The notes beneath the pieces were generated by a model. That model saw nothing but the letters and a program-made list of their open reading frames with translations. It did not search any database and had not been told where the DNA came from. Shown here piece by piece: positions 1 through 64,000 of a DNA stretch of 64,000 bases. Positions within the stretch are counted from its first letter, which is position 1; the number at the start of each line of letters is the position of its first letter. The DNA is from Siniperca chuatsi (taxonomy: Eukaryota; Chordata; Actinopteri; Centrarchiformes; Sinipercidae). Both the position numbers and the translations under genes were made by a program. The stretch covers positions 10,509,151 to 10,573,150 of the forward strand of contig NC_058063.1 of assembly GCF_020085105.1 (NCBI RefSeq), written 5' to 3'.

Positions 1-3000
1 CAAAATATCTGATGTCTCTGTTTTGACATTCCAGACTGGCTCTCAATTCCAGAGTGTTCTTACCCCCGACTTAGTTAACCATTGTGGCGTCTTTTTGCTC
101 TTTTGAAGGGAGCATTTAGAGAAAAAAACATATATCGTACCATTTTCAATTGTATATACTATAGATAAAACATTAGATAAGAACTCTTAGACACTTTTCA
201 ACTTGGTTCATGTTTACTTGCCAACTAGAATGAGACAACACAAGGATTGTATTGATGTCAAAACCGGACCATAAATTGATGGTTTGTCTACAGAAGCACA
301 CATTATTTACCATGAGTATAACGTTAGACATCGATATCTTTGTCATAAGATAAATGCTGCTTTCAGTGTATTTCATTTAACCCTATGTATGTATATTCCC
401 TGTAAAGTAAACCATCTATCAATATGTTTTTTTGTTTGTTTTTGAAGCACTGTGTAGGAGTTTACAGTAAGAGCAGTGCTTGAGGTTATTTATATGCTAT
501 TATGGTCATTGTATAAAAGATTGGCAGTTGTACAGCATTAAATGAAAGTTTGCTCTTTAGATTTGTTGTTTAGATTTGTTGATATAATTCACAGAAAGAG
601 CAGTGGGGTTTGGTTGTTGATACGAACACTGTAACTTTGTATTATACTCATCATTTTTGGGTTGTCTGCTAATACACTTCCTGCTGTTTCCCTCCTTGTC
701 GTCCTGCGGGCTCAAGTCTAGCTGCCCACACCAATTTAGCCTGATTGGTTCCTGCTGCCTGTGATTAAAGCATTGCTTGGCCCCAAATGTGAGCAAACAC
801 AAGGCATGCTGGGTAAAAGTATCACTCACTGACTTCCTCTTGCTCATTGGAAACTACTGGATCACTGAGAGAAGGCTCTGGACATTATGTTAGTAAGTTG
901 CAATATGACTTCTTTTTCACAATGACTTGGATATTGGATACAGGAAGAATCCATCAAACCAGCTACATACTTGAGAATTGGTTGATTTGTTTGTTTTTTT
1001 TTTGGTGAATACTTTGCAGCATTTTGACAGTTTATCATGTCATTTTTCGTTCAAAGTGTTCATCCAGTATGTCTCTATCTCTACTCTGTATTACTGGGAG
1101 TTGTAGTCACAAATGTAAAAATCTCCTCAGTGAGGCATGTTGCTCATCCATTCGTTTAGTAAAGAAAATGGCACAGTTGTATTCTTTTATATATGTTACT
1201 GGAGATGATGTGTATATTTCCATCAAAAAAAGCATCAAACTTGCCATTTTTTCCGTTGATTTGTGTTTGTGTGCCTTACTGTTTGTAAAATGTTGTTTTA
1301 TGTTTGGTTGACGTTTTTATTCTCAGATGATTATGAACTGATGAAAGGTGTCCCCAGGTATCCCAGTGGATGCAGAAACGTACTTTCTGAAAATAACAAA
1401 GCATTTCTACATTTCTTCTGTAAATAATGTCCAAAGCTCCAGGGTCAGCTATCTCTGACAAAAGTGAAAAAATAAACGATACACCTCAAACTTCCAAATT
1501 TGTGTGAAAAGGCTTAATACACATTAAAGGCTGTAGAATACTACATGTTTGCATATGGTTAACAAAACCACTGCAGTGTTTTATAATAATGCCATTGAGA
1601 AGAAAAACAATTCAGCAGATTTTTGGTAAATATCACTATTACTTTAAACATCTGGACTGTTTTATAGTACTGTAGTGGTCTATTCACATTATTGATTTTC
1701 AGCTAGTACATTGTAAAATTCACATTATTGGATCACTTTACTATGTGGTCTGAATGTTTTTATGTAAATAGCTATATTAAAACATTTGATTCTGTGATGA
1801 CCAGAGGGCCTCTCTGTCAGCTACGCCATGACACATAATGAACTTCAGATCAGAACAACTGAAGTTCTGTCTTTACAAGTGTTACAATACTGGTGCATGT
1901 TAAATTAGTTTGACATAAAATGCTTCATGATGACCTTTTATGGAGGAAATGTATTGTCCAACATAAGCAGATCATTTTGTGGATCAAAAAGCACTTTATT
2001 CTGAATCATTTCTGACTGAAGAAGAGTCATGTGGCGCCCCCTCTTGGTGGCAAGGAGATAACACACACTAGGACAATTCACCTGGTTTGGATTAGAGCTC
2101 ATGAAACAAAATTTATCTTTTTTGATGTGTGTGTAAATTGATTTTTAGTGTTCATTTTGGATAGTGTCCTTGTACTTAAATCTTAAATAATTTTTGTGTA
2201 AATGTAAATCGAAATCTTGGACACTGTGACAGAAGACGATCAATCAGCAGACTGAATGTGTAAAACCTGATTAGCGCTACCTTAGATACAGTACTTCTGG
2301 CTTGCAGTGAATTATGTCTAGGGATTTTACAATGAATATATTTTCTATGACAGCAGGTCAGAGGGTTTTCTGTGTTGAATATTCAGACAAACATCTTCAC
2401 GCTTAAAGATAACTTGTTTAATTTTTTGTCCGATCAATTTTCTGTACTGTACAACGCTAGGGGAAAAAAATCTGAGCAACAACAGTTATGTCAAGAATTT
2501 AATTCAGACAAAATTTGTTGAGAGTTTGGAATAAAATATACATGGCAACACCAAGTCCATGAATTTCCACAAGTCTACTCCAAAAAACCAACCGTCTATC
2601 TTTCCAGTTAAACTGAAGTCACTTCTTCCAACTTAAAATAGTAAGGTACTCAAATTACCTGAGGTAGGTTTGCATACAAACCAGATTGAAATCAGCCATA
2701 GACCTCTAGGACATTTTTTTTTAAACAACTATTATATCAACTTAAGGCAGATGGTAATATTTTGAAAACACAAGTTGTGTGTTTCATGTACAAAAAGACT
2801 TTTTGTAGGCCACACACACACACACACACACAGAATCATACAATATTTATCAAATGCATACATGAATTACACTGAAGCAATTACCTTTGTATAAAAACAA
2901 TCAATGCAATACAGTATAATGCTGTTACTGTGCTGAAACTCAAGACTGAAATGTTACATACCATCATTAAAGACAATTTTGCAGATTATAGTTATTGGTG

Positions 3001-3857
3001 TAACACGATTTTACTGAATTTAGGTTGAACCGAGAGCTTCTTTCACACTAAAAGTCAAAATCTGATGATCCAATAGTAACATCATTTTACAATTCCCCTG
3101 ACACTTTTGGTATGGATTTTGGCATCCTGACAGATGTAAACTGCTTTTTGTTTGTTCTGAAAGTCAGCTGGTGGTTGTTGGAAAGTATAATTATAAGTTT
3201 GTTGTGTGGTGGTTTTAGGGAATAGCTTCATATTTGGTCCCTAGACTTCTTCCCATTAGCGGTCCATTCCTCTTTCACATTACAAATTTTAAATAAGTCT
3301 CCCTTCAGCATCCCTTTTCAATTCCAATTCCAATTCTGACTACTACAATGCAGAAAAAAAGTGTCATTTTTCATCAGGACACATGGGTTGGTCCTCATTC
3401 TCTATGTAGAGCAACAGCTGTGTTCATTTCATTGTATCCTCAGAACACCAAAACAAAACGTTTTCTGCGTCACTGCACACTGAAGATCAAAAATCTGCTA
3501 TAAATGGTAAAAGAATGAGATCTTTTTTTGGTGTGGGCATGTGTGAATGGAATGCTTTGAATCACTCATGGTGTAATGACAGGAATCATTTTCAGTCCTG
3601 GCAGCAGAGGCTTTTATTTCTGCATTGTTTACACTAAATTATAAAGTACCTGTTACTGTGGATAAACTTTAAATGTTTATTTTAGTACATTTACCATTAG
3701 GACAGCAAAAGTGTGATAAAATGTAGAAACCTCTAGAAGTTGTTTAAATACTGGAAAATTTCTTTGAGCATTTATTATTTAAAAAAGAAACTAAGATTTT
3801 AAAATGAGTTACTGAGACTCCTTACATATTTAGTTTTCACGGGAGAAAGTCATGTAT
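1..3857. other. Noncoding flank; possible 3' UTR of a + strand neighbour
   Basis: No exon with a recognisable protein family or a convincing frame was found. A + strand AATAAA occurs at 1471-1476 and a minus-strand one at 2000-1995. In other vertebrates METTL14 lies tail-to-tail with SEC24D, so part of this stretch may be its long 3' UTR. No METTL14 coding sequence is visible, so this rests on synteny only. Confidence 0.3.
2811..2832. repeat. (CA)11 microsatellite
   Basis: An uninterrupted CA dinucleotide run in the noncoding flank downstream of sec24d. Confidence 0.95.
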
Positions 3858-4397
3858 AACAAAGACTGGCGAACTTTATTGAGTTTCAAAGTGAACATCT
3901 ACAGTATTGCCCACAAATAACCCCTTGTCTTGATACTGGAAATCTACAAAGTGAAATGCACAGTGGAGATATGTCTTGTATTGCTTTTGCCAATGGGCTT
4001 TATGCCTAAATGCATTCCAGCCTCAGGCACTGATGTCATTCCAGTCTCCACAGTCCATCACACACAAGCATCTGTGCGGGAAATGCTGGATGTGATTTCA
4101 TTTCAGTGACAAGCGATTATTTGAAGATCATACTGTGTGTAAACTAAAGGATGAATAAAACATATTGGAAAGGCAGCTTTGGACTCTCAAGGTTAAATCT
4201 CAGAAGGCTCTCCCTGGTTCCTCGTTTCTTCCTCTTTGTCTTTGTAAAACATAAAAATGTTTCTTTCTGTGGACCGTCCTTAAGATTCAAACGCAGCCAA
4301 CTGAGACTGACCCTGTGAGATTTGTGCATTTGTCCGTTAGATGCCGTGTTTCTCCCGGGCCGGTCGGTAAGGGGACACTGAGGCCAAGTGTTGGGGG
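3858..4397 (-). other. sec24d: sec24d 3' UTR with polyadenylation signal
   Basis: After the TAA, the first minus-strand AATAAA is at 3880-3875 (TTTATT on the + strand). Cleavage would then fall near 3860, giving a UTR of about 540 nt. Further AATAAA copies at about 3774, 3681 and 3618 could extend it. Confidence 0.55.
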
Positions 4398-6186
4398 TTA
4401 AGTGAGCAGCTGCCTGATCTCTCGGTGAACGTAGCAAAGGAAGTCCATGTAGGAGGCTCCACCGTGCAGGCCTTTATCCTCCACCAGGAACTGACGGAAC
4501 AGCATCTCTGGTTTGTCCTTATGTCTCACAATTTGGAGCTGGGGGGAAGTAAGCAAATGTGATCTGTTTGCTGTCCAAATGCAGGTTAGTAGGAGTTTTA
4601 CATTTACCAGTTGTGTCCCACGAGCACATTGATCTTCGTACTTCAAAATGTTGACATATAACTAATGGTTCCGATTTTACGTCATTCATATCTGTTTTGC
4701 TTCATCTGAAGGATTGGGATTGCATGGCCCTCTATAAATTTAGAGTAATACATTTTATTATTATTAACTAATTCGTACCCTGCAACTGACCCATGCTAAC
4801 TGCTCAATAGCACTGGGCCTGCAGTGCTTGGGGTTACTCAACAGCAATGAAATGTACCAACAAGAGCTGGTTCTCAAAAACTGTTATTTTTTTAACTCTT
4901 AAACATTTAGCCTATCCATTTACACAGTAATGCGGTCAATAATAAAAATCAAACATAGTAAATGATGCCGTTGTAGCTGTTGTGGAGGGACGTATTTACT
5001 TACTAGCTCCACTAGATGGAGGCAGAGATCATCATGGACACTAAAATGTAGTCTACCCTGAGTTACCTAAACCAAAACGTTTTCTCCAGTATTAATAAAT
5101 TTGGTTTCTCTAAGTTTAAAAATGTATTAGGAGAAAAGGCGTGTTTGTTTAAACAAAGGCTTTTAGGAGTATGTTGCTGCTCTGGATATCTTACCTTCAT
5201 TGAGTTCGGCCTCTTTTCAAGCAGGCCATCGATGATGGACCGGACCTTCTTTGACAATGGGTTGTCCAGTTCTGGCAGTGCGCACTGAAAAACACAATAA
5301 TGATGATGATAATGATAATAATAATAATAATGGTTAATAAGTCACTGGCACTAGTTCAACACGTATTATACTTAGAGGTATAAAAGAACATTGCTACATC
5401 ATGTTGTATTGATTAGAGGATGGGAAGCAAACATCCTTGACTTATATAGTTGAGATCACAATACAAAAAACCATCAAAAACAATGCTAAAAGAAGTTGCT
5501 ACTTTCTTTGAAAAACTAATACTGACTACTGTCAGCCTACTTTGACACATTCCTGCTCTACTTCCTACTCTTATGCACCAGTACCACATGTTGAAGTGTT
5601 GTTCGAGTTCTGCCTTGAAAATAAATCTTATTGTAAATCATCTTCAAACTTTGTGTGTTTAATTACAGTATTGTTGACTCAATCAGTTTAGCTCATTTTA
5701 CAGGTTAACCTTGCGGATCTACTATTTGGATGTATCAATATTGGATCAAATCATGGTCAGATGTAAGATTTTATTACGAATTCAACCTTTTTCTGAGTTA
5801 TGAAGTGTCTATTTCTGAAAAGTGAATTTGTAATTCCAAGGCATATTGCCTAACTAAACATCCAGACATTCTCTTACGATACTGTAATGCCTCCAGGCAC
5901 CACAGAGGTAAGAAAATGCCTCATCTAAAAACAGATAGTGTTTCATTTGGTTATGAATATGATGAGGTCAAAGTGCTATTAAATTAATTCTGACCATGTG
6001 TCCTTGCAGGTGGGCGAGGGAGGGCAGGTTAAAGATGTTCTGGATGAGGTCTGGTGGGCTCGCTTGGCCCAGCCACAGAAACATGGAGTGGCCGTTCTCC
6101 AGCAGGAACACACCAGAGTCTGTCAGACGCTCCTCCGAACAGCGCACTGGAGCGGGCAGAGCCTCACTGTTAACGTCCATGTTGTG
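4398..6186 (-). CDS. sec24d: sec24d gelsolin-like and C-terminal exons
   Basis: The last three exons encode residues 895-1034. The gelsolin-like repeat is visible as [16 protein letters not shown]. The C terminus has the family-typical block [13 protein letters not shown] followed by a short helix ending REIRQLLT. The donor after exon 6186-5995 is ATG/GTCAGA, a weaker match than the others, but the joined frame (HLQGHM then [10 protein letters not shown]) is what the family predicts. Confidence 0.9.
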
Positions 6187-9100
6187 CTGAAAGAAAGAAC
6201 ATTTATTAGATTACAACATTGTCTGACATTTCCCACTGAAATGGGAGAGTTCACAAAGCACTTGCAGTCCTGAAGACGATTCTTCAGGAAATTTCCACCC
6301 ACAAGGTAAATACACACATTCCCTTCTATATGCGAAATGATCTAAATATTAGTTAGTCAAGATTCGTCCTGATTTTGACTTACAAAATGTCTCAAAGATT
6401 AAAAATCCCTCTTGATGTACAAACGTCACTGATGTGGATTTAAAGAGAGGACTCAGTAGGAGATAAATGCATATGAGTGGATTCATCTCAACAGAGTAAT
6501 TGAAAAAAGTATGAAAAGATACTGAGTGTCCCAAAGAAGTTACTGTACACTCAGTGTGTGTGAGTTCATCCCCTACCAGTGGGGTGAGGCGTGGGTAGAG
6601 CAGCAGCTGTGAGTCCTCCACCCCCATGGCCATGACCGACAGCCTTTGATGGGCTCTGTCGTCTGTTGAGAGCTCTGTGCTGCCAACCAAGGGAGCAGTT
6701 TTCATCAGACTGTTCATGTAGACTGGAAACACCTTCATGGCGTCAGGCAGGATCAGCTACATATGGATACAGGCATAAAAACATTAGACACATACAATCG
6801 ATGTATAATAAAATCTTTAGTTACAGACACTCAATCCATAATCCAAAATGTGTTGTATCACATATGCACATCAGGGAGCTCTTTGCATCCTCAAGTCAAA
6901 GCCTAAATTCAACAAATGTCATTGCAGGTGCTGTCCTGCACTGACCTGACTGGCAGCGGAGGGGCTGGCACAGTTCTTCCTGTAGCAGGCCAGCATGTGG
7001 GCTGTCTGGTTGACCAGGATCTCCCTCACATTCTTTAGAGGCTGGTTCAACATGGCACGGTAAGCTGAGCGGGCATGAAAAAAGGCCGGTTAAAAGACAG
7101 GAGAGGGGGAGGAGAGGGACGCAGAGGCCTAACTGACAGCTAAGGAGTTAGTAAGTAAGGGGAGTAAAACACAAAAAGATGGGAAAAAAAATTCAGGCAG
7201 GAGAAGAAAGAGCGCACAAGGGAACTGAGGAGTAGCAGGACCAATGAAAGGAGGCAACTGAAGGTCAGTAATACAGCTGTACTCGAGGCTCGCTGTGTGC
7301 AGATTACAGAAAGGCTCAGTGTCATCTGTACTTTATGTGAAACATGTGGTCCTTATTGCTTACTCATTCTTCTTTTACTCATAAATCTGCAAGCATGAGT
7401 AGATTATCAAGTGATGCATGAGGTAAATTCAACAAAGGTCAGGATGATACTGCAGTAGATCAGCAGGCTACGTCTGCGCTACATTACACCCACAGAGCAG
7501 ACTGTATGGGATTCAACTAATGGACTGTTTAAGAATCAGAATAAAACACTTTCTTCCTGTATTACTATCCTGTTTCACTATCAAGGTACGTGCACAGCAA
7601 AGGATGTTTCAATATCGTATGTGTGGCTGTGGAGTATGCAAACTTTTAATTAAAGATAAAAATTAAACCATAAGTGTGGAAGAGACTGAATTTTAGTACC
7701 GATAAATGTGAAAGGACAGTCACCTGATTTGGCAAAGAAGTTGATGAGTGAATCAGTCTCGCAGCTCTTGTACAGCTCTGACAACTGCGAGCTGCAGTTC
7801 AGATTGAGGTTGTGGATGCGGAGACGTCGCTGCCCGTTGATGGTGGTGTAGAGCAAGGCACACTGGGAAATGGGGTGCCAACAAAAGTTAGAACCAGACC
7901 TGAGGGATTTGACTCCTGATAAAACCGAGAGCAACTGCAAATATGGCACATTTTTAAAAGGCGCATACCTGCATGAGTGCCCCGGTCTCCTCGCTGAGCA
8001 TGTCGTCATGCTTGAATTCTACAGTCACAGCCTTGTCGCAATCCACAGCTGCCATCTCTACATCTGTGGTGTTGTTCATATGGATGGCACCAAAGAAGTC
8101 TGTGGCTCTGAAGCCTGAGGGCAGACGCACACAAAAATGTTAATTACTGAGAGGTTATCTCCTTGTAGCACCTGGGTTAATTACAAACTAAATGCTAAAG
8201 TCTCATTCTATTCCTTACCTGTACTGGTACGAACACGCATGATGGCATCAAATCCGATGCTCTTCTCCACGTCTTTCCTCAGGTCTCTCAGGAAATGCTC
8301 CCCGTCTGTCTCCACCTGACAACATCCGAGTACATTTGAGTCAGCAGCAAATAGAGTATGTGCATAAGCTTCAACCAGCAGATGGCAGTGTTGTCACAAT
8401 TTGGTCCCGTACCAACTACAAGCAGACTACATGTACCTTAACACAGGTAATGTAGTCTAATACCAAGAGAGATGATTGACTGGAATGTCAGTTAGGGCAG
8501 AAGTAAAAAATAAATAAACACTAAATGAGATGATTTAGTTTTTATGGAGTGATAAAATGCTGTAGCTCTTAATGACAGATACTGTTATGTGATTAATGCC
8601 TACAATGTACTTAATGTTATTTAAAACGTATTTCAGTGTAGGTTTAGGCCATGTGTGGTAAACTACATTGTACTGCCTTAGTATGTGGTGTGTTTGTATA
8701 GTTTGGAGCAATTTCCCATGCTTGTTCCACCAGTCCTATGGGACAGGTCTATAATAGACTGTGGGTACTGCGCTGAAGTCATTTTGTGGCTACAACTAGC
8801 TTTTATTAGGCTGCACATGCCTTTGCCCATGTGGTAAATTATGACTTCTCAGTGTAATGACAAGAAATAAAAATTGAAAACTGTTCACATCCTTTACGTG
8901 CTACTGTAAACAGGTATGCCTGCCGAATGTTGTACCTGGAAGTTGTTGTACTTGTAGACGGAGCCTCCGGTGTGCGAGGGCACATCAGCCATGGTTGCCA
9001 AGTCCACGTACTGGCTGGGGAAGAGGAAGAGATCCACACAGCAGCCCTGTGCCACACAGTCCTTAGACAGCTGCTCATACACTCCTTTCTGAGGCTGGAA

Positions 9101-12100
9101 CAGGGTCTGAGGAAAAAACAGAATTGAATTAGGGTAAGTCAGCTGTCCCCTGTAGTAGCTTAAAGATAGCACCCACTACACCCTTCTCCATTCATGCAGA
9201 TGAGTACAAGTTTCAATTATTTCAAAATCAAGTTCAAAACTTAAGTTTATTGTAATGGAAGGTATTTATAAAATTTGGTATGACACCTCTTTATAGAAAA
9301 AAAGATTTGCAGTTTTGAAAATGTTATAGAAATTTCTAATTCCTATGCTTACTGCAAGTAAATTGAGCCCTGGCCTGCACTGAGCTTTTACTCAATCTAC
9401 AACTGCCAGCAGTCTGTATTTGGAGAACAAGCTGTACAACACAAGTTTAATTGAATCCTTTATTTACACAGATAGATACAATGCTGCTCCCTTCTGTTTG
9501 TTAAGGACGACCATCCCACCTTTTTGTATAAGATGGAATGGTGAGTGAGAAATGACCTGCGATGAAGTGCAGCGAACTGTTTAGACACACGGAGTCAAGA
9601 AGCTTTAGTCTACATCCAACTTCACTCACCACTAAAAGCTACTCACTTTCTCTTTCTCGGTGTTGACCAGCTTCTTGTCATCCCTGTTCTTCAGTTTGCC
9701 AGGAGCTTCGGCAGTGGGCATGGAGGACTGGAAGATGAAGAGCTTTCCGCTACATTCTGCTGCCTGAAGGGGAGAGGATGATGACAGGAGAGAGGAAAGG
9801 TCTCAAAAAGATGATTGTGTTGTTGTGATGTGTTGTTTATAGCTTTACAATGAAATCGTGAGGTCACAAGGTGCAAAATTCCACTCCTGCAGAGGATCCA
9901 ATTCTCCTCATAATAATAAACTTTATTTACAGAGTACTCCCCTCTGTCGCAAAATAAACTGATAAAGAAAAGATGTAAGCAATGCCCAAACTAAAAATCT
10001 GAACATGGACAGGCATGAACAAATAAATAAGCCTCGGGCTCTTTGTTGTTGTGTAATGTCACAACTGCTTCCAATTAAAAGCTGTGTGTGAACTTTTCCT
10101 TTACTGTGCTCCAAAAGACTGACCTCATATCACTGGTAAACACAAACATATCAGAAGGAGGGAAAAAAAAAAACCCATTTTGCTGAGTTGGTAGGTTGAA
10201 TGAGTTCAGGCGTCAATGCTAAAGTTGGGGTGAGCAATACATGTGAAATATTTTGACAAATTGAAACAATCTTGTGTGGCTGGGTGCAATTTTTCTTTCG
10301 TTCCAATTTAAATTGGTTGCCCTTTTTATACAAACACCGTTGTGTGTTTTGGCTGCACTACATTTTATTGAAAACACACATGCATATAGTGACTAAAAAT
10401 GATAAAACATTAAAAGAGACCAGGGTGTTAGATTGAGAAACACTGCTGCTAATCAAATGTGGCTTGTTGTGCTAATGACGGAGGACAGTCTACATCCAAA
10501 CCTATAGCAGCCACACATGCTGCAGGGAGGCTGCATAGTCTCCCACTTCACGTTGACAGATGTCACACTGTGGCTAACCTTGAATGCCTCCACGCCGGCC
10601 TGGATGACGGGGGCAAAGACCGTTTCACTCTCGTTGGTGTCTGCAAACATATCAGGGATCTGATCCAGGAGGCTAGAGAGAAGAGGGACAGGATTATGGC
10701 TTGGTCGTTATATCTCACAGCCAGCTGACTTGCAGTAGACTCATCTACTGTATTTTGATTTACTTTAGAAGAACAAAGACATGTCACATTGTTCTCACTG
10801 CCTTGTTGAATGCAACATGACAATGTCATGTTAAAATGTACATTTAGTCACATCATTGCACAACACTGATTCAGTATTTTGTCTCTCACGCATTGTTTGT
10901 TTACTTCAAAAAGATTGTTGTTAACCTCCATAACAAATTCAACAGTTTCCCGTCCAGTGATATAAAAATAAACTAACATTTATTTTGTTTAGCTGGATTA
11001 AACTCAGAATTCCTGGGGACAACATGCCTAGTTCTCTCTTCCCTCTACTGCATGGGGCATCCAAGATAAACAGTTCTTCCACAAATTAATGAAAAGTTAT
11101 ATCTTACTTGGAGATAACGGCCCTCGAGTCCTGATAGTTGACGAGGAAGCCATCGAGCAGCGGGACAAACATCTCTGCTGTGTCTGAAACCACCATCATC
11201 TGGGGCTGGGCCAAGGCGCTCTTCACGTTGTAGAAGTGGAGAACCTTGTTGTAGGTGACAAAGCCGACCTTAATTGCCGAGCTCTCCATACCGTCCTCTC
11301 TGGTGAGGGAGAACAAGCATCAGTGAATTCCAGGATGTCTCTAGTAAGTCCGTTGAAATGCTATCTACAATGGCTGCATGTGTGCAGTGTATAAATTCAA
11401 TTTTGTCCAAGATGTCAGAGCTGTGTTCGTGCTTGCTGTCATGTTTACAAGAATCCACTGTCGTCCTGCAGTCATTGCCAAGATCTTACTGCATGACTGC
11501 TTTCAGGACCTCTTTTATATTTCTACTACCACCATAACACCCCTGTTCTATGATAATAATAAAGCATAGAAGCAGTTACTTAAATTGGCACTCTCCTAGA
11601 GCAAACGATAACACAACAGAAAATGGCCAACCCTTTCAAGCACTATTCCAAATAAAAGGGCCTTTTCCCAACCATGTCAAAATGGCAAGTATAAACATTC
11701 ACCAAGGAGTGGAATAACATCCCAGATGGACTTGTTTATTAATGTTTAAGATAATGTCCTAAGTGGTGATCCAACGAGAGAGGAAGGAAAGCTGCTACAG
11801 GTTTAAAAAAGCCAAGCACATGTTAGTTGGTGAAGAAAACAACTAAACCCATGTACTTGTGAGTCATGCCTGCTATTTTTTTCTCTTTGTCTTTTTCTCA
11901 GTATTACAGTCAACTTGCTTCTAGATTTACACTGTTAGAAGAAGGGGCAATGCTTTATTTTACATTTTCCATGGAAAAGTATTAAGAAATTACTGACCTG
12001 TAAAATAAATTGTTACTAAAAAAAATGTATTTTGACTGTAGAAAGAAATAAAGACATGAAAACCCCTGACATTTACCAGAACACTCTGAACTGGGGTGTG

Positions 12101-15100
12101 GAACTGGTAGCTAGGTTGAACCAAAACCATACATCAAAACCTTTCACCATCATAGTAATTTAAAAGCATTCTTTACTGACACTGCCAACTGCAGTTTGTA
12201 GGTCTCTCTTCTTAAATCATACAGACACACTAAGAAACATGTAATGTGGCTTGAAACTATTAATGCAAAAACCTTTGAAGTAAATATGCCACTGGTCAAC
12301 CATGAGCCCACAGCTCCTCTACGAACATTAGTCACAGGTGCTGTTGTGAATAACAGATTCAGAAGGGATGAGTTGATTTTGTTCTCTCATACCAGACAGT
12401 GATTAAAAAATACCAGCGATGATTAAAAAAAAAAAAAGCCTATGTCTACATCTGCATTTACTTAAACCGGATTCTAGCTTTATCTTGAGTGAATTAAACA
12501 TGCATTTGGAAAATACTGCAGAATTACATGAACCATATAAAAATGCAGGGTGTCCAAATGCTTTAATTTAGAGCCTGTAAAAACAAAAGTAAAGATACAA
12601 ACACAGCTGAAGAGGGGTCTTAACTGGAGTACGCTTCTACTAAGTGTTTTAAGGATGATGTCATGGCAGCAGACAAATATGGATATATTATACTGCTGGC
12701 ACTAATGAAGTGGTTATTTTAGGAGTAAGCAGGTGAAGTACATCATCCTCTCCTCCATGATAGATCAAAAACTCACTTCCGGGGGAAATGCTTACCACAA
12801 AAGAGTTGTCTGTACGATAAAGCTTTTTGTTTTGTTTTTGTTTTGGATCCCTTTCAGAGATGAGAGCCTGCACTATGATATTTTCCATTTTTGGCAGCCT
12901 CGGCGCACTCCCTAACAGATACCCACCATCTGCAAAACTTCATGCAAGAGTATTCAGCTGATGAGAACAAATAGTTGGCTTAATGTTTAAGACTTGAGGG
13001 AAGTCCTTATTTGGCAAGGCATATTGTGTTGGATGTGAACTGTATTAACAGCATTTAGTTTTACATTGTAAACAGATTCTGGGAATGTGTTGAGCATATG
13101 GTCTATGTTTGTGGAAAAGTGGTGATGGTGGAAGTTCTGCAATCCACCCTGAATTTCTATTAGTGGACAGCAGTCTATTACACTGTCCTCTACGAGTCGG
13201 TATAGAAGATGCATAGCACTAGGGCTGCACAATATGGTAAAATAATCATATTGCAATTATTTTGACAGATATATACGATTGCAATATGATTCACGATTAG
13301 AGGGAATGATAATTTTTGCATCCTAATTTTCATTTCATACAAATCATGATGATGTGACATTTGTTGTGGTCTCTACCAAACAAACATATTTTCTTACATC
13401 TGGAGAACAACATTTATGAGCCAGGGCATCTCTGCAGCACTACAGTACTTCATTATAAGGCTGTTTTGTCACACATTTTACATTCATCAAAAATTGCAGC
13501 TTCTGCAATTAGCCATATTGCACTTAGCCATATTGCAATTTCGATAATAATTTGATTAATTATGCAACCCTACATAGCACCTAATGTAGATGATGCAGAT
13601 GATACACATTATATTCCTACCTGTACTGTGTGTGTTTGTGTTTTTCTGATTTATTGTGTGTACCTGGGCAGATTCTCCAGTAGAGTCCTCAGCTCATCAC
13701 ATATCAGTTTGACCAGTCCACTTTTAATGTTGTTGTAGGACACGTCAATCATAAAGATGTAGGCAGGAGGATTCGCAGGCTTGTTGTTCTGTGTGAGAAG
13801 AAGGCAGCAGGTGTAAAGAATTTGTTGCTATTTTAAAAACTTTCCAGGGTAACATGGCTTGACAGGTGTGCAGCATAAAATACCTAATTTAAAAAGGAAA
13901 TGAGAAAAAATGTTCCTTGTGCAAACTTAAACTCTTGAATAAAGTGGTCATGAGCAAACAAATGATTGATTATCTCACTCCTGGATCCTCTAAATTAAGG
14001 CTTTAATCATAGCATATCACGGGGTTGTAATTGTCAGTAAGACATTGTTCTGTTTCCACAGTGTAAAACCCATGACAAGACACTCAACTTGCAGGCTTTT
14101 GTCTAATAGCTGGCTGCACAGGCTGTTTATAAGTCTTAATAAACAGAGCAAAAATAGGCCCTCTAATGTTGTTCTCAACAGCCACAGCCTCCATGGGGAC
14201 ATGCAGCTGGTTGGCATCGCTTGCAAAAGAACTGAGCCGAACTCTTTCTGTTCCGGCATTCAGTTTTGATATAATCAGCTTGTGATGAATAATAGAGGGT
14301 GCCAAAAGGGCCTTCAGAAAAAACAGTAATGCAATCCTGTAGATGCAGACATCAGTGAGAACCATCTATTTCAAGTGACAAATCTTTTATGACACTTTCG
14401 GTGTTAAATCTGTTTTTTTTTTTTAACTCTACTTTACACCAGCAAAGAATCCACTCTGCATAATGTGTATTGAATAGTAGTCAACAGATGTTTAGTAGTT
14501 GTTCTGCACCTTGCAGTATTCCAGGGTGGCTACAAACTCGTAGGACCCCAGGGACAGCTCAGGCCTCTCATAGAAGTCCACCCTCCGGCCCACATGGTCA
14601 AGATGTTGGAAATAGAAGACTGGCACTAGGGTAAGACAAAGAAATTAAATTGAATATAGAAATCTGCACAGTATATCCATAGTTTAATGTTGACCTGTAT
14701 TCTTGTTCTTTAAATTAAATAACTTTCCTTTATGATTTCAAAAGTCAGCGTGATGTATCTTTTTCTGGCTGCTTAACATGTTCAGGATGACGTAGCTTTT
14801 TTTTTTTTTGCATTGGACTGTACCTTCATTGACACAGTTGCAGAAACCACACTGGTAGCGACGACCTCCATCGATAAACTGCATGTAGGGACACATGTAG
14901 GCCTTGCATCGATTGCAGCGGATTGGGCCTGTTTCACCATGGTTCACAACATATAGAGGAGTCTACACAGGGACAGACACAAAAAGGCACTTTGGTCAAG
15001 TTTTCAACAGCTGTTCCAAATTAAAAAAGCCCCTTGTATTAAAAAAAAACAACTCAAATAACTGTTTCTTAAAAGGAAATTGATGACTGTAACAGCTTTA

Positions 15101-18100
15101 AGATCTAAACTACATTCTTCAGTGTGTACAGAAAAGCACATCTAATATACAATGTAGGATCATGTTTTTTTTGGAGGATGACTTTTAAGTGTCTACATTC
15201 CCTGCGATGTTTCCCATGTTTTCAACAGTGCAATATTTACTGCACTTGGACCATACTCTTGCACACACTGTACTCTATATCCATGTAAACTCTGCTTTGT
15301 CTGAAGCAGCTGTGATTCCATGGCACCCAAACAAAACACATTGCACTTTCATATACAGAACGTGGAATGTAAATGCTTAGCATGAAGCTGTTTAATACAC
15401 ATACCACAGCACTGTTACTGAGTACCGTATGCAGGCCTGCAGATGACGCAGACTACTGTTTATTTAAGACTCCCTGCAAGCTTTGACACCACATTAATTG
15501 AAAATGTTTTCTTCAAATGAACTCAACTACCATAAAACACATGCAGACGAAGCAGCAAGCAGATTTATTATTAGACTGGAGACTTCAAGGTGGAGAGTAG
15601 AAGTGTTGAAGTGGGCTGTTTACCTGGTGCAGAGAACAAAACCTGTTGGATCACAAAACAATGCATACAGCATCCAAGGACAACAGCATGCTCTTTTGAG
15701 TTATGAAGCACGTTTGACTATTTTGGTGTAATTGCAGTGTGAATATGCTCCATGCTGCACTAGATGGAATCAAAGTTTGATTCCTTTTCTATAAACCTCC
15801 TTTCTTCTTCAGTGGTCCCTGCAGATCTGACATTAGCTAATTAGCCTAAAGCCTGATGAGAGAGAGAGCTAACATTGCCTAAAAAGGCCAACTGGTGCCT
15901 GAGACAAGGCGAGTGGAGGGGGAAAATATCTAAGGCAGGATTCTTGGATCACATATGATCCAAAAGGAGGTCATTCACGGGACAAATAAACTTTTATAGT
16001 ACACAGAGACATCTATCAAAGGAGAAGTACATTTGGTGGTTGCATATTCTACCGTCCCAATTTGACTTTTATTTTTTAATAATCTTATAAGTAAAATAAA
16101 AGCAAATGTACCATTCTCTACCCTACAGGTAAATGCCACAGTAGGAAGTCATATATGAAAACATGTCTCAATTAAGACTTGAACGACCTGAGAACTGCTG
16201 TAACAGCTGGATTTAAATGTGAGACTCAAAGCGGAGAATATAACAAAATCCTCCATGGGAAATGCGATAATTTGGTGTTCCGACTACAGAAAAACACAGT
16301 CTCCCAAAAGTGTTCTTATAAGTTTCATACGTCATTCTTGAGATGACACAGTGGACTCTAAGGATAGAAATGCTTTGGTGTGGGATGAATGTTTTGCATG
16401 TAATGTCTGCCACATATTGAATTTCTATATGGCCCACCCAGAAAGATTTTTTTGTATTGTATTATTTTCTTTCCTTTCAAAAGTCTGCATGGAAATGCAA
16501 AAAGTGCAGACTGGTTTAAAATATGTGTGTATATCTGTACTAAACATACAGAGTGGGAAAAAAATCATCAAAACTCTGGACACAATGCTGTAAACCAGCC
16601 TACTCAAGCGATGGATGCTTCCCAACACAAGGCTGACCACTACAAAGAAATTCTCAATCCGTGGGAGACACTGGTGTATATTAGCATCTACCATTCCCTG
16701 CAAGAGTTGGACTTACAGCACACCAGGAAAATGTGCTTTTTCACAGTCAAGCTAGGAATCTATTCAGTCCTTCTCTCTTTGTTTTGGTTTATCTTAGCAG
16801 GTGATTATGTATTGTTGATATTATTTGAACTTTTCTTTTTAGATGGGGCAACTGACCTAAGTTATATGTAAAACCATGACTTACCTCATTCTTTGGCAAA
16901 CTGGCAAAGGGTTTAATGATGGAAGCCAGGGGCACTTGGCACTGTTTGGCCAGATCGGCGGTGCAGGGTAGGGAGTAGGTGGTGCAGCGTATGAACCTGG
17001 GACTGGCATTGCCTGGGATTAGCAAAAAGAAGGATTAATGACATCGATATTATGAAGCACATTTCTGCTACAACTCTTAGAAATACATGTGGGATAAAAC
17101 TCTCCATGTTTAATTTGCCATTACTAGAAATAGTCAATAATTACAATTCTCAAGGAAATGTCTACATTTTGAGCCAAAGCCTATAAATTATAAAGTGCAT
17201 ACCACAGATTACATAGATATGACAGAACTTGATGTGCTCGAAAAGTACACAGGCTGTATACATATGTAGAAATTGTAGAACAAAGTGTTTAATCCCCACG
17301 CCCAAAAAAGACAACAGTTTTCATGGGGATACTTGGATACTCACCTACAGTTGCTACATATTAACATCTACTACAAATATTTTGTGCTCGAAGAGAAGTT
17401 TAAATGTTATTACCTTGGTCCTGTACTGTGAAGTCAGTGGTGACCAGAGGTGGAACCTGTCCTCTGATGTTTGTGTTGAAGACCTGCCCCCCTTGTTTTG
17501 CTTGGTCATCCTCAATGACTTGGGTCTAAAGCAGAGAAGTTATGCCCAAATGTGAAGACAAATATTGCCAACCATTTTTCTGTACTCCTCAACCTTTTTC
17601 TTAATTCTTTTACATTACCCAACATATAAGTAATAATGTCAGTGCTCAGTAATGTTAACAAATATTTAGTGTGAACAAAACATAAGATGTGCATGTCTTT
17701 GCCACCTTTTGAGGAATTAATAAGCTGCTGGTTCAGGATAGAAAATGTGGAATGACATAGTTGGTATGTTAGTTTGTGAAGGTATGCCATCCCAGGAGGA
17801 TTAGTCATCTACTCACTGTGCTAGGGACAGAGTCAGGGTCCAGTTTCTTCTGAGGTGGTCCCGCCAGACCACCTGGTGCTCCAGGGAAGGCTCCTAGCAT
17901 GCCTGGCTGGGGCCCAGCCATTTGTCCCCCAAACTGACCTGTACATTGAAACAGGAAATACTGGCTATTAAATTATATTTATTGGCTATTTGTGATGAAT
18001 TGTGTGCGGCAGAGCTCTGTTTTGTTGACTAAATGTAAGCTGTAGAATAAGTTCTGATCTGACTGCTCCAATACCAGCAATGAAAACATATTGTTTTCAT

Positions 18101-20577
18101 GTTTATCAAAGGGATAAAGATTGATTCTCCAGCCAGACTCTTCTGTATTACTATTCAAATGTTGAACTATTCAACAAACAAAATTGTTCTGTAACACAGA
18201 GCAACCTCAGAGGAGAATCAAGCATCAAAGACACACTACATGAAAAGATTTTTCGTTTTTACTGTGTGGTTTCAAATATTTCCGTTAACCAATTTGATTC
18301 CTCTGACCACAGAATCTGTACACTGACCTAATGACCATGAATCAGTATCACTACCACTACAGTCTTATGTCAAAGAAGCTGTAATATCTCTTTCAAAATA
18401 CGTCTTACGACGTCATACGGTTTACAATGTCAGTTACCTGCTTGCTGTGGGTATCCTGGTGGACCAACAGCTCCGGGACCAGGCTGCTGGAAACCTCCAG
18501 GTCCTGGAGGAGGTGGTCCAGTGAAGGGTCTACCCATGCCTGCCATTGGTGGGCCTGCCATTGACATGCTTGCTGGGGGTGACTGTGGTGGAGACATCTG
18601 GGGGGACATGTGAGGGGACTGCAGGCCTGGAGGCATCTGTGGCTGGCCCATTGTTGGAGGAGGGGATGTTTGGAAAGGCTGCTGAGCTACAGAGCTTGGT
18701 GGAGGAGGAGCGCTCTGCATGGGACCTGGGGCTACACAATTGAGAAATTAAATGAAGAAATACAATCTGGGGAGTATATTCTTTCTGCCATTTTTCTAAT
18801 CCCCGTCTCCTTCCTTCCACTGAAATACTGTACTCTATATTATAATCAATAAAACTGATTACTTGGGTGCTCTATTTTGTCTGATGTTATGCATGCCACA
18901 CCCTGCTGTTTAAATCAGTACATAGCAAACTTACCATAGTTGCCAAAGTTCATAGCACTCATCTGATTGGTGAGTTGCTGCATTGGAGGCGGGGCCGCAG
19001 AGGCCATGCTGTTGTATGGAGACTGTGGAGGTTGTCCATAAGCAGCAGAAGCAGCTGGTGGAGCAGGGTATCTGAGGAATATAAGAACGGTTATTAATGT
19101 ACAGCAGGTACAGTGTGGTCTCGTGATGTTCTTAATGCTTGAAGCTGTAACATGCAGCATGAAAAAACACGGTCCGAATAGATCTGTTGCGTCCAGTCCT
19201 TGCTGATTAAAACACTTTTTTGTACTTTGACAATCACTCAGTTTAACAATAAAGAGCCTCTCATGGTTCATCATCTGTAGATAATCGTTCTTCATGTATT
19301 TCAACTGCAATGCTTGCACATTCATAATCTCATGTTGATTTCAGAGAGAAAATTAGTTGCTGTTTAGTAAAGATTGTTACCTCTGTGGATGTGCGCCATT
19401 CTGCTGGACATTTGGATTGTACTGACTGGCCACAGGAGGTGGAGGCATGCCGGTAGCAGAGGAAACTGGTGATTTCATCATACCTGCAGTGAGTAACAGA
19501 CACCATGTGTACAGTATGGTCTTCACTGTATCAGAGGTAAATCCATTCTAGATCCAAACCTTTGATATACAGTATATTCAGACAAAGTAAGGCTTGTCAA
19601 AGCATGTGAATTTACTTATTTTGTCAATAGACTTTTCCACTGTAGATATGTAAGTGAGCTCAGACTTCTTTGAGGGTCATCAATGCAGACATATACAGAC
19701 TGAGACCGCTGTTTTAAAGGAAAGCTACACACATCTAAGTGTGTAGTTTGCTTGTTTGACTGAAATGGTTGATCCAAACAGAAATCTGGTTCCAGTGCTG
19801 CCCTGTGTCCATTCTGTCCATTGTCAACTGTGATTGCAGTGGGTCTCCATGCTGTTGTCAAGACAGCATTACAGTTTCTTTGATGTTGTCTTGACCTTAT
19901 TATGTCAGTAATTCTACTGAGAATCAAGGACTTGCACTTCAATCCTACGGAGCTTGCTTCAGTGTGCTGTTTTACATTGCATGTGACATTTAAAATAAAG
20001 CCAATAAAGTTACTGTATCTTTACTCGTGCCGCTGGTACTGCACATGTGTGCTATCACAGTGGTAAACTCCATGAATTATTTAAAGGCCAGACACGCAAA
20101 TTCACTCCATGACAGATAAAACATAATGAACGATACGATACAAAACACCTAAGACATGTTAACGAGCCATTACTCATATTCTGTAAAGCACCCACTTAAG
20201 GCCTGTTATTTGAAAATATTCATGTCAGCACAAAGCAGCAAACTTCATCTCTGAAAGTTTGGGAATTGTGAGCTTCTATTGTTGTTATGGGGAGAGAGCA
20301 CTTGTTGCTATAACGGATACAATTCAAGAATAAATGAGCAGATTTTGCTAGGTGGCAAGATTGAACTTGTTAAATGAAAGCCTGACAACCTTGTTATTTG
20401 GGAAACAATCCAAACACAACCTTTACCTGTTGGTGGAGCGTTAAATGCCTGAGGCGGTCCCCCATAGTGCCCGTAGAGGGGCTGTGGAGGACCAGTTCCA
20501 AATCCACCTTGGTAGCCCCCCAGCCCTGGCTGGGCCTGGGAGTACGGGGGTGCAGCAACATAACCCTGTTGACTCAT
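4398..20577 (-). CDS. sec24d: Sec24d, COPII coat cargo-adaptor subunit (22 coding exons, 1034 aa)
   Basis: Sec24 pairs with Sec23 in the inner COPII coat and selects cargo at ER exit sites. Coding exons in transcript order: 20577-20427, 19483-19381, 19071-18935, 18731-18438, 17938-17817, 17525-17414, 17012-16885, 14962-14824, 14625-14510, 13788-13664, 11299-11108, 10672-10579, 9763-9647, 9106-8936, 8315-8219, 8114-7969, 7862-7724, 7064-6946, 6756-6577, 6186-5995, 5284-5195, 4538-4398. All junctions are AG/GT and the frame stays open to TAA at 4400-4398, giving 1034 codons, close to human SEC24D (about 1032). Order of regions: Pro/Gln/Gly-rich N terminus (1-300), zinc finger (C365, C368, C387, C390), trunk (about 434-675), beta/helical part, gelsolin-like repeat (about 890-965) and a conserved C terminus. 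SEC24C is the closest alternative; length and position next to synpo2 favour sec24d. The start is the first ATG of the first coding exon. Confidence 0.95.
5297..5331. repeat. (ATG/ATA)n trinucleotide microsatellite
   Basis: Imperfect run of ATG then ATA units immediately upstream of the acceptor of the penultimate sec24d coding exon, within the intron. Confidence 0.85.
8936..13788 (-). CDS. sec24d: sec24d exons for the vWA-like trunk domain
   Basis: Five exons (13788-13664, 11299-11108, 10672-10579, 9763-9647, 9106-8936) encode about residues 435-667. The first carries the trunk strand [10 protein letters not shown], and the second the segment [15 protein letters not shown], both hallmarks of the Sec24 trunk, which is vWA-like and contacts Sec23 and the N-terminal side of cargo sites. 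The introns hold a MITE near 13.2-13.6 kb. Confidence 0.92.
13220..13572. mobile_element. Non-autonomous hAT-like MITE with 8-bp target duplication
   Basis: The left end reads TAGGGCTGCACAAT and the right end ATTATGCAACCCTA, which are imperfect inverted repeats (12 of 14 match). They are flanked by identical 8-mers CATAGCAC at 13212-13219 and 13573-13580. An 8-bp duplication with an AGGGCTGCAC-type end fits the hAT superfamily. No transposase frame is present. It sits in the sec24d intron between coding exons 10 and 11, ending 92 bp from the donor at 13664. Internal sequence is AT-rich with repeated ATATTGCA words. Confidence 0.85.
14824..14962 (-). CDS. sec24d: sec24d zinc-finger exon
   Basis: This 139-nt exon encodes residues 350-395 and contains the whole Sec23/Sec24 zinc finger. 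CNRC and CGFC supply the four cysteines C365, C368, C387 and C390, with 18 residues between the pairs. All four are intact. The finger packs beside the trunk domain near the Sec23 interface in known COPII structures. Confidence 0.93.
17817..20577 (-). CDS. sec24d: sec24d exons for the Pro/Gln/Gly-rich N-terminal region
   Basis: The first five coding exons encode residues 1-269. The sequence is low complexity: it begins [14 protein letters not shown] and is dominated by Pro, Gly, Gln, Met and Ala, with runs such as [13 protein letters not shown]. Sec24C/D proteins carry a disordered N-terminal arm of this kind ahead of the folded core. Exon 18731-18438 is the largest coding exon (294 nt). Open frames on the opposite strand here are composition shadows of the GC-rich coding exon. 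Confidence 0.9.
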
Positions 20578-20633
20578 GTTGATGGGATGACTGTTACTGT
20601 CTTCTCATGCCAGGATGAATGAGTTTTGACAAC
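20578..20633 (-). other. sec24d: sec24d 5' UTR part of the ATG exon
   Basis: The acceptor at 20633/20634 (minus strand ttaacag/gttgtc) begins a 56-nt leader ending at the ATG at 20577. No upstream ATG in a long frame was seen in this leader. Confidence 0.65.
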
Positions 20634-21399
20634 CTGTTAAGTTGAAAGAGTGAAATTTAAGTTTTAAGTTTGCATGATGTATACATGTACTTTAGTGTTT
20701 CTACTTAATTTGGACAACAAATGATATGGAAATAGAAACCGAAAATTTCTGGTGAAAAACTGCCATTTTTGGACAGTTTGCATCCTCCCTATTAATATAA
20801 CTCTTAAATCTCTCATAAATCTAGCATGTTTACAAATTCACACCAACAACAGCTGATATTTGACCTCATGCAGTCATCAACACTCCTGGCATATGGACCT
20901 TTGACATTGCTTCTTGAGAGATAAGGCAGGCCTATCTTCAAGTGTGCATGAGTTTCTGTTCCGTTTCTACTTTGCTGTCAGAGCTACAATTCAATGACAG
21001 TTAATAAGCTAATATGCAGTGTTACCTTTGCATAATTCTATCAATATGAATGCCCATATAGGCCTGTAATTAAGGCCATTTAAACAAACTGTTGCAGCCA
21101 ACCTGTACCTTTTGCACTTGTCTAAGTTTTGGCCTACAGGCGGTCAGTGGACTATGAGTTTTTCAGTCATCTGGGACGCAGTAAATAATGAGTTATAAAA
21201 GCAATGGGCATGTAGCCTAAATAAAACAAGTTGAACTTCGGCACAGAGGGCTCAACAAAAATAACAACTGTGTACTAACAACTCCATGAAAGCCCTTTAT
21301 TACTACATAATAAAACAATTAAGGAACATGTTACCCAAACACAAAGCATAAAGAAATATAAATAACCGTGGTTTTATTGTCCAGTTCAATAGTTAATTG

Positions 21400-22230
21400 T
21401 ATCTGCCACTTCCGAGAATTGCCACGTCAAAGACCGTTATGATGGCTAAAAATATGAGCATCCCTGCTTTCCTTCAATTCACATTCAGCTGAACGGGCAC
21501 ACATGTTGTCCTCTTTGTAGTACAATATTGTGGCTATAACATGTAGCTTAACACCTTATTGAAACAGCGCAGTAACATGACAGCACAGCACCTCGTCCAG
21601 TGGTGATTAACGTTACATGTTGATAGAAAACATCTTGCTAGCTACGCGGAAATTAGACTACAAAGTTTTCCTCTGCACGAGAAGCGCATTTAAAACATAA
21701 ATACCGCCAAATAAATAATCAGCTGAGACAGAATGACACATTTCTGCTGGCTACATGTGTAAATATTGTTGGGGTGGTATTTACCTGAATATTGGACCAC
21801 TTCGCTGTCTATTGCCCTCAGTGCAAGCAGAGTGCCACGTCAAACTCCACTAAAGCGCCGGTCGCTGTGTTGGTTACGCGACAAAACTCACCAGTGTCGA
21901 TACGGAGAAAAAGATACACAGTTTCCGGTTATATATTTCAAAATAAATTCGTTAACGGCGAATAAACGTTCTTACACGATATAAATGACGCAAACACAAT
22001 ACCCGTTTGCAAAAATTATATTTTCACAGCTTAGCAAAACACTTTTGACGTTCTGTACACCTAAGTATTTGTTTTAAGACGTCACATTATGCTTTTATAT
22101 TGAAAAGTAAACAGCTGAACTTCTGGCTCTGGTCGATGTATTTTCAGCTAACTTGACAGGACTGTGAGTCGTGTCTGGCGCTGTACGCATGCGTGAAAAA
22201 GAGGGCACCCATACACGTCAGCACAGGGGA
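21400..22230. promoter_or_regulatory. sec24d promoter region with ACGT-core bZIP motifs
   Basis: Minus-strand TGACGTGG occurs at 21429-21422 and again at 21842-21835, each inside the identical 11-mer GCCACGTCAAA (+ strand). Other ACGT-core sites: TGACGTTC at about 22046 (+), TGACGTCT at 22085-22078 (-), TGACGTGT at 22220-22213 (-). TGACGTG[GA] is the consensus for ATF6/XBP1/CREB3-family UPR elements. Sec24d is a reported target of Creb3l2 in zebrafish and of UPR factors. Binding here is inferred. Confidence 0.5.
21785..21890 (-). other. sec24d: sec24d noncoding first exon (5' end approximate)
   Basis: A good minus-strand donor (AATATTCAG/GTAAATA) lies at 21785/21784, about 1.15 kb upstream of the acceptor of the ATG exon. 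That acceptor is at 20633, where ttaacag precedes the leader of the ATG exon. The sequence above the donor is CpG-bearing, unlike the flanking introns. The upstream limit is a guess; transcript data would set it. Confidence 0.55.
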
Positions 22231-23249
22231 TGTGGACCTGACTGTGCGTTCCTTATAATACATGCGTTTCATCATTATCTGAACACTGAGCACAGCTTTC
22301 AGCTTTCACTCTCTGTTATGATAAAAAAAAACTATCCTAGCGAGACTAAATTTGAACATATGGAATGTAACATATGGATGAGGACAACAAAAAAACTGTG
22401 ATAACAGATTTCCGTAAATATATTGATTAGGCAAATGACAGTTGAGGATATATGGCCACAACACCTATAGGCCTACATATTTAGGCCCCTATATAATGAA
22501 CAGCTGTGTAGATACCATTTAGGTATAGTCCCTGAAAATTTGGGGGTATGATACAAGCTGTGGAGGAATTTACGTTCTTAAATTACACGCAAGTCACATA
22601 GTGTTTTTTAAGTCAATGGTAGGCTACACTTAATATCTTTAAACTAGCTCTGCAGTCTTTGAAACAGCATTAGACCATCACGTAGTGAGGGGAAATGCAG
22701 GCTACAGGATAGAACAGTTACATAAATAAAGCAAATGTGGAAAAAAAAAAGTCTGAAAATGTTTATAAGATATACACACACTAGATTTGCACAAATCACA
22801 CTAACACTACAGGAGGCCGAATTAGAAAGCCAAACCATTCAGATCATGGAGATAACAAGGATGCAACAGGTGTGCCCGCCTCTCAGCTGCAATAGCCTAA
22901 AGATAAGATGGGATCACACAATTACCGATGCATTCAGTGATTAATACACGATAATATTCTCATGTTGCTGCTTAATCAATAACAGGAAATTAAAGACTAG
23001 CTATCACTGTCTGTGTTTTGTCCTTTGGAGTATGTATCTAGGCAAAATACAAGCTCACCAGTTGCATGCAACGCCTGCAGGCGGGTCCTGTGCGCCGTGA
23101 CGTTTCCTGAGCGGGCTGGACTCAGGGAGAGCTCTGGTGATGGGGATTATACTGCGGTGTGGTGGAGGTGGTTTTTGTAAAGTGCTGCTGGTCCGACTGA
23201 CAGCTCGATGATCGCGCTGTGGAGGTTTGGCTGAGGAGCTGTGCGCAGC
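21900..23249. promoter_or_regulatory. Head-to-head interval between sec24d and synpo2
   Basis: Divergent genes start about 1.3 kb apart. The sec24d side (to about 22.2 kb) and the synpo2 side (23.06-23.25 kb) are CpG-bearing; the middle is AT-rich. The synpo2 5' UTR probably begins in the GC-rich part after about 23.08 kb, where TGACGTTT occurs at 23098-23105. No TATA box is clearly placed. Confidence 0.4.
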
Positions 23250-26200
23250 ATGGGCACCGGGGATTACATCTGCGTAACGCTGCGTGGTGGTGCACCCTGG
23301 GGATTCACCCTGCGAGAGGGAGAGGGGGACACCTACAGACCTTTCTTAGTCTCCCAGGTATCTATCCGCATCTGTCTTTGTGTTAGGTGTTCAGTTTATT
23401 AATACTTAGCTATTAATTTGAAATGGACAGAATTATTCCAGACTTTTCTTATTGTTTGGTTTTCGTATTGCAAAGATGATACAGAAAGCCCCAAAGAAAG
23501 TTTTATTAATCTTATTGTGGAGATCCTATAAATTACCCGATTTGAATCCATCATCCATGATATCCATTTTTAATTGAGTTTTGTTGAGTAATTCAGGGGG
23601 GGGGGATTTTTGAAAATGTTGGACAAACTCTGATGGGCGAGAATGTATTCGGAGCAGTGCGCGTCGCTGCATTTTTGTGCGCGCTGGCTGTGTTTTGGTG
23701 CGAGATTCCTCGGGACCCTTATATGGTCAAGGCCGAGGGAGAGTGTGAAGCTGAGGGCAGTGTGAGCTGTTATCACTCACAAAGACTTCAGCGAGAAAGC
23801 AAAGCATTATACAGACGAGTAACCAACCTGGAGAGTGAAAGGTATGTGCGTCATGCGGGAACGCAAACAAAAACAAACAAACAAACAAACAAAAAGTCAG
23901 CTAAAACTATGACCGTGCAGATATCACATTAAAAGAACATTCAAATAAATGATAGAAAGGAGGTTAGGCAAATTATAGGTTATGCTTTGGCTCCATAATG
24001 TTTGCTTAGCATGATAGTGCGGTAATAACCCTTATAGGTAACAGTCGAGGATTTCATCCGCCCACTTATGAAGCCACTTGCCTCATGACGCTCAACAGGC
24101 TTTCCTATACATATTGCAAGGCCATGACACAACAATTTGAGGCAGTAAAGATAGATAATACTGTTTGTGGCATTAGGCTGTTATTTGTGCATAATTTGCG
24201 TGTCATTTCCTCATACTTTTACCCATCTGTCACACTTTTTTATGTCTTGCAAGCAAAAATGTGCAACTTTTTATGCCTTAAAATGCATCATTTTAGTTCT
24301 AACTAGTCGGCTGTGATGACATGATCACACGCCACGATTTTGTTAGTCGTCCATTTGATTCATGTTTGCTTTCTGAAGTGCATGTATTCATTTTCAATTT
24401 CATACACTGTATATATAATATCACTCAATACAGTAATCTACTTTTACAATTACCCAGTGGATGGATCATAAAATAAACAAATAAATTGGGTTATATTCAG
24501 AAGTTTAAGATGTTTTGCTGTGTGCATATGTATATGTGCACTGTGAGAGGTAAAGTCAAGTGCCTTTACTTTGATGAGCTGCTGAAACTCTATAACAATG
24601 CATGTTCACAGGTGCTCAAGCTGCACATATCCCTCATCACCTTCCATGTAGTGAACATGGAAGTGTTTTTCTTAAGCTCCACCAGAAGAAAGCACTCTGA
24701 GAGCATCAACAGATGCCTAACCCATTTCAAACACTTCTGAAGTTCATTTGCGACTTTTATTAGGATATTTGTATGAATGTAGATATTATTTCCACATTTG
24801 TTGTCATGAAATAGTCTCTTCTAAATGAGCGAGTGGATGCATGTCCACTGAAGCCTCAAATTAGCTTATAAACATCTGGTTAGTTGATTTTAAGGGACTA
24901 AAATAAATCACTTTTCCTTGATTCTGGCATTTAGTGGGTGGCTTATATCAGAATAAAAGCGCAAAAGAATTGATAATTATCACATACCCTTATACTGTAG
25001 GTCTTTGTTGAAGATGTATCCATAAGTTGTATTAAAATATGTAAACACTTGCTTAAAGACAAGCGTAGGCTACAGACAACTTCAAGATCCAATCAAAATG
25101 TTTTACACAAACTAATTCCTGTAGATTCACAGCAACCTTCTTATCCTGTTCATTTTCATTTGTACAAATACCCCACAAAGTCCTCTGCACTGTATGGGGA
25201 AATTATTGAGTGTGAGCCAACATGAGAGTTACAAAATACTTTGCCAAAAAGCAGCAACAGTGAGGTTTAGTAAGTAAAACAACAGTGAAAGTCTCTATCC
25301 TTTCCCTCACATGGGAGAATGCCCCTTACTTCTAATGCCTGTTTCAGTTTTAATTTTCTCTTGAAACTTTACTGTCAAATTTTGGACAATTCTAGAGTAT
25401 TCTGGCCTCCAAAGTGTTCTCACGTGTTACATAAGAGTCTTGTGAATACACTGCATTTAAGCGTTTTTACAGTAAAGTAGCTACATATGATGCATATGCC
25501 TCAGTCTAGGACATCTGGGGGTTTTAGTGCACCTCATCTGGAAGGCATAACTCTAAACATATCCCCAAACTCTTCTTTTAAGAAGGACAGAGAGCCAAGT
25601 CTGTTAGTTAAAAGTAAAAAAAAAGCAAACATACCAAGATTGTGACAAATACTCCTAAGCTAGACGCTCTCCTGTGTCTGATAAAATGTGTTGTTGTTTT
25701 TTTTTTTGAAAGCTTCTGTTGAATGTAGTGGAAACTGTGTTTTGTTTCCTGAGAGAAAGTGATTGTTCAGTGTACTGACAGGCAGTACAGTGTAAGGGCA
25801 CGGGGTATCCACTCTTAAAAGGTTCTTTCCATATAAGGGAGGCAGTATTTTTCTTCTCATTTGGAGTCCTGGCCTGAGTACAAAGTTGATGAGGTCACTT
25901 TATTTTTAAAGCTACAGAAACTGCATAATACTAAATTTTGCAACAATTACACCAACATACCTTTAGAAAAACAATTTACATCTGATCTACGGTAACAGTG
26001 TAATGCTCGTTTTGGATGTCTTAGCAAAAAAGACTTAGATGTATTGTGTATTAATACTCAACAGATATTCCAAAAAAGAAATTGCTTAAATCCTACCAAC
26101 CTGAACAGGACACTTTTGGCCTGCTAATTAGTAAGGTATGCCATCTTGGTATGTGGAATGTCAACATGCATCAGATCAGGTATGGAGCACTGCATGACAA

Positions 26201-28802
26201 AGCAAATGTAATCTTATTGTAAGACTTTTCTATAGTCTATACCAATAAGAACTAATCCAAATGTTATCCCCACTCCATTCAATTATATTCATAGCTTGAA
26301 TTAAAATTCCTCTTTGCCTGGGTTATCTTTCCCTTAGCAGAGCAAAGAGGTCTCTTGTTGCCGATGCTTCGGTCCTAATAGTGCACCATAGGAACCTTAT
26401 TAAGCTGCCAAGCAATCAGCAAAATGCGGTTGCTGCATTCATTCAGTGCTGTTTTCCCAGAGTAAACAAAGGGCTTCACAGCTCCCTCCATTACTGGAGT
26501 TTTTGGCATTGTGTTTTTCAGCAAAACATCTACATCCTGGTCTCAAGGAGAAGGCAGTGACCTCAGATGATGACTAGTTTTTACCCTTTTCTATTTCACA
26601 TCATCTCAACAAATTAAGGCCGACGCTCCAACGGCTTTATATTTTGATGATGTAGCTGTGAGTTGCAGCGTTCCTGGTTGTGAATGCTCTTTGCCAGTGC
26701 CACCCAGAGTGAGGCTCAGTTGGACTTCGATGTGACTCACCAGATTAAAAAAAAAGGATCATGCATAGGAATAGTTTGTATATTCGTCAAAATAGGCACT
26801 GAAAGTGTAGTCCAGTGAGGTACGTCATCTTTTTTAACACATTTTAACATGTGAAAGTCAAGTTTATTTTCCTCAAATGTAGGCACATAGTGGATTGTTA
26901 TAGTGGCATCATGATTTGTATGTATAAATATAGTATTTTCACTGGTGCCTAATATTGCAATCGCTGTCCTGTGAAAACCATGTATCTCCAAAATGTCACC
27001 TTTCATGAGATAAGAAAAACAGCCTTGTTTTCAGCTTTGTGTTTAGCTAACCGAAATGGTATATTTATCTTATGAAGCCATAAAGGAACACGTAGTCCTT
27101 CAGTTTATCGCAAAATGTACCTGTATGTACATTCAGTTTGTCAAACATCTGTGATCATCATATTAACTTCTAATATATTGTTTACATAATATCTATGTAG
27201 GCTTCTTTCCAAAAAAAAATCTTCACAAAACCAAAATTAAGGAAAGTTTGGGCAAAGTTCTCTTAGCTCAAATTAAAGTTAAAATAAATTAAGAGAACTC
27301 TTGTATAAACATCCTAATACAATATAATTCAGCATAACACAATGCAATTTGTATGGATTAAGTTGGAAATTGCTGGTGGGGGAAGGGGACTGAGTGGGAA
27401 TGAGAATTTATATTGCGTAGTGTTGGGTGTAATAATTAAAATTTACATACTGTTTGTATCTATGATTGAAATGAGTATTTATTGTATTTTGAAGTTGTAT
27501 TAATTGCATTAGAAGTATGCCCAGGGAATGCAGATAGAAATTAGCTAGTAGCTGTATCTGGTACAGCACATCACTTTTCTTTGTATGAGAATAATGTTTT
27601 TTGTACATAGTCCCTAAATTCAATGAACTAAAAAAAAAAAAACCCTGGAAATGTTTCTACACCTCACCTCTAAGACCAAAGAAAAAAAAAGAATAGATGT
27701 GTGAATAAAGACATTAAATGTAACTATCCTCCCACATGGTGTGAGTGCTACCTGTAAGGCAGCTGGAAAATATTTGCCTGAAATGTAAAAACATAATTGC
27801 TTAAAGCTGTGAAGGGCAGGAACCGCCGGGAGCTATGTGGACACATTTTGCAGTCCTGTGTTTCCTGTGATTTTCTGTTGTATTTAAGCCTATTAAATAG
27901 ATTATTTGAAAATGGGCAGCCCGGGATAACACAGGCATATAATGTTGTCTAATTGTGGCCACACATGATGTCAGTAGTAAATTCTGATGATCAGGGCAAT
28001 GGTATTTTTGGAAAGCACTTTATTTGAAAAAGACTGGCCAACACTGGCCTTGCCTGTTCTTCCCTTCTTACACCTCCAGTAGCATTTATTTGTTATCCTT
28101 TCCTGCACAGTTACTAGAGACTGTGCTTCTCTTCACAAGCAGCATATGGCAAACAGGACTGAGACGCTATGTGGTATCTGTCTCCTCTGAACACTGGCCG
28201 ACTGTCTGTGTATCTTTGTGTTGCGAGGAGAGACGGCGACAAGTGTTTCCCCTCCTTTTTTGGAGCACGAGTTGTAGCTGTGGCGTTCAAGACAAACCAT
28301 CCTCCCTGTAGCGAGGAGTGAGTCCCAAGAGACAGACACACAGGCTGCCTTATAGGGCCTGTTTGCACACTGTTAACTCTTAAAAACTCAGGGATGGAGT
28401 CGGAGGGGTTTCATTTGAAAGTTACCAGCTCTATAAAGCAACTCATAAAATATTTTTGTATATATCGCAAAGTTGGCTCGTTGTATTGCCCAGGATGTTG
28501 CTTATGTTAGACTCAGGCTGTGTATGTGTTTAAGGTTCTGTACTAAATAAGTAGGTAAGGTAGTGCTCCTTCTATCCATATGTTGGAACACAATTTGATT
28601 TTGCGTCTGCTTTTGAAATACAAATCTTGAAACAGTAGCATCAATGGTATGCCAGACAGATGATGCACTGTTTCAATTGGTTTTAAGATGGTTCTGGGGT
28701 AGCAAATCACTAAATCTCCATAAACTGGAGTCTCTACCAATGCTTATGTTATGCTCATGCATAACATAAGCATTTTTTTCCTTCAGTAGTAAAATACGTG
28801 TG

Positions 28803-28833
<31 letters not shown>

Positions 28834-31800
28834 ATTGCCATCTAGTGACAAGCTTGTTTTACTGCAAGTATCTGGACTTGGAGGAGGCATGTGCATGGAG
28901 ATGGTGCTTGCAAGAGTTGATTGGTGATCTCAGTTCCCGTGAAATTCCAAAACGTAAAAGATATTTGAGATGTTGTGGTAAAATTAAAACATGATTTATC
29001 CTGATTTGTTTACAGTGGTTTAGGTATCTTTTTAGACATTTACATCAACAAATTAGAAAAGAGAGCAAACACATTTTTTGTGCCAGTGATTGTGAAGAAG
29101 GACTGTTTGGTGTGTTATCCCCATGTATTCAACATTCTACATTTTTGTCTGTTTACTGTCGCCTTACCTTTACTACATGAAAATCCTGCAAGGCATGAGA
29201 AAGCAACACAGACTTTTTGTGTGTCGTGTTAATATAAACAGGGAGACGGATAACCACAGTTTTGAAATGCCAGAGCTCTGAGCTCTTAGCATTTCCACAA
29301 TTTATGTGACTGCTGCTTGCCAGGAAGGTTTTCTGGGTACAGCAACTAATATAAGAAACCTAGGAGACTGTTTTTGTTTAGTGATGGCGTGATTAAATAA
29401 ATCAACTTGAAGAGAGTGCTGCCACGGGAGCAAAGGGACATTAGCATGATCGATGGCAGAATAGCATGGTCATTTACTCAGGTTCAGTGTCATCAGAGGT
29501 TAACCTGTATTAACTTTGATGTATCATAAACATTACTGTGTAAAATTGTAAATAAATCCTTCAGGGGAATTAGCCAAAACAAAGATTAAGATACATGACT
29601 TCATTATGGTGAATGAATTGAGTTGTGGAGCATTATCTCTTCCAGTATTTTAAGATTATTTCTATGGCATTTTGCTTTTATTTGACAGTTGACAGACAAG
29701 AAACATGGAGAAGAGAGAGAGGGATTGTATGCAACAAGAGTTAAACTGTAGATGGCATGGCACACCAAAAAACACCCACTAGTATTGGTACATTTTGAAG
29801 TGGTTACCAATCTCAAGAAATAATGACATTATAAACCTTCTTTCCAAAGCTGTTTATTTGTTTTTGCAAAATATCTTAACATATTTTCTGAGAGCATTTC
29901 CTCTAATTGCATGGTACTAAAGTAATCATTTATCCCCCTAGCTGTATAAGTGGCCTTTGTGAAAAATTTATGGGGTATTTCTCTATATTAAATCCTCTTA
30001 TTAATGAACCATTTTACAGGCCTCAGGAACCAATTACAAGGGAACGAAACCATCAGTCATTAGTTTAACTGTGTAAAGAGGTGCCTTTTAAATGGATCTG
30101 CACAGAGCTGGCCTACAGCAATAATATGCAGCTGCATGGTTAAAATACAAGGTAGAGCCACTTCGATATCAGTGACACTGATTGTAGATTGTAGAGTTAT
30201 GCAAATTGTTGCTTGACTCTAAAGTGACTTGTTGGTCTCATACTTTTACTGGTTTCATTTCCAAACGTTTTGAATTAATTTGGGGGAAAGGCCAGAACCT
30301 CACCTTCCATATCCTAGTATAATATCTCTTAAAAATGAACGATCCAGTCGAAAAATGTGTTTTTATTTGATTCACTTGAGATGTACTTCACGTAGCACTT
30401 CATAGGGAATTATTGCCCTCTACACACATTATCATCCATTGCCTGGCTTGAACTTAATACACGTCAAAGGGGATAACCCATTTAGTCTTCCCAGGAAGCC
30501 TCATTTTATCTGAAGAGGTCGTCAACATTGTGCTTAGCTTAGTGCTAAACATAAATCACTGTTTATTTACACAAATTTTTGTTTTGCTTACATTATTAAT
30601 ATTTGTAGGATCACTCTTGTATTTATGCTCCACTTAGAAGAAGAAGACTTTTCTCATATTTTTTTCATGAGAATGCATGTATTTTGACTTCTTTTTATAA
30701 CCTAAAGATAGCGCTAAAATACCATTGTCCTCCTGCTTTTCCAGATAAAAATGCATTTATGACACTGACCTGAGGGAGAAGTTTCTGTATTATGACCTTA
30801 GTAGCAACTGACAATATTTCAAAGATGATTTATTTTGACTTCCTGGAAAAAGCAGCACTGACATAGCCGGGTTGTGTGTGAAGATTAGAGGGCACTTCTC
30901 ACACTTGGGTCATCCTCACTGTACGGCTGTACACTGCACGATCTTTACCTGAGGGAGAGCATTTGTGTTTTTGGGGTCACTGGCAGCTGAGGATACTGTT
31001 ACCTAATGGTGATGCTCTGATGCTGTTAGTGAAAAGTTTACTTATGCTGATAATGGACCCACCCAATGTGTGATATATGTTCTTTGTCCTCTTACTAAGA
31101 TTTTGTCTTCCACAGGTAGAAGAAGGTGGTCGTGCCTTCCTGGCTGGAGTGCGGGACGGTGACGAGGTGGTGTCACTCAACGGAGAGCCATGTGCTGATC
31201 TCACCCTTTTACGAGCCTTTGCCCTCATCAACACATCGATCGACTGTCTGCAGCTGCTTGTCAAAAGGTAGTGCCACATACATTAAATTAATGGTAGTGA
31301 AGTAGTACCCAGAGAAAATCGGTGAATTGCAGATAACACAAACACAACACCACATTTGAAAATGTCTGTACATTCAGTAACACTACAATATCTGTGCATC
31401 ATTACCACTGACATGCAGTACTGTAGGTCCTGTGAACACTGTGGTGTTCACGACCACAATGCAAAATTATTATTGCACCACTGTATTAGCATTTAGATAG
31501 CATTTTGTTTTATGACCTGTGCCTTTTTGCATAGTTCAATGAACCACTGACTGTCTGTGTATTTATGTGCATTCATGTCTGTGTGTGTATTAGTGAGCTA
31601 ATAATGTGTCAGCCATGCTGACCTTCCAACTGGCTTGGCCAGTGTGTTACAGATTTGTGTGTCTGATTGACATGCAGCTGCTCAGCCATTACTCAGTGGG
31701 TGTTACCAGTCTCTTTATCAGGGTGACATGTATTCAAATATTGCTGCATATGCCTTGATGTACCCACACTGAAACTGCAGAGGGATATGCAAGCATATTA

Positions 31801-34800
31801 ATGTTGAATCTAGTTCTATTCTAATTTAAAATTGTGTTCTTTGGGACTTAGCAGGACTATAAGCACAGTACAGGGTTTGTATTAAGATTGTTTCTATGAA
31901 TGCATGACTGTAGAATCTTGTCTCTGTAGATTTGGAGAGCCAGAGACTTCAGCTTGTGGCTATCAAAATGTATTATGATGTGTCACTCTTTCCCATTTGG
32001 AGAGAAGGACTAGTCACTGAGGTCTAATTGGCTTAAATTCAATAATTGCAGTCAGAGGTAATGACATTCTGTTACGCTATTCATCACTGACCTTGAAAGT
32101 GGAAATTAGGCAGCGCAATGTTGAAACGTGATTACTTTCCTCTTCAGTGAGCTGACCCTTTCGTTTAACTTGCTGCATGAAGATTAAATCTACTTGATTG
32201 CTTTGACAACTTCAGTAATGGGAGACAAGTTTTACTTCCTCAACAATCCAATGGCTCCATTCCTCAGTAATGATGTATTGCTTATTCAAATGGTATTGTA
32301 ATCTAATGGGCAAAACAAAGATGTGTGTGTCACACCTGTCTTTGATATGGAAGTAAAAATAGAAAGAAATATTTGAAGATAAGAAAACTCACATAGTTTA
32401 AAGGTAGCATAGGGATTTTGAATTAATCTGAAAGTAACTTAGGTTTAAATGCACAGGTGGCATTTTATTAATAGTCAACAGTGGTTATTGAATTAAGAAA
32501 ACTTGCACCACTCACTCATTCCTGTTCTCCCCTCTCCTCTAAAAGATACTGCACCATCCCCTCAGAAGACTATGAATCAGAAGCAACATACTGTGGTGAG
32601 AGGGACTCTTCTGGTGAGGCTTTAGAGAGCACCACCCTCCACATCTTCTCCCCAAAGCACAGGTCCCAAAGCCCAAGGGTACTCCACATATCTGAATCCC
32701 AGGACGAGGCCTACTATGGGGAGTTGGACAGCGACACAGAGATCTCCAAGGGACCCCAGCTGCTTTGCACTCAGCTACATGCTCCCTCATCTGGTGATCG
32801 GAGTGGCCGGGAGCCTGTTTTTAAGGAAAATGATGAAGTACGGCGGTGCTTCTCCCCTGGGGACATGGTCGAGCTCCAGGTGTCCCTGTCTGAGCAAACC
32901 TTGGACGATGTGGGCTGCACCTCTCTTGGGAGTGCTCTTGGGATCCAGGGTGAACTCTCAAACAGAGAGGCTGTTGAGACGATCCACACCACCACCACGT
33001 CGCACTATGTGCCATGCTCTGTCAGAGAGCCGCTCGGCCAGCATGGAGTCGTGCTCAGCTCCCCTTCGATGCTGGGGCAGGTGGAGGTCATTTTGCAGCA
33101 GCCAGAAGCATCAGGAGCAGGGAGGGGCATCCTGAGTGTGGGTGGCCCCAGGGTCAGTGGAAGTGTTGGATCCCAAAGCGAAGGAGAAGAAGGAGGAGGG
33201 CATTGCGAAGGAGTTCCTGAGTCTTTTACTGTCTCATTTGGAATTCCCTCAGAAGATTCAACACCAGCAGAAGAGCAGGACTCTGATTCTGAGGGGGGTC
33301 AAGACAAACCCAACAAGCACCGGGCAAGACACGCCAGTAAGTACCTATGGACTATTTTCATTTGTACCATGGAGTTATGTCCTATTCTTACTTTGTGTGT
33401 GTGTGTGTGTGAGTGTGTGGGTAATAAGGATCTATTCTTTAAGGGGGAATCTGCAAGCTAATAGGTCAACACTAAATTGCATTTGTCAACAACACGTGTG
33501 CATTCCAAAGCCTGATGTTGTGTGTGTGTACTCCTCAAAATATTATGTGTCTCTCACTGCAGTTGGAGGAGGGTGCTCATTCCTTCGAATGGAATTAAAT
33601 ACAACAGAATCAAAGTGACAGTAGGGAGACACAGTGCAGACAGGATGGTGACAAAAAACTAAATATAAAGAATCAAAAGAAAAATAAATTAAAAAATGAT
33701 GTTGAATTGATCATATGTGAGAAGCCACTACACTTTATAAAACATCTTAAACTATCCATTTGAAGAGGCTTGATGATGAATATGGACAGTGAGGCGTTCC
33801 TCCAAGCTGTGTTGAAGACATAAATATAACACCAGCCCGCTGATGATGCCTGCAGAAGTGGCCATTTGACAGACACCAGCATGTGCTCCCCTAGCCTGTT
33901 ACCTGATCCTTTCAAACTGGGTGCTTTAACTGAGCTAAATAAGTGAGTCCGTTACTCACTCCCACTGTCTCCTCCACCTTCAGGTTAGTCTTGCAGGAAT
34001 ATAAAAAAGTAAGCCTACATATTATTTTATTACAGCCTTGCATTGTCAGATGGTTCTTGAGTGGGTATGTCGTGTGATGTCTGTTATCGGATTGGCCTAA
34101 GTGTGAGCAAATGTTACAGATTTAAGAAGAACAGAAGGTTTTAAGTGGACAGCTTGTGAACTTACAGATAAGGACTGGTAAAGAGGCTCTGGTGCTGGTG
34201 GATTTATTGCATGCAGGCTATCTTTAATCTTTCTCAGTTCCTATTCCTATCTACTTTATGGGAATGAACAACTTTTTTAATGTAGTTCATTGTCTGTGAA
34301 CAAATGAGGATATTAGACATGGATCAGAGAATTTCATAATTGCTTTATGGGTTGGTGTTTTACAGAATGTTCAATTGAATGAGCAAATTAGGAGTAATAC
34401 AATCACAAATGAGGAAAAGCACATAGATATAGGTGGATAAATATTATGTGTGGCCTAAGAATATATGGAATGGAATGTTTCTCATGTGAAGGAATCAGTT
34501 AATAGCTTAGTTTACAGCATATTTTTGTGTGTTCAGATCAGTTCAACTGTGTATATCATATTAATTGTTTATTAGTATTTTGTAATTTCTGCTTCAGAGA
34601 ACATTGGATGTATTTTCAAAACAAATTTTCTACTGAAGGTTGATATCAGTGTAATGTTACATGCTGAAATGAATTGCTTTGTGCCTTGCTTAACTTTGTT
34701 TTGAAACATAATTTTGTCATCTGTCACCATGTTTTTTGTGCTCTATACTCTTCAAATGAGTGCTAAATCAAAATGGGGTTTATATGATGGATTATAATTT

Positions 34801-37800
34801 TATTTTCCAGCTGATATTCAGGATGGGCATATTATAAAAATAACATTCCACATTCATAATTTAAAGTAATTTAATCAACTACAATTACATGATCAATGCA
34901 GATACAGTGTGCAAGGACTGCCTTGAAGTTGTCTTTAAAGGCGGTGTATGTGATTCTGGAGAAATCCAATACCATGACAAATACCATGATATAGAGCAAA
35001 CAACAGCACAGCAAGTGATAAAACTAACGTTAGCTAGGTTGTGGGTTAGCAAACTGTCCCTACAGTTGCTGCTGCGAAGCTAACAGCCAGCGAGGACGAG
35101 ACGGTTTCCCAGAGCCAGCACACCAGCTCCAGACAGCGATACTTACAATTCTCCTGCTACTATAGCAAACATCACAACAATAGCATATCTTGGCAAACTA
35201 GAAAGTAAGCTGAATGTCCGTGGGCAAGTCATTTAACGTTACCTGGCACGCAAATCATGGCTGGAATGGCTGGAATAGTGATGTGTGGCTCGGTCCAAGC
35301 CACTTTGTTTGTTTAGCATTTACAGAGCCAGGGCTGTGTACAAACACCGAAGTTTTTTTCAGCACACTCACTGAGCGGACAGCTAGCGGACCATGAGGAG
35401 ATATTCGCTGAATTTGGCAAAAAGATGTGTATTGAATTAGAATCCCATGATTTTTTTCAGAGAGCTGAAAAGTACATACAAAATCGTTACAAATGAGAGC
35501 AAGCTGTTTCAAAGATTGAAGTTGTTGTTTTTAAAAAGATCCTTCAAACAGATTAAATGATTTGTGTTGATCTTTACTCCACAATACCTATAATTTAAGG
35601 TGAAAACAATCCAAGAAAAGCATTTATTTTGATTCCCCTGTCTACGGCACTTTTCTAAACTATTAAACTACTATCTCAACACTGAACTCTCTCTTTTCCT
35701 TCTCTGTACAGGGCTCAGGCGTAGCGAGAGTCTGTCTGAGAAGCAGGTGAAGGAGGCCAAGTCCAAATGTAAACGTATTGCTCTTCTTCTTACGGCTGCT
35801 CCGCCCAACCCCAACAACAAGGGGGTGTTGATGTTCAAGAAACATCGGCAGAGGGCCAAGAAATACACACTTGTGAGCTACGGCACAGGAGAAGACGAAC
35901 CAGAGTACAGTGAGGAAGAGGACGAGGAAAACGAAGACGACAAACAAGAAACCCACACTGTTGAATTTACCCTTGTGGCTCCTAACGAATCTGAAACAGA
36001 CAAGCACTTCCTCACTAATGCCCATAGTAGCAAAGGTGTGCTAACTATCAACTGGGACAGGGGTCTCCTTGAGATTGAAAGGAACCTGAACAACCAAGCA
36101 GAGATGGAATGTTTGCCTGAAACCAAGGGCAAGGGTGCCCTAATGTTTGCCCAACGGCGTCAAAGGATGGATGAGATTTCTGCTGAACATGAGGAGCTTA
36201 GGCGCCATGGGATTCCAGTGGAAGGAGTGCCAGAGGCTGAAAAGAAGATAGCGGAACACTCCTACATGCAGTCCACAACAGAAGGCCATGCTTACATGGA
36301 TGTAAATATACACCAACAAAGCCAACAGCAACAACAGTACCAGCAATATCAGGAGCAGCAGTACTGTGATCAACAACAGAACTACCAAAAACAACAACAA
36401 CAACAACAACAATACCAACAACAGTATCAGCAGCAACAGTATGAACAACAGCATTATCAACAACAGCAAATGTATCAGCAGCAGCAAGAATATCATCAAG
36501 AGCAACAGCAAATGCAGCACTATTCTACAAACATCAATGGCACAGTCCAACATCAAACTAGTGAAATGCAGAGTTCCTTCAGCAATCGTACTGCAAAGCC
36601 TTTCTCGGTAGAAAACATGGCGGCCACCCCTTATTCTCCCGCAATGAGTGGGACCAATCAAGATTCTGTGGGCCAAGGAGAGCAGATAGCTTCCCGAGAT
36701 GAGCGCATTTCTACCCCTGCAATTAAGACTGGGCTTTTGTTGGATGCAAGAAGAAGAAATACTGGCAAGCCTATGTTCACGTTTAAGGAAGCACCAAAAG
36801 TATCACCTAACCCAGTATTGCTAAACCTCCTCAACAGGAGTGATAAGAAGTTGGGTTTTGAGTCAGGACCTGAGGAAGACTACCTTAGCCTTGGGGCTGA
36901 GGCTTGTAATTTCCTCCAGTCTCAACGAGTTAAACACAAGACTCCTCCACCAGTGGCTCCAAAGCCTGTGATCAACCCCAACTCTCCTCCTTGGTCCCCA
37001 CAGATAGAAGTAACCAACCAGGACATGCCTCAACAAGCTGAAAATAGTGTAGCCACACCTGCTGTAGCCCCCACCACAGAGACTACCCCTGCTCCAGAAC
37101 TAGAGCCAACACCTGCACCTGCCCCTAAGCCCTCTCCCCCTCCTGCCTCCCAGGAGGCTCCTGCCAACACCACTGCAGAGGAACAGCACACATGGATTCT
37201 CCCGGAGTCTGAATCCCAACAGCCTCTGCAAATGACAGCTCAGGAGGAAAATTGTCATATGAATTCTACCCTGCAGCCTGAGCCTGCTCCTAGCTGGGCA
37301 GCAGCACAAACACAAGCACAACAACAGCCATCTACCAATTCTTGGCATCCAGCTCAAGTGCAGCCCCAGGAACCACCTCCAAATCAGTCGCCATCACAGC
37401 CACCTTGGGTGACACGTCAACCTACTCAGACCCAAGCACAGCCTCAACCCACCACAAATACTTGGACTCCTCAAATTCAGCCATCCTGGAGTCAGCCTCA
37501 AGAGCAAGCACAGTCTCAGCCGCATGTTCAGCCACCCTGGACGCACTCTCATGAGCAGCCAAATCTGCAGCAAATGCAACCAACTTGGGGTCAACCTCGA
37601 GAACCAATGCAACAGCAGCCCCAGGCCGCATGGGCACAGCCATCACAAACAGACTCTCAGCATCAACCACTATGGGTGAAACAACCTCAGCAAAAATCCC
37701 AAGCACAACCTTCTTGGATTCAACAGGTTCAGCCAGAATCCCAGACACAGCCACCATGGGTTCAACAACAACCATGGCCACAAGCCCAAGCACCAGGTCA

Positions 37801-39373
37801 GTCTCAACCACCTTGGGTCTCAGCTCAACCTCAACAGCAACAGCAACCTTCAATTAATGTATGGCCCCCATCACCAAATCAAGCCCAAGTTCAGCCACCT
37901 TGGATCCAAGCAACCCAAGCACAACTTCCAGCGCAGCCCCAAGCCAATTTGAATCCATGGGCACCAGTACCTGCCCAGGCTCAGTCCCAACCATCATGGG
38001 CCCAGCACCCTTCAGAACATGGTCAGCACCCCATGAATTCTTGGGCCCACGAGCAAAATCAGGCCCAACATCAACCACCTTGGGCTCAACCAGTTCCACC
38101 TCAGCCCACACCACAGCCAATTTGGCAACAGTCCAATTCAAAGACTCCACCACAGCCACCAATGAATACATGGCCTTCAGCACAGACACCTGAAAATGCC
38201 TGGGCACCACAGTCACAGCAAACACCTGTGAATGTTTCCGCGTCAATGGTGAACACCTCTCCAAAACCTTGGCATCCACCTCAAAATGCCCCACAAAACC
38301 GGACCCCTCCACCTCCTCCACAGCGAATGCACTCTTTTACCATCGGTCAAAGAGCTTCATCACCTATCAACCCACTGGCCACTGTCTTAATCCCATCATC
38401 CCCAGGTTCAGCTTTTGAGATGCCAGCCGTCAGAGGGAAAGGAGCTGATATGTTTGCCAAAAGGCAGTCTCGTATGGAAAAGTTTGTTGTGGACTCTCAG
38501 ACTGTGCAAGCAAACAAGGCAAGCCGGTCAACATCGCCAGTTGCTTCCTTACCAAATGAGTGGAAATACACACCCAACGTACGTGCTCCACCTTCACGGG
38601 CATATAATCCTATTCAGTCCCCCTCTTATCCCCCAGCAGCAACAAAGCAGGCCCCTCCAAATAGCCCTTCAGCCAAAGCCAAGAAAAAAGGCAAAGAGAA
38701 ACAAAAGCCTGCCCCTAAACCCCTCAATGTTATAGATGTTATGAAGCATCAACCCTATCAACTCAATTCCTCACTCTTTACCTTTGGCCCAGCAGCAGAA
38801 GCAGCAGTAGAAGCTGCCAAGCCCCCTGCATCTAAGCCTGAATGTTCACCTCCTAACCCAACTGTCGAAAACCAACCAATTAGATATGAGCAAATGGCCC
38901 CCGTCCAGCCAGCTGGACCATTTAATACCCCATATCCCCAGCAAGCCTACGGGATGCCCATGCAGCCTCTGATGCATGATGGCCACTACCAGCAAAACCC
39001 AGCTAATTTTTATCCTCCCTCCAATCCTTATCAACAACCTTCTGGTGGTCCATACCAGCAAGCATATAACCAACAGTATCAGCAACCTGCCCCACCTGCT
39101 TATCATCCCCAAGCTCCTCAGTCTCCAAACCTTCCCTACCAACAGGCACCACAGGGCCCTTACCAACCAGCCAATAGCCCTCCCTACCTGGCAGCCCCCT
39201 CAGTACCTTACCAGCCACAGTCTCCCATTAGCTATGTTGCTCCTAGTTTTCCTATAGCTGCAAGGCCTGAATCTGTATCAGGTGGCAACATTGTAGCTGC
39301 TCCTAAACCTAAGTTTACAGCTAAAAAGAGCTCAGCTCAGGTGTGGAAGCCTACAGCAATTGATAAAGAGTGA
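23250..39373 (+). CDS. synpo2: Synaptopodin-2 (myopodin), short C-terminal form, 1570 aa
   Basis: Actin-bundling Z-disc and stress-fibre adaptor that binds alpha-actinin, filamin and, through PPxY, the BAG3 WW domain (family knowledge). Exons: 23250-23357, 31116-31267, 32546-33336, 35712-39373; phases 0, 2, 1 join cleanly to TGA at 39371-39373. Residues 1-87 form the PDZ domain (GGAPWGF carboxylate loop; VVSLNGEPCADL). Exon 3 (87-350) is acidic and Ser-rich. Exon 4 starts with the family block RRSESLSEKQVKEAKSK and holds a Gln/Tyr tract (551-619), ASRDERIS, PPPVAPKP, a Trp-spaced Pro/Gln region (879-1204), KGADMFAKRQSRMEK, a PPAY motif (1478-1481) and the end QVWKP. The human forms I recall are about 1093-1261 residues; the excess lies in the Gln and Trp regions. 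Start: first ATG, matching the family MGTGD N terminus. Confidence 0.93.
23717..23726. promoter_or_regulatory. Consensus CArG box (SRF site) in synpo2 intron 1
   Basis: CCTTATATGG matches CC(A/T)6GG exactly, 467 bp downstream of the synpo2 ATG. SYNPO2 belongs to the SRF/myocardin-responsive smooth-muscle programme in mammals. Matches of this degeneracy are expected about a dozen times by chance in 64 kb (another, CCTTTTATGG, is at 1934), so position is the only support. Confidence 0.35.
23864..23895. repeat. (CAAA)n microsatellite
   Basis: Imperfect ACAA/CAAA tetranucleotide run in synpo2 intron 1. Confidence 0.9.
28798..28832. repeat. (GT)n microsatellite, one interruption
   Basis: GT run broken once by GGG, in synpo2 intron 1. 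Confidence 0.93.
33394..33419. repeat. (GT)n microsatellite just after synpo2 exon 3
   Basis: GT run beginning 58 bp downstream of the donor at 33336/33337. The donor CCA/GTAAGTACC is strong. The open frame that runs through this donor into the repeat is intronic read-through, not coding. Confidence 0.93.
34935..35480. repeat. Putative interspersed repeat in synpo2 intron 3
   Basis: Begins near TTTAAAGGCGGTGTATGTGA and is locally GC-richer, with TAACGTTAGCTAGG and AACGTTACC words, unlike the AT-rich intron around it. It resembles dispersed nonautonomous sequences I associate with teleost genomes. No clear terminal repeats or target duplication were located, so boundaries are approximate. Confidence 0.4.
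36311..36517 (+). repeat. synpo2: CAA/CAG-encoded Gln/Tyr tract in synpo2 exon 4
   Basis: Residues 551-619 contain about 45 Gln and 10 Tyr in 69 positions, encoded by mixed CAA and CAG codons. The longest pure Gln run is seven. Interruption by Tyr, Glu and Met makes this a low-complexity, prion-like segment. Length is likely to vary between individuals and species. Confidence 0.9.
37295..38272 (+). repeat. synpo2: Degenerate Trp-spaced Pro/Gln repeat in synpo2 exon 4
   Basis: Residues 879-1204 contain 23 Trp at an average spacing of about 15 residues, in contexts such as QPPWVQ, PSWSQP, NTWTP and QPPWIQ. Between the Trp residues the sequence is almost only Gln, Pro, Ala, Ser, Asn and Thr. 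At the DNA level this is a diverged CAG/CCA-rich tandem array, which also opens long shadow frames on both strands. Confidence 0.85.
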
Positions 39374-42300
39374 TTCTGGTAGAATCATGACTTGCTTGGT
39401 GTCTGTTTGAGTTAAAGGGATGGTGCTCTTGCAGTCCACTGCCAAGAGGACTATTCTGAGCACATAAACATGATTTTGCAATGACTATCTTTACCTCTAT
39501 CTGATGTTGTTACTGTCATAGGGCAGAGCTTGATGGTTTTCAAAGTTTTGAGGGCTAATGTGAATGGCATCACAAACAAATTAAGAACCTAAGAATAAGG
39601 ATGGGATGTAAGTATTTCTTACCAGACAAAAAGGAGCCAAAATAATTGTTGATAAAGCATGTACATTTTAACATGTTTATAGAAAATGATACATATGCAT
39701 ACCTAGAAAATCACTATAAATGACATTGTATGTAATTTTATGTAAAAGATGAGGCAAGTGATGGCAATATAAGAATGTAGGGGAGCATGATGCTCAGTAA
39801 GAATTGAAGGAAAGGAGTGAGAGAAAAAACAAATCAGAAACAAATGGTATCAGACAGTGAGAACAGGAAGTTGATTTTTGGAAAGAAAAAAATTCGAAAT
39901 GTGCCTAATCTTATTTGATAAACAAAGAAACAAATGAAAAACAACTAAAACACAATACAGTTGAATAAAATAATCAATTAAATTGATAAAGTAAAAATAA
40001 AAATAAAGTAGTTAAGGAGAAGGGTGGGGTCTGCGGGGTGAAATGATACCAAGTAGAAGGCTAAATTTGCAGTCAGTGATGTCATAAATACACCGATTAT
40101 GTAACAACTCTGTGAAGTTTCAACTAAAGGCTGGAGAATACATTGATACTCCTTACCAAAAGTGACACTTTTTGCTTGAACTAATAATGTTTGATTAGTA
40201 AACAATTTATTCTTCAGTGGCTTTCCCCAGTGTCTTTTCCATAGGACCTACTTAAGTGGGTTAATTTTATTTTAAGCTTTTTACCAGCTGTTGCATCATG
40301 TTAGGTACTATATTTAAACTGTCTCATGAGAGGGAGTGCTGAGTTCCAGAGATAGTAGGCTTAAATTTCAACTTAAGCAAGCGAACACTACTATATCTCA
40401 GAGCCTTGCAGTATTTTTTTCTGAAAACACAAAAATATATATTGTTGCCCACTCCACTAGCTTCTCTCTTCCATGCATCTTCTCCTGCTTTTGTTTTATA
40501 TGAATAGAATATAAATTATATACAAAAGAAGAATTATTGAAAGGATAACCAGCCTGGTACTGTTCACAAATACATTTTTGGTACAGGGCTGCTTTTATTT
40601 TTCATGTTCTTTTCTTTTTCCTTTTCCTTTGTGTGTTTCTCTTCATAGTGCACTTTCTGTATGATTCACTGCAGTGCCATTAAACTGTCTTTTATCCTTG
40701 TTTGGCTTTCCTTTCTTTTGTCCTTTGAGCATGCTCTTTGGTTTTCTTCTATTTCTAGTCTCTTTTCTTTTCATCTTGCTGAATTTTACACTTCTCCACC
40801 TATACTATAAATAATGACAAAGGTATTCTATATTTGCTCAGAAAAAAATTCCAGCTACAAATCAATCGGTTTCTACTCAAGTACCATCCAATTAGTCTAA
40901 CACTTACACCTACTATCTTTTTGCAATAACTGTGGTTCAAAATGAATCCGTTTTCAACAATAAAATGAAATACACTCTATAAAGAGCTTGTTAACATCAG
41001 ACGAAAACACCTCATTATCCAAATTACCTACTTTTACAGAAATTTTGGTGAATGCTTGAGAAGCACATTCCTGCAGAATGTCTAAGTGATGATGTATGTA
41101 TGAAAGGTATTATTAGATTGGTGACTTCACTGAATACAGGCGAGCTCGCTGGATAATTCTGGAGGTCAAGTGAGTGGGCCCCTGCTGAAATGTATATCCA
41201 TGTTGTGTCATGCATTTTCAGTTATTTGTTAAGTGGAAGTTTTAATATCAAATGGTGTTTTAAGTTGGCAGATTTCTGCAGCTTTATCTGGAGGAATCTG
41301 ATTCTTACTCAAATAGCTAGAGTTGACCCCCACTGCCTCATTGGCTGATTACAAATAGATCTTTATCTCAACCGTACTTTGAAGACAAATGTACATTTAA
41401 ACGGTTGTGTTATTCATACATAAATCAATTTAAACATGTTATTTGTGCATAATTAAAATAAAATGGAGACAACAACCAAAACTTTACTCTAGTCCGCACA
41501 TTAATAGTTTACTTACAATGTTAAATGTATACTGATACTACTAAACTGGTACCTCATACTGTATATTATTTAATACATTTTTTTCGGGATAAGGCAGGAC
41601 AAATGTTCTACATACAGATCACATTAAGATCTCAGATGAGTCCAACCTTCTACTCTCAAATGTACTTTCTTATAGACCCCAGAGAAAACCTTACCTTGGC
41701 CTTACCATAAAACTATACAAACAGAGCCAAAACACATCTGTCTCCAAACGGAAACCTCTGTATGCACACCGTCATCACTCTTAAAACCAACTCAGCCCCA
41801 TTTCTGAGATATATATTAAAATCTGCAGAGTGGCAGCTAGATAATAGACAAATATAATAGGCAAATATATAGCCATCTAGGCAATCTCCTTCAGTAGAAT
41901 GAAACTATGACCTTAGATTGTCTACTAATCTACTCATACATTCTTGTGTCTGCCCTAATCCAGGATAACGCTGCCACAAGCATATTAGGCCTACGAGATA
42001 CCTGAGTCAGCAGAAAATTTATTCCCCCTTGACTCATTCAGCTACATTTTTCTTTTTTTATGACTGCACTATTTTCTATTCTGTTCGTTCATTTTTGCCA
42101 CTTCTTGCCATCTGCTGAGTTTACACATCTTTCACCAGATGATGGCAGCACTGCCTTTTCTGCATGTCTGCCATGTCCAACAGAATGTATTGTACAGAGA
42201 CGATGAACAGTGCAGAGGTGCTTTGTCACCCCACATAACCCTTGGTTGTCTAGGCATCCTAATGAAGAATTTAGTATTGAGCTTTTGGCAGTTTTACCAT

Positions 42301-42781
42301 CTCACTGTTATCCTGTCAACATGTTGCTGTCTAGCAAAGCAGATCCAATGAAAACAAGCTGAATGTGGCTTACTCCAGGAAGCCCAGGCACTCTCATAAG
42401 CCAGTTGTTCTAAGAAATAAGAGGGCAGTTCACTCTGTTTGGACAAACGCTAAAGCACTGGGTTGAGGAGGCTTACTGTGGAATGGACAATGAAGTCCAT
42501 AATAAGTTTAAAGTTTCCTAGAGCTTTTAACAGCTTTAAAAGTTCATTTATTTTTCTGACTATTTCATGATTTTACATATTTATACAAAAATAATCAAAC
42601 AGAGAACAATTTAAAACATGAAAAACAAGTTTAGAGTATTACAGCACTTAAAAGAAATGTGTTGAAAAGAGCTACTCTATTTTCCAACATTTTCCAAGCT
42701 GATTTGATTTGGCCGGAGGGCCGGTCAGCCGAACAAAAATTAACCTTAGTAAAATAAACATGTCTGGATCTTTCTTTACAG
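39374..42781 (+). other. synpo2: synpo2 short-form 3' UTR, and intron for the long form
   Basis: After the short-form TGA, AATAAA signals appear near 39965 and 40003, so the short-form UTR could be about 600 nt. Downstream to 42781 the sequence is AT-rich without a recognised exon. In the long form, 39341-42781 is removed as an intron. Confidence 0.6.
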
Positions 42782-43381
42782 GCACTTGGCAGGAGCTACT
42801 CCCTTTCCCCACCAACCAGAGTACCATCCACAGGCCAGAAGTCAGCTTCGGCTTCTTCTTCCCCAAAGCCTCCGGCTCGAGCCTCCACAACTCCCCCAGC
42901 AAGGCAGACATCCTGGCTGGAGAAGGGCCACAAACCCCTGACACCCTGGGAGGCCGCCTCCCGGCATCCCCTGGGCCTAGTGGATGAAGCCTTTGCATTC
43001 CAGAACCTCCAGCAAACCCTCGCCTCAAACGTCCGCTTGGCAGCTCAGCGCAAAATGCTGCCCGAGCCGCCAACAGAGTGGAAGGCCAGGGTTTCTTACC
43101 AAGCCCAGCAGAAAACAGGCAGCCAGACTTGGAGCCAGAGCCAAAGTCGCAGTCAGAGACGAGCTCCGCTACCATCATTTGTCTCCCCAACAAGGAGCAC
43201 TGTCTCCACCCCTGCCTGTCATGCTGGTTACAGGTCTCTGCCCAGACAGTGGCAGCCTCAGAGGCCTGTGGCAGATGCAAACCTGGGGCCCTCAGTGTCC
43301 TACTCTGAGTATAAGATGCCCTTGGGAAAACAAACTTACAAGTCTGTGTACACCAGCAACACTTGGAGTTGGAAGCGGTAG
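42782..43381 (+). CDS. synpo2: synpo2 alternative terminal exon (199-residue C-terminal extension)
   Basis: The acceptor ttctttacag/G at 42781/42782 opens a phase-0 frame of 200 codons ending TAG at 43379-43381. It would join the in-frame donor CAG/GTGTGG inside exon 4 at 39340/39341, replacing the final ten residues (VWKPTAIDKE) and giving 1759 residues. The encoded block HPLGLVDEAFAFQNLQ, LASNVRLAAQRK, LPEPPTEWKARVSY and GYRSLPRQWQPQRP resembles, from memory, the C-terminal region of long SYNPO2 forms and other synaptopodins. Multiple SYNPO2 isoforms are known in mammals. Splicing is inferred from sequence. Confidence 0.85.
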   Translation, partial: ALGRSYSLSPPTRVPSTGQKSASASSSPKPPARASTTPPARQTSWLEKGHKPLTPWEAASRHPLGLVDEAFAFQNLQQTLASNVRLAAQRKMLPEPPTEWKARVSYQAQQKTGSQTWSQSQSRSQRRAPLPSFVSPTRSTVSTPACHAGYRSLPRQWQPQRPVADANLGPSVSYSEYKMPLGKQTYKSVYTSNTWSWKR

Positions 43382-46077
43382 GGTACAGCTCAACCTGTGT
43401 GACCTTAAATGAGTAAAATCCCAAGTTTCACTGATTCCATAACACATTCACGTGCAGTTAGAGCATTTCCCTTTTTAATTCATCAATATATAAACAAACA
43501 ACGATATGATGAGTGAGCTAATATATAATGAAGTGGACATTTGGAAAGATTGTTTTTTACTGGTTTGACTGGTTTTGACATGCTAATATCATTTTTTTAA
43601 TGCTTTCTACTTTTTGCTGTTAAATCTTTAGTATAAAATATTTTAGATGAAATCTTTGCATGCCATAATCAAAAAGAGATGATCACTCTAACTATGTATG
43701 GAGACTTAAAAATTATTTCAGTAACATTTAACTGACAACTTTGTAGCTTGGTTAATACACTGAAGTGGGCTTGTAGTTCATCAGATGAAATAATGAGTAT
43801 GTTGTTCAGAATGGATATAATGAGTGTGAATGGACATGCATAGTACAAAATAAGTTGAAAGACTTGATATAGTAGCAGTATATCTGGAGATAACTGTAAC
43901 TCTTGACCGTTCGGTGAACCTTTCAGAATATACAAAATAGGTAACTATGGTGTCCTGAGAAAAGATATATGTGAGGATGCTAAGAGAGAGAAAGAAACAG
44001 TGACCTACCCATCCTATAGTAAGTTGGAAGTGAAGATTCTCTTTTGAATTGTTTTCAGCTTGGGGATGGATTTCCTGTGCATGCTGGTTTAATTTTCTGC
44101 TGCGGATGTACGTATCTAGCATGCTGGTTCTTGCAGTGATTGTGCACTTTTTTATGGTTTTTTTTAATTTTCAATCCATGAAACTTGAGGGTGCTGTTTT
44201 CAGATCAGGAAATCATTTCACTGTCAGATATACAATCAGTGATGCATTAGAAGGCTTAAAACTTGGGGAAAGGTTAGTGCTGTAACTCAGCATGTTGTGG
44301 GCGGACATGTGGTTATGTAAGATCTAATAAGTGAGATTAATTCACTCATTTACCTGGTGCATTTTAATTATTACTAATACTAATTAATCTACTCAGAGAT
44401 GGAAGATGAGAAGCCGGGGCATGCTTTCTACAGACAGTTTTCCAAGACTTTTTTTCTTTGGGCACCTAGAAAAACAAATGAATTGTCACATTCCAGCTCA
44501 AAGTGTATGAAAAAATGTGATGCAGTATGAAGGAGGACAATGGAGTTTTAGTTGGGAGCATAAGTTGAATTGAGGAATGTAGATGAGTCCTAATTATCAC
44601 AACAAAAAAGATTGTTTTAGTTTATGATAGGTTTTGCTGGCACTGGGAGAATTGCTTACAGTATGTAATGGGTTTGTGGCTTTTGTTAGGTTTGGGATTT
44701 TGCTATAGACTTGTAATCATCTCCAAAGATTAAAGCTAGGTTGATGTTTCCCCAGAGTGTACATAATGTCCTAATGTGATTCTCACCAAGCAGTCTCATA
44801 AACATAAATAAGATTTATCACACAGCATTGTGTTGTGTCTCAACTGATTCACTGAACATCCTGACATACTATAGTGTATCTGTGATAATTACACTGTATT
44901 GCTTCCATTCAAACATATTATGGTCATAATACAAGACCAGTAATCAATTTCTGTTCCAAAGTAATTCAGATATGGATTCACATAAAGCATTTTACAAAAT
45001 AAATACAACCAAATAGCACTATTGTGTTTGTGCTCTTTGCTCTCTATTCCAAGCATAACATACTTGGCTCTGGGCCATTTGTTGCTTGCTGTATCATCCC
45101 ATGAAGCTTTTTGTGTGATGTGCTGTCTTGAATAGTCGCTCACTCCATATCCAGCGGAGGGGGTTGGGAGGGGTTGGTGGGGACTTGTTCCCATGGTGAC
45201 CACCAGTTACATAATAACAGTAGGTAACCACTGTAGCTGAACCATTAGAGAATGAGAGATAAGGACACAGAGGGTGATGATAAACAGAAATTATTTCCCT
45301 ACCAGTTTAGATTTTGAAAATGCTGTGCGGAATTCAAATGCTATTAAAAGGGTGGAGCTTGAATCTGAGTATGAACAACCACAAAGTGCAACACACATAG
45401 CTTTGAAACATTTCATTCAGTGTATGGGGTTCCTGGCATAGTTATCTTTATGCCAGATGTTGCAGTATGTCAATGAACTTGTTGCTTTTAACATCCAACC
45501 TTATGCTTTCCTGTCCCGCTGGGTGCTGCAAACTCAACCTGCCTTCCTTTATTTGTCTCTTTTACCAAGTAAAGAAATATTTAGGAGGTAAATTTAATTG
45601 AGCAAGGTCAATCAAAACATGGTGACTGGATTATAAGGTGAGTGAACCCTATTAGGCCTTAGTCCCTCCTATATCACATGATGGCATTTAAAACAAATAG
45701 TATCTGATTGGTCTGCAGGCCCTGAGGGTCCGTGTTCCCATGCTGGATGTCACTGAGTATATTTATTGTTGGCTGTGCACTGCACATTTTGGAGCGCAGA
45801 TAAAGAGAATTGCAGCTGACACAACTTTATTTTTGATGTTAAAGCTCTATCAGGGGTTTTCATCCCTTTGATATTTTTCTATTCATGTATATTTGCAATG
45901 CTGCAAGATTGCAACAGATTATTGCCATTTGTATAGGTGAGTCATATAGATCAGTGGTTGTCAAGTACCCCCATTAACAACACTCATCATGTTCCAAATA
46001 TGTCCATTTTAAATGATTTGCAACTGGATATTATTTAACTAATGACTAATGAATACATGTGGATATAATACTGGATG
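43382..46077. other. synpo2 long-form 3' flank and intergenic DNA
   Basis: AT-rich, with no recognised gene. Candidate poly(A) signals include ATTAAA near 44728 and AATAAA at 44999-45004. Open frames here are short and lack family features. Confidence 0.5.
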
Positions 46078-46624
46078 TTAGCTGTTTCAATCATTTATCC
46101 ATTTATTATTTAAGCTAATTATTACATTACAACCATTTATCCCCTACTTTTAGCTAACTGTTTATCTTTAAGCTATTTCAATAATGTATCGATTATTATA
46201 AGCTATCTATTAAACTATTTATACTGTTAGCCATGTCTGTATCCATTAACTTATTTTTAGCCTATTTCAACTGTTAAATCATTAATTGTAGCTATCTATT
46301 TAAGCTATTTATCCATATCCTATCTTACCTATTTCGAACATTTATTTAACTATTTTAACCATTTATCCCCTACTTTTAGCTAACTAATATAACTTATCCA
46401 TTACTTTTAGCTATTTCAATCATTATTCATTACTTTTAGCTATCTGTCTCAACTGTTTATATTTTAAGCTAACGTTAACCTATTTCAACAGTTCATACTT
46501 TTAGCTAGGCCTATCTATTTTAGCTATTTTTCCATCTTTTTAGCTTTAGCCCTTACTTTTGGCTATTTCAACCATTTATCCCAGAGTTTTATAGCTATCT
46601 GTTTCAACTATAGGCTATTTTAAG
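46078..46624. repeat. Degenerate minisatellite (AGCTATTTCAACCATTTATCC-like), left part
   Basis: Words such as TTTTAGCTA, CTATTTCAACC and CCATTTATCC recur many times with variable spacing. The array is diverged, without exact periodicity by eye, and resumes after the LINE at 47.34 kb. Confidence 0.75.
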
Positions 46625-47325
46625 CAATTTCAGAATCAGAATCAGAAATACTTTATTGATCCCCGAGGGGAAACTCTTTTGTTACAGCAGGTCCCCTTTA
46701 CTTCAGTGCACACAGGAATAGAAGTGCTAGCAAAAAATATAATGCACTATAATACAGGTCAGAAAATAAATCAAGTACCAAGTGGGTATATGTATAAAGT
46801 AAAATAAGTGTGAAGTACAAAGTGGGTTTACCGGTTGATGATAATAAAATGGTATACAGTAATAGTGCATGAACTGTCAAGTTAAGTGTAGCTTATTAAG
46901 GTTATAATGAGACGGAGGATATTGCACAGCAGTAATAGAGGTATGAGTAATATCAATATCAATAAATAGGGAATTTTAAACTAAAACATTGCACAGGAGT
47001 ATTACACAGAATATTGCACAATTATGTCAAGTATTGCAGAGATGTAATGATCAATGTCCAGTTTAATGACTTAGGGTCATACAGACTACACTTAGAGGGA
47101 GGAGTTAAAGAGTTTGATGACCACAGGCAGGAATGACTTCCTGTGGCGCTCTGTGGTACTTTTTGGGGGGATGAGTCTTTGTTTGACCAGCACATCATGG
47201 AGTGGGTGGGAGACGCTGTCCAAGATGGCATGTAGTTTGGCCAGCATCCTCCTCTCTGACACCACTGACAGAGAGTCCAGCTCCACCCCCACAATGTCAC
47301 TGTGGGGGTGGAGGATAGCAGGACT
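46625..47325 (-). mobile_element. 5'-truncated LINE (L2/Rex1-type) 3' end
   Basis: Read on the minus strand, the element ends with a poly-adenylation-like GGGGATCAATAAAGTATTTC and a short TCTGATTC tail at 46650-46625, the common 3' end of a teleost non-LTR retrotransposon group. Upstream, minus-strand 47310-47092 keeps an open frame (LDSLSVVSERRM, then RHRKSFLPVVIKLFNSSL), like the extreme C terminus of the LINE ORF2. Reverse transcriptase and endonuclease are absent, so it is a dead 5'-truncated copy. The exact clade is uncertain. Confidence 0.75.
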
Positions 47326-47334
47326 AGGCCTATT

Positions 47335-47515
47335 TATACTTTTATCCAAGTATTTCAACCATTTAGCCTTTAACTTACTATTTCAGCTTTATCCATTAAT
47401 TGTAGCTATGCATTTCTATCTATTTCAGCTATGTATTCATACTTTTAACAATCTATTTCAGTTTCAACCATTATCCATAACTTTTAGCTAACTGTTTCTG
47501 CTCACTTACTAACTA
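47335..47515. repeat. Degenerate minisatellite, right part
   Basis: Continues the same vocabulary as the array left of the LINE (TATTTCAACCATTTAGCC, CCATTAATTGTAGCTA, AACTTTTAGCTAACTG), showing that the LINE inserted into a pre-existing array. Confidence 0.7.
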
Positions 47516-47753
47516 GTTTTCAGACACTCTTAATGACAAAATTGTTTAGGTGTTATGAATGTGGATATATATTTTTAATCAAATCGTAAATTATATTTTA
47601 TCAAATTAGTTGAGTTCATCTTTCCGCATACCCTGGCAACTGCAAAAGTACCCCTGGTTGGGAATCACTGATATAGACCATCCTGAGCTACTGTAATGAC
47701 ACTAGCAGAGAGAGAGATAGATGGAGGGCAAAGCGAGCAGCAGTGGCAGCACT

Positions 47754-47763
47754 CTAAATTTAG
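47754..47763. promoter_or_regulatory. Consensus MEF2 site upstream of myoz2
   Basis: CTAAATTTAG is a perfect palindromic match to YTA(A/T)4TAR. It lies about 60 bp above a guessed start site and 260 bp above the candidate first-exon donor. MEF2 drives many Z-disc genes. Matches of this degeneracy are expected around ten times by chance in the window, so only placement argues for function. Confidence 0.4.
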
Positions 47764-47819
47764 TCTACCCTTCTTATTCACGCTAGTGAACTAAATACCA
47801 ATGACAACAGACAAACTGA

Positions 47820-48023
47820 CACCCACCCACCCAGTCAGTCAGTCACTTTGTCAGTTGGTTCAGACTGCAGTCCCCTCCACGGCAAGCCCCAGTGCCGGGG
47901 AGCGTGAGCACCACCACAGGTCGCACTACCCAGTCTGACCCTCTTGCCTCTCACCTTTCTGACTTCCTACCCTAAGGAGACAGGCACAACTTGCGACTCC
48001 CCCCTGAGGGTCCTTCAGGACAG
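47820..48023 (+). other. myoz2: Candidate myoz2 noncoding first exon
   Basis: A strong donor ACAG/GTAAGCC at 48023/48024 ends a GC-richer segment about 900 bp upstream of the ATG exon. A TATA-like CTAAATA lies at about 47791. The upstream boundary is a guess from the TATA-like position. Confidence 0.4.
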
Positions 48024-48921
48024 GTAAGCCATCACAAGGGCTCTCCACAGGTGTGCTGTCTAGTTCTAACGTGACACTTTGAATCAAGCATGATTCATCT
48101 ACTGTGGTTCCCTCTACATTTTCCTGTCAATCACACAGCTTGTCTTGTGTCACAGTTGAATTTTATTTCAGAATTTTCTTAAAAATTTTTTGTTAATATA
48201 TTTTTGATAAATGCATCTCCTTTTTGTCTTTTTGCTTGACGTTTATATGTAGGGAACATCCCTAATATTTAACAGCAGCAAGTATGCATAAATCCCCAAA
48301 CATTTCCCAAACCAGACAAGTTTGCAATTAAACTTTGCAAACATGTCTATTATCTACTGAGCCGAAACCAATGATTTCCAAATGATGAAGTGGTTTGCAC
48401 GGTGAATAGACTTTGGCATTTTCTATGAAATGCTCCTTTGTTCCATCAGGAAACTTTTTGAAAAGTATTTTGGATTGGAATGAAACATTTGTGTTGTGTT
48501 CACTGACACCTTGGTGTAAACTTTCCACTGTGCTATTTCATCCACTGTCTTATGTGTTTGCTGTGACAGCGCCATGTTCTCTATGTGTGTCCTTTCAGCC
48601 CACTTGGGTAATTTCAAACATATTGATTCCCAGACCCCTGGGCCCTGACACAGCTGGTTGCCATGTCTGAAAAGCATGTGCTTGGTGTTTAACAGCCCAA
48701 GGTTATTTAAAGGGATGTGCTAATTTTGCCCTTTTCACTGCCCCAATAAATTCTATCTGCTTCGGTTGTGCGTAGTGTGGATGCTTGATGTTGGCCAATC
48801 GATGCCAACATGCAGCCATGCTGTCTTGCTTTTGTGTCTCTTTGTACGTTTGAACAGGTTGTACTAATGTGCGCTGTCTCCTGTAACTTTTTGCCTCACC
48901 CCTGACTCCCCAGGGGCAGCC

Positions 48922-51900
48922 ATGTCACAGTTCTCCACTATGACAACCAGGGAGAGGAAAATACAGGCGGCAGCAATCTGCAGGGAGGTTCAAGCCCAGG
49001 AAGGTAGTTGTATCATTTCCTCTTCACTTCCTGGTTTTCTAATCCCTCTAACCACTCAGTTTCTCTCTCTTTCTCTTGTTGCATCCTTTCTTTGCTTCTG
49101 TTTCCATCTCACCTTCTCTCCTTCTCCCCACATCCTGCTCCTTTCACCCCTCTACATTCTTTTTTCATCACATGTATCAACATAGACGCAGATTTAACAC
49201 CATAGCTTACAGTACACATTTAATTCTCAGACATATTAATTTTACTGTAAACACCAGCTCACCCTGTCTGACACACACGCACTGGACACTGCCACATTCA
49301 CTTTATATAAAGTATGAGCCCACCATTTGCCAGTGCAGCAGTTGTCAACCCTCCCTTCTACGACCCTGACTATAAATAAGTAAATGAATACTTTTACAGG
49401 TCAAAGTAACTAATCCCTTTATCGTTGTCCTTTGAACACGCTATTTCAGGGTGAGGACAACTGTGTGGCTGGGATAGGGAGGGTCTGAAGACTGCTGACA
49501 GCTGAAAGATATTCTGGCAAATTATGCGCCTCACACCTGGATATAGGCCTATGACATCTCCATGATCAGCATGCAGTAGCTAGCATGCGGCACTAACCAC
49601 AAAACAAGCACTGGACATGAGACATGTATTAGGAGGGAAGATAATTCCTCATTCATCATATTGGCAGGAATACCAAGTCAGCAATCCATGTAGAGGGCTT
49701 TTTTTGCAGCATTGTTTTATTTTTTCTGTGTGAATATAATTTGTGTTCAATGAGGTTTGATATGTGGGAGTATAGGAAATAAGAAAAGAAGTTTGTATTG
49801 TCAGAAATCAGATAAATTACATATTAAGTATATATTGTATACACAAGCTCTTTAGTCATTTGTTTGTCTCCGTATATCCAGATATAGAGATGGATCTTGG
49901 GAAGAAAATGAGCGTGCCTAAGGACATCATGTTGGAGGAGCTGTCTTTTGCCTCAAACCGAGGCTCCCGTCTCTTCAAAATACGCCAGAGACGCTCAGAA
50001 AAATACACTTTTGAGAGCACCCAGAATGAAAACAACAAGCAGCTCAATGTAAGCAGAAACTGTGATGCAATAATCACATGGGAATGAATACAAAAACACA
50101 ATCTCATCAAGTCAATTATGTCTAAATTGTTTGTTATAGGAGTAGTTAGACATTATGGGAAATACATTGATTGCAAAGAGTTAGATGAGAAGATCAATAC
50201 CACTCACAAGTCAGTGTTTTAACTACATGGATGGAGCTAGAGCCAGGAGGAGACAGTTAGCTTAGCTCAGCATAAAGACTGGAAGCAGGGGGAAACAGCT
50301 AGCCTGGCGTGTTAATTCTCAGCAAGAAAGCGAATAATCGTATTTCCCAAAATGTCAGTAATTTTTTAAAATAAATTCACAGTAGATCGATATGGATACA
50401 GCTAACTATTAAAACACACTTTGATAAAGGGGTTTTTGTAAGCATTTCACACTACCAGAGAGTGTTTTCTTCATGCACAGTCATCCATTTTCACCACATC
50501 TTTTTCCTCCATCACATGAATAACATTCGCACAATACTTTACATCCTGACAAAGCACATGTGGAAAAGATTAAACACTTGAAGTGTTTATTTGACTCGTG
50601 CTACAGACATGGAGCGACATAGAATAGTAGTTGTGAAAGTCTTACAGCAGGTCATAGGTAGCTTTATTAATGTCCCTTTGTGTATGGTATGGATGGGCAG
50701 TGTGCCAAGTCAGCATTTTGTTTTCCCAGCAGTACTTATCTTAGCCTGACCTGGTCACACATCAAGCTATTTATGTACCAAAGCTCTCAGTAAAATTTAA
50801 TCAAGATAAACTAAGTTTCTCTTTGTTATATCTAATTAATTAGCAGCACTAGTTTTATCCTCTTTCATTTAGTTGTTTGGTGGCCTTGTGTACTTTTCAT
50901 TGCCCTCTTGAAGTCCATAGATAAAATAATTATTATGCTCCAGGGAAGTTTTCCCCCTCATCTTTGAAGTGAGAATAACTCACATATTTCTGGTTTGTTT
51001 ATTGCTCGGGGCAATGGAGGGATTTTGTTTCAAGTTGTCAACATTTCCTGAGGAAGTCCTGGCGTAAATCATCATAAATATCTTTCAGAGGGATGAAAGC
51101 TGGGTGCTTGGGCTGCCGTACATTTCTTCCCAGCCCACAGAACAATGTTTCTAATGTAAGGAAAAGTGGACACCCAGACAATTTCTCTGCTTCTTGCTGT
51201 TGTTTAAAAACATGTAAAATTAAGATTTGTTAACTGCTTTGAGTCCACATGAAAAATTTCACAGACACTACTATGCCACCAATTAACTGTGCAAAAATAT
51301 AAAAATATAATCCAATGTGAGACAGGACGTTGTTGATGAAACAATCTCACCATGAGGTCCACTTAATAGCAGTTCTGGAGCTTTCAATCATATTACACAA
51401 TCTTCCTCAGCAGATTGAATTTGCACAGTTGTCATGGACATGTAGATGTTCAATTTTCCATGTTTGTTAGTGCTTTAAAGACTCTGCTTGTCTGTGTTGA
51501 CAGCTTTTGATTTTATCACACAATCTTCCTCAGCAGATGGACATTTGTCTTTTTTAAGCCAACATGGATGAAAAGTCCTTAAAGTTGCTATAATCAATGT
51601 TTTGATATTAACAATGGCTCAGATGACTATGTTTAAGTGAAAGGCAAAGAATTATCACCCATGTCTGCAGTTCTCCTCAGCTCTACAGAGCATTTTTTGC
51701 ATCTTTGAAGTTTTTTATTTTTGTTTTCAGAACTGCAAATTGACTGTTTTGTTCACTCTCACACTCTCTTCTGAGTCTTCTCCAGCAGTATCAGGCAGCT
51801 GTTGACAGCGCAAACTATACTCTACCTGCCCAGCACCAAATGGCAGACAGACAAAGTTAGCGACTAGCTGGTGAAGAAAGTGGAACATTTAGCAGCTAAT

Positions 51901-54130
51901 TTGCCCGATATTTCACTCAGAAATCCTTTAACTGAGCTAAAAGGAGAATAAATATTTGACTTACATTTGTCAGGTGGCCAGAAACACGACTCCAAATGAA
52001 TGTTGCTCCATATTTGCTGATTGTGCAACTGCTAACAAATTTGACACATCAACTTAAAAAGTGATAATATGTCATTGTTGTGTTACAAGTTGTTTCTTCT
52101 GCCCCCAAGTGGCCAAAAATTCAGTTAATGCAGGTTCAAAGTGCTTGGAAAAATGGAAATTCTAAGTGGACCTTGTTTTTTCAATTACTATTCCCAGATT
52201 TCTCCAGAATCGCATATCCCACCTTTAAATTTTCTTTGAAGCTCAACTCACCTCTTCTTCTCACATTTTTGTTTTAGAACACAATGGTTTCTCAAACTGA
52301 GAATGGGGACGCCACGGACAGCCACAGCGGCGAGAACAACTTGGGTGTCGACCAGCCACCTAAAGTGCTGTCCGACACACCAGATACAAGAATGGTGCCA
52401 AATCCAGACAGGATTGCCCCGGGTAGGTCATGCTGGTTATACAATGTACTGGAACACCAATACATTTCAAGGACCCAAAACCATTGCAGCAGTGACATAG
52501 TGTAGCTAAGGTTAGATCAACAAACCAGTTGACCTCTGTTCAACTCAGTGACCTTACTTAGTCTCTGTTTCTGCAGAACAATACACTGAAACTACTTTCC
52601 ATTTATTACATCACTGATGAAGTCCAGTCCTGAGAGGAGTATTTTATCTTAGATTGTCACTGTTATGTCCTGCACAGTTTTGGCTTCATTAACATGTTTG
52701 GTATAATTTTGCCATACTGAACCTCTTTAGATGAGCAGTTTTTTTAAACATTCCAATATATATTGAATGTACAGTACAGGTCATGAGAAATGGTACTGCT
52801 TCTGCTGGGTAGACTGTGTGGATGTGCTCTCCACAAAGCACTGGATGTGCAGTGTTTTGATAAGGATTCAACAGTTTTTCATTGTTTGTACTCATGCAGG
52901 CTTTGATCATGAAGGAAAACATTTTCTTCTTGCCTGAAATCTGCTGGCCTCAGGCGGAATATGATTACACATTTTCATTCTCCTACTCTCTGCCTGTCTC
53001 CTTTCTTTCTCTGTCTTTCTATCTTCATCCCACTCCTTTGTTTCATGTCTACTCCCCCACATTCCCCCTATTTCTCTCATTCCCCATTCCTCATTTTTTG
53101 ACCTCTCATCGTTACTATCAGCTTTGACCATCTTTTTAAAAAAATGTTGAGTTTTATCACACGGGAAGTGTTTCCTGTTTGCCTCTCATGCCACTGATAC
53201 CATCAGCTTTTTCACTCACATCCTCTCTTGTGTCTCAATTTTGCCAGTTGACACAAAACCAGTACCGATTTAGGGATGAGCACGTCTACACAGGGGTGGG
53301 GTGTTATTTCTGGAGTTCAGGACCAGACACCACCCTTCAGTGTCTGAATGAAGTCACTCCAGCTGTAGCAGAAATCAGGCCAATGTGCGTTAGGTATCAA
53401 ATGGTAAGAACTCTTAAAATAGCACACTCATCCACCCAGGGGTGCATGTTCCATGTCCCTGTCCTGGCAGCAAAATGTCTTAACCAGGCTACAGTGATAG
53501 ACAGTGAACACTTCAGATTCTAACGGAGCTTAAATAAGACAATAATTGGCAGAGAATATGCTGAAGATGTGAAGAGTCAAATTTTGCAAGTCAAATAATA
53601 ATTCACCATAGCTTTTAAAACTTTCTAAAAATGTACTGTTATGTGCATTTGAATAGTTTTGTGCCCTTTATGTGCAAAAAACCAGCCTGCTATGTTTCTC
53701 TCTGTCCTTTCAGGGCTTTTTGGGATCCCTCTTTCATCTCCACATAGAGTACATAAAGCTGGGTGTGTGGCAGTCCTTACCCACAAAAATATCAGCTCAG
53801 CCAAATGTCCAACCACGAGAACAATATTCCATGGCCTCAGAAAATCTTTTGCACAGTGTTTTGTAATAGATTCCCCCCAAAATCTGTAAACTTCCCCACA
53901 GGTCTGTTTGGTCTCTCCTGCTTCCTCCTCAGGGCAAAACATAAACTCAGGAAGGGGGGATTGTTCATTGTGAGAGGTCAGGACGTGACATGACGCCCCG
54001 TGTTATGTAATGCCTGAGCTTGCAAGCCCCCCTGAGTGAAGCGCTGGGTTTGAAGGATAGTGCTTTGGATAGGCCTCTCCAATCAACACACATAGACTAC
54101 GCAGGGAGACACACAAGCAGGCATGCACAT

Positions 54131-54167
<37 letters not shown>

Positions 54168-55839
54168 CACAGGGAAGCTGCCCCTTGATTTGTTTTGCTG
54201 TGAACTTTAATAAGAAATAAAGGGATAAAGAAAAACAAGTGCAAGGTATTGCAATGTTGCACACTCAGAGTGATATTAATAAGTTACATAATATATATAT
54301 ATATATATATATTATTCTTATGGAGTTTGTATTTTTTTCTATTTTCTTTTGTAATTGGACTATTGAATTGGATTGGACTATTGAATTGAATTGGAATATT
54401 CAATTCTTTCCTCACTCATCTTCTCTCTCTCTCTCTCTCGCACCCACACGATCTGATTTGCAAAAAACCCCCTTGCAATCAATGTTACAAAAAAGATTTC
54501 ACATAATACTAAGTACTTTAAAGCTGAAAAAAGCAACTTCGACTCATCATCACATGATGAGACATCAGCAAACTGCATGCACTCCTGCTTAAGCACTCAT
54601 AACCAGCTGACTAGTTTGTGGTTGTTTTATGTAAAAGGAAATCAAAGGGAATTTCGAATTTGGCTCTTAAATTTCACTTCATTACCAACCATGTTTGGGG
54701 AAATGCCCAACCCAGACACCAGAATTGTTTTGGAAAAATAGAGTTAAATTGAAAAATATAAATAAATAGATAAAAAAAATGTAAAAGTGAATACACTTAA
54801 AAAAGAATGGAGAAATGAATACCTGCACTTTGGCTGACATATAAAAACCGTGTTTTCAATCACTGTCTGTGCTGTAAACCCACCCAGGGTACGGAAGTCC
54901 TTTGAAAGACATCCCTCCAGAAAAGTTCAACAGTACAGCAGTGCCAAAGTCCTACCACTCACCCTGGGAGCAGGCCATCATCAATGACCCGGCCTTGGCC
55001 GGCACTCTCATCACCTGCATACCCGAGCCGGAGCCCCGACTGGACCTACCAGGGTTCAAAAGTTTCAACAGGTAACAACCTTACAGGTGGACAGCAAGTC
55101 ATTCATTAAATAAAAATGGCTACAAAATGCCAAATTTAAAGAAGCAGACACATGTAAACTGAACTGTGAATATTTGGATGATGGTAAATGTTAGACCAGT
55201 AGAGCACACACATAAAGTCAGAAAACTGACACAGTAATGTGATTATATACAGAAATATCTAAAGTTTGCAAGCATTAGCCACCATAAGCTACCAGTCATA
55301 CCAGACCAAATAAGGCTGTAGCAGGAAAACCCCTGAATTGAGAAAGTGTGTATTTAATTGCTTATGAATTCAACTTCATTCATAAAAGGAAATGTGTGAT
55401 ATTTTGTTATTAAAAATTGACATACAAATGCTGAGTGAGCAAAACAAGTACTGTCCTATGCTTCTCATTCTAAGCAGCTATTTCCTAGAATATGTCCCCT
55501 GGTCAAAGTCCTTGCTTGGCTTTAATTAGTTGCATCACTTCAAATGTCACTGCAGTCCCTCTCATTAGCACATGACGACTGCTGTTAAAACACTGTCGCT
55601 CCGTCACCTCCAGGGTAGCAACCCCGTTCGGTGGCTTCAGCAAGGCACCCAGACCTGCTCCCATCAAGCCCCTCCAGGTGGAACCCCTCCCTGACTACCC
55701 TGAGCTCCAGGGGGACACGGCGGTAAATCGACCCTCCTTCAACAGATCTGCTCTCGGGTGGGTGTCGGCGGGCGGTCCAGTCCCCCTCCCTACCGTTTCC
55801 CTTGAGCCTATGCTCATCCCTGAGTCAGAGGATCTTTGA
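48922..55839 (+). CDS. myoz2: Myozenin-2 (calsarcin-1), 267 aa, five coding exons
   Basis: Z-disc scaffold of heart and slow muscle; binds calcineurin, alpha-actinin, filamin C and telethonin (family knowledge). Exons: 48922-49003, 49882-50048, 52278-52422, 54888-55071, 55614-55839; phases 1, 0, 1, 2 join without a break to TGA at 55837-55839. Human MYOZ2 is 264 residues. Visible family blocks: [20 protein letters not shown] (residues 31-50), [18 protein letters not shown] (54-71), [40 protein letters not shown]. The protein ends ESEDL, the acidic PDZ-ligand type shared by myozenins and other Z-disc proteins. The ATG at 48922 begins [13 protein letters not shown]; a second in-frame ATG follows six codons later. 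MYOZ1/3 are unlikely given the length and its place after synpo2. Confidence 0.95.
50145..50361. mobile_element. Short inverted-repeat element (MITE/SINE-like) in myoz2 intron 2
   Basis: Left end GACATTATGGGAAATAC (50149-50165) and right end GTATTTCCCAAAATGTC (50340-50356) are inverted copies with one mismatch. The interior GCTAGAGCCAGGAGG...GCTTAGCTCAGCATAAAGAC...GGAAACAGCTAGCCTGGC is a sequence type that recurs across teleost genomes. No frame is present. Target duplication is not clear. Confidence 0.7.
51577..52145. repeat. Teleost-type interspersed repeat in myoz2 intron 2
   Basis: Starts near CTTAAAGTTGCTATAATCAA and ends near AATGCAGGTTCAAAGTG. Contains CCAGCACCAAATGGCAGACA, GCGACTAGCTGGTGAA and GGTGGCCAGAAACACGACTC, which I recognise as part of a dispersed nonautonomous repeat in fish. 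The ends are weakly inverted-similar. It stops about 130 bp before myoz2 exon 3. Confidence 0.6.
54132..54163. repeat. (CA)n microsatellite
   Basis: Uninterrupted CA run in myoz2 intron 3. Confidence 0.95.
54290..54313. repeat. (AT)n microsatellite
   Basis: AT run in myoz2 intron 3, followed at 54.35-54.41 kb by short TATTGAATTGGA-type direct repeats. Confidence 0.95.
54422..54439. repeat. (TC)9 microsatellite
   Basis: TC run in myoz2 intron 3. Confidence 0.93.
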
Positions 55840-56165
55840 ACCCATAATGAGGTCACACAGGGTTGATGTCTACTTGGTTGCTGCACCAGTGGTTATGGTG
55901 AGCGCGGTAACATTGCGGTGAGAACAGAGTCAGGGTGAGAGAAAGCATCCTGTTGGGCGTTGCTGGTTCAAGTTACCATGTATGCAGCATCCCTTGGTTT
56001 TCCAGGGATGTTAACTATTGCACTGCACTCAAAAATGAATGAATCATCCTGTACAGTAGGCAGAGACACTACTAGAAGAAATGTTTGATGTATATTAATG
56101 TGCATAAGAGTATTTTATCTTGCAGACACATGTTTTTGCTCAATAAAATGCTGTAGAATTCAACA
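55840..56165 (+). other. myoz2: myoz2 3' UTR
   Basis: AATAAA at 56142-56147 follows the stop by about 300 nt, giving a short UTR with cleavage near 56165. Confidence 0.7.
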
Positions 56166-59100
56166 AGTTGTTTTTTAATGTTTTTTTATTTTTTATGCTT
56201 GAATTTCATTTTCTGCCACTGAAATTGTGAAAAATGAATACACACTTTCGAGATGCTTCTGCTTTTGGACATGGATGCAAATCTGTAAGATATTCCCCAA
56301 CATGCCCCCAGGTGATAATTTCACAGTGAGTTGGTCTGAGCTACAATGAAGGCTCACTTGAGTGAATGATGCTTTGCCTATGTGTTATAGTCATTTGCAA
56401 ACCCATCACTTATCGCAGCGTGTGAGACTCCAAAGATACATGTGAGCCACTGTAGCGCGCCTCAAGGTTACACTTCCTGACAAATCAAATCTGCTTCACT
56501 GACATGAGCGGCTTGACTGATGTGTCTCTCACCTTTTGGCTATGCCCAGTCGAAGGAATGGGATTGATGGGAGAGCTGCTTGATGAGCTGTGCCCACTCT
56601 GTATCTGTCTGTTTATTACTACAGCCCTTAGGAATTTATCTCAGAGATAACAGGCTTAAGCAAACAGACTTGACTGAGTGAAAGTTGCCAGCAGGTTTTT
56701 CAAGTGATGCACAGACAATGTACAGTAAGTTAACCATGTTTTTATTCAGCTCAAAGAAGAGAAAAGTTCATTATTTAGCCTTGTCTTGAATTTCTAGTGT
56801 TTGAGTACTTGTAGACAATATTAGCGATATTTTGCTTTTATAATTGGTGTAGTAAAAAACTACTTTTAAACAAATGCATGGTGCAGCTAGTATCATCAAG
56901 CTAACATGCTAGCTTGTTTCTGTCAACACTAATTGCTTTTAATGAGTATTGTTAAAAGGATGTGTTCTATATGTTTGTATGTACTTACTTATCTCCGTTA
57001 ATGTAACAAGTGTGAGAAATATAACAACAATTTATAATACTAATGTGTCTCTTAACTATCATTAACACTTTTGCATGTGTACTGCTTCTTAACCAACAGT
57101 GATATTTGAATAACTGAAGAAAACCTGAAGCAGTGGAGAAGGTCAAATATTTCACAGCCCTTTTACTTTTCCATTTCCATTATCATACTCTTCCTGTTTA
57201 ATCATTGGCCATTTGAGTCCACGTGCCACAAGGTTAAAGCCATAAAAGAGCATATCCACTCGTTTCACCTGTGACCACAGATTAAAAGTGCTTTGACCTT
57301 AGTCCTTAGAGTATTAGGTTGCTACTAGTAACTGTAAGTTTGGTGTAAAATGCACGAGAACCATGATTTTACGGGTCAAGTCTGATTGATCACAATGTGA
57401 TGCGAGGAAAGGCACATACCTAGATACACAATAATGGACAGTCTGGAGGTTTCATTTAGGAGGGGTCAGATCTCATTGTAGGTGTATCTGTCAATCACTA
57501 TAACAGTGATACCAAGGTGATGTGTTTAATTTTGTAAAAGTTATTGAAGTCTTCTCTGTCTCCAAAAATGAATTTGGAAATGCCTCCCAGACTTCCTTCA
57601 GCCATGTGACTAAGTCCAGCATCAGCATTCCTCGCCTCTGTCGGAGACCCTGTGGAATGTGCAGCTCCCGGTGCCACTCCCTTTTTGAGTCCTATTGAAT
57701 TCCTCTCGCCAGCCTCTTCAGGAGAACGGTGTGTACAACACACCAACACAGCATCCGACAGTGCCAATAGCTCTGCCAAGTACCACAGTAAATATTGAGC
57801 AGTGTTTATCAAGGGCAGGCATGAACTCTTTTTGAACTTTGATTGTAGCCATTATCAAAATGCAGCAACGGAAATATTACTGGCAGAGACTGGAGCGTAG
57901 GCTGAGGGTCGGAGAGCCGGACGATTCGATTATTAGTCTCTAAATGCAACCGGTTTCCCCTCAGGCGTGTTTGCCTTGGCATGAGATGGCACAATAGGCA
58001 CCGGATACTGGATTATAGGCTGTGAAGTCGACAGTTTGCCCTGGACAATAGGGTGGCCTGGAAAGTGAGGTGATAGCATGGTAGAGCCTCAGTGAGCTCA
58101 AATACTATAATTTTAGAAACTTCTTTGGAGAGGGAGAAACAGCACACAAACACCTGATAGGAATCAAAGACTGGAGTCACCACTTGTTATGTAACAAGAA
58201 GCCTGATAAGATGGGAACATGCTGGGGGTTTTTTTGTGTTCAACAGGTTCAAGACGTGCGAGAGAAGTCAAATTCGACTAAATTTCATCACTCATCTTGT
58301 GTTTTATACTCTGTGACCCAGCTCAGTCCATAACTGAGCAGCTGGCCTTCGGCATCTTTATCAGCAGATAACAATGGCCTCTGCTGCTGTTGCATTCACT
58401 GTCATGTTTTAAAGCTAAAGTCCCTCGGGTTTCCATCTGCACACACAGCACCGAACACTGAGTGTGCAGTCTGCTGCTGACACAGACAACTGCTAAAAGG
58501 TTGAGCCACATGACCAGCCAATAACTCAGAAGGATTTCTTTAAGCATGCACGGGTCGGGTGAGAAAACAAACGTGTTGCGAAATAAAAACTGTAAGGGCG
58601 TTCAGCTGTACCTAGAGGGAGACATATGGTTCTCTTAAAAGTTTTAGCACGCAGACACACTTTTGAAGAGTCCACGGTTAGATTTCGGGTGGAGTTTATG
58701 CTCAGATTTTCCACCAGATACGTTGGAAATCTGGGATTAACCTTGTGATATTGTGTCAAAAGTGACCTCCTGACATAAAAATCCATAAATGGCTGAAAAG
58801 CACAGCTAATAGCGTGTCAACATTTTAGTTCACATTCTTGCCTAGACTTGCCTAGCGTGATGGATGTGGGCAGCAGGTGGTCATCCTCACAGGACAGTGC
58901 AAAGCCCAATGGGATATCTAAAAATATGAGTGAAAAAAAAGCATCCCAGGGGTCAGTAGTGTTGTGGTGTTGGGTTTGCCAATGAGGTGAGGTGATGGGG
59001 GATGGGGCACACATTCCACTCCTGAAATGAAGTGACACATTGGGTTGAACTATGTTTCACACTGAGAAAATGTTCAGTCAATCAAGTGTCAGCAAGGTAT

Positions 59101-59172
59101 GCAAGCGTGGATGCCTGCGTACGTACATGTTCATCCATAAACTCATACTCAATAATGAGTATGCTTGTTTGT

Positions 59173-59216
<44 letters not shown>

Positions 59217-62200
59217 GTTTGAGGGGAATATATCTAATTGGATGGGATAACGAGATGAATGCCAAAATGAATCTCTGATCTTTTGGTACAAATAAATACA
59301 GAAAATCATTGTTGAATAATGTGCACTCATTTTCATCAAGTGCAGAGAGGTTAACTACACAGAAATTCACCACTGTAGAAACCACTGCATGGAAGGATGC
59401 ACACAGCTAGGCTAGTAATTAGCCTGTTTGGACAAATGAACATTCAAGATTGTGTTCCTGTTTACTTGCAAAAGCCCTTGAGACCAATTAGAGCTATGCT
59501 CTCTCACAGTAATCCAGCCTCTGACTTTTACCTCAGGGGGGCTCATCTATATTCCTAACTGGTCAATATATGTTAACCTCTTCTCTTTGGTTAATAGTCA
59601 GAGAAGAATTATTAACTTACAACTGCTAACACAACCAATAAGTAAACAAACTGTGGCACTGAGACCTTCAGGTGACAAGTAAAACGCTCATCTAGCTGGG
59701 AAAGAGCAGAAAAGAGCTTTAAATGTCCTTAATGTGGCGATAGGAAAGAAATAGCCCATTTTTGATGATGTTGCCGGGGAAAGAATAATTAATGTGCCTT
59801 ATCTTAGTCAATGAAGGGTATTACTTTCCCTAACAGACAGCACTGAGGCAATAGCATGCTTTTCCTGTGCGCTGCAGCTACCACGGATACGGCAAACACA
59901 GCAGTGAAATATATCACAGTCAGCCCTTTGGCTGCACTCCAGAATTAATGTAACATGGTCAATTGCCAAAAAATGATGCTTATGTCATCCACTTTTCTGC
60001 AGTAAAACAATGAGCACAGTCCTACTTGGGGGTTAGAGAGAAAAGGTAAATTACTACACATGAATAAAAAGTAACATAAATGCACACAGAAGGGTCTTTC
60101 CTCCAGGATGGACAAAATCTCTCACCTGCTGCCATGGTGTATTACAAAACACCCATGCTGGGACATCATGCTGTGTTTGTAGTAATGTTAAGTCATCATG
60201 ATAGCACACAAAATACCACTCAGTGAATAACATACAATGTAGACAAGATGGACGAAATGATACATTGTTGTGTCTTATCAGTGATTCTTTGAACTATGTT
60301 TTCTGCAGGCCCTTATTTTGAAATTTGACTGGACTGAAATGAATTCCCAGATGTCACAACCAAGAAGTATATTGAAAAGTGATTGAACAAAAAGTCCTCA
60401 CCATAAACCGTTGATTTAATTGTTCTTAAATAAACCTTGAGGAGCGGTTTCGTTCCAAAAAACTCATCATTACCAGATTTGAATCCCCAGTTAAATATAG
60501 AGTTGCTTCAGAGGCGTGGCCTCCCATGGCCCTCATTGTGGCGTTCGAGCATGTCTAATCTCTTACATAACAACAGGGCATTCACTACTGTGTGATTCCT
60601 CATTAGTAGTAATTCAATAGCAACACAACGAATGGCTTTCACAGAAAACATTCCAAGCTTTGCTTTGTTCAGTCATTCCACTTTGTGCGGTTTTTGCAGA
60701 AAGTGACAAAAGGGCGTTTTCATTTAAGTAACCTTGACTGACAATCTCACAGTTTGAGCTCACACACAAATTTATTCTTAACAAATATCCCATATTTGTT
60801 TGTGTTTATGTGCATGGTCCGGACGGCTTGTGTCCTCATATTACTTTTCATTAGTACAAGTTGTTCTTGATTCTTGGAATTGATTCTTGCTTTGTGATTA
60901 ATCAGATTCATTTCTAATATATTTCAACCTTTTGTGGTTTATTTTACATGTGCCCTGGTTTAAAAAGGAACACCCTGAAAGCATGGACTTTTAAAAAGGT
61001 TGTATGGTTTTGGAATTGTTGCCCCACTTTCCCTTTGTCTCAGGGCAATAGAGTACAGTAAGTATGGATTGAAAAGCCAGACAACAGTGCTAAAAATATC
61101 CCACTTCAAATAGCGCAGTACATTCGGGGTGAAATGGAATTTAGCTGCCCAGTGACCCAATCAACATCATCAATGAATCTATTTATCTGACAAAAAAGGT
61201 ATTGGCAACCTGGTGGCTGTGTAGTGAGAGGAAAAAGCCAAATAAAACATATCACATTAAAAGTAAACTTGATTCCTCATAGTTGATAATGTACCAGTGT
61301 TGTTGTTGGTGCTGGTGAAAGTGTAAGAAAAAAAAAGGGAAAGAGAGGATGCAGGTTTGTCATTTGAGCTGTGTTTATCCAGTGTGTTCAGCAGATCTCT
61401 TGCTGTTCACTGGGGCTTTCTCAAGGTGAGAAGTCAGGGCAACGGCACCAGCTCTCAGCGGGACATTATTACTGTCTCCTTGCAGAGCTGGCAAAGTCTT
61501 GTTAATTAATCTTAAATTACAATGCCCTTCACAATAGAATTAAACTTGTGTGGGGTCAGTGGTTTGCCGGGCTGTTAGATATGACTTTAAGAACATTTTG
61601 ATCTCACATTCAGCAAGTTATACAGATAATCAAATTGAAATTTGCAAAGTTACCAACAAAGTAGTGAACACTTCAATGGGCAAAAATGAATAAATCATAT
61701 CAAAAAACCAATGAGCCGCTATTCTGCAGAAGTCATTCAAAGTGCATGCCAGCCAGGCAACAATTTGTCAGCGCAATGATACAGTCATTTTTAGACTTTT
61801 GGCTCAGAGTAAGGCAGCAATGCTGACAGGGCACAAATTGTCAGATTCAGCGGCCGGATTGCAAGCTGTCCACCAAGGTCAGAAAAGAAAAGTTTACATT
61901 TGTGGAACTTGTTAAAGACCTGATCTGTTTGAGCTGTCAGATCCATAATTTATAGGGAGTATAAGATATTCAGTGGCAGCACTTCAAAGTGAGGAGGCCT
62001 ACAGCCAGGGTGAGAATGTCCAACATCATACATTTAATCTTCTCTATGTGACCTCGGAGCACCACACTGATAAGAAAATACTTTTTTGGTAATGCTGTCT
62101 AAAAAAAACCTCTCCAGAATGTGTCTGGTTACAAGGTAAGTTAAATACTTTTACGCCAAGATCGTTAAAGCTCACATCACTCAAACTGATTATTACCACA

Positions 62201-63420
62201 CTCTCGAACTTTTTTATTTTTTAAGAGGAAGCATTAAATGTCCCTCGAGGAAATATGTGGAGAGGGAAATGGCATTGTCTCCTCAATGGGCCCTTTCGAG
62301 TACTTCCTGGGGAAAGGCTGGACCACGCTGACACATTGTGACCCCTCACCGCACGCTCAATCACAGCGTATAGTTTCTTCATCCTTAATGAGTGACTGCG
62401 CTGATTTTTTTTGAAAGCAGAGATTTTTTCTTTTAACACAAAACTTGTTGGAAAAATGGCCTGGTTAAAATAATTGGCACACAGCTGATTATCTAATTTT
62501 TTTAGATTTAGTTTAGTTTTTAAGGGTTTCACAGAAGGTGACACAAAACTCTGCTGAAGTGCATTTCCTCCTACAGTCTTTAGTCTACATTAAGTAGATA
62601 TTGCAGATGAATTGGCCAAATGTTTTTTAAAAAGCCAGTGTGGAGTTTGCAAAAATGTGCTGATTACAGATATTATAGATTCCTCCTCCATAGCACTAAA
62701 AAAAAAAACATACAGTAGGCTATTTATAAGAGAGTCATTGCACAAGTTAAAATGGTTTGACCTACAGTAGAGATGTTTTTGGAAATAAATGAATGGAACC
62801 TCAAAAATATAGTTTATGGCCTCATAATTACAGTATATCCCATATAATATGCCCTCTTGTGGAGGCAATCCAAACTACTTATTTTAATTAATATAATTTT
62901 TCCTTAGAAAAATGTGGTCAGCTTGCTGGGGGCCTTCAGCCATGAAACATGATAGGGCTATTATTACACTCAGTAGTCTCTTGCTTCAAAGAAGGGAAGA
63001 AAGGCTTTAATTGTAGGTCTCTCTCAGTGCTTTCTTTATATAACAGGATCAGGCAGATGGTGTTCGGGTAACAAGAGCCTTACATCACTTTCCTCCACTA
63101 CCTTCATAATCATCAGTGTAATAATTGGCACATTGTTGGGATATAACCATGCAGGTAAATGTTTAACACCCCTAAAAACATGTTTAATCACTGCCCACCA
63201 CACCACTGCAATGCATACTTCATTTGCAAATGCATGCAGATATTCTATTGGTAGTTGCTGGCTTTATGACATTTTTGCATCCCTGCATGCAGACAACAAA
63301 AACAAAAACATTTATTACTAATATTCAAATGCATTATAAGTTATTTTCCAGCTTTTTCTGAAAGACATGCTACTTTTAAACAAAATTTCAAGTATGTATA
63401 TGATGCAGTTTTGCTATAGG
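56166..63420. other. Intergenic DNA after myoz2, no gene seen
   Basis: All frames are short and without family features. Composition is AT-rich throughout. Apart from the GT array at 59.18 kb no repeat family was recognised. Regulatory elements for myoz2 or the next gene could lie here but cannot be told from background by eye. Confidence 0.6.
59175..59214. repeat. (GT)20 microsatellite
   Basis: The longest perfect dinucleotide array in the window, in the intergenic stretch after myoz2. Confidence 0.96.
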
Positions 63421-63439
63421 AGAGCTATAAACAAACACT

Positions 63440-64000
63440 ACGCATTGTAGTGGGCTGCAAACTGCAAACCCCTGCACCGTGGAGCAACATTAACGCGCCT
63501 GCCAGCAGAGTTGACGCTCTGCAAATGTTGGAGAGAGTGTGTGTGTGTGTGTGCGCGCGCGCTGTAGCTGTGGCAGTGGTGTACAGTAGCATGGCACACT
63601 GCAGTAAATACACAGTTGAAGAGGCGGGGTTTGACATCTCGGCTCTGAAAACATCTCTAATCCAGTATTTCAGGTGCCGAAGTCGAACGAGCGACCATTG
63701 CTCACTACCGCCGCGCATCAGCGAACTGCAGCAGAACCGCACGCCTCTAAAAACCGGAATATATCGCAAGTGGACAGAGACGGCTGCTGTGTCCGAAGTG
63801 GAATTCCCGAGAGCAAAGAAATCCTACAAAAGCCAGAGAGAGTGAAGTTTCAGCGGCGTAAAGACAACACTTTGTTTTCTGGTTGGTGTTTTAGTTTAGT
63901 CCAGCGACTCCTACCGCTTCTCAGTTCCTCCCCCCGAAACTCAACCAAAATACTTCAACTCTTGCTCTCACTGGAGGATATTACCGCACTTTGGGTTTGG
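63440..64000 (+). promoter_or_regulatory. Candidate promoter/first exon of the next gene
   Basis: GC and CpG content rise sharply at the window end, with a GT/GC dinucleotide run at 63537-63562 and a GC-box-like GAGGCGGGG near 63620. A 132-codon + strand frame (63450-63845) crosses it but has no recognised family. In other vertebrates USP53 follows MYOZ2 on the same strand, so this may be its 5' end. No donor or USP domain is visible before the window stops. Confidence 0.35.

Follow-up and report, generated by a model that had tools for sequence, protein, structure and literature searches.

The closest described relative of the element considered here is the "Calsarcin domain" of synaptopodin, residues 464-508. 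According to the accessible text of PMC11753949, this region resembles the myozenin helix and occurs also in SYNPO2, in SYNPO2L and in the fly orthologue CG1674; F-actin inclusions are abolished in synaptopodin without residues 464-508, the isolated domain fused to EGFP is cytosolic, and synaptopodin without residues 384-473 retains its F-actin localisation. The last two observations suggest that the helix alone is neither an established actin binder nor the sole actin site. A second comparison is offered by the 1-4-5-8 alpha-actinin EF34 ligands of titin Z-repeat, myotilin and palladin, likewise short helices in disordered Z-disc proteins, although their hydrophobic spacing is, by eye, unlike that of the SYNPO/MYOZ motif (PMC8062120, accessible part). 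A third is the N-terminal nuclear localisation signal (NLS) of human SYNPO2, 58-KKRRRRARK-66, which matches the central part of copy 1 and is described as an NLS, with no mention of a MYOZ link in the accessible part of the review (PMC10405370). Here, we report that, as read from the sequence, a motif of ~20 residues with the consensus [KR]Gxx[LM]Fxx[RKH]xxRxxxF/Y is carried in two or three copies per SYNPO and one per MYOZ, and that this link is real and conserved in both families. A functional module, and probably a piece of ancestry, would then be common to two Z-disc families that are treated as separate.

The window, i.e., the whole stretch of DNA analysed, is 64,000 nt of Siniperca chuatsi (GCF_020085105.1, contig NC_058063.1, 10,509,151-10,573,150, forward strand). 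Scanned in six frames for the pattern [KR]Gxx[LMIV]Fxx[RHK]xxR, these 64 kb gave four matches, namely the three synpo2 copies and the myoz2 copy (Table 1). The preliminary description had placed three peptides in one synpo2 exon and one in myoz2; all four are encoded exactly there on the + strand, its Synpo2 residue numbers are those of the annotated protein P0005 (synaptopodin-2 X2, this species), and myoz2 is identical to copy 1 and to copy 3 at 8 of 20 positions each, as it had counted.

Table 1. Motif copies and exons of synpo2 and myoz2 (positions in the window)
Feature	Position	Strand	Remarks
Large synpo2 exon, all three motif copies	35712..39373	+	ORF 35633-39373; acceptor read; phase-1 intron at start
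synpo2 alternative splice to C-terminal exon	near 38578 to about 42782	+	inferred from P0005
synpo2 copy 1, KGVLMFKKHRQRAKKYTLVS	35819..35878	+	P0005 residues 387-406
synpo2 copy 2, KGALMFAQRRQRMDEISAEH	36131..36190	+	peptide of the preliminary description = 36131-36178, P0005 residues 491-506
synpo2 copy 3, KGADMFAKRQSRMEKFVVDS	38438..38497	+	P0005 residues 1260-1279; Pfam Calsarcin region
myoz2 exon 2	49882..50048	+	phase-1 intron at start; acceptor and donor read by eye
myoz2 copy of the motif, 20 residues	49959..50018	+	inside exon 2
myoz2 exon with SPWEQA block, motif copy absent	54920..55075	+	sequence, Pfam Calsarcin scan
myoz2 last exon, C terminus PESEDL	55609..55836	+	sequence, Pfam Calsarcin scan

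A matrix built from the five MYOZ copies of the Siniperca chuatsi genome was scored over 103,179 sequence windows including local six-frame decoys. Twelve of the 13 SYNPO copies outrank all decoys, the top copy reaching 31.7 bits and the top decoy 12.5 bits, with the exception of copy 2 of locus L016, which ranks under 31 decoys. In hhalign, MYOZ against copy 1 gave a probability of 96.0 and a score of 40.0, and against copy 3 a probability of 94.2 and a score of 34.0 (93.9 and 33.9 in another run); 200 column shuffles per comparison scored at most 17.4, with probabilities up to 15%. The real scores thus lie above the shuffled columns in the very comparison that the preliminary description had named as able to overturn its idea. 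The MYOZ-only HMMER profile gave a weaker result, reporting 8 of the 13 SYNPO copies at 7.5-15.1 bits (maximum on 1,005 shuffled or reversed exons, 5.0 bits) and leaving five unreported at the 2-bit print limit (copies 1 and 2 of C22, copy 2 of C3, copies 2 and 3 of C11), so that two of the three copies of the window's own synpo2 were missed. By mean BLOSUM62 score, MYOZ is as near to copies 1 and 3 (43.5 and 45.6, respectively) as these are to one another (38.6). The likeness between SYNPO and MYOZ is beyond chance: a fortuitous resemblance of two Arg/Lys-rich disordered proteins, to which one might be led by the mostly disordered nature of both, the basic motif and the 5/13 copies missed by the HMMER profile, is contradicted by decoys, shuffles and conservation, and we give it hardly any credence.

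Copies 1 and 3 are present in all five SYNPO loci found in the genome and the MYOZ copy in all five MYOZ loci found, and copy 2 is present in 3/5 SYNPO exons. Among 120 SYNPO2 proteins, copy 1 is kept in 103, copy 2 in 118 and copy 3 in 120. The motif positions are therefore conserved within both families, where poor conservation was the other result that would have spoken against the preliminary description. In the 18-row alignment of the copies, G2, F6 and R12 are invariant (18/18), which bears on the reading that the basic strip is chiefly an NLS binding importin alpha. The known signal matches KKHRQRAKK of copy 1 at 6/9 positions (PMC10405370, accessible part), yet the basic run is not kept in copies 2 and 3 and in MYOZ, and neither G nor F is an NLS requirement; we regard this reading as very unlikely.

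The Pfam profile PF05556 (Calsarcin; 255 positions, curated cut-off 24 bits), which represents the myozenin family, matches SYNPO exons at the motif. It scores above the cut-off on the SYNPO exons of L014 (35.9 bits), L016 (33.9) and L017 (31.0) and below it on L015 (23.8) and on synpo2 of the window (16.8); all 15 MYOZ matches listed are above it, and the myoz2 motif exon matches with E 3.3e-27. Among short SYNPO pieces, 5/5 copy-3 and 3/4 copy-1 pieces match. The window's synpo2 is itself a weak case, with 16.8 bits for the exon and no match to this profile from spliced P0005 or from the pieces that surround its copies 1 and 2. By arithmetic, the helix corresponds to profile positions about 56-75, and in SYNPO as in myoz2 the K/R-G falls on position about 56. 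Unlike MYOZ exons, which match the C-terminal FNR/GW blocks (positions 128-255), SYNPO pieces leave these unmatched and cover only positions 50-89 of 255; the best stretches of L014 (profile 54-190 over 192 residues) and L016 (55-213 over 273 residues) are longer and are presumably gapped envelopes. SYNPO is not classed as a myozenin. The exon myoz2 ends with closes in a C-terminal PDZ ligand of the ESEDL type (PESEDL) and synpo2, ending WSWKR or TAIDKE, is without one; P0005 has the N-terminal PDZ domain of long SYNPO2 isoforms, a synaptopodin-family trait (PF00595, 33.5 bits, cut-off 23.2), which was not matched in the three scanned myoz2 exons downstream of exon 1.

Copy 3 would be the Pfam Calsarcin region of synaptopodin, residues 464-508, as suggested by the Pfam match, by its position nearest the C terminus and by WKYTPN, 41 residues from the copy-3 start; the deletion primer of PMC11753949, translated by hand from the accessible part, reads SWKYTTN just past the deletion. 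The preliminary description knew of no account of the SYNPO-MYOZ link, and for copy 3 it was mistaken, given the Pfam matches and the comparison with myozenin in that paper. The accessible text of PMC11753949 mentions neither copies 1 and 2 nor the pairing of the genes nor a tandem origin, and that of PMC12703992 and PMC11477451 holds nothing about the motif. In the open-licence literature, as far as its accessible text goes, we found no mention of the repeat in SYNPO, of the MYOZ motif as virtually its fourth copy, of the five gene pairs that share a contig and have similar exon starts, or of a tandem origin.

In the model of the large SYNPO2 exon (mean pLDDT 37), helices fall on all three copies, at model residues 37-52 for copy 1 (block pLDDT about 50), 141-165 for copy 2 (67-79) and 912-924 for copy 3 (50-56), and in the myoz2 exon at residues 27-52 of 53 (mean pLDDT 61). 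A helix is thus predicted on every copy, with low confidence except for copy 2. Please note that a helix upstream of the motif is also present in both models. The large SYNPO2 exon gave no match to solved structures at E <=1, and the two matches that the myoz2 exon gave, with E values of 0.91 and 1.5, are weak and taken for chance. The motif profile, run against 177,635 distinct PDB sequences, gave a single match (E 1.5), an indication that we are not dealing with a generic basic helix. None of the myozenin-1 chains in 7a8t, 7a8u and 7ank matches the motif; we take the latter two entries to be alpha-actinin-2 complexes. The longest of the PDB myozenin-1 chains aligns from residue 1364 of the protein P0126, with 41 residues before, and the P0126 motif is at 1282, where linker lengths may differ between species. 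Entry 7a8t is an alpha-actinin-2 complex (PMC10754285). These chains speak against the proposal of the preliminary description that both families dock directly on alpha-actinin through the motif, and the hydrophobic 1-4-5-8 pattern of EF34 ligands fits, by eye, no register of the 18-row alignment. Both families do bind alpha-actinin (PMC10778272 and PMC11070111, accessible parts), and SYNPO2 has, according to PMC10778272, multiple alpha-actinin sites, with most Z-disc localisation sites in its exon-4 part, which we take to be the motif exon; the sole alpha-actinin interaction demonstrated in the accessible part of that paper, however, involves the C-terminal exon-6 part. Direct docking on alpha-actinin seems doubtful to us.

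The loci found, five for each family, lie on the same five contigs, each of which carries one SYNPO and one MYOZ; in 4/5 pairs the two genes share a strand, at a distance of about 10-14 kb. Judged by eye, each of the ten motif exons seems to begin at a phase-1 intron, 24-35 codons ahead of the motif. Some acceptors are ambiguous, and introns of phase 1 are common. The repeat in SYNPO, the MYOZ motif as virtually its fourth copy, the same-contig pairs and the like exon starts favour a tandem duplication that preceded the genome doublings of vertebrates. Between docking site and common descent, the choice the preliminary description had left standing, the gene pairs and exon starts favour descent, and alpha-actinin docking finds little support in the myozenin-1 chains and the missing 1-4-5-8 pattern. 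We consider it somewhat probable that the MYOZ copy descended from a SYNPO-like exon via tandem duplication and that the motif is a movable docking-helix module, multivalent in SYNPO and monovalent in MYOZ. Of this, the likeness, its conservation and the gene pairing are observed, the helix is predicted, and the requirement of the copy-3 region for the actin inclusions of synaptopodin comes from PMC11753949; common descent, direct binding and the roles of copies 1 and 2 and of the MYOZ copy are inferred. The module would be a helix of ~20 residues within mostly disordered Z-disc proteins; local tandem duplication would have made the MYOZ copy, and the genome doublings would then have duplicated the SYNPO-MYOZ pair as a unit. 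Every copy may form an amphipathic basic helix that docks and helps anchor the protein to actin bundles; with several copies SYNPO would have the multivalency needed for bundling, and with its single copy MYOZ would dock without bundling.

The likeness is restricted to about 25 residues. The 23 residues upstream have a score of 4.65, where the median of the shuffles is 6.3 and 136 of 150 shuffles reach the observed score, and a second common block of the PWE type was rejected, the two SYNPO2 places (TPWEAASRHPLG) ranking only 103 to 1,966 under MYOZ matrices. That the resemblance stops at the helix borders would fit convergence, or a separate capture of a short docking helix by each family for the same Z-disc partner; short linear motifs frequently originate more than once, and copy 2, undetected by pattern or HMM in 2/5 SYNPO exons, suggests that copies come or go. 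Twenty residues are too few to decide against it. We nevertheless hold it to be unlikely, in view of about 20 like columns in genes lying close in 4/5 pairs, of their like exon starts and of the sole match of the profile among PDB sequences, at E 1.5. In a search for invertebrate relatives, limited to proteins that share 5-letter words with the query, MYOZ gave 8 matches at E <=10 in the length range of roughly 957-3,046 residues, all eight named as fishes, and SYNPO copy 3 gave one in the range of roughly 1,833-5,833 residues, a fish SYNPO2.

Descent by tandem duplication can be carried further, tentatively and at the price of being somewhat unlikely: myozenins might be vertebrate offshoots of a synaptopodin gene, in which the neighbouring duplicate of an exon piece with a single actin-docking helix gained new calcineurin- and alpha-actinin-binding exons, the pair then passing through the genome doublings, with multivalent SYNPO and monovalent MYOZ competing for one Z-disc actin site. 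With a shared module, an unmapped part of SYNPO and MYOZ would become a testable site, with a single F-to-A or R-to-A change per copy. In the human protein, residue S48 of MYOZ2 presumably falls about five residues ahead of the helix. MYOZ2 S48P is a hypertrophic cardiomyopathy variant (review PMC11070111, accessible part).

Three copies of a 20-residue motif are encoded within one large synpo2 exon of the window, and exon 2 of myoz2 encodes one copy on the same strand, ~14 kb from synpo2 copy 1. A relaxed form of the motif, [KR]Gxx[LMIV]Fxx[RHK]xxR, matched only these four in a six-frame scan of the window, i.e., the very copies named in the preliminary description. Genome searches recovered at least five motif-bearing SYNPO exons and at least five MYOZ loci, both lower bounds for this genome. 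Copies 1 and 3 are each present in 5/5 SYNPO exons, copy 2 in three of the five and the MYOZ copy in all five MYOZ loci; G2, F6 and R12 are invariant across the 18 aligned copies, and conservation of the motif in both families, on which the proposed link depends, is thereby borne out. When the 120 SYNPO2 proteins listed out of 1,502 matches (the named ones fishes) were scored at a threshold of ≥11/20 identities, copy 3 was present in 120, copy 2 in 118 and copy 1 in 103, and some of the 17 without copy 1, e.g., P0002, start inside it. The paralogues are the stronger test of conservation because these 120 proteins are close relatives.

A matrix built from the five MYOZ copies ranked 12 of 13 SYNPO copies above every decoy among 103,179 six-frame windows, drawn from the window and eight loci that were chosen for holding the genes, the decoy windows inside them being unselected. 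The copy-1 and copy-3 matrices each placed all copies of the other kinds above every decoy in the same scan. Profile comparison by hhalign (200 shuffles per pair) is consistent with this and supports the suggested SYNPO-MYOZ likeness; a plain HMMER profile of the five MYOZ rows was weaker than both and reported 8/13 SYNPO copies.

The Calsarcin model, Pfam's own myozenin profile rather than one built here, scored above its cut-off on the SYNPO exons of three loci elsewhere in the genome (L014, L016 and L017) and just under it on a fourth (L015). Among the SYNPO genes, support is weakest for the synpo2 of the window itself, since its exon reached only 16.8 bits and the annotated spliced protein (P0005) had no Calsarcin match. 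Eight of ten short single-copy pieces matched (copy 3, 5/5; copy 1, 3/4; copy 2, 0/1), the exceptions being window copies 1 and 2. By arithmetic, the motif K/R of SYNPO and MYOZ alike lies near position 56 of the profile. The link had been thought undescribed; however, the likeness at copy 3 is already in Pfam and in the available text of PMC11753949. Searches of an open-licence library, from which most subscription journals are absent, did not turn up the SYNPO-internal repetition, the reading of MYOZ as a fourth copy or the proposed paired-gene origin.

SYNPO copies 1 and 3 resemble the MYOZ helix as closely as they resemble one another, so the MYOZ helix behaves as a fourth copy. Five contigs each carry one SYNPO and one MYOZ locus; on four of them the motif exons lie ~10-14 kb apart on one strand, and the members of the sole split pair, on C8 (L017 and L021), occupy opposite strands at a distance of ~3 Mb, suggestive of a rearrangement. 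Copy 1 of L017, RGVQLFNRRKQRVNAFTLES, starts with R, as most MYOZ copies do, but is third of the five copy 1s by MYOZ matrix score. A phase-1 intron appears to precede the motif exon in 10/10 genes, 24-35 codons upstream of the motif, with acceptors placed by eye and some ambiguous, e.g., in the C8 MYOZ; annotated proteins agree with the exon starts (P0005 for SYNPO2; P0124 and P0126 for MYOZ relatives). SYNPO and MYOZ parts are fused in seven of eight proteins from the MYOZ query (P0049, P0073, P0121, P0122, P0123, P0125 and P0126), all of them predictions from fish genes in public databases and probably annotation run-on owing to the closeness of the genes. No likeness between SYNPO and MYOZ was found outside the helix in the second block and upstream stretch compared.

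As for function, the available text of PMC11753949 reports that deletion of residues 464-508 abolishes the F-actin inclusions of mouse synaptopodin, that this segment alone is cytosolic as an EGFP fusion, and that synaptopodin has further actin-associating regions. The segment likely corresponds to copy 3, because WKYTPN, 41 residues after the fish copy start, resembles the SWKYTTN that directly follows the deletion in the paper's primer (hand translation). We favor, with moderate confidence, a putative actin-side docking helix. A direct alpha-actinin docking site common to both families seems unlikely: myozenin-1 chains in the PDB had no motif match, and one of these entries, 7a8t, is an alpha-actinin-2 complex (PMC10754285). 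We rate it higher than we otherwise would because PMC10778272, in the part available, puts most SYNPO2 Z-disc binding sites in the exon-4 part and mentions multiple alpha-actinin sites. Besides the favored actin-side docking, we view nuclear import as an additional role confined to copy 1, which corresponds to the SYNPO2 NLS in the accessible part of a review (PMC10405370).

In the SYNPO2 exon model (1,190 residues, mean pLDDT 37), only the copy 2 helix is predicted with moderate confidence, because pLDDT is higher there than on copies 1 and 3. Further helices are predicted at 10-29, 118-126, 175-184, 368-375, 929-940 and 1009-1012; the myoz2 exon model (mean pLDDT 61) has helices at 15-23 and 27-52. 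The long helix over the Gln/Tyr-rich stretch is possibly a low-complexity artefact.

Predicted helices and other stretches of synpo2
Feature	Window position	Strand	Model residues	Ten-residue pLDDT means	Remark
Helix on copy 1			37-52	49-52	
Helix on copy 2			141-165	67-79	
Helix on copy 3			912-924	50-56	
Gln/Tyr-rich stretch	~36305-36523	+	199-271		one long predicted helix
Q/P/W repeat run	~37295-38272	+			QPPW-like units
Conserved block downstream of copy 3	~38723-38779	+			LNVIDVMKHQPYQLNSSLF; also in L014 (- strand)
Alternative C-terminal exon	42758-43381	+			PWEAASRHPLGLVDEAF block kept in L014

A MYOZ link of the alternative C-terminal exon was rejected, the MYOZ comparison giving no support; for the human SYNPO2 C-terminal exon, the available part of PMC10778272 reports alpha-actinin binding. 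Aligning the window with 16 related proteins showed 15 invariant tryptophans in the QPPW-like stretch.
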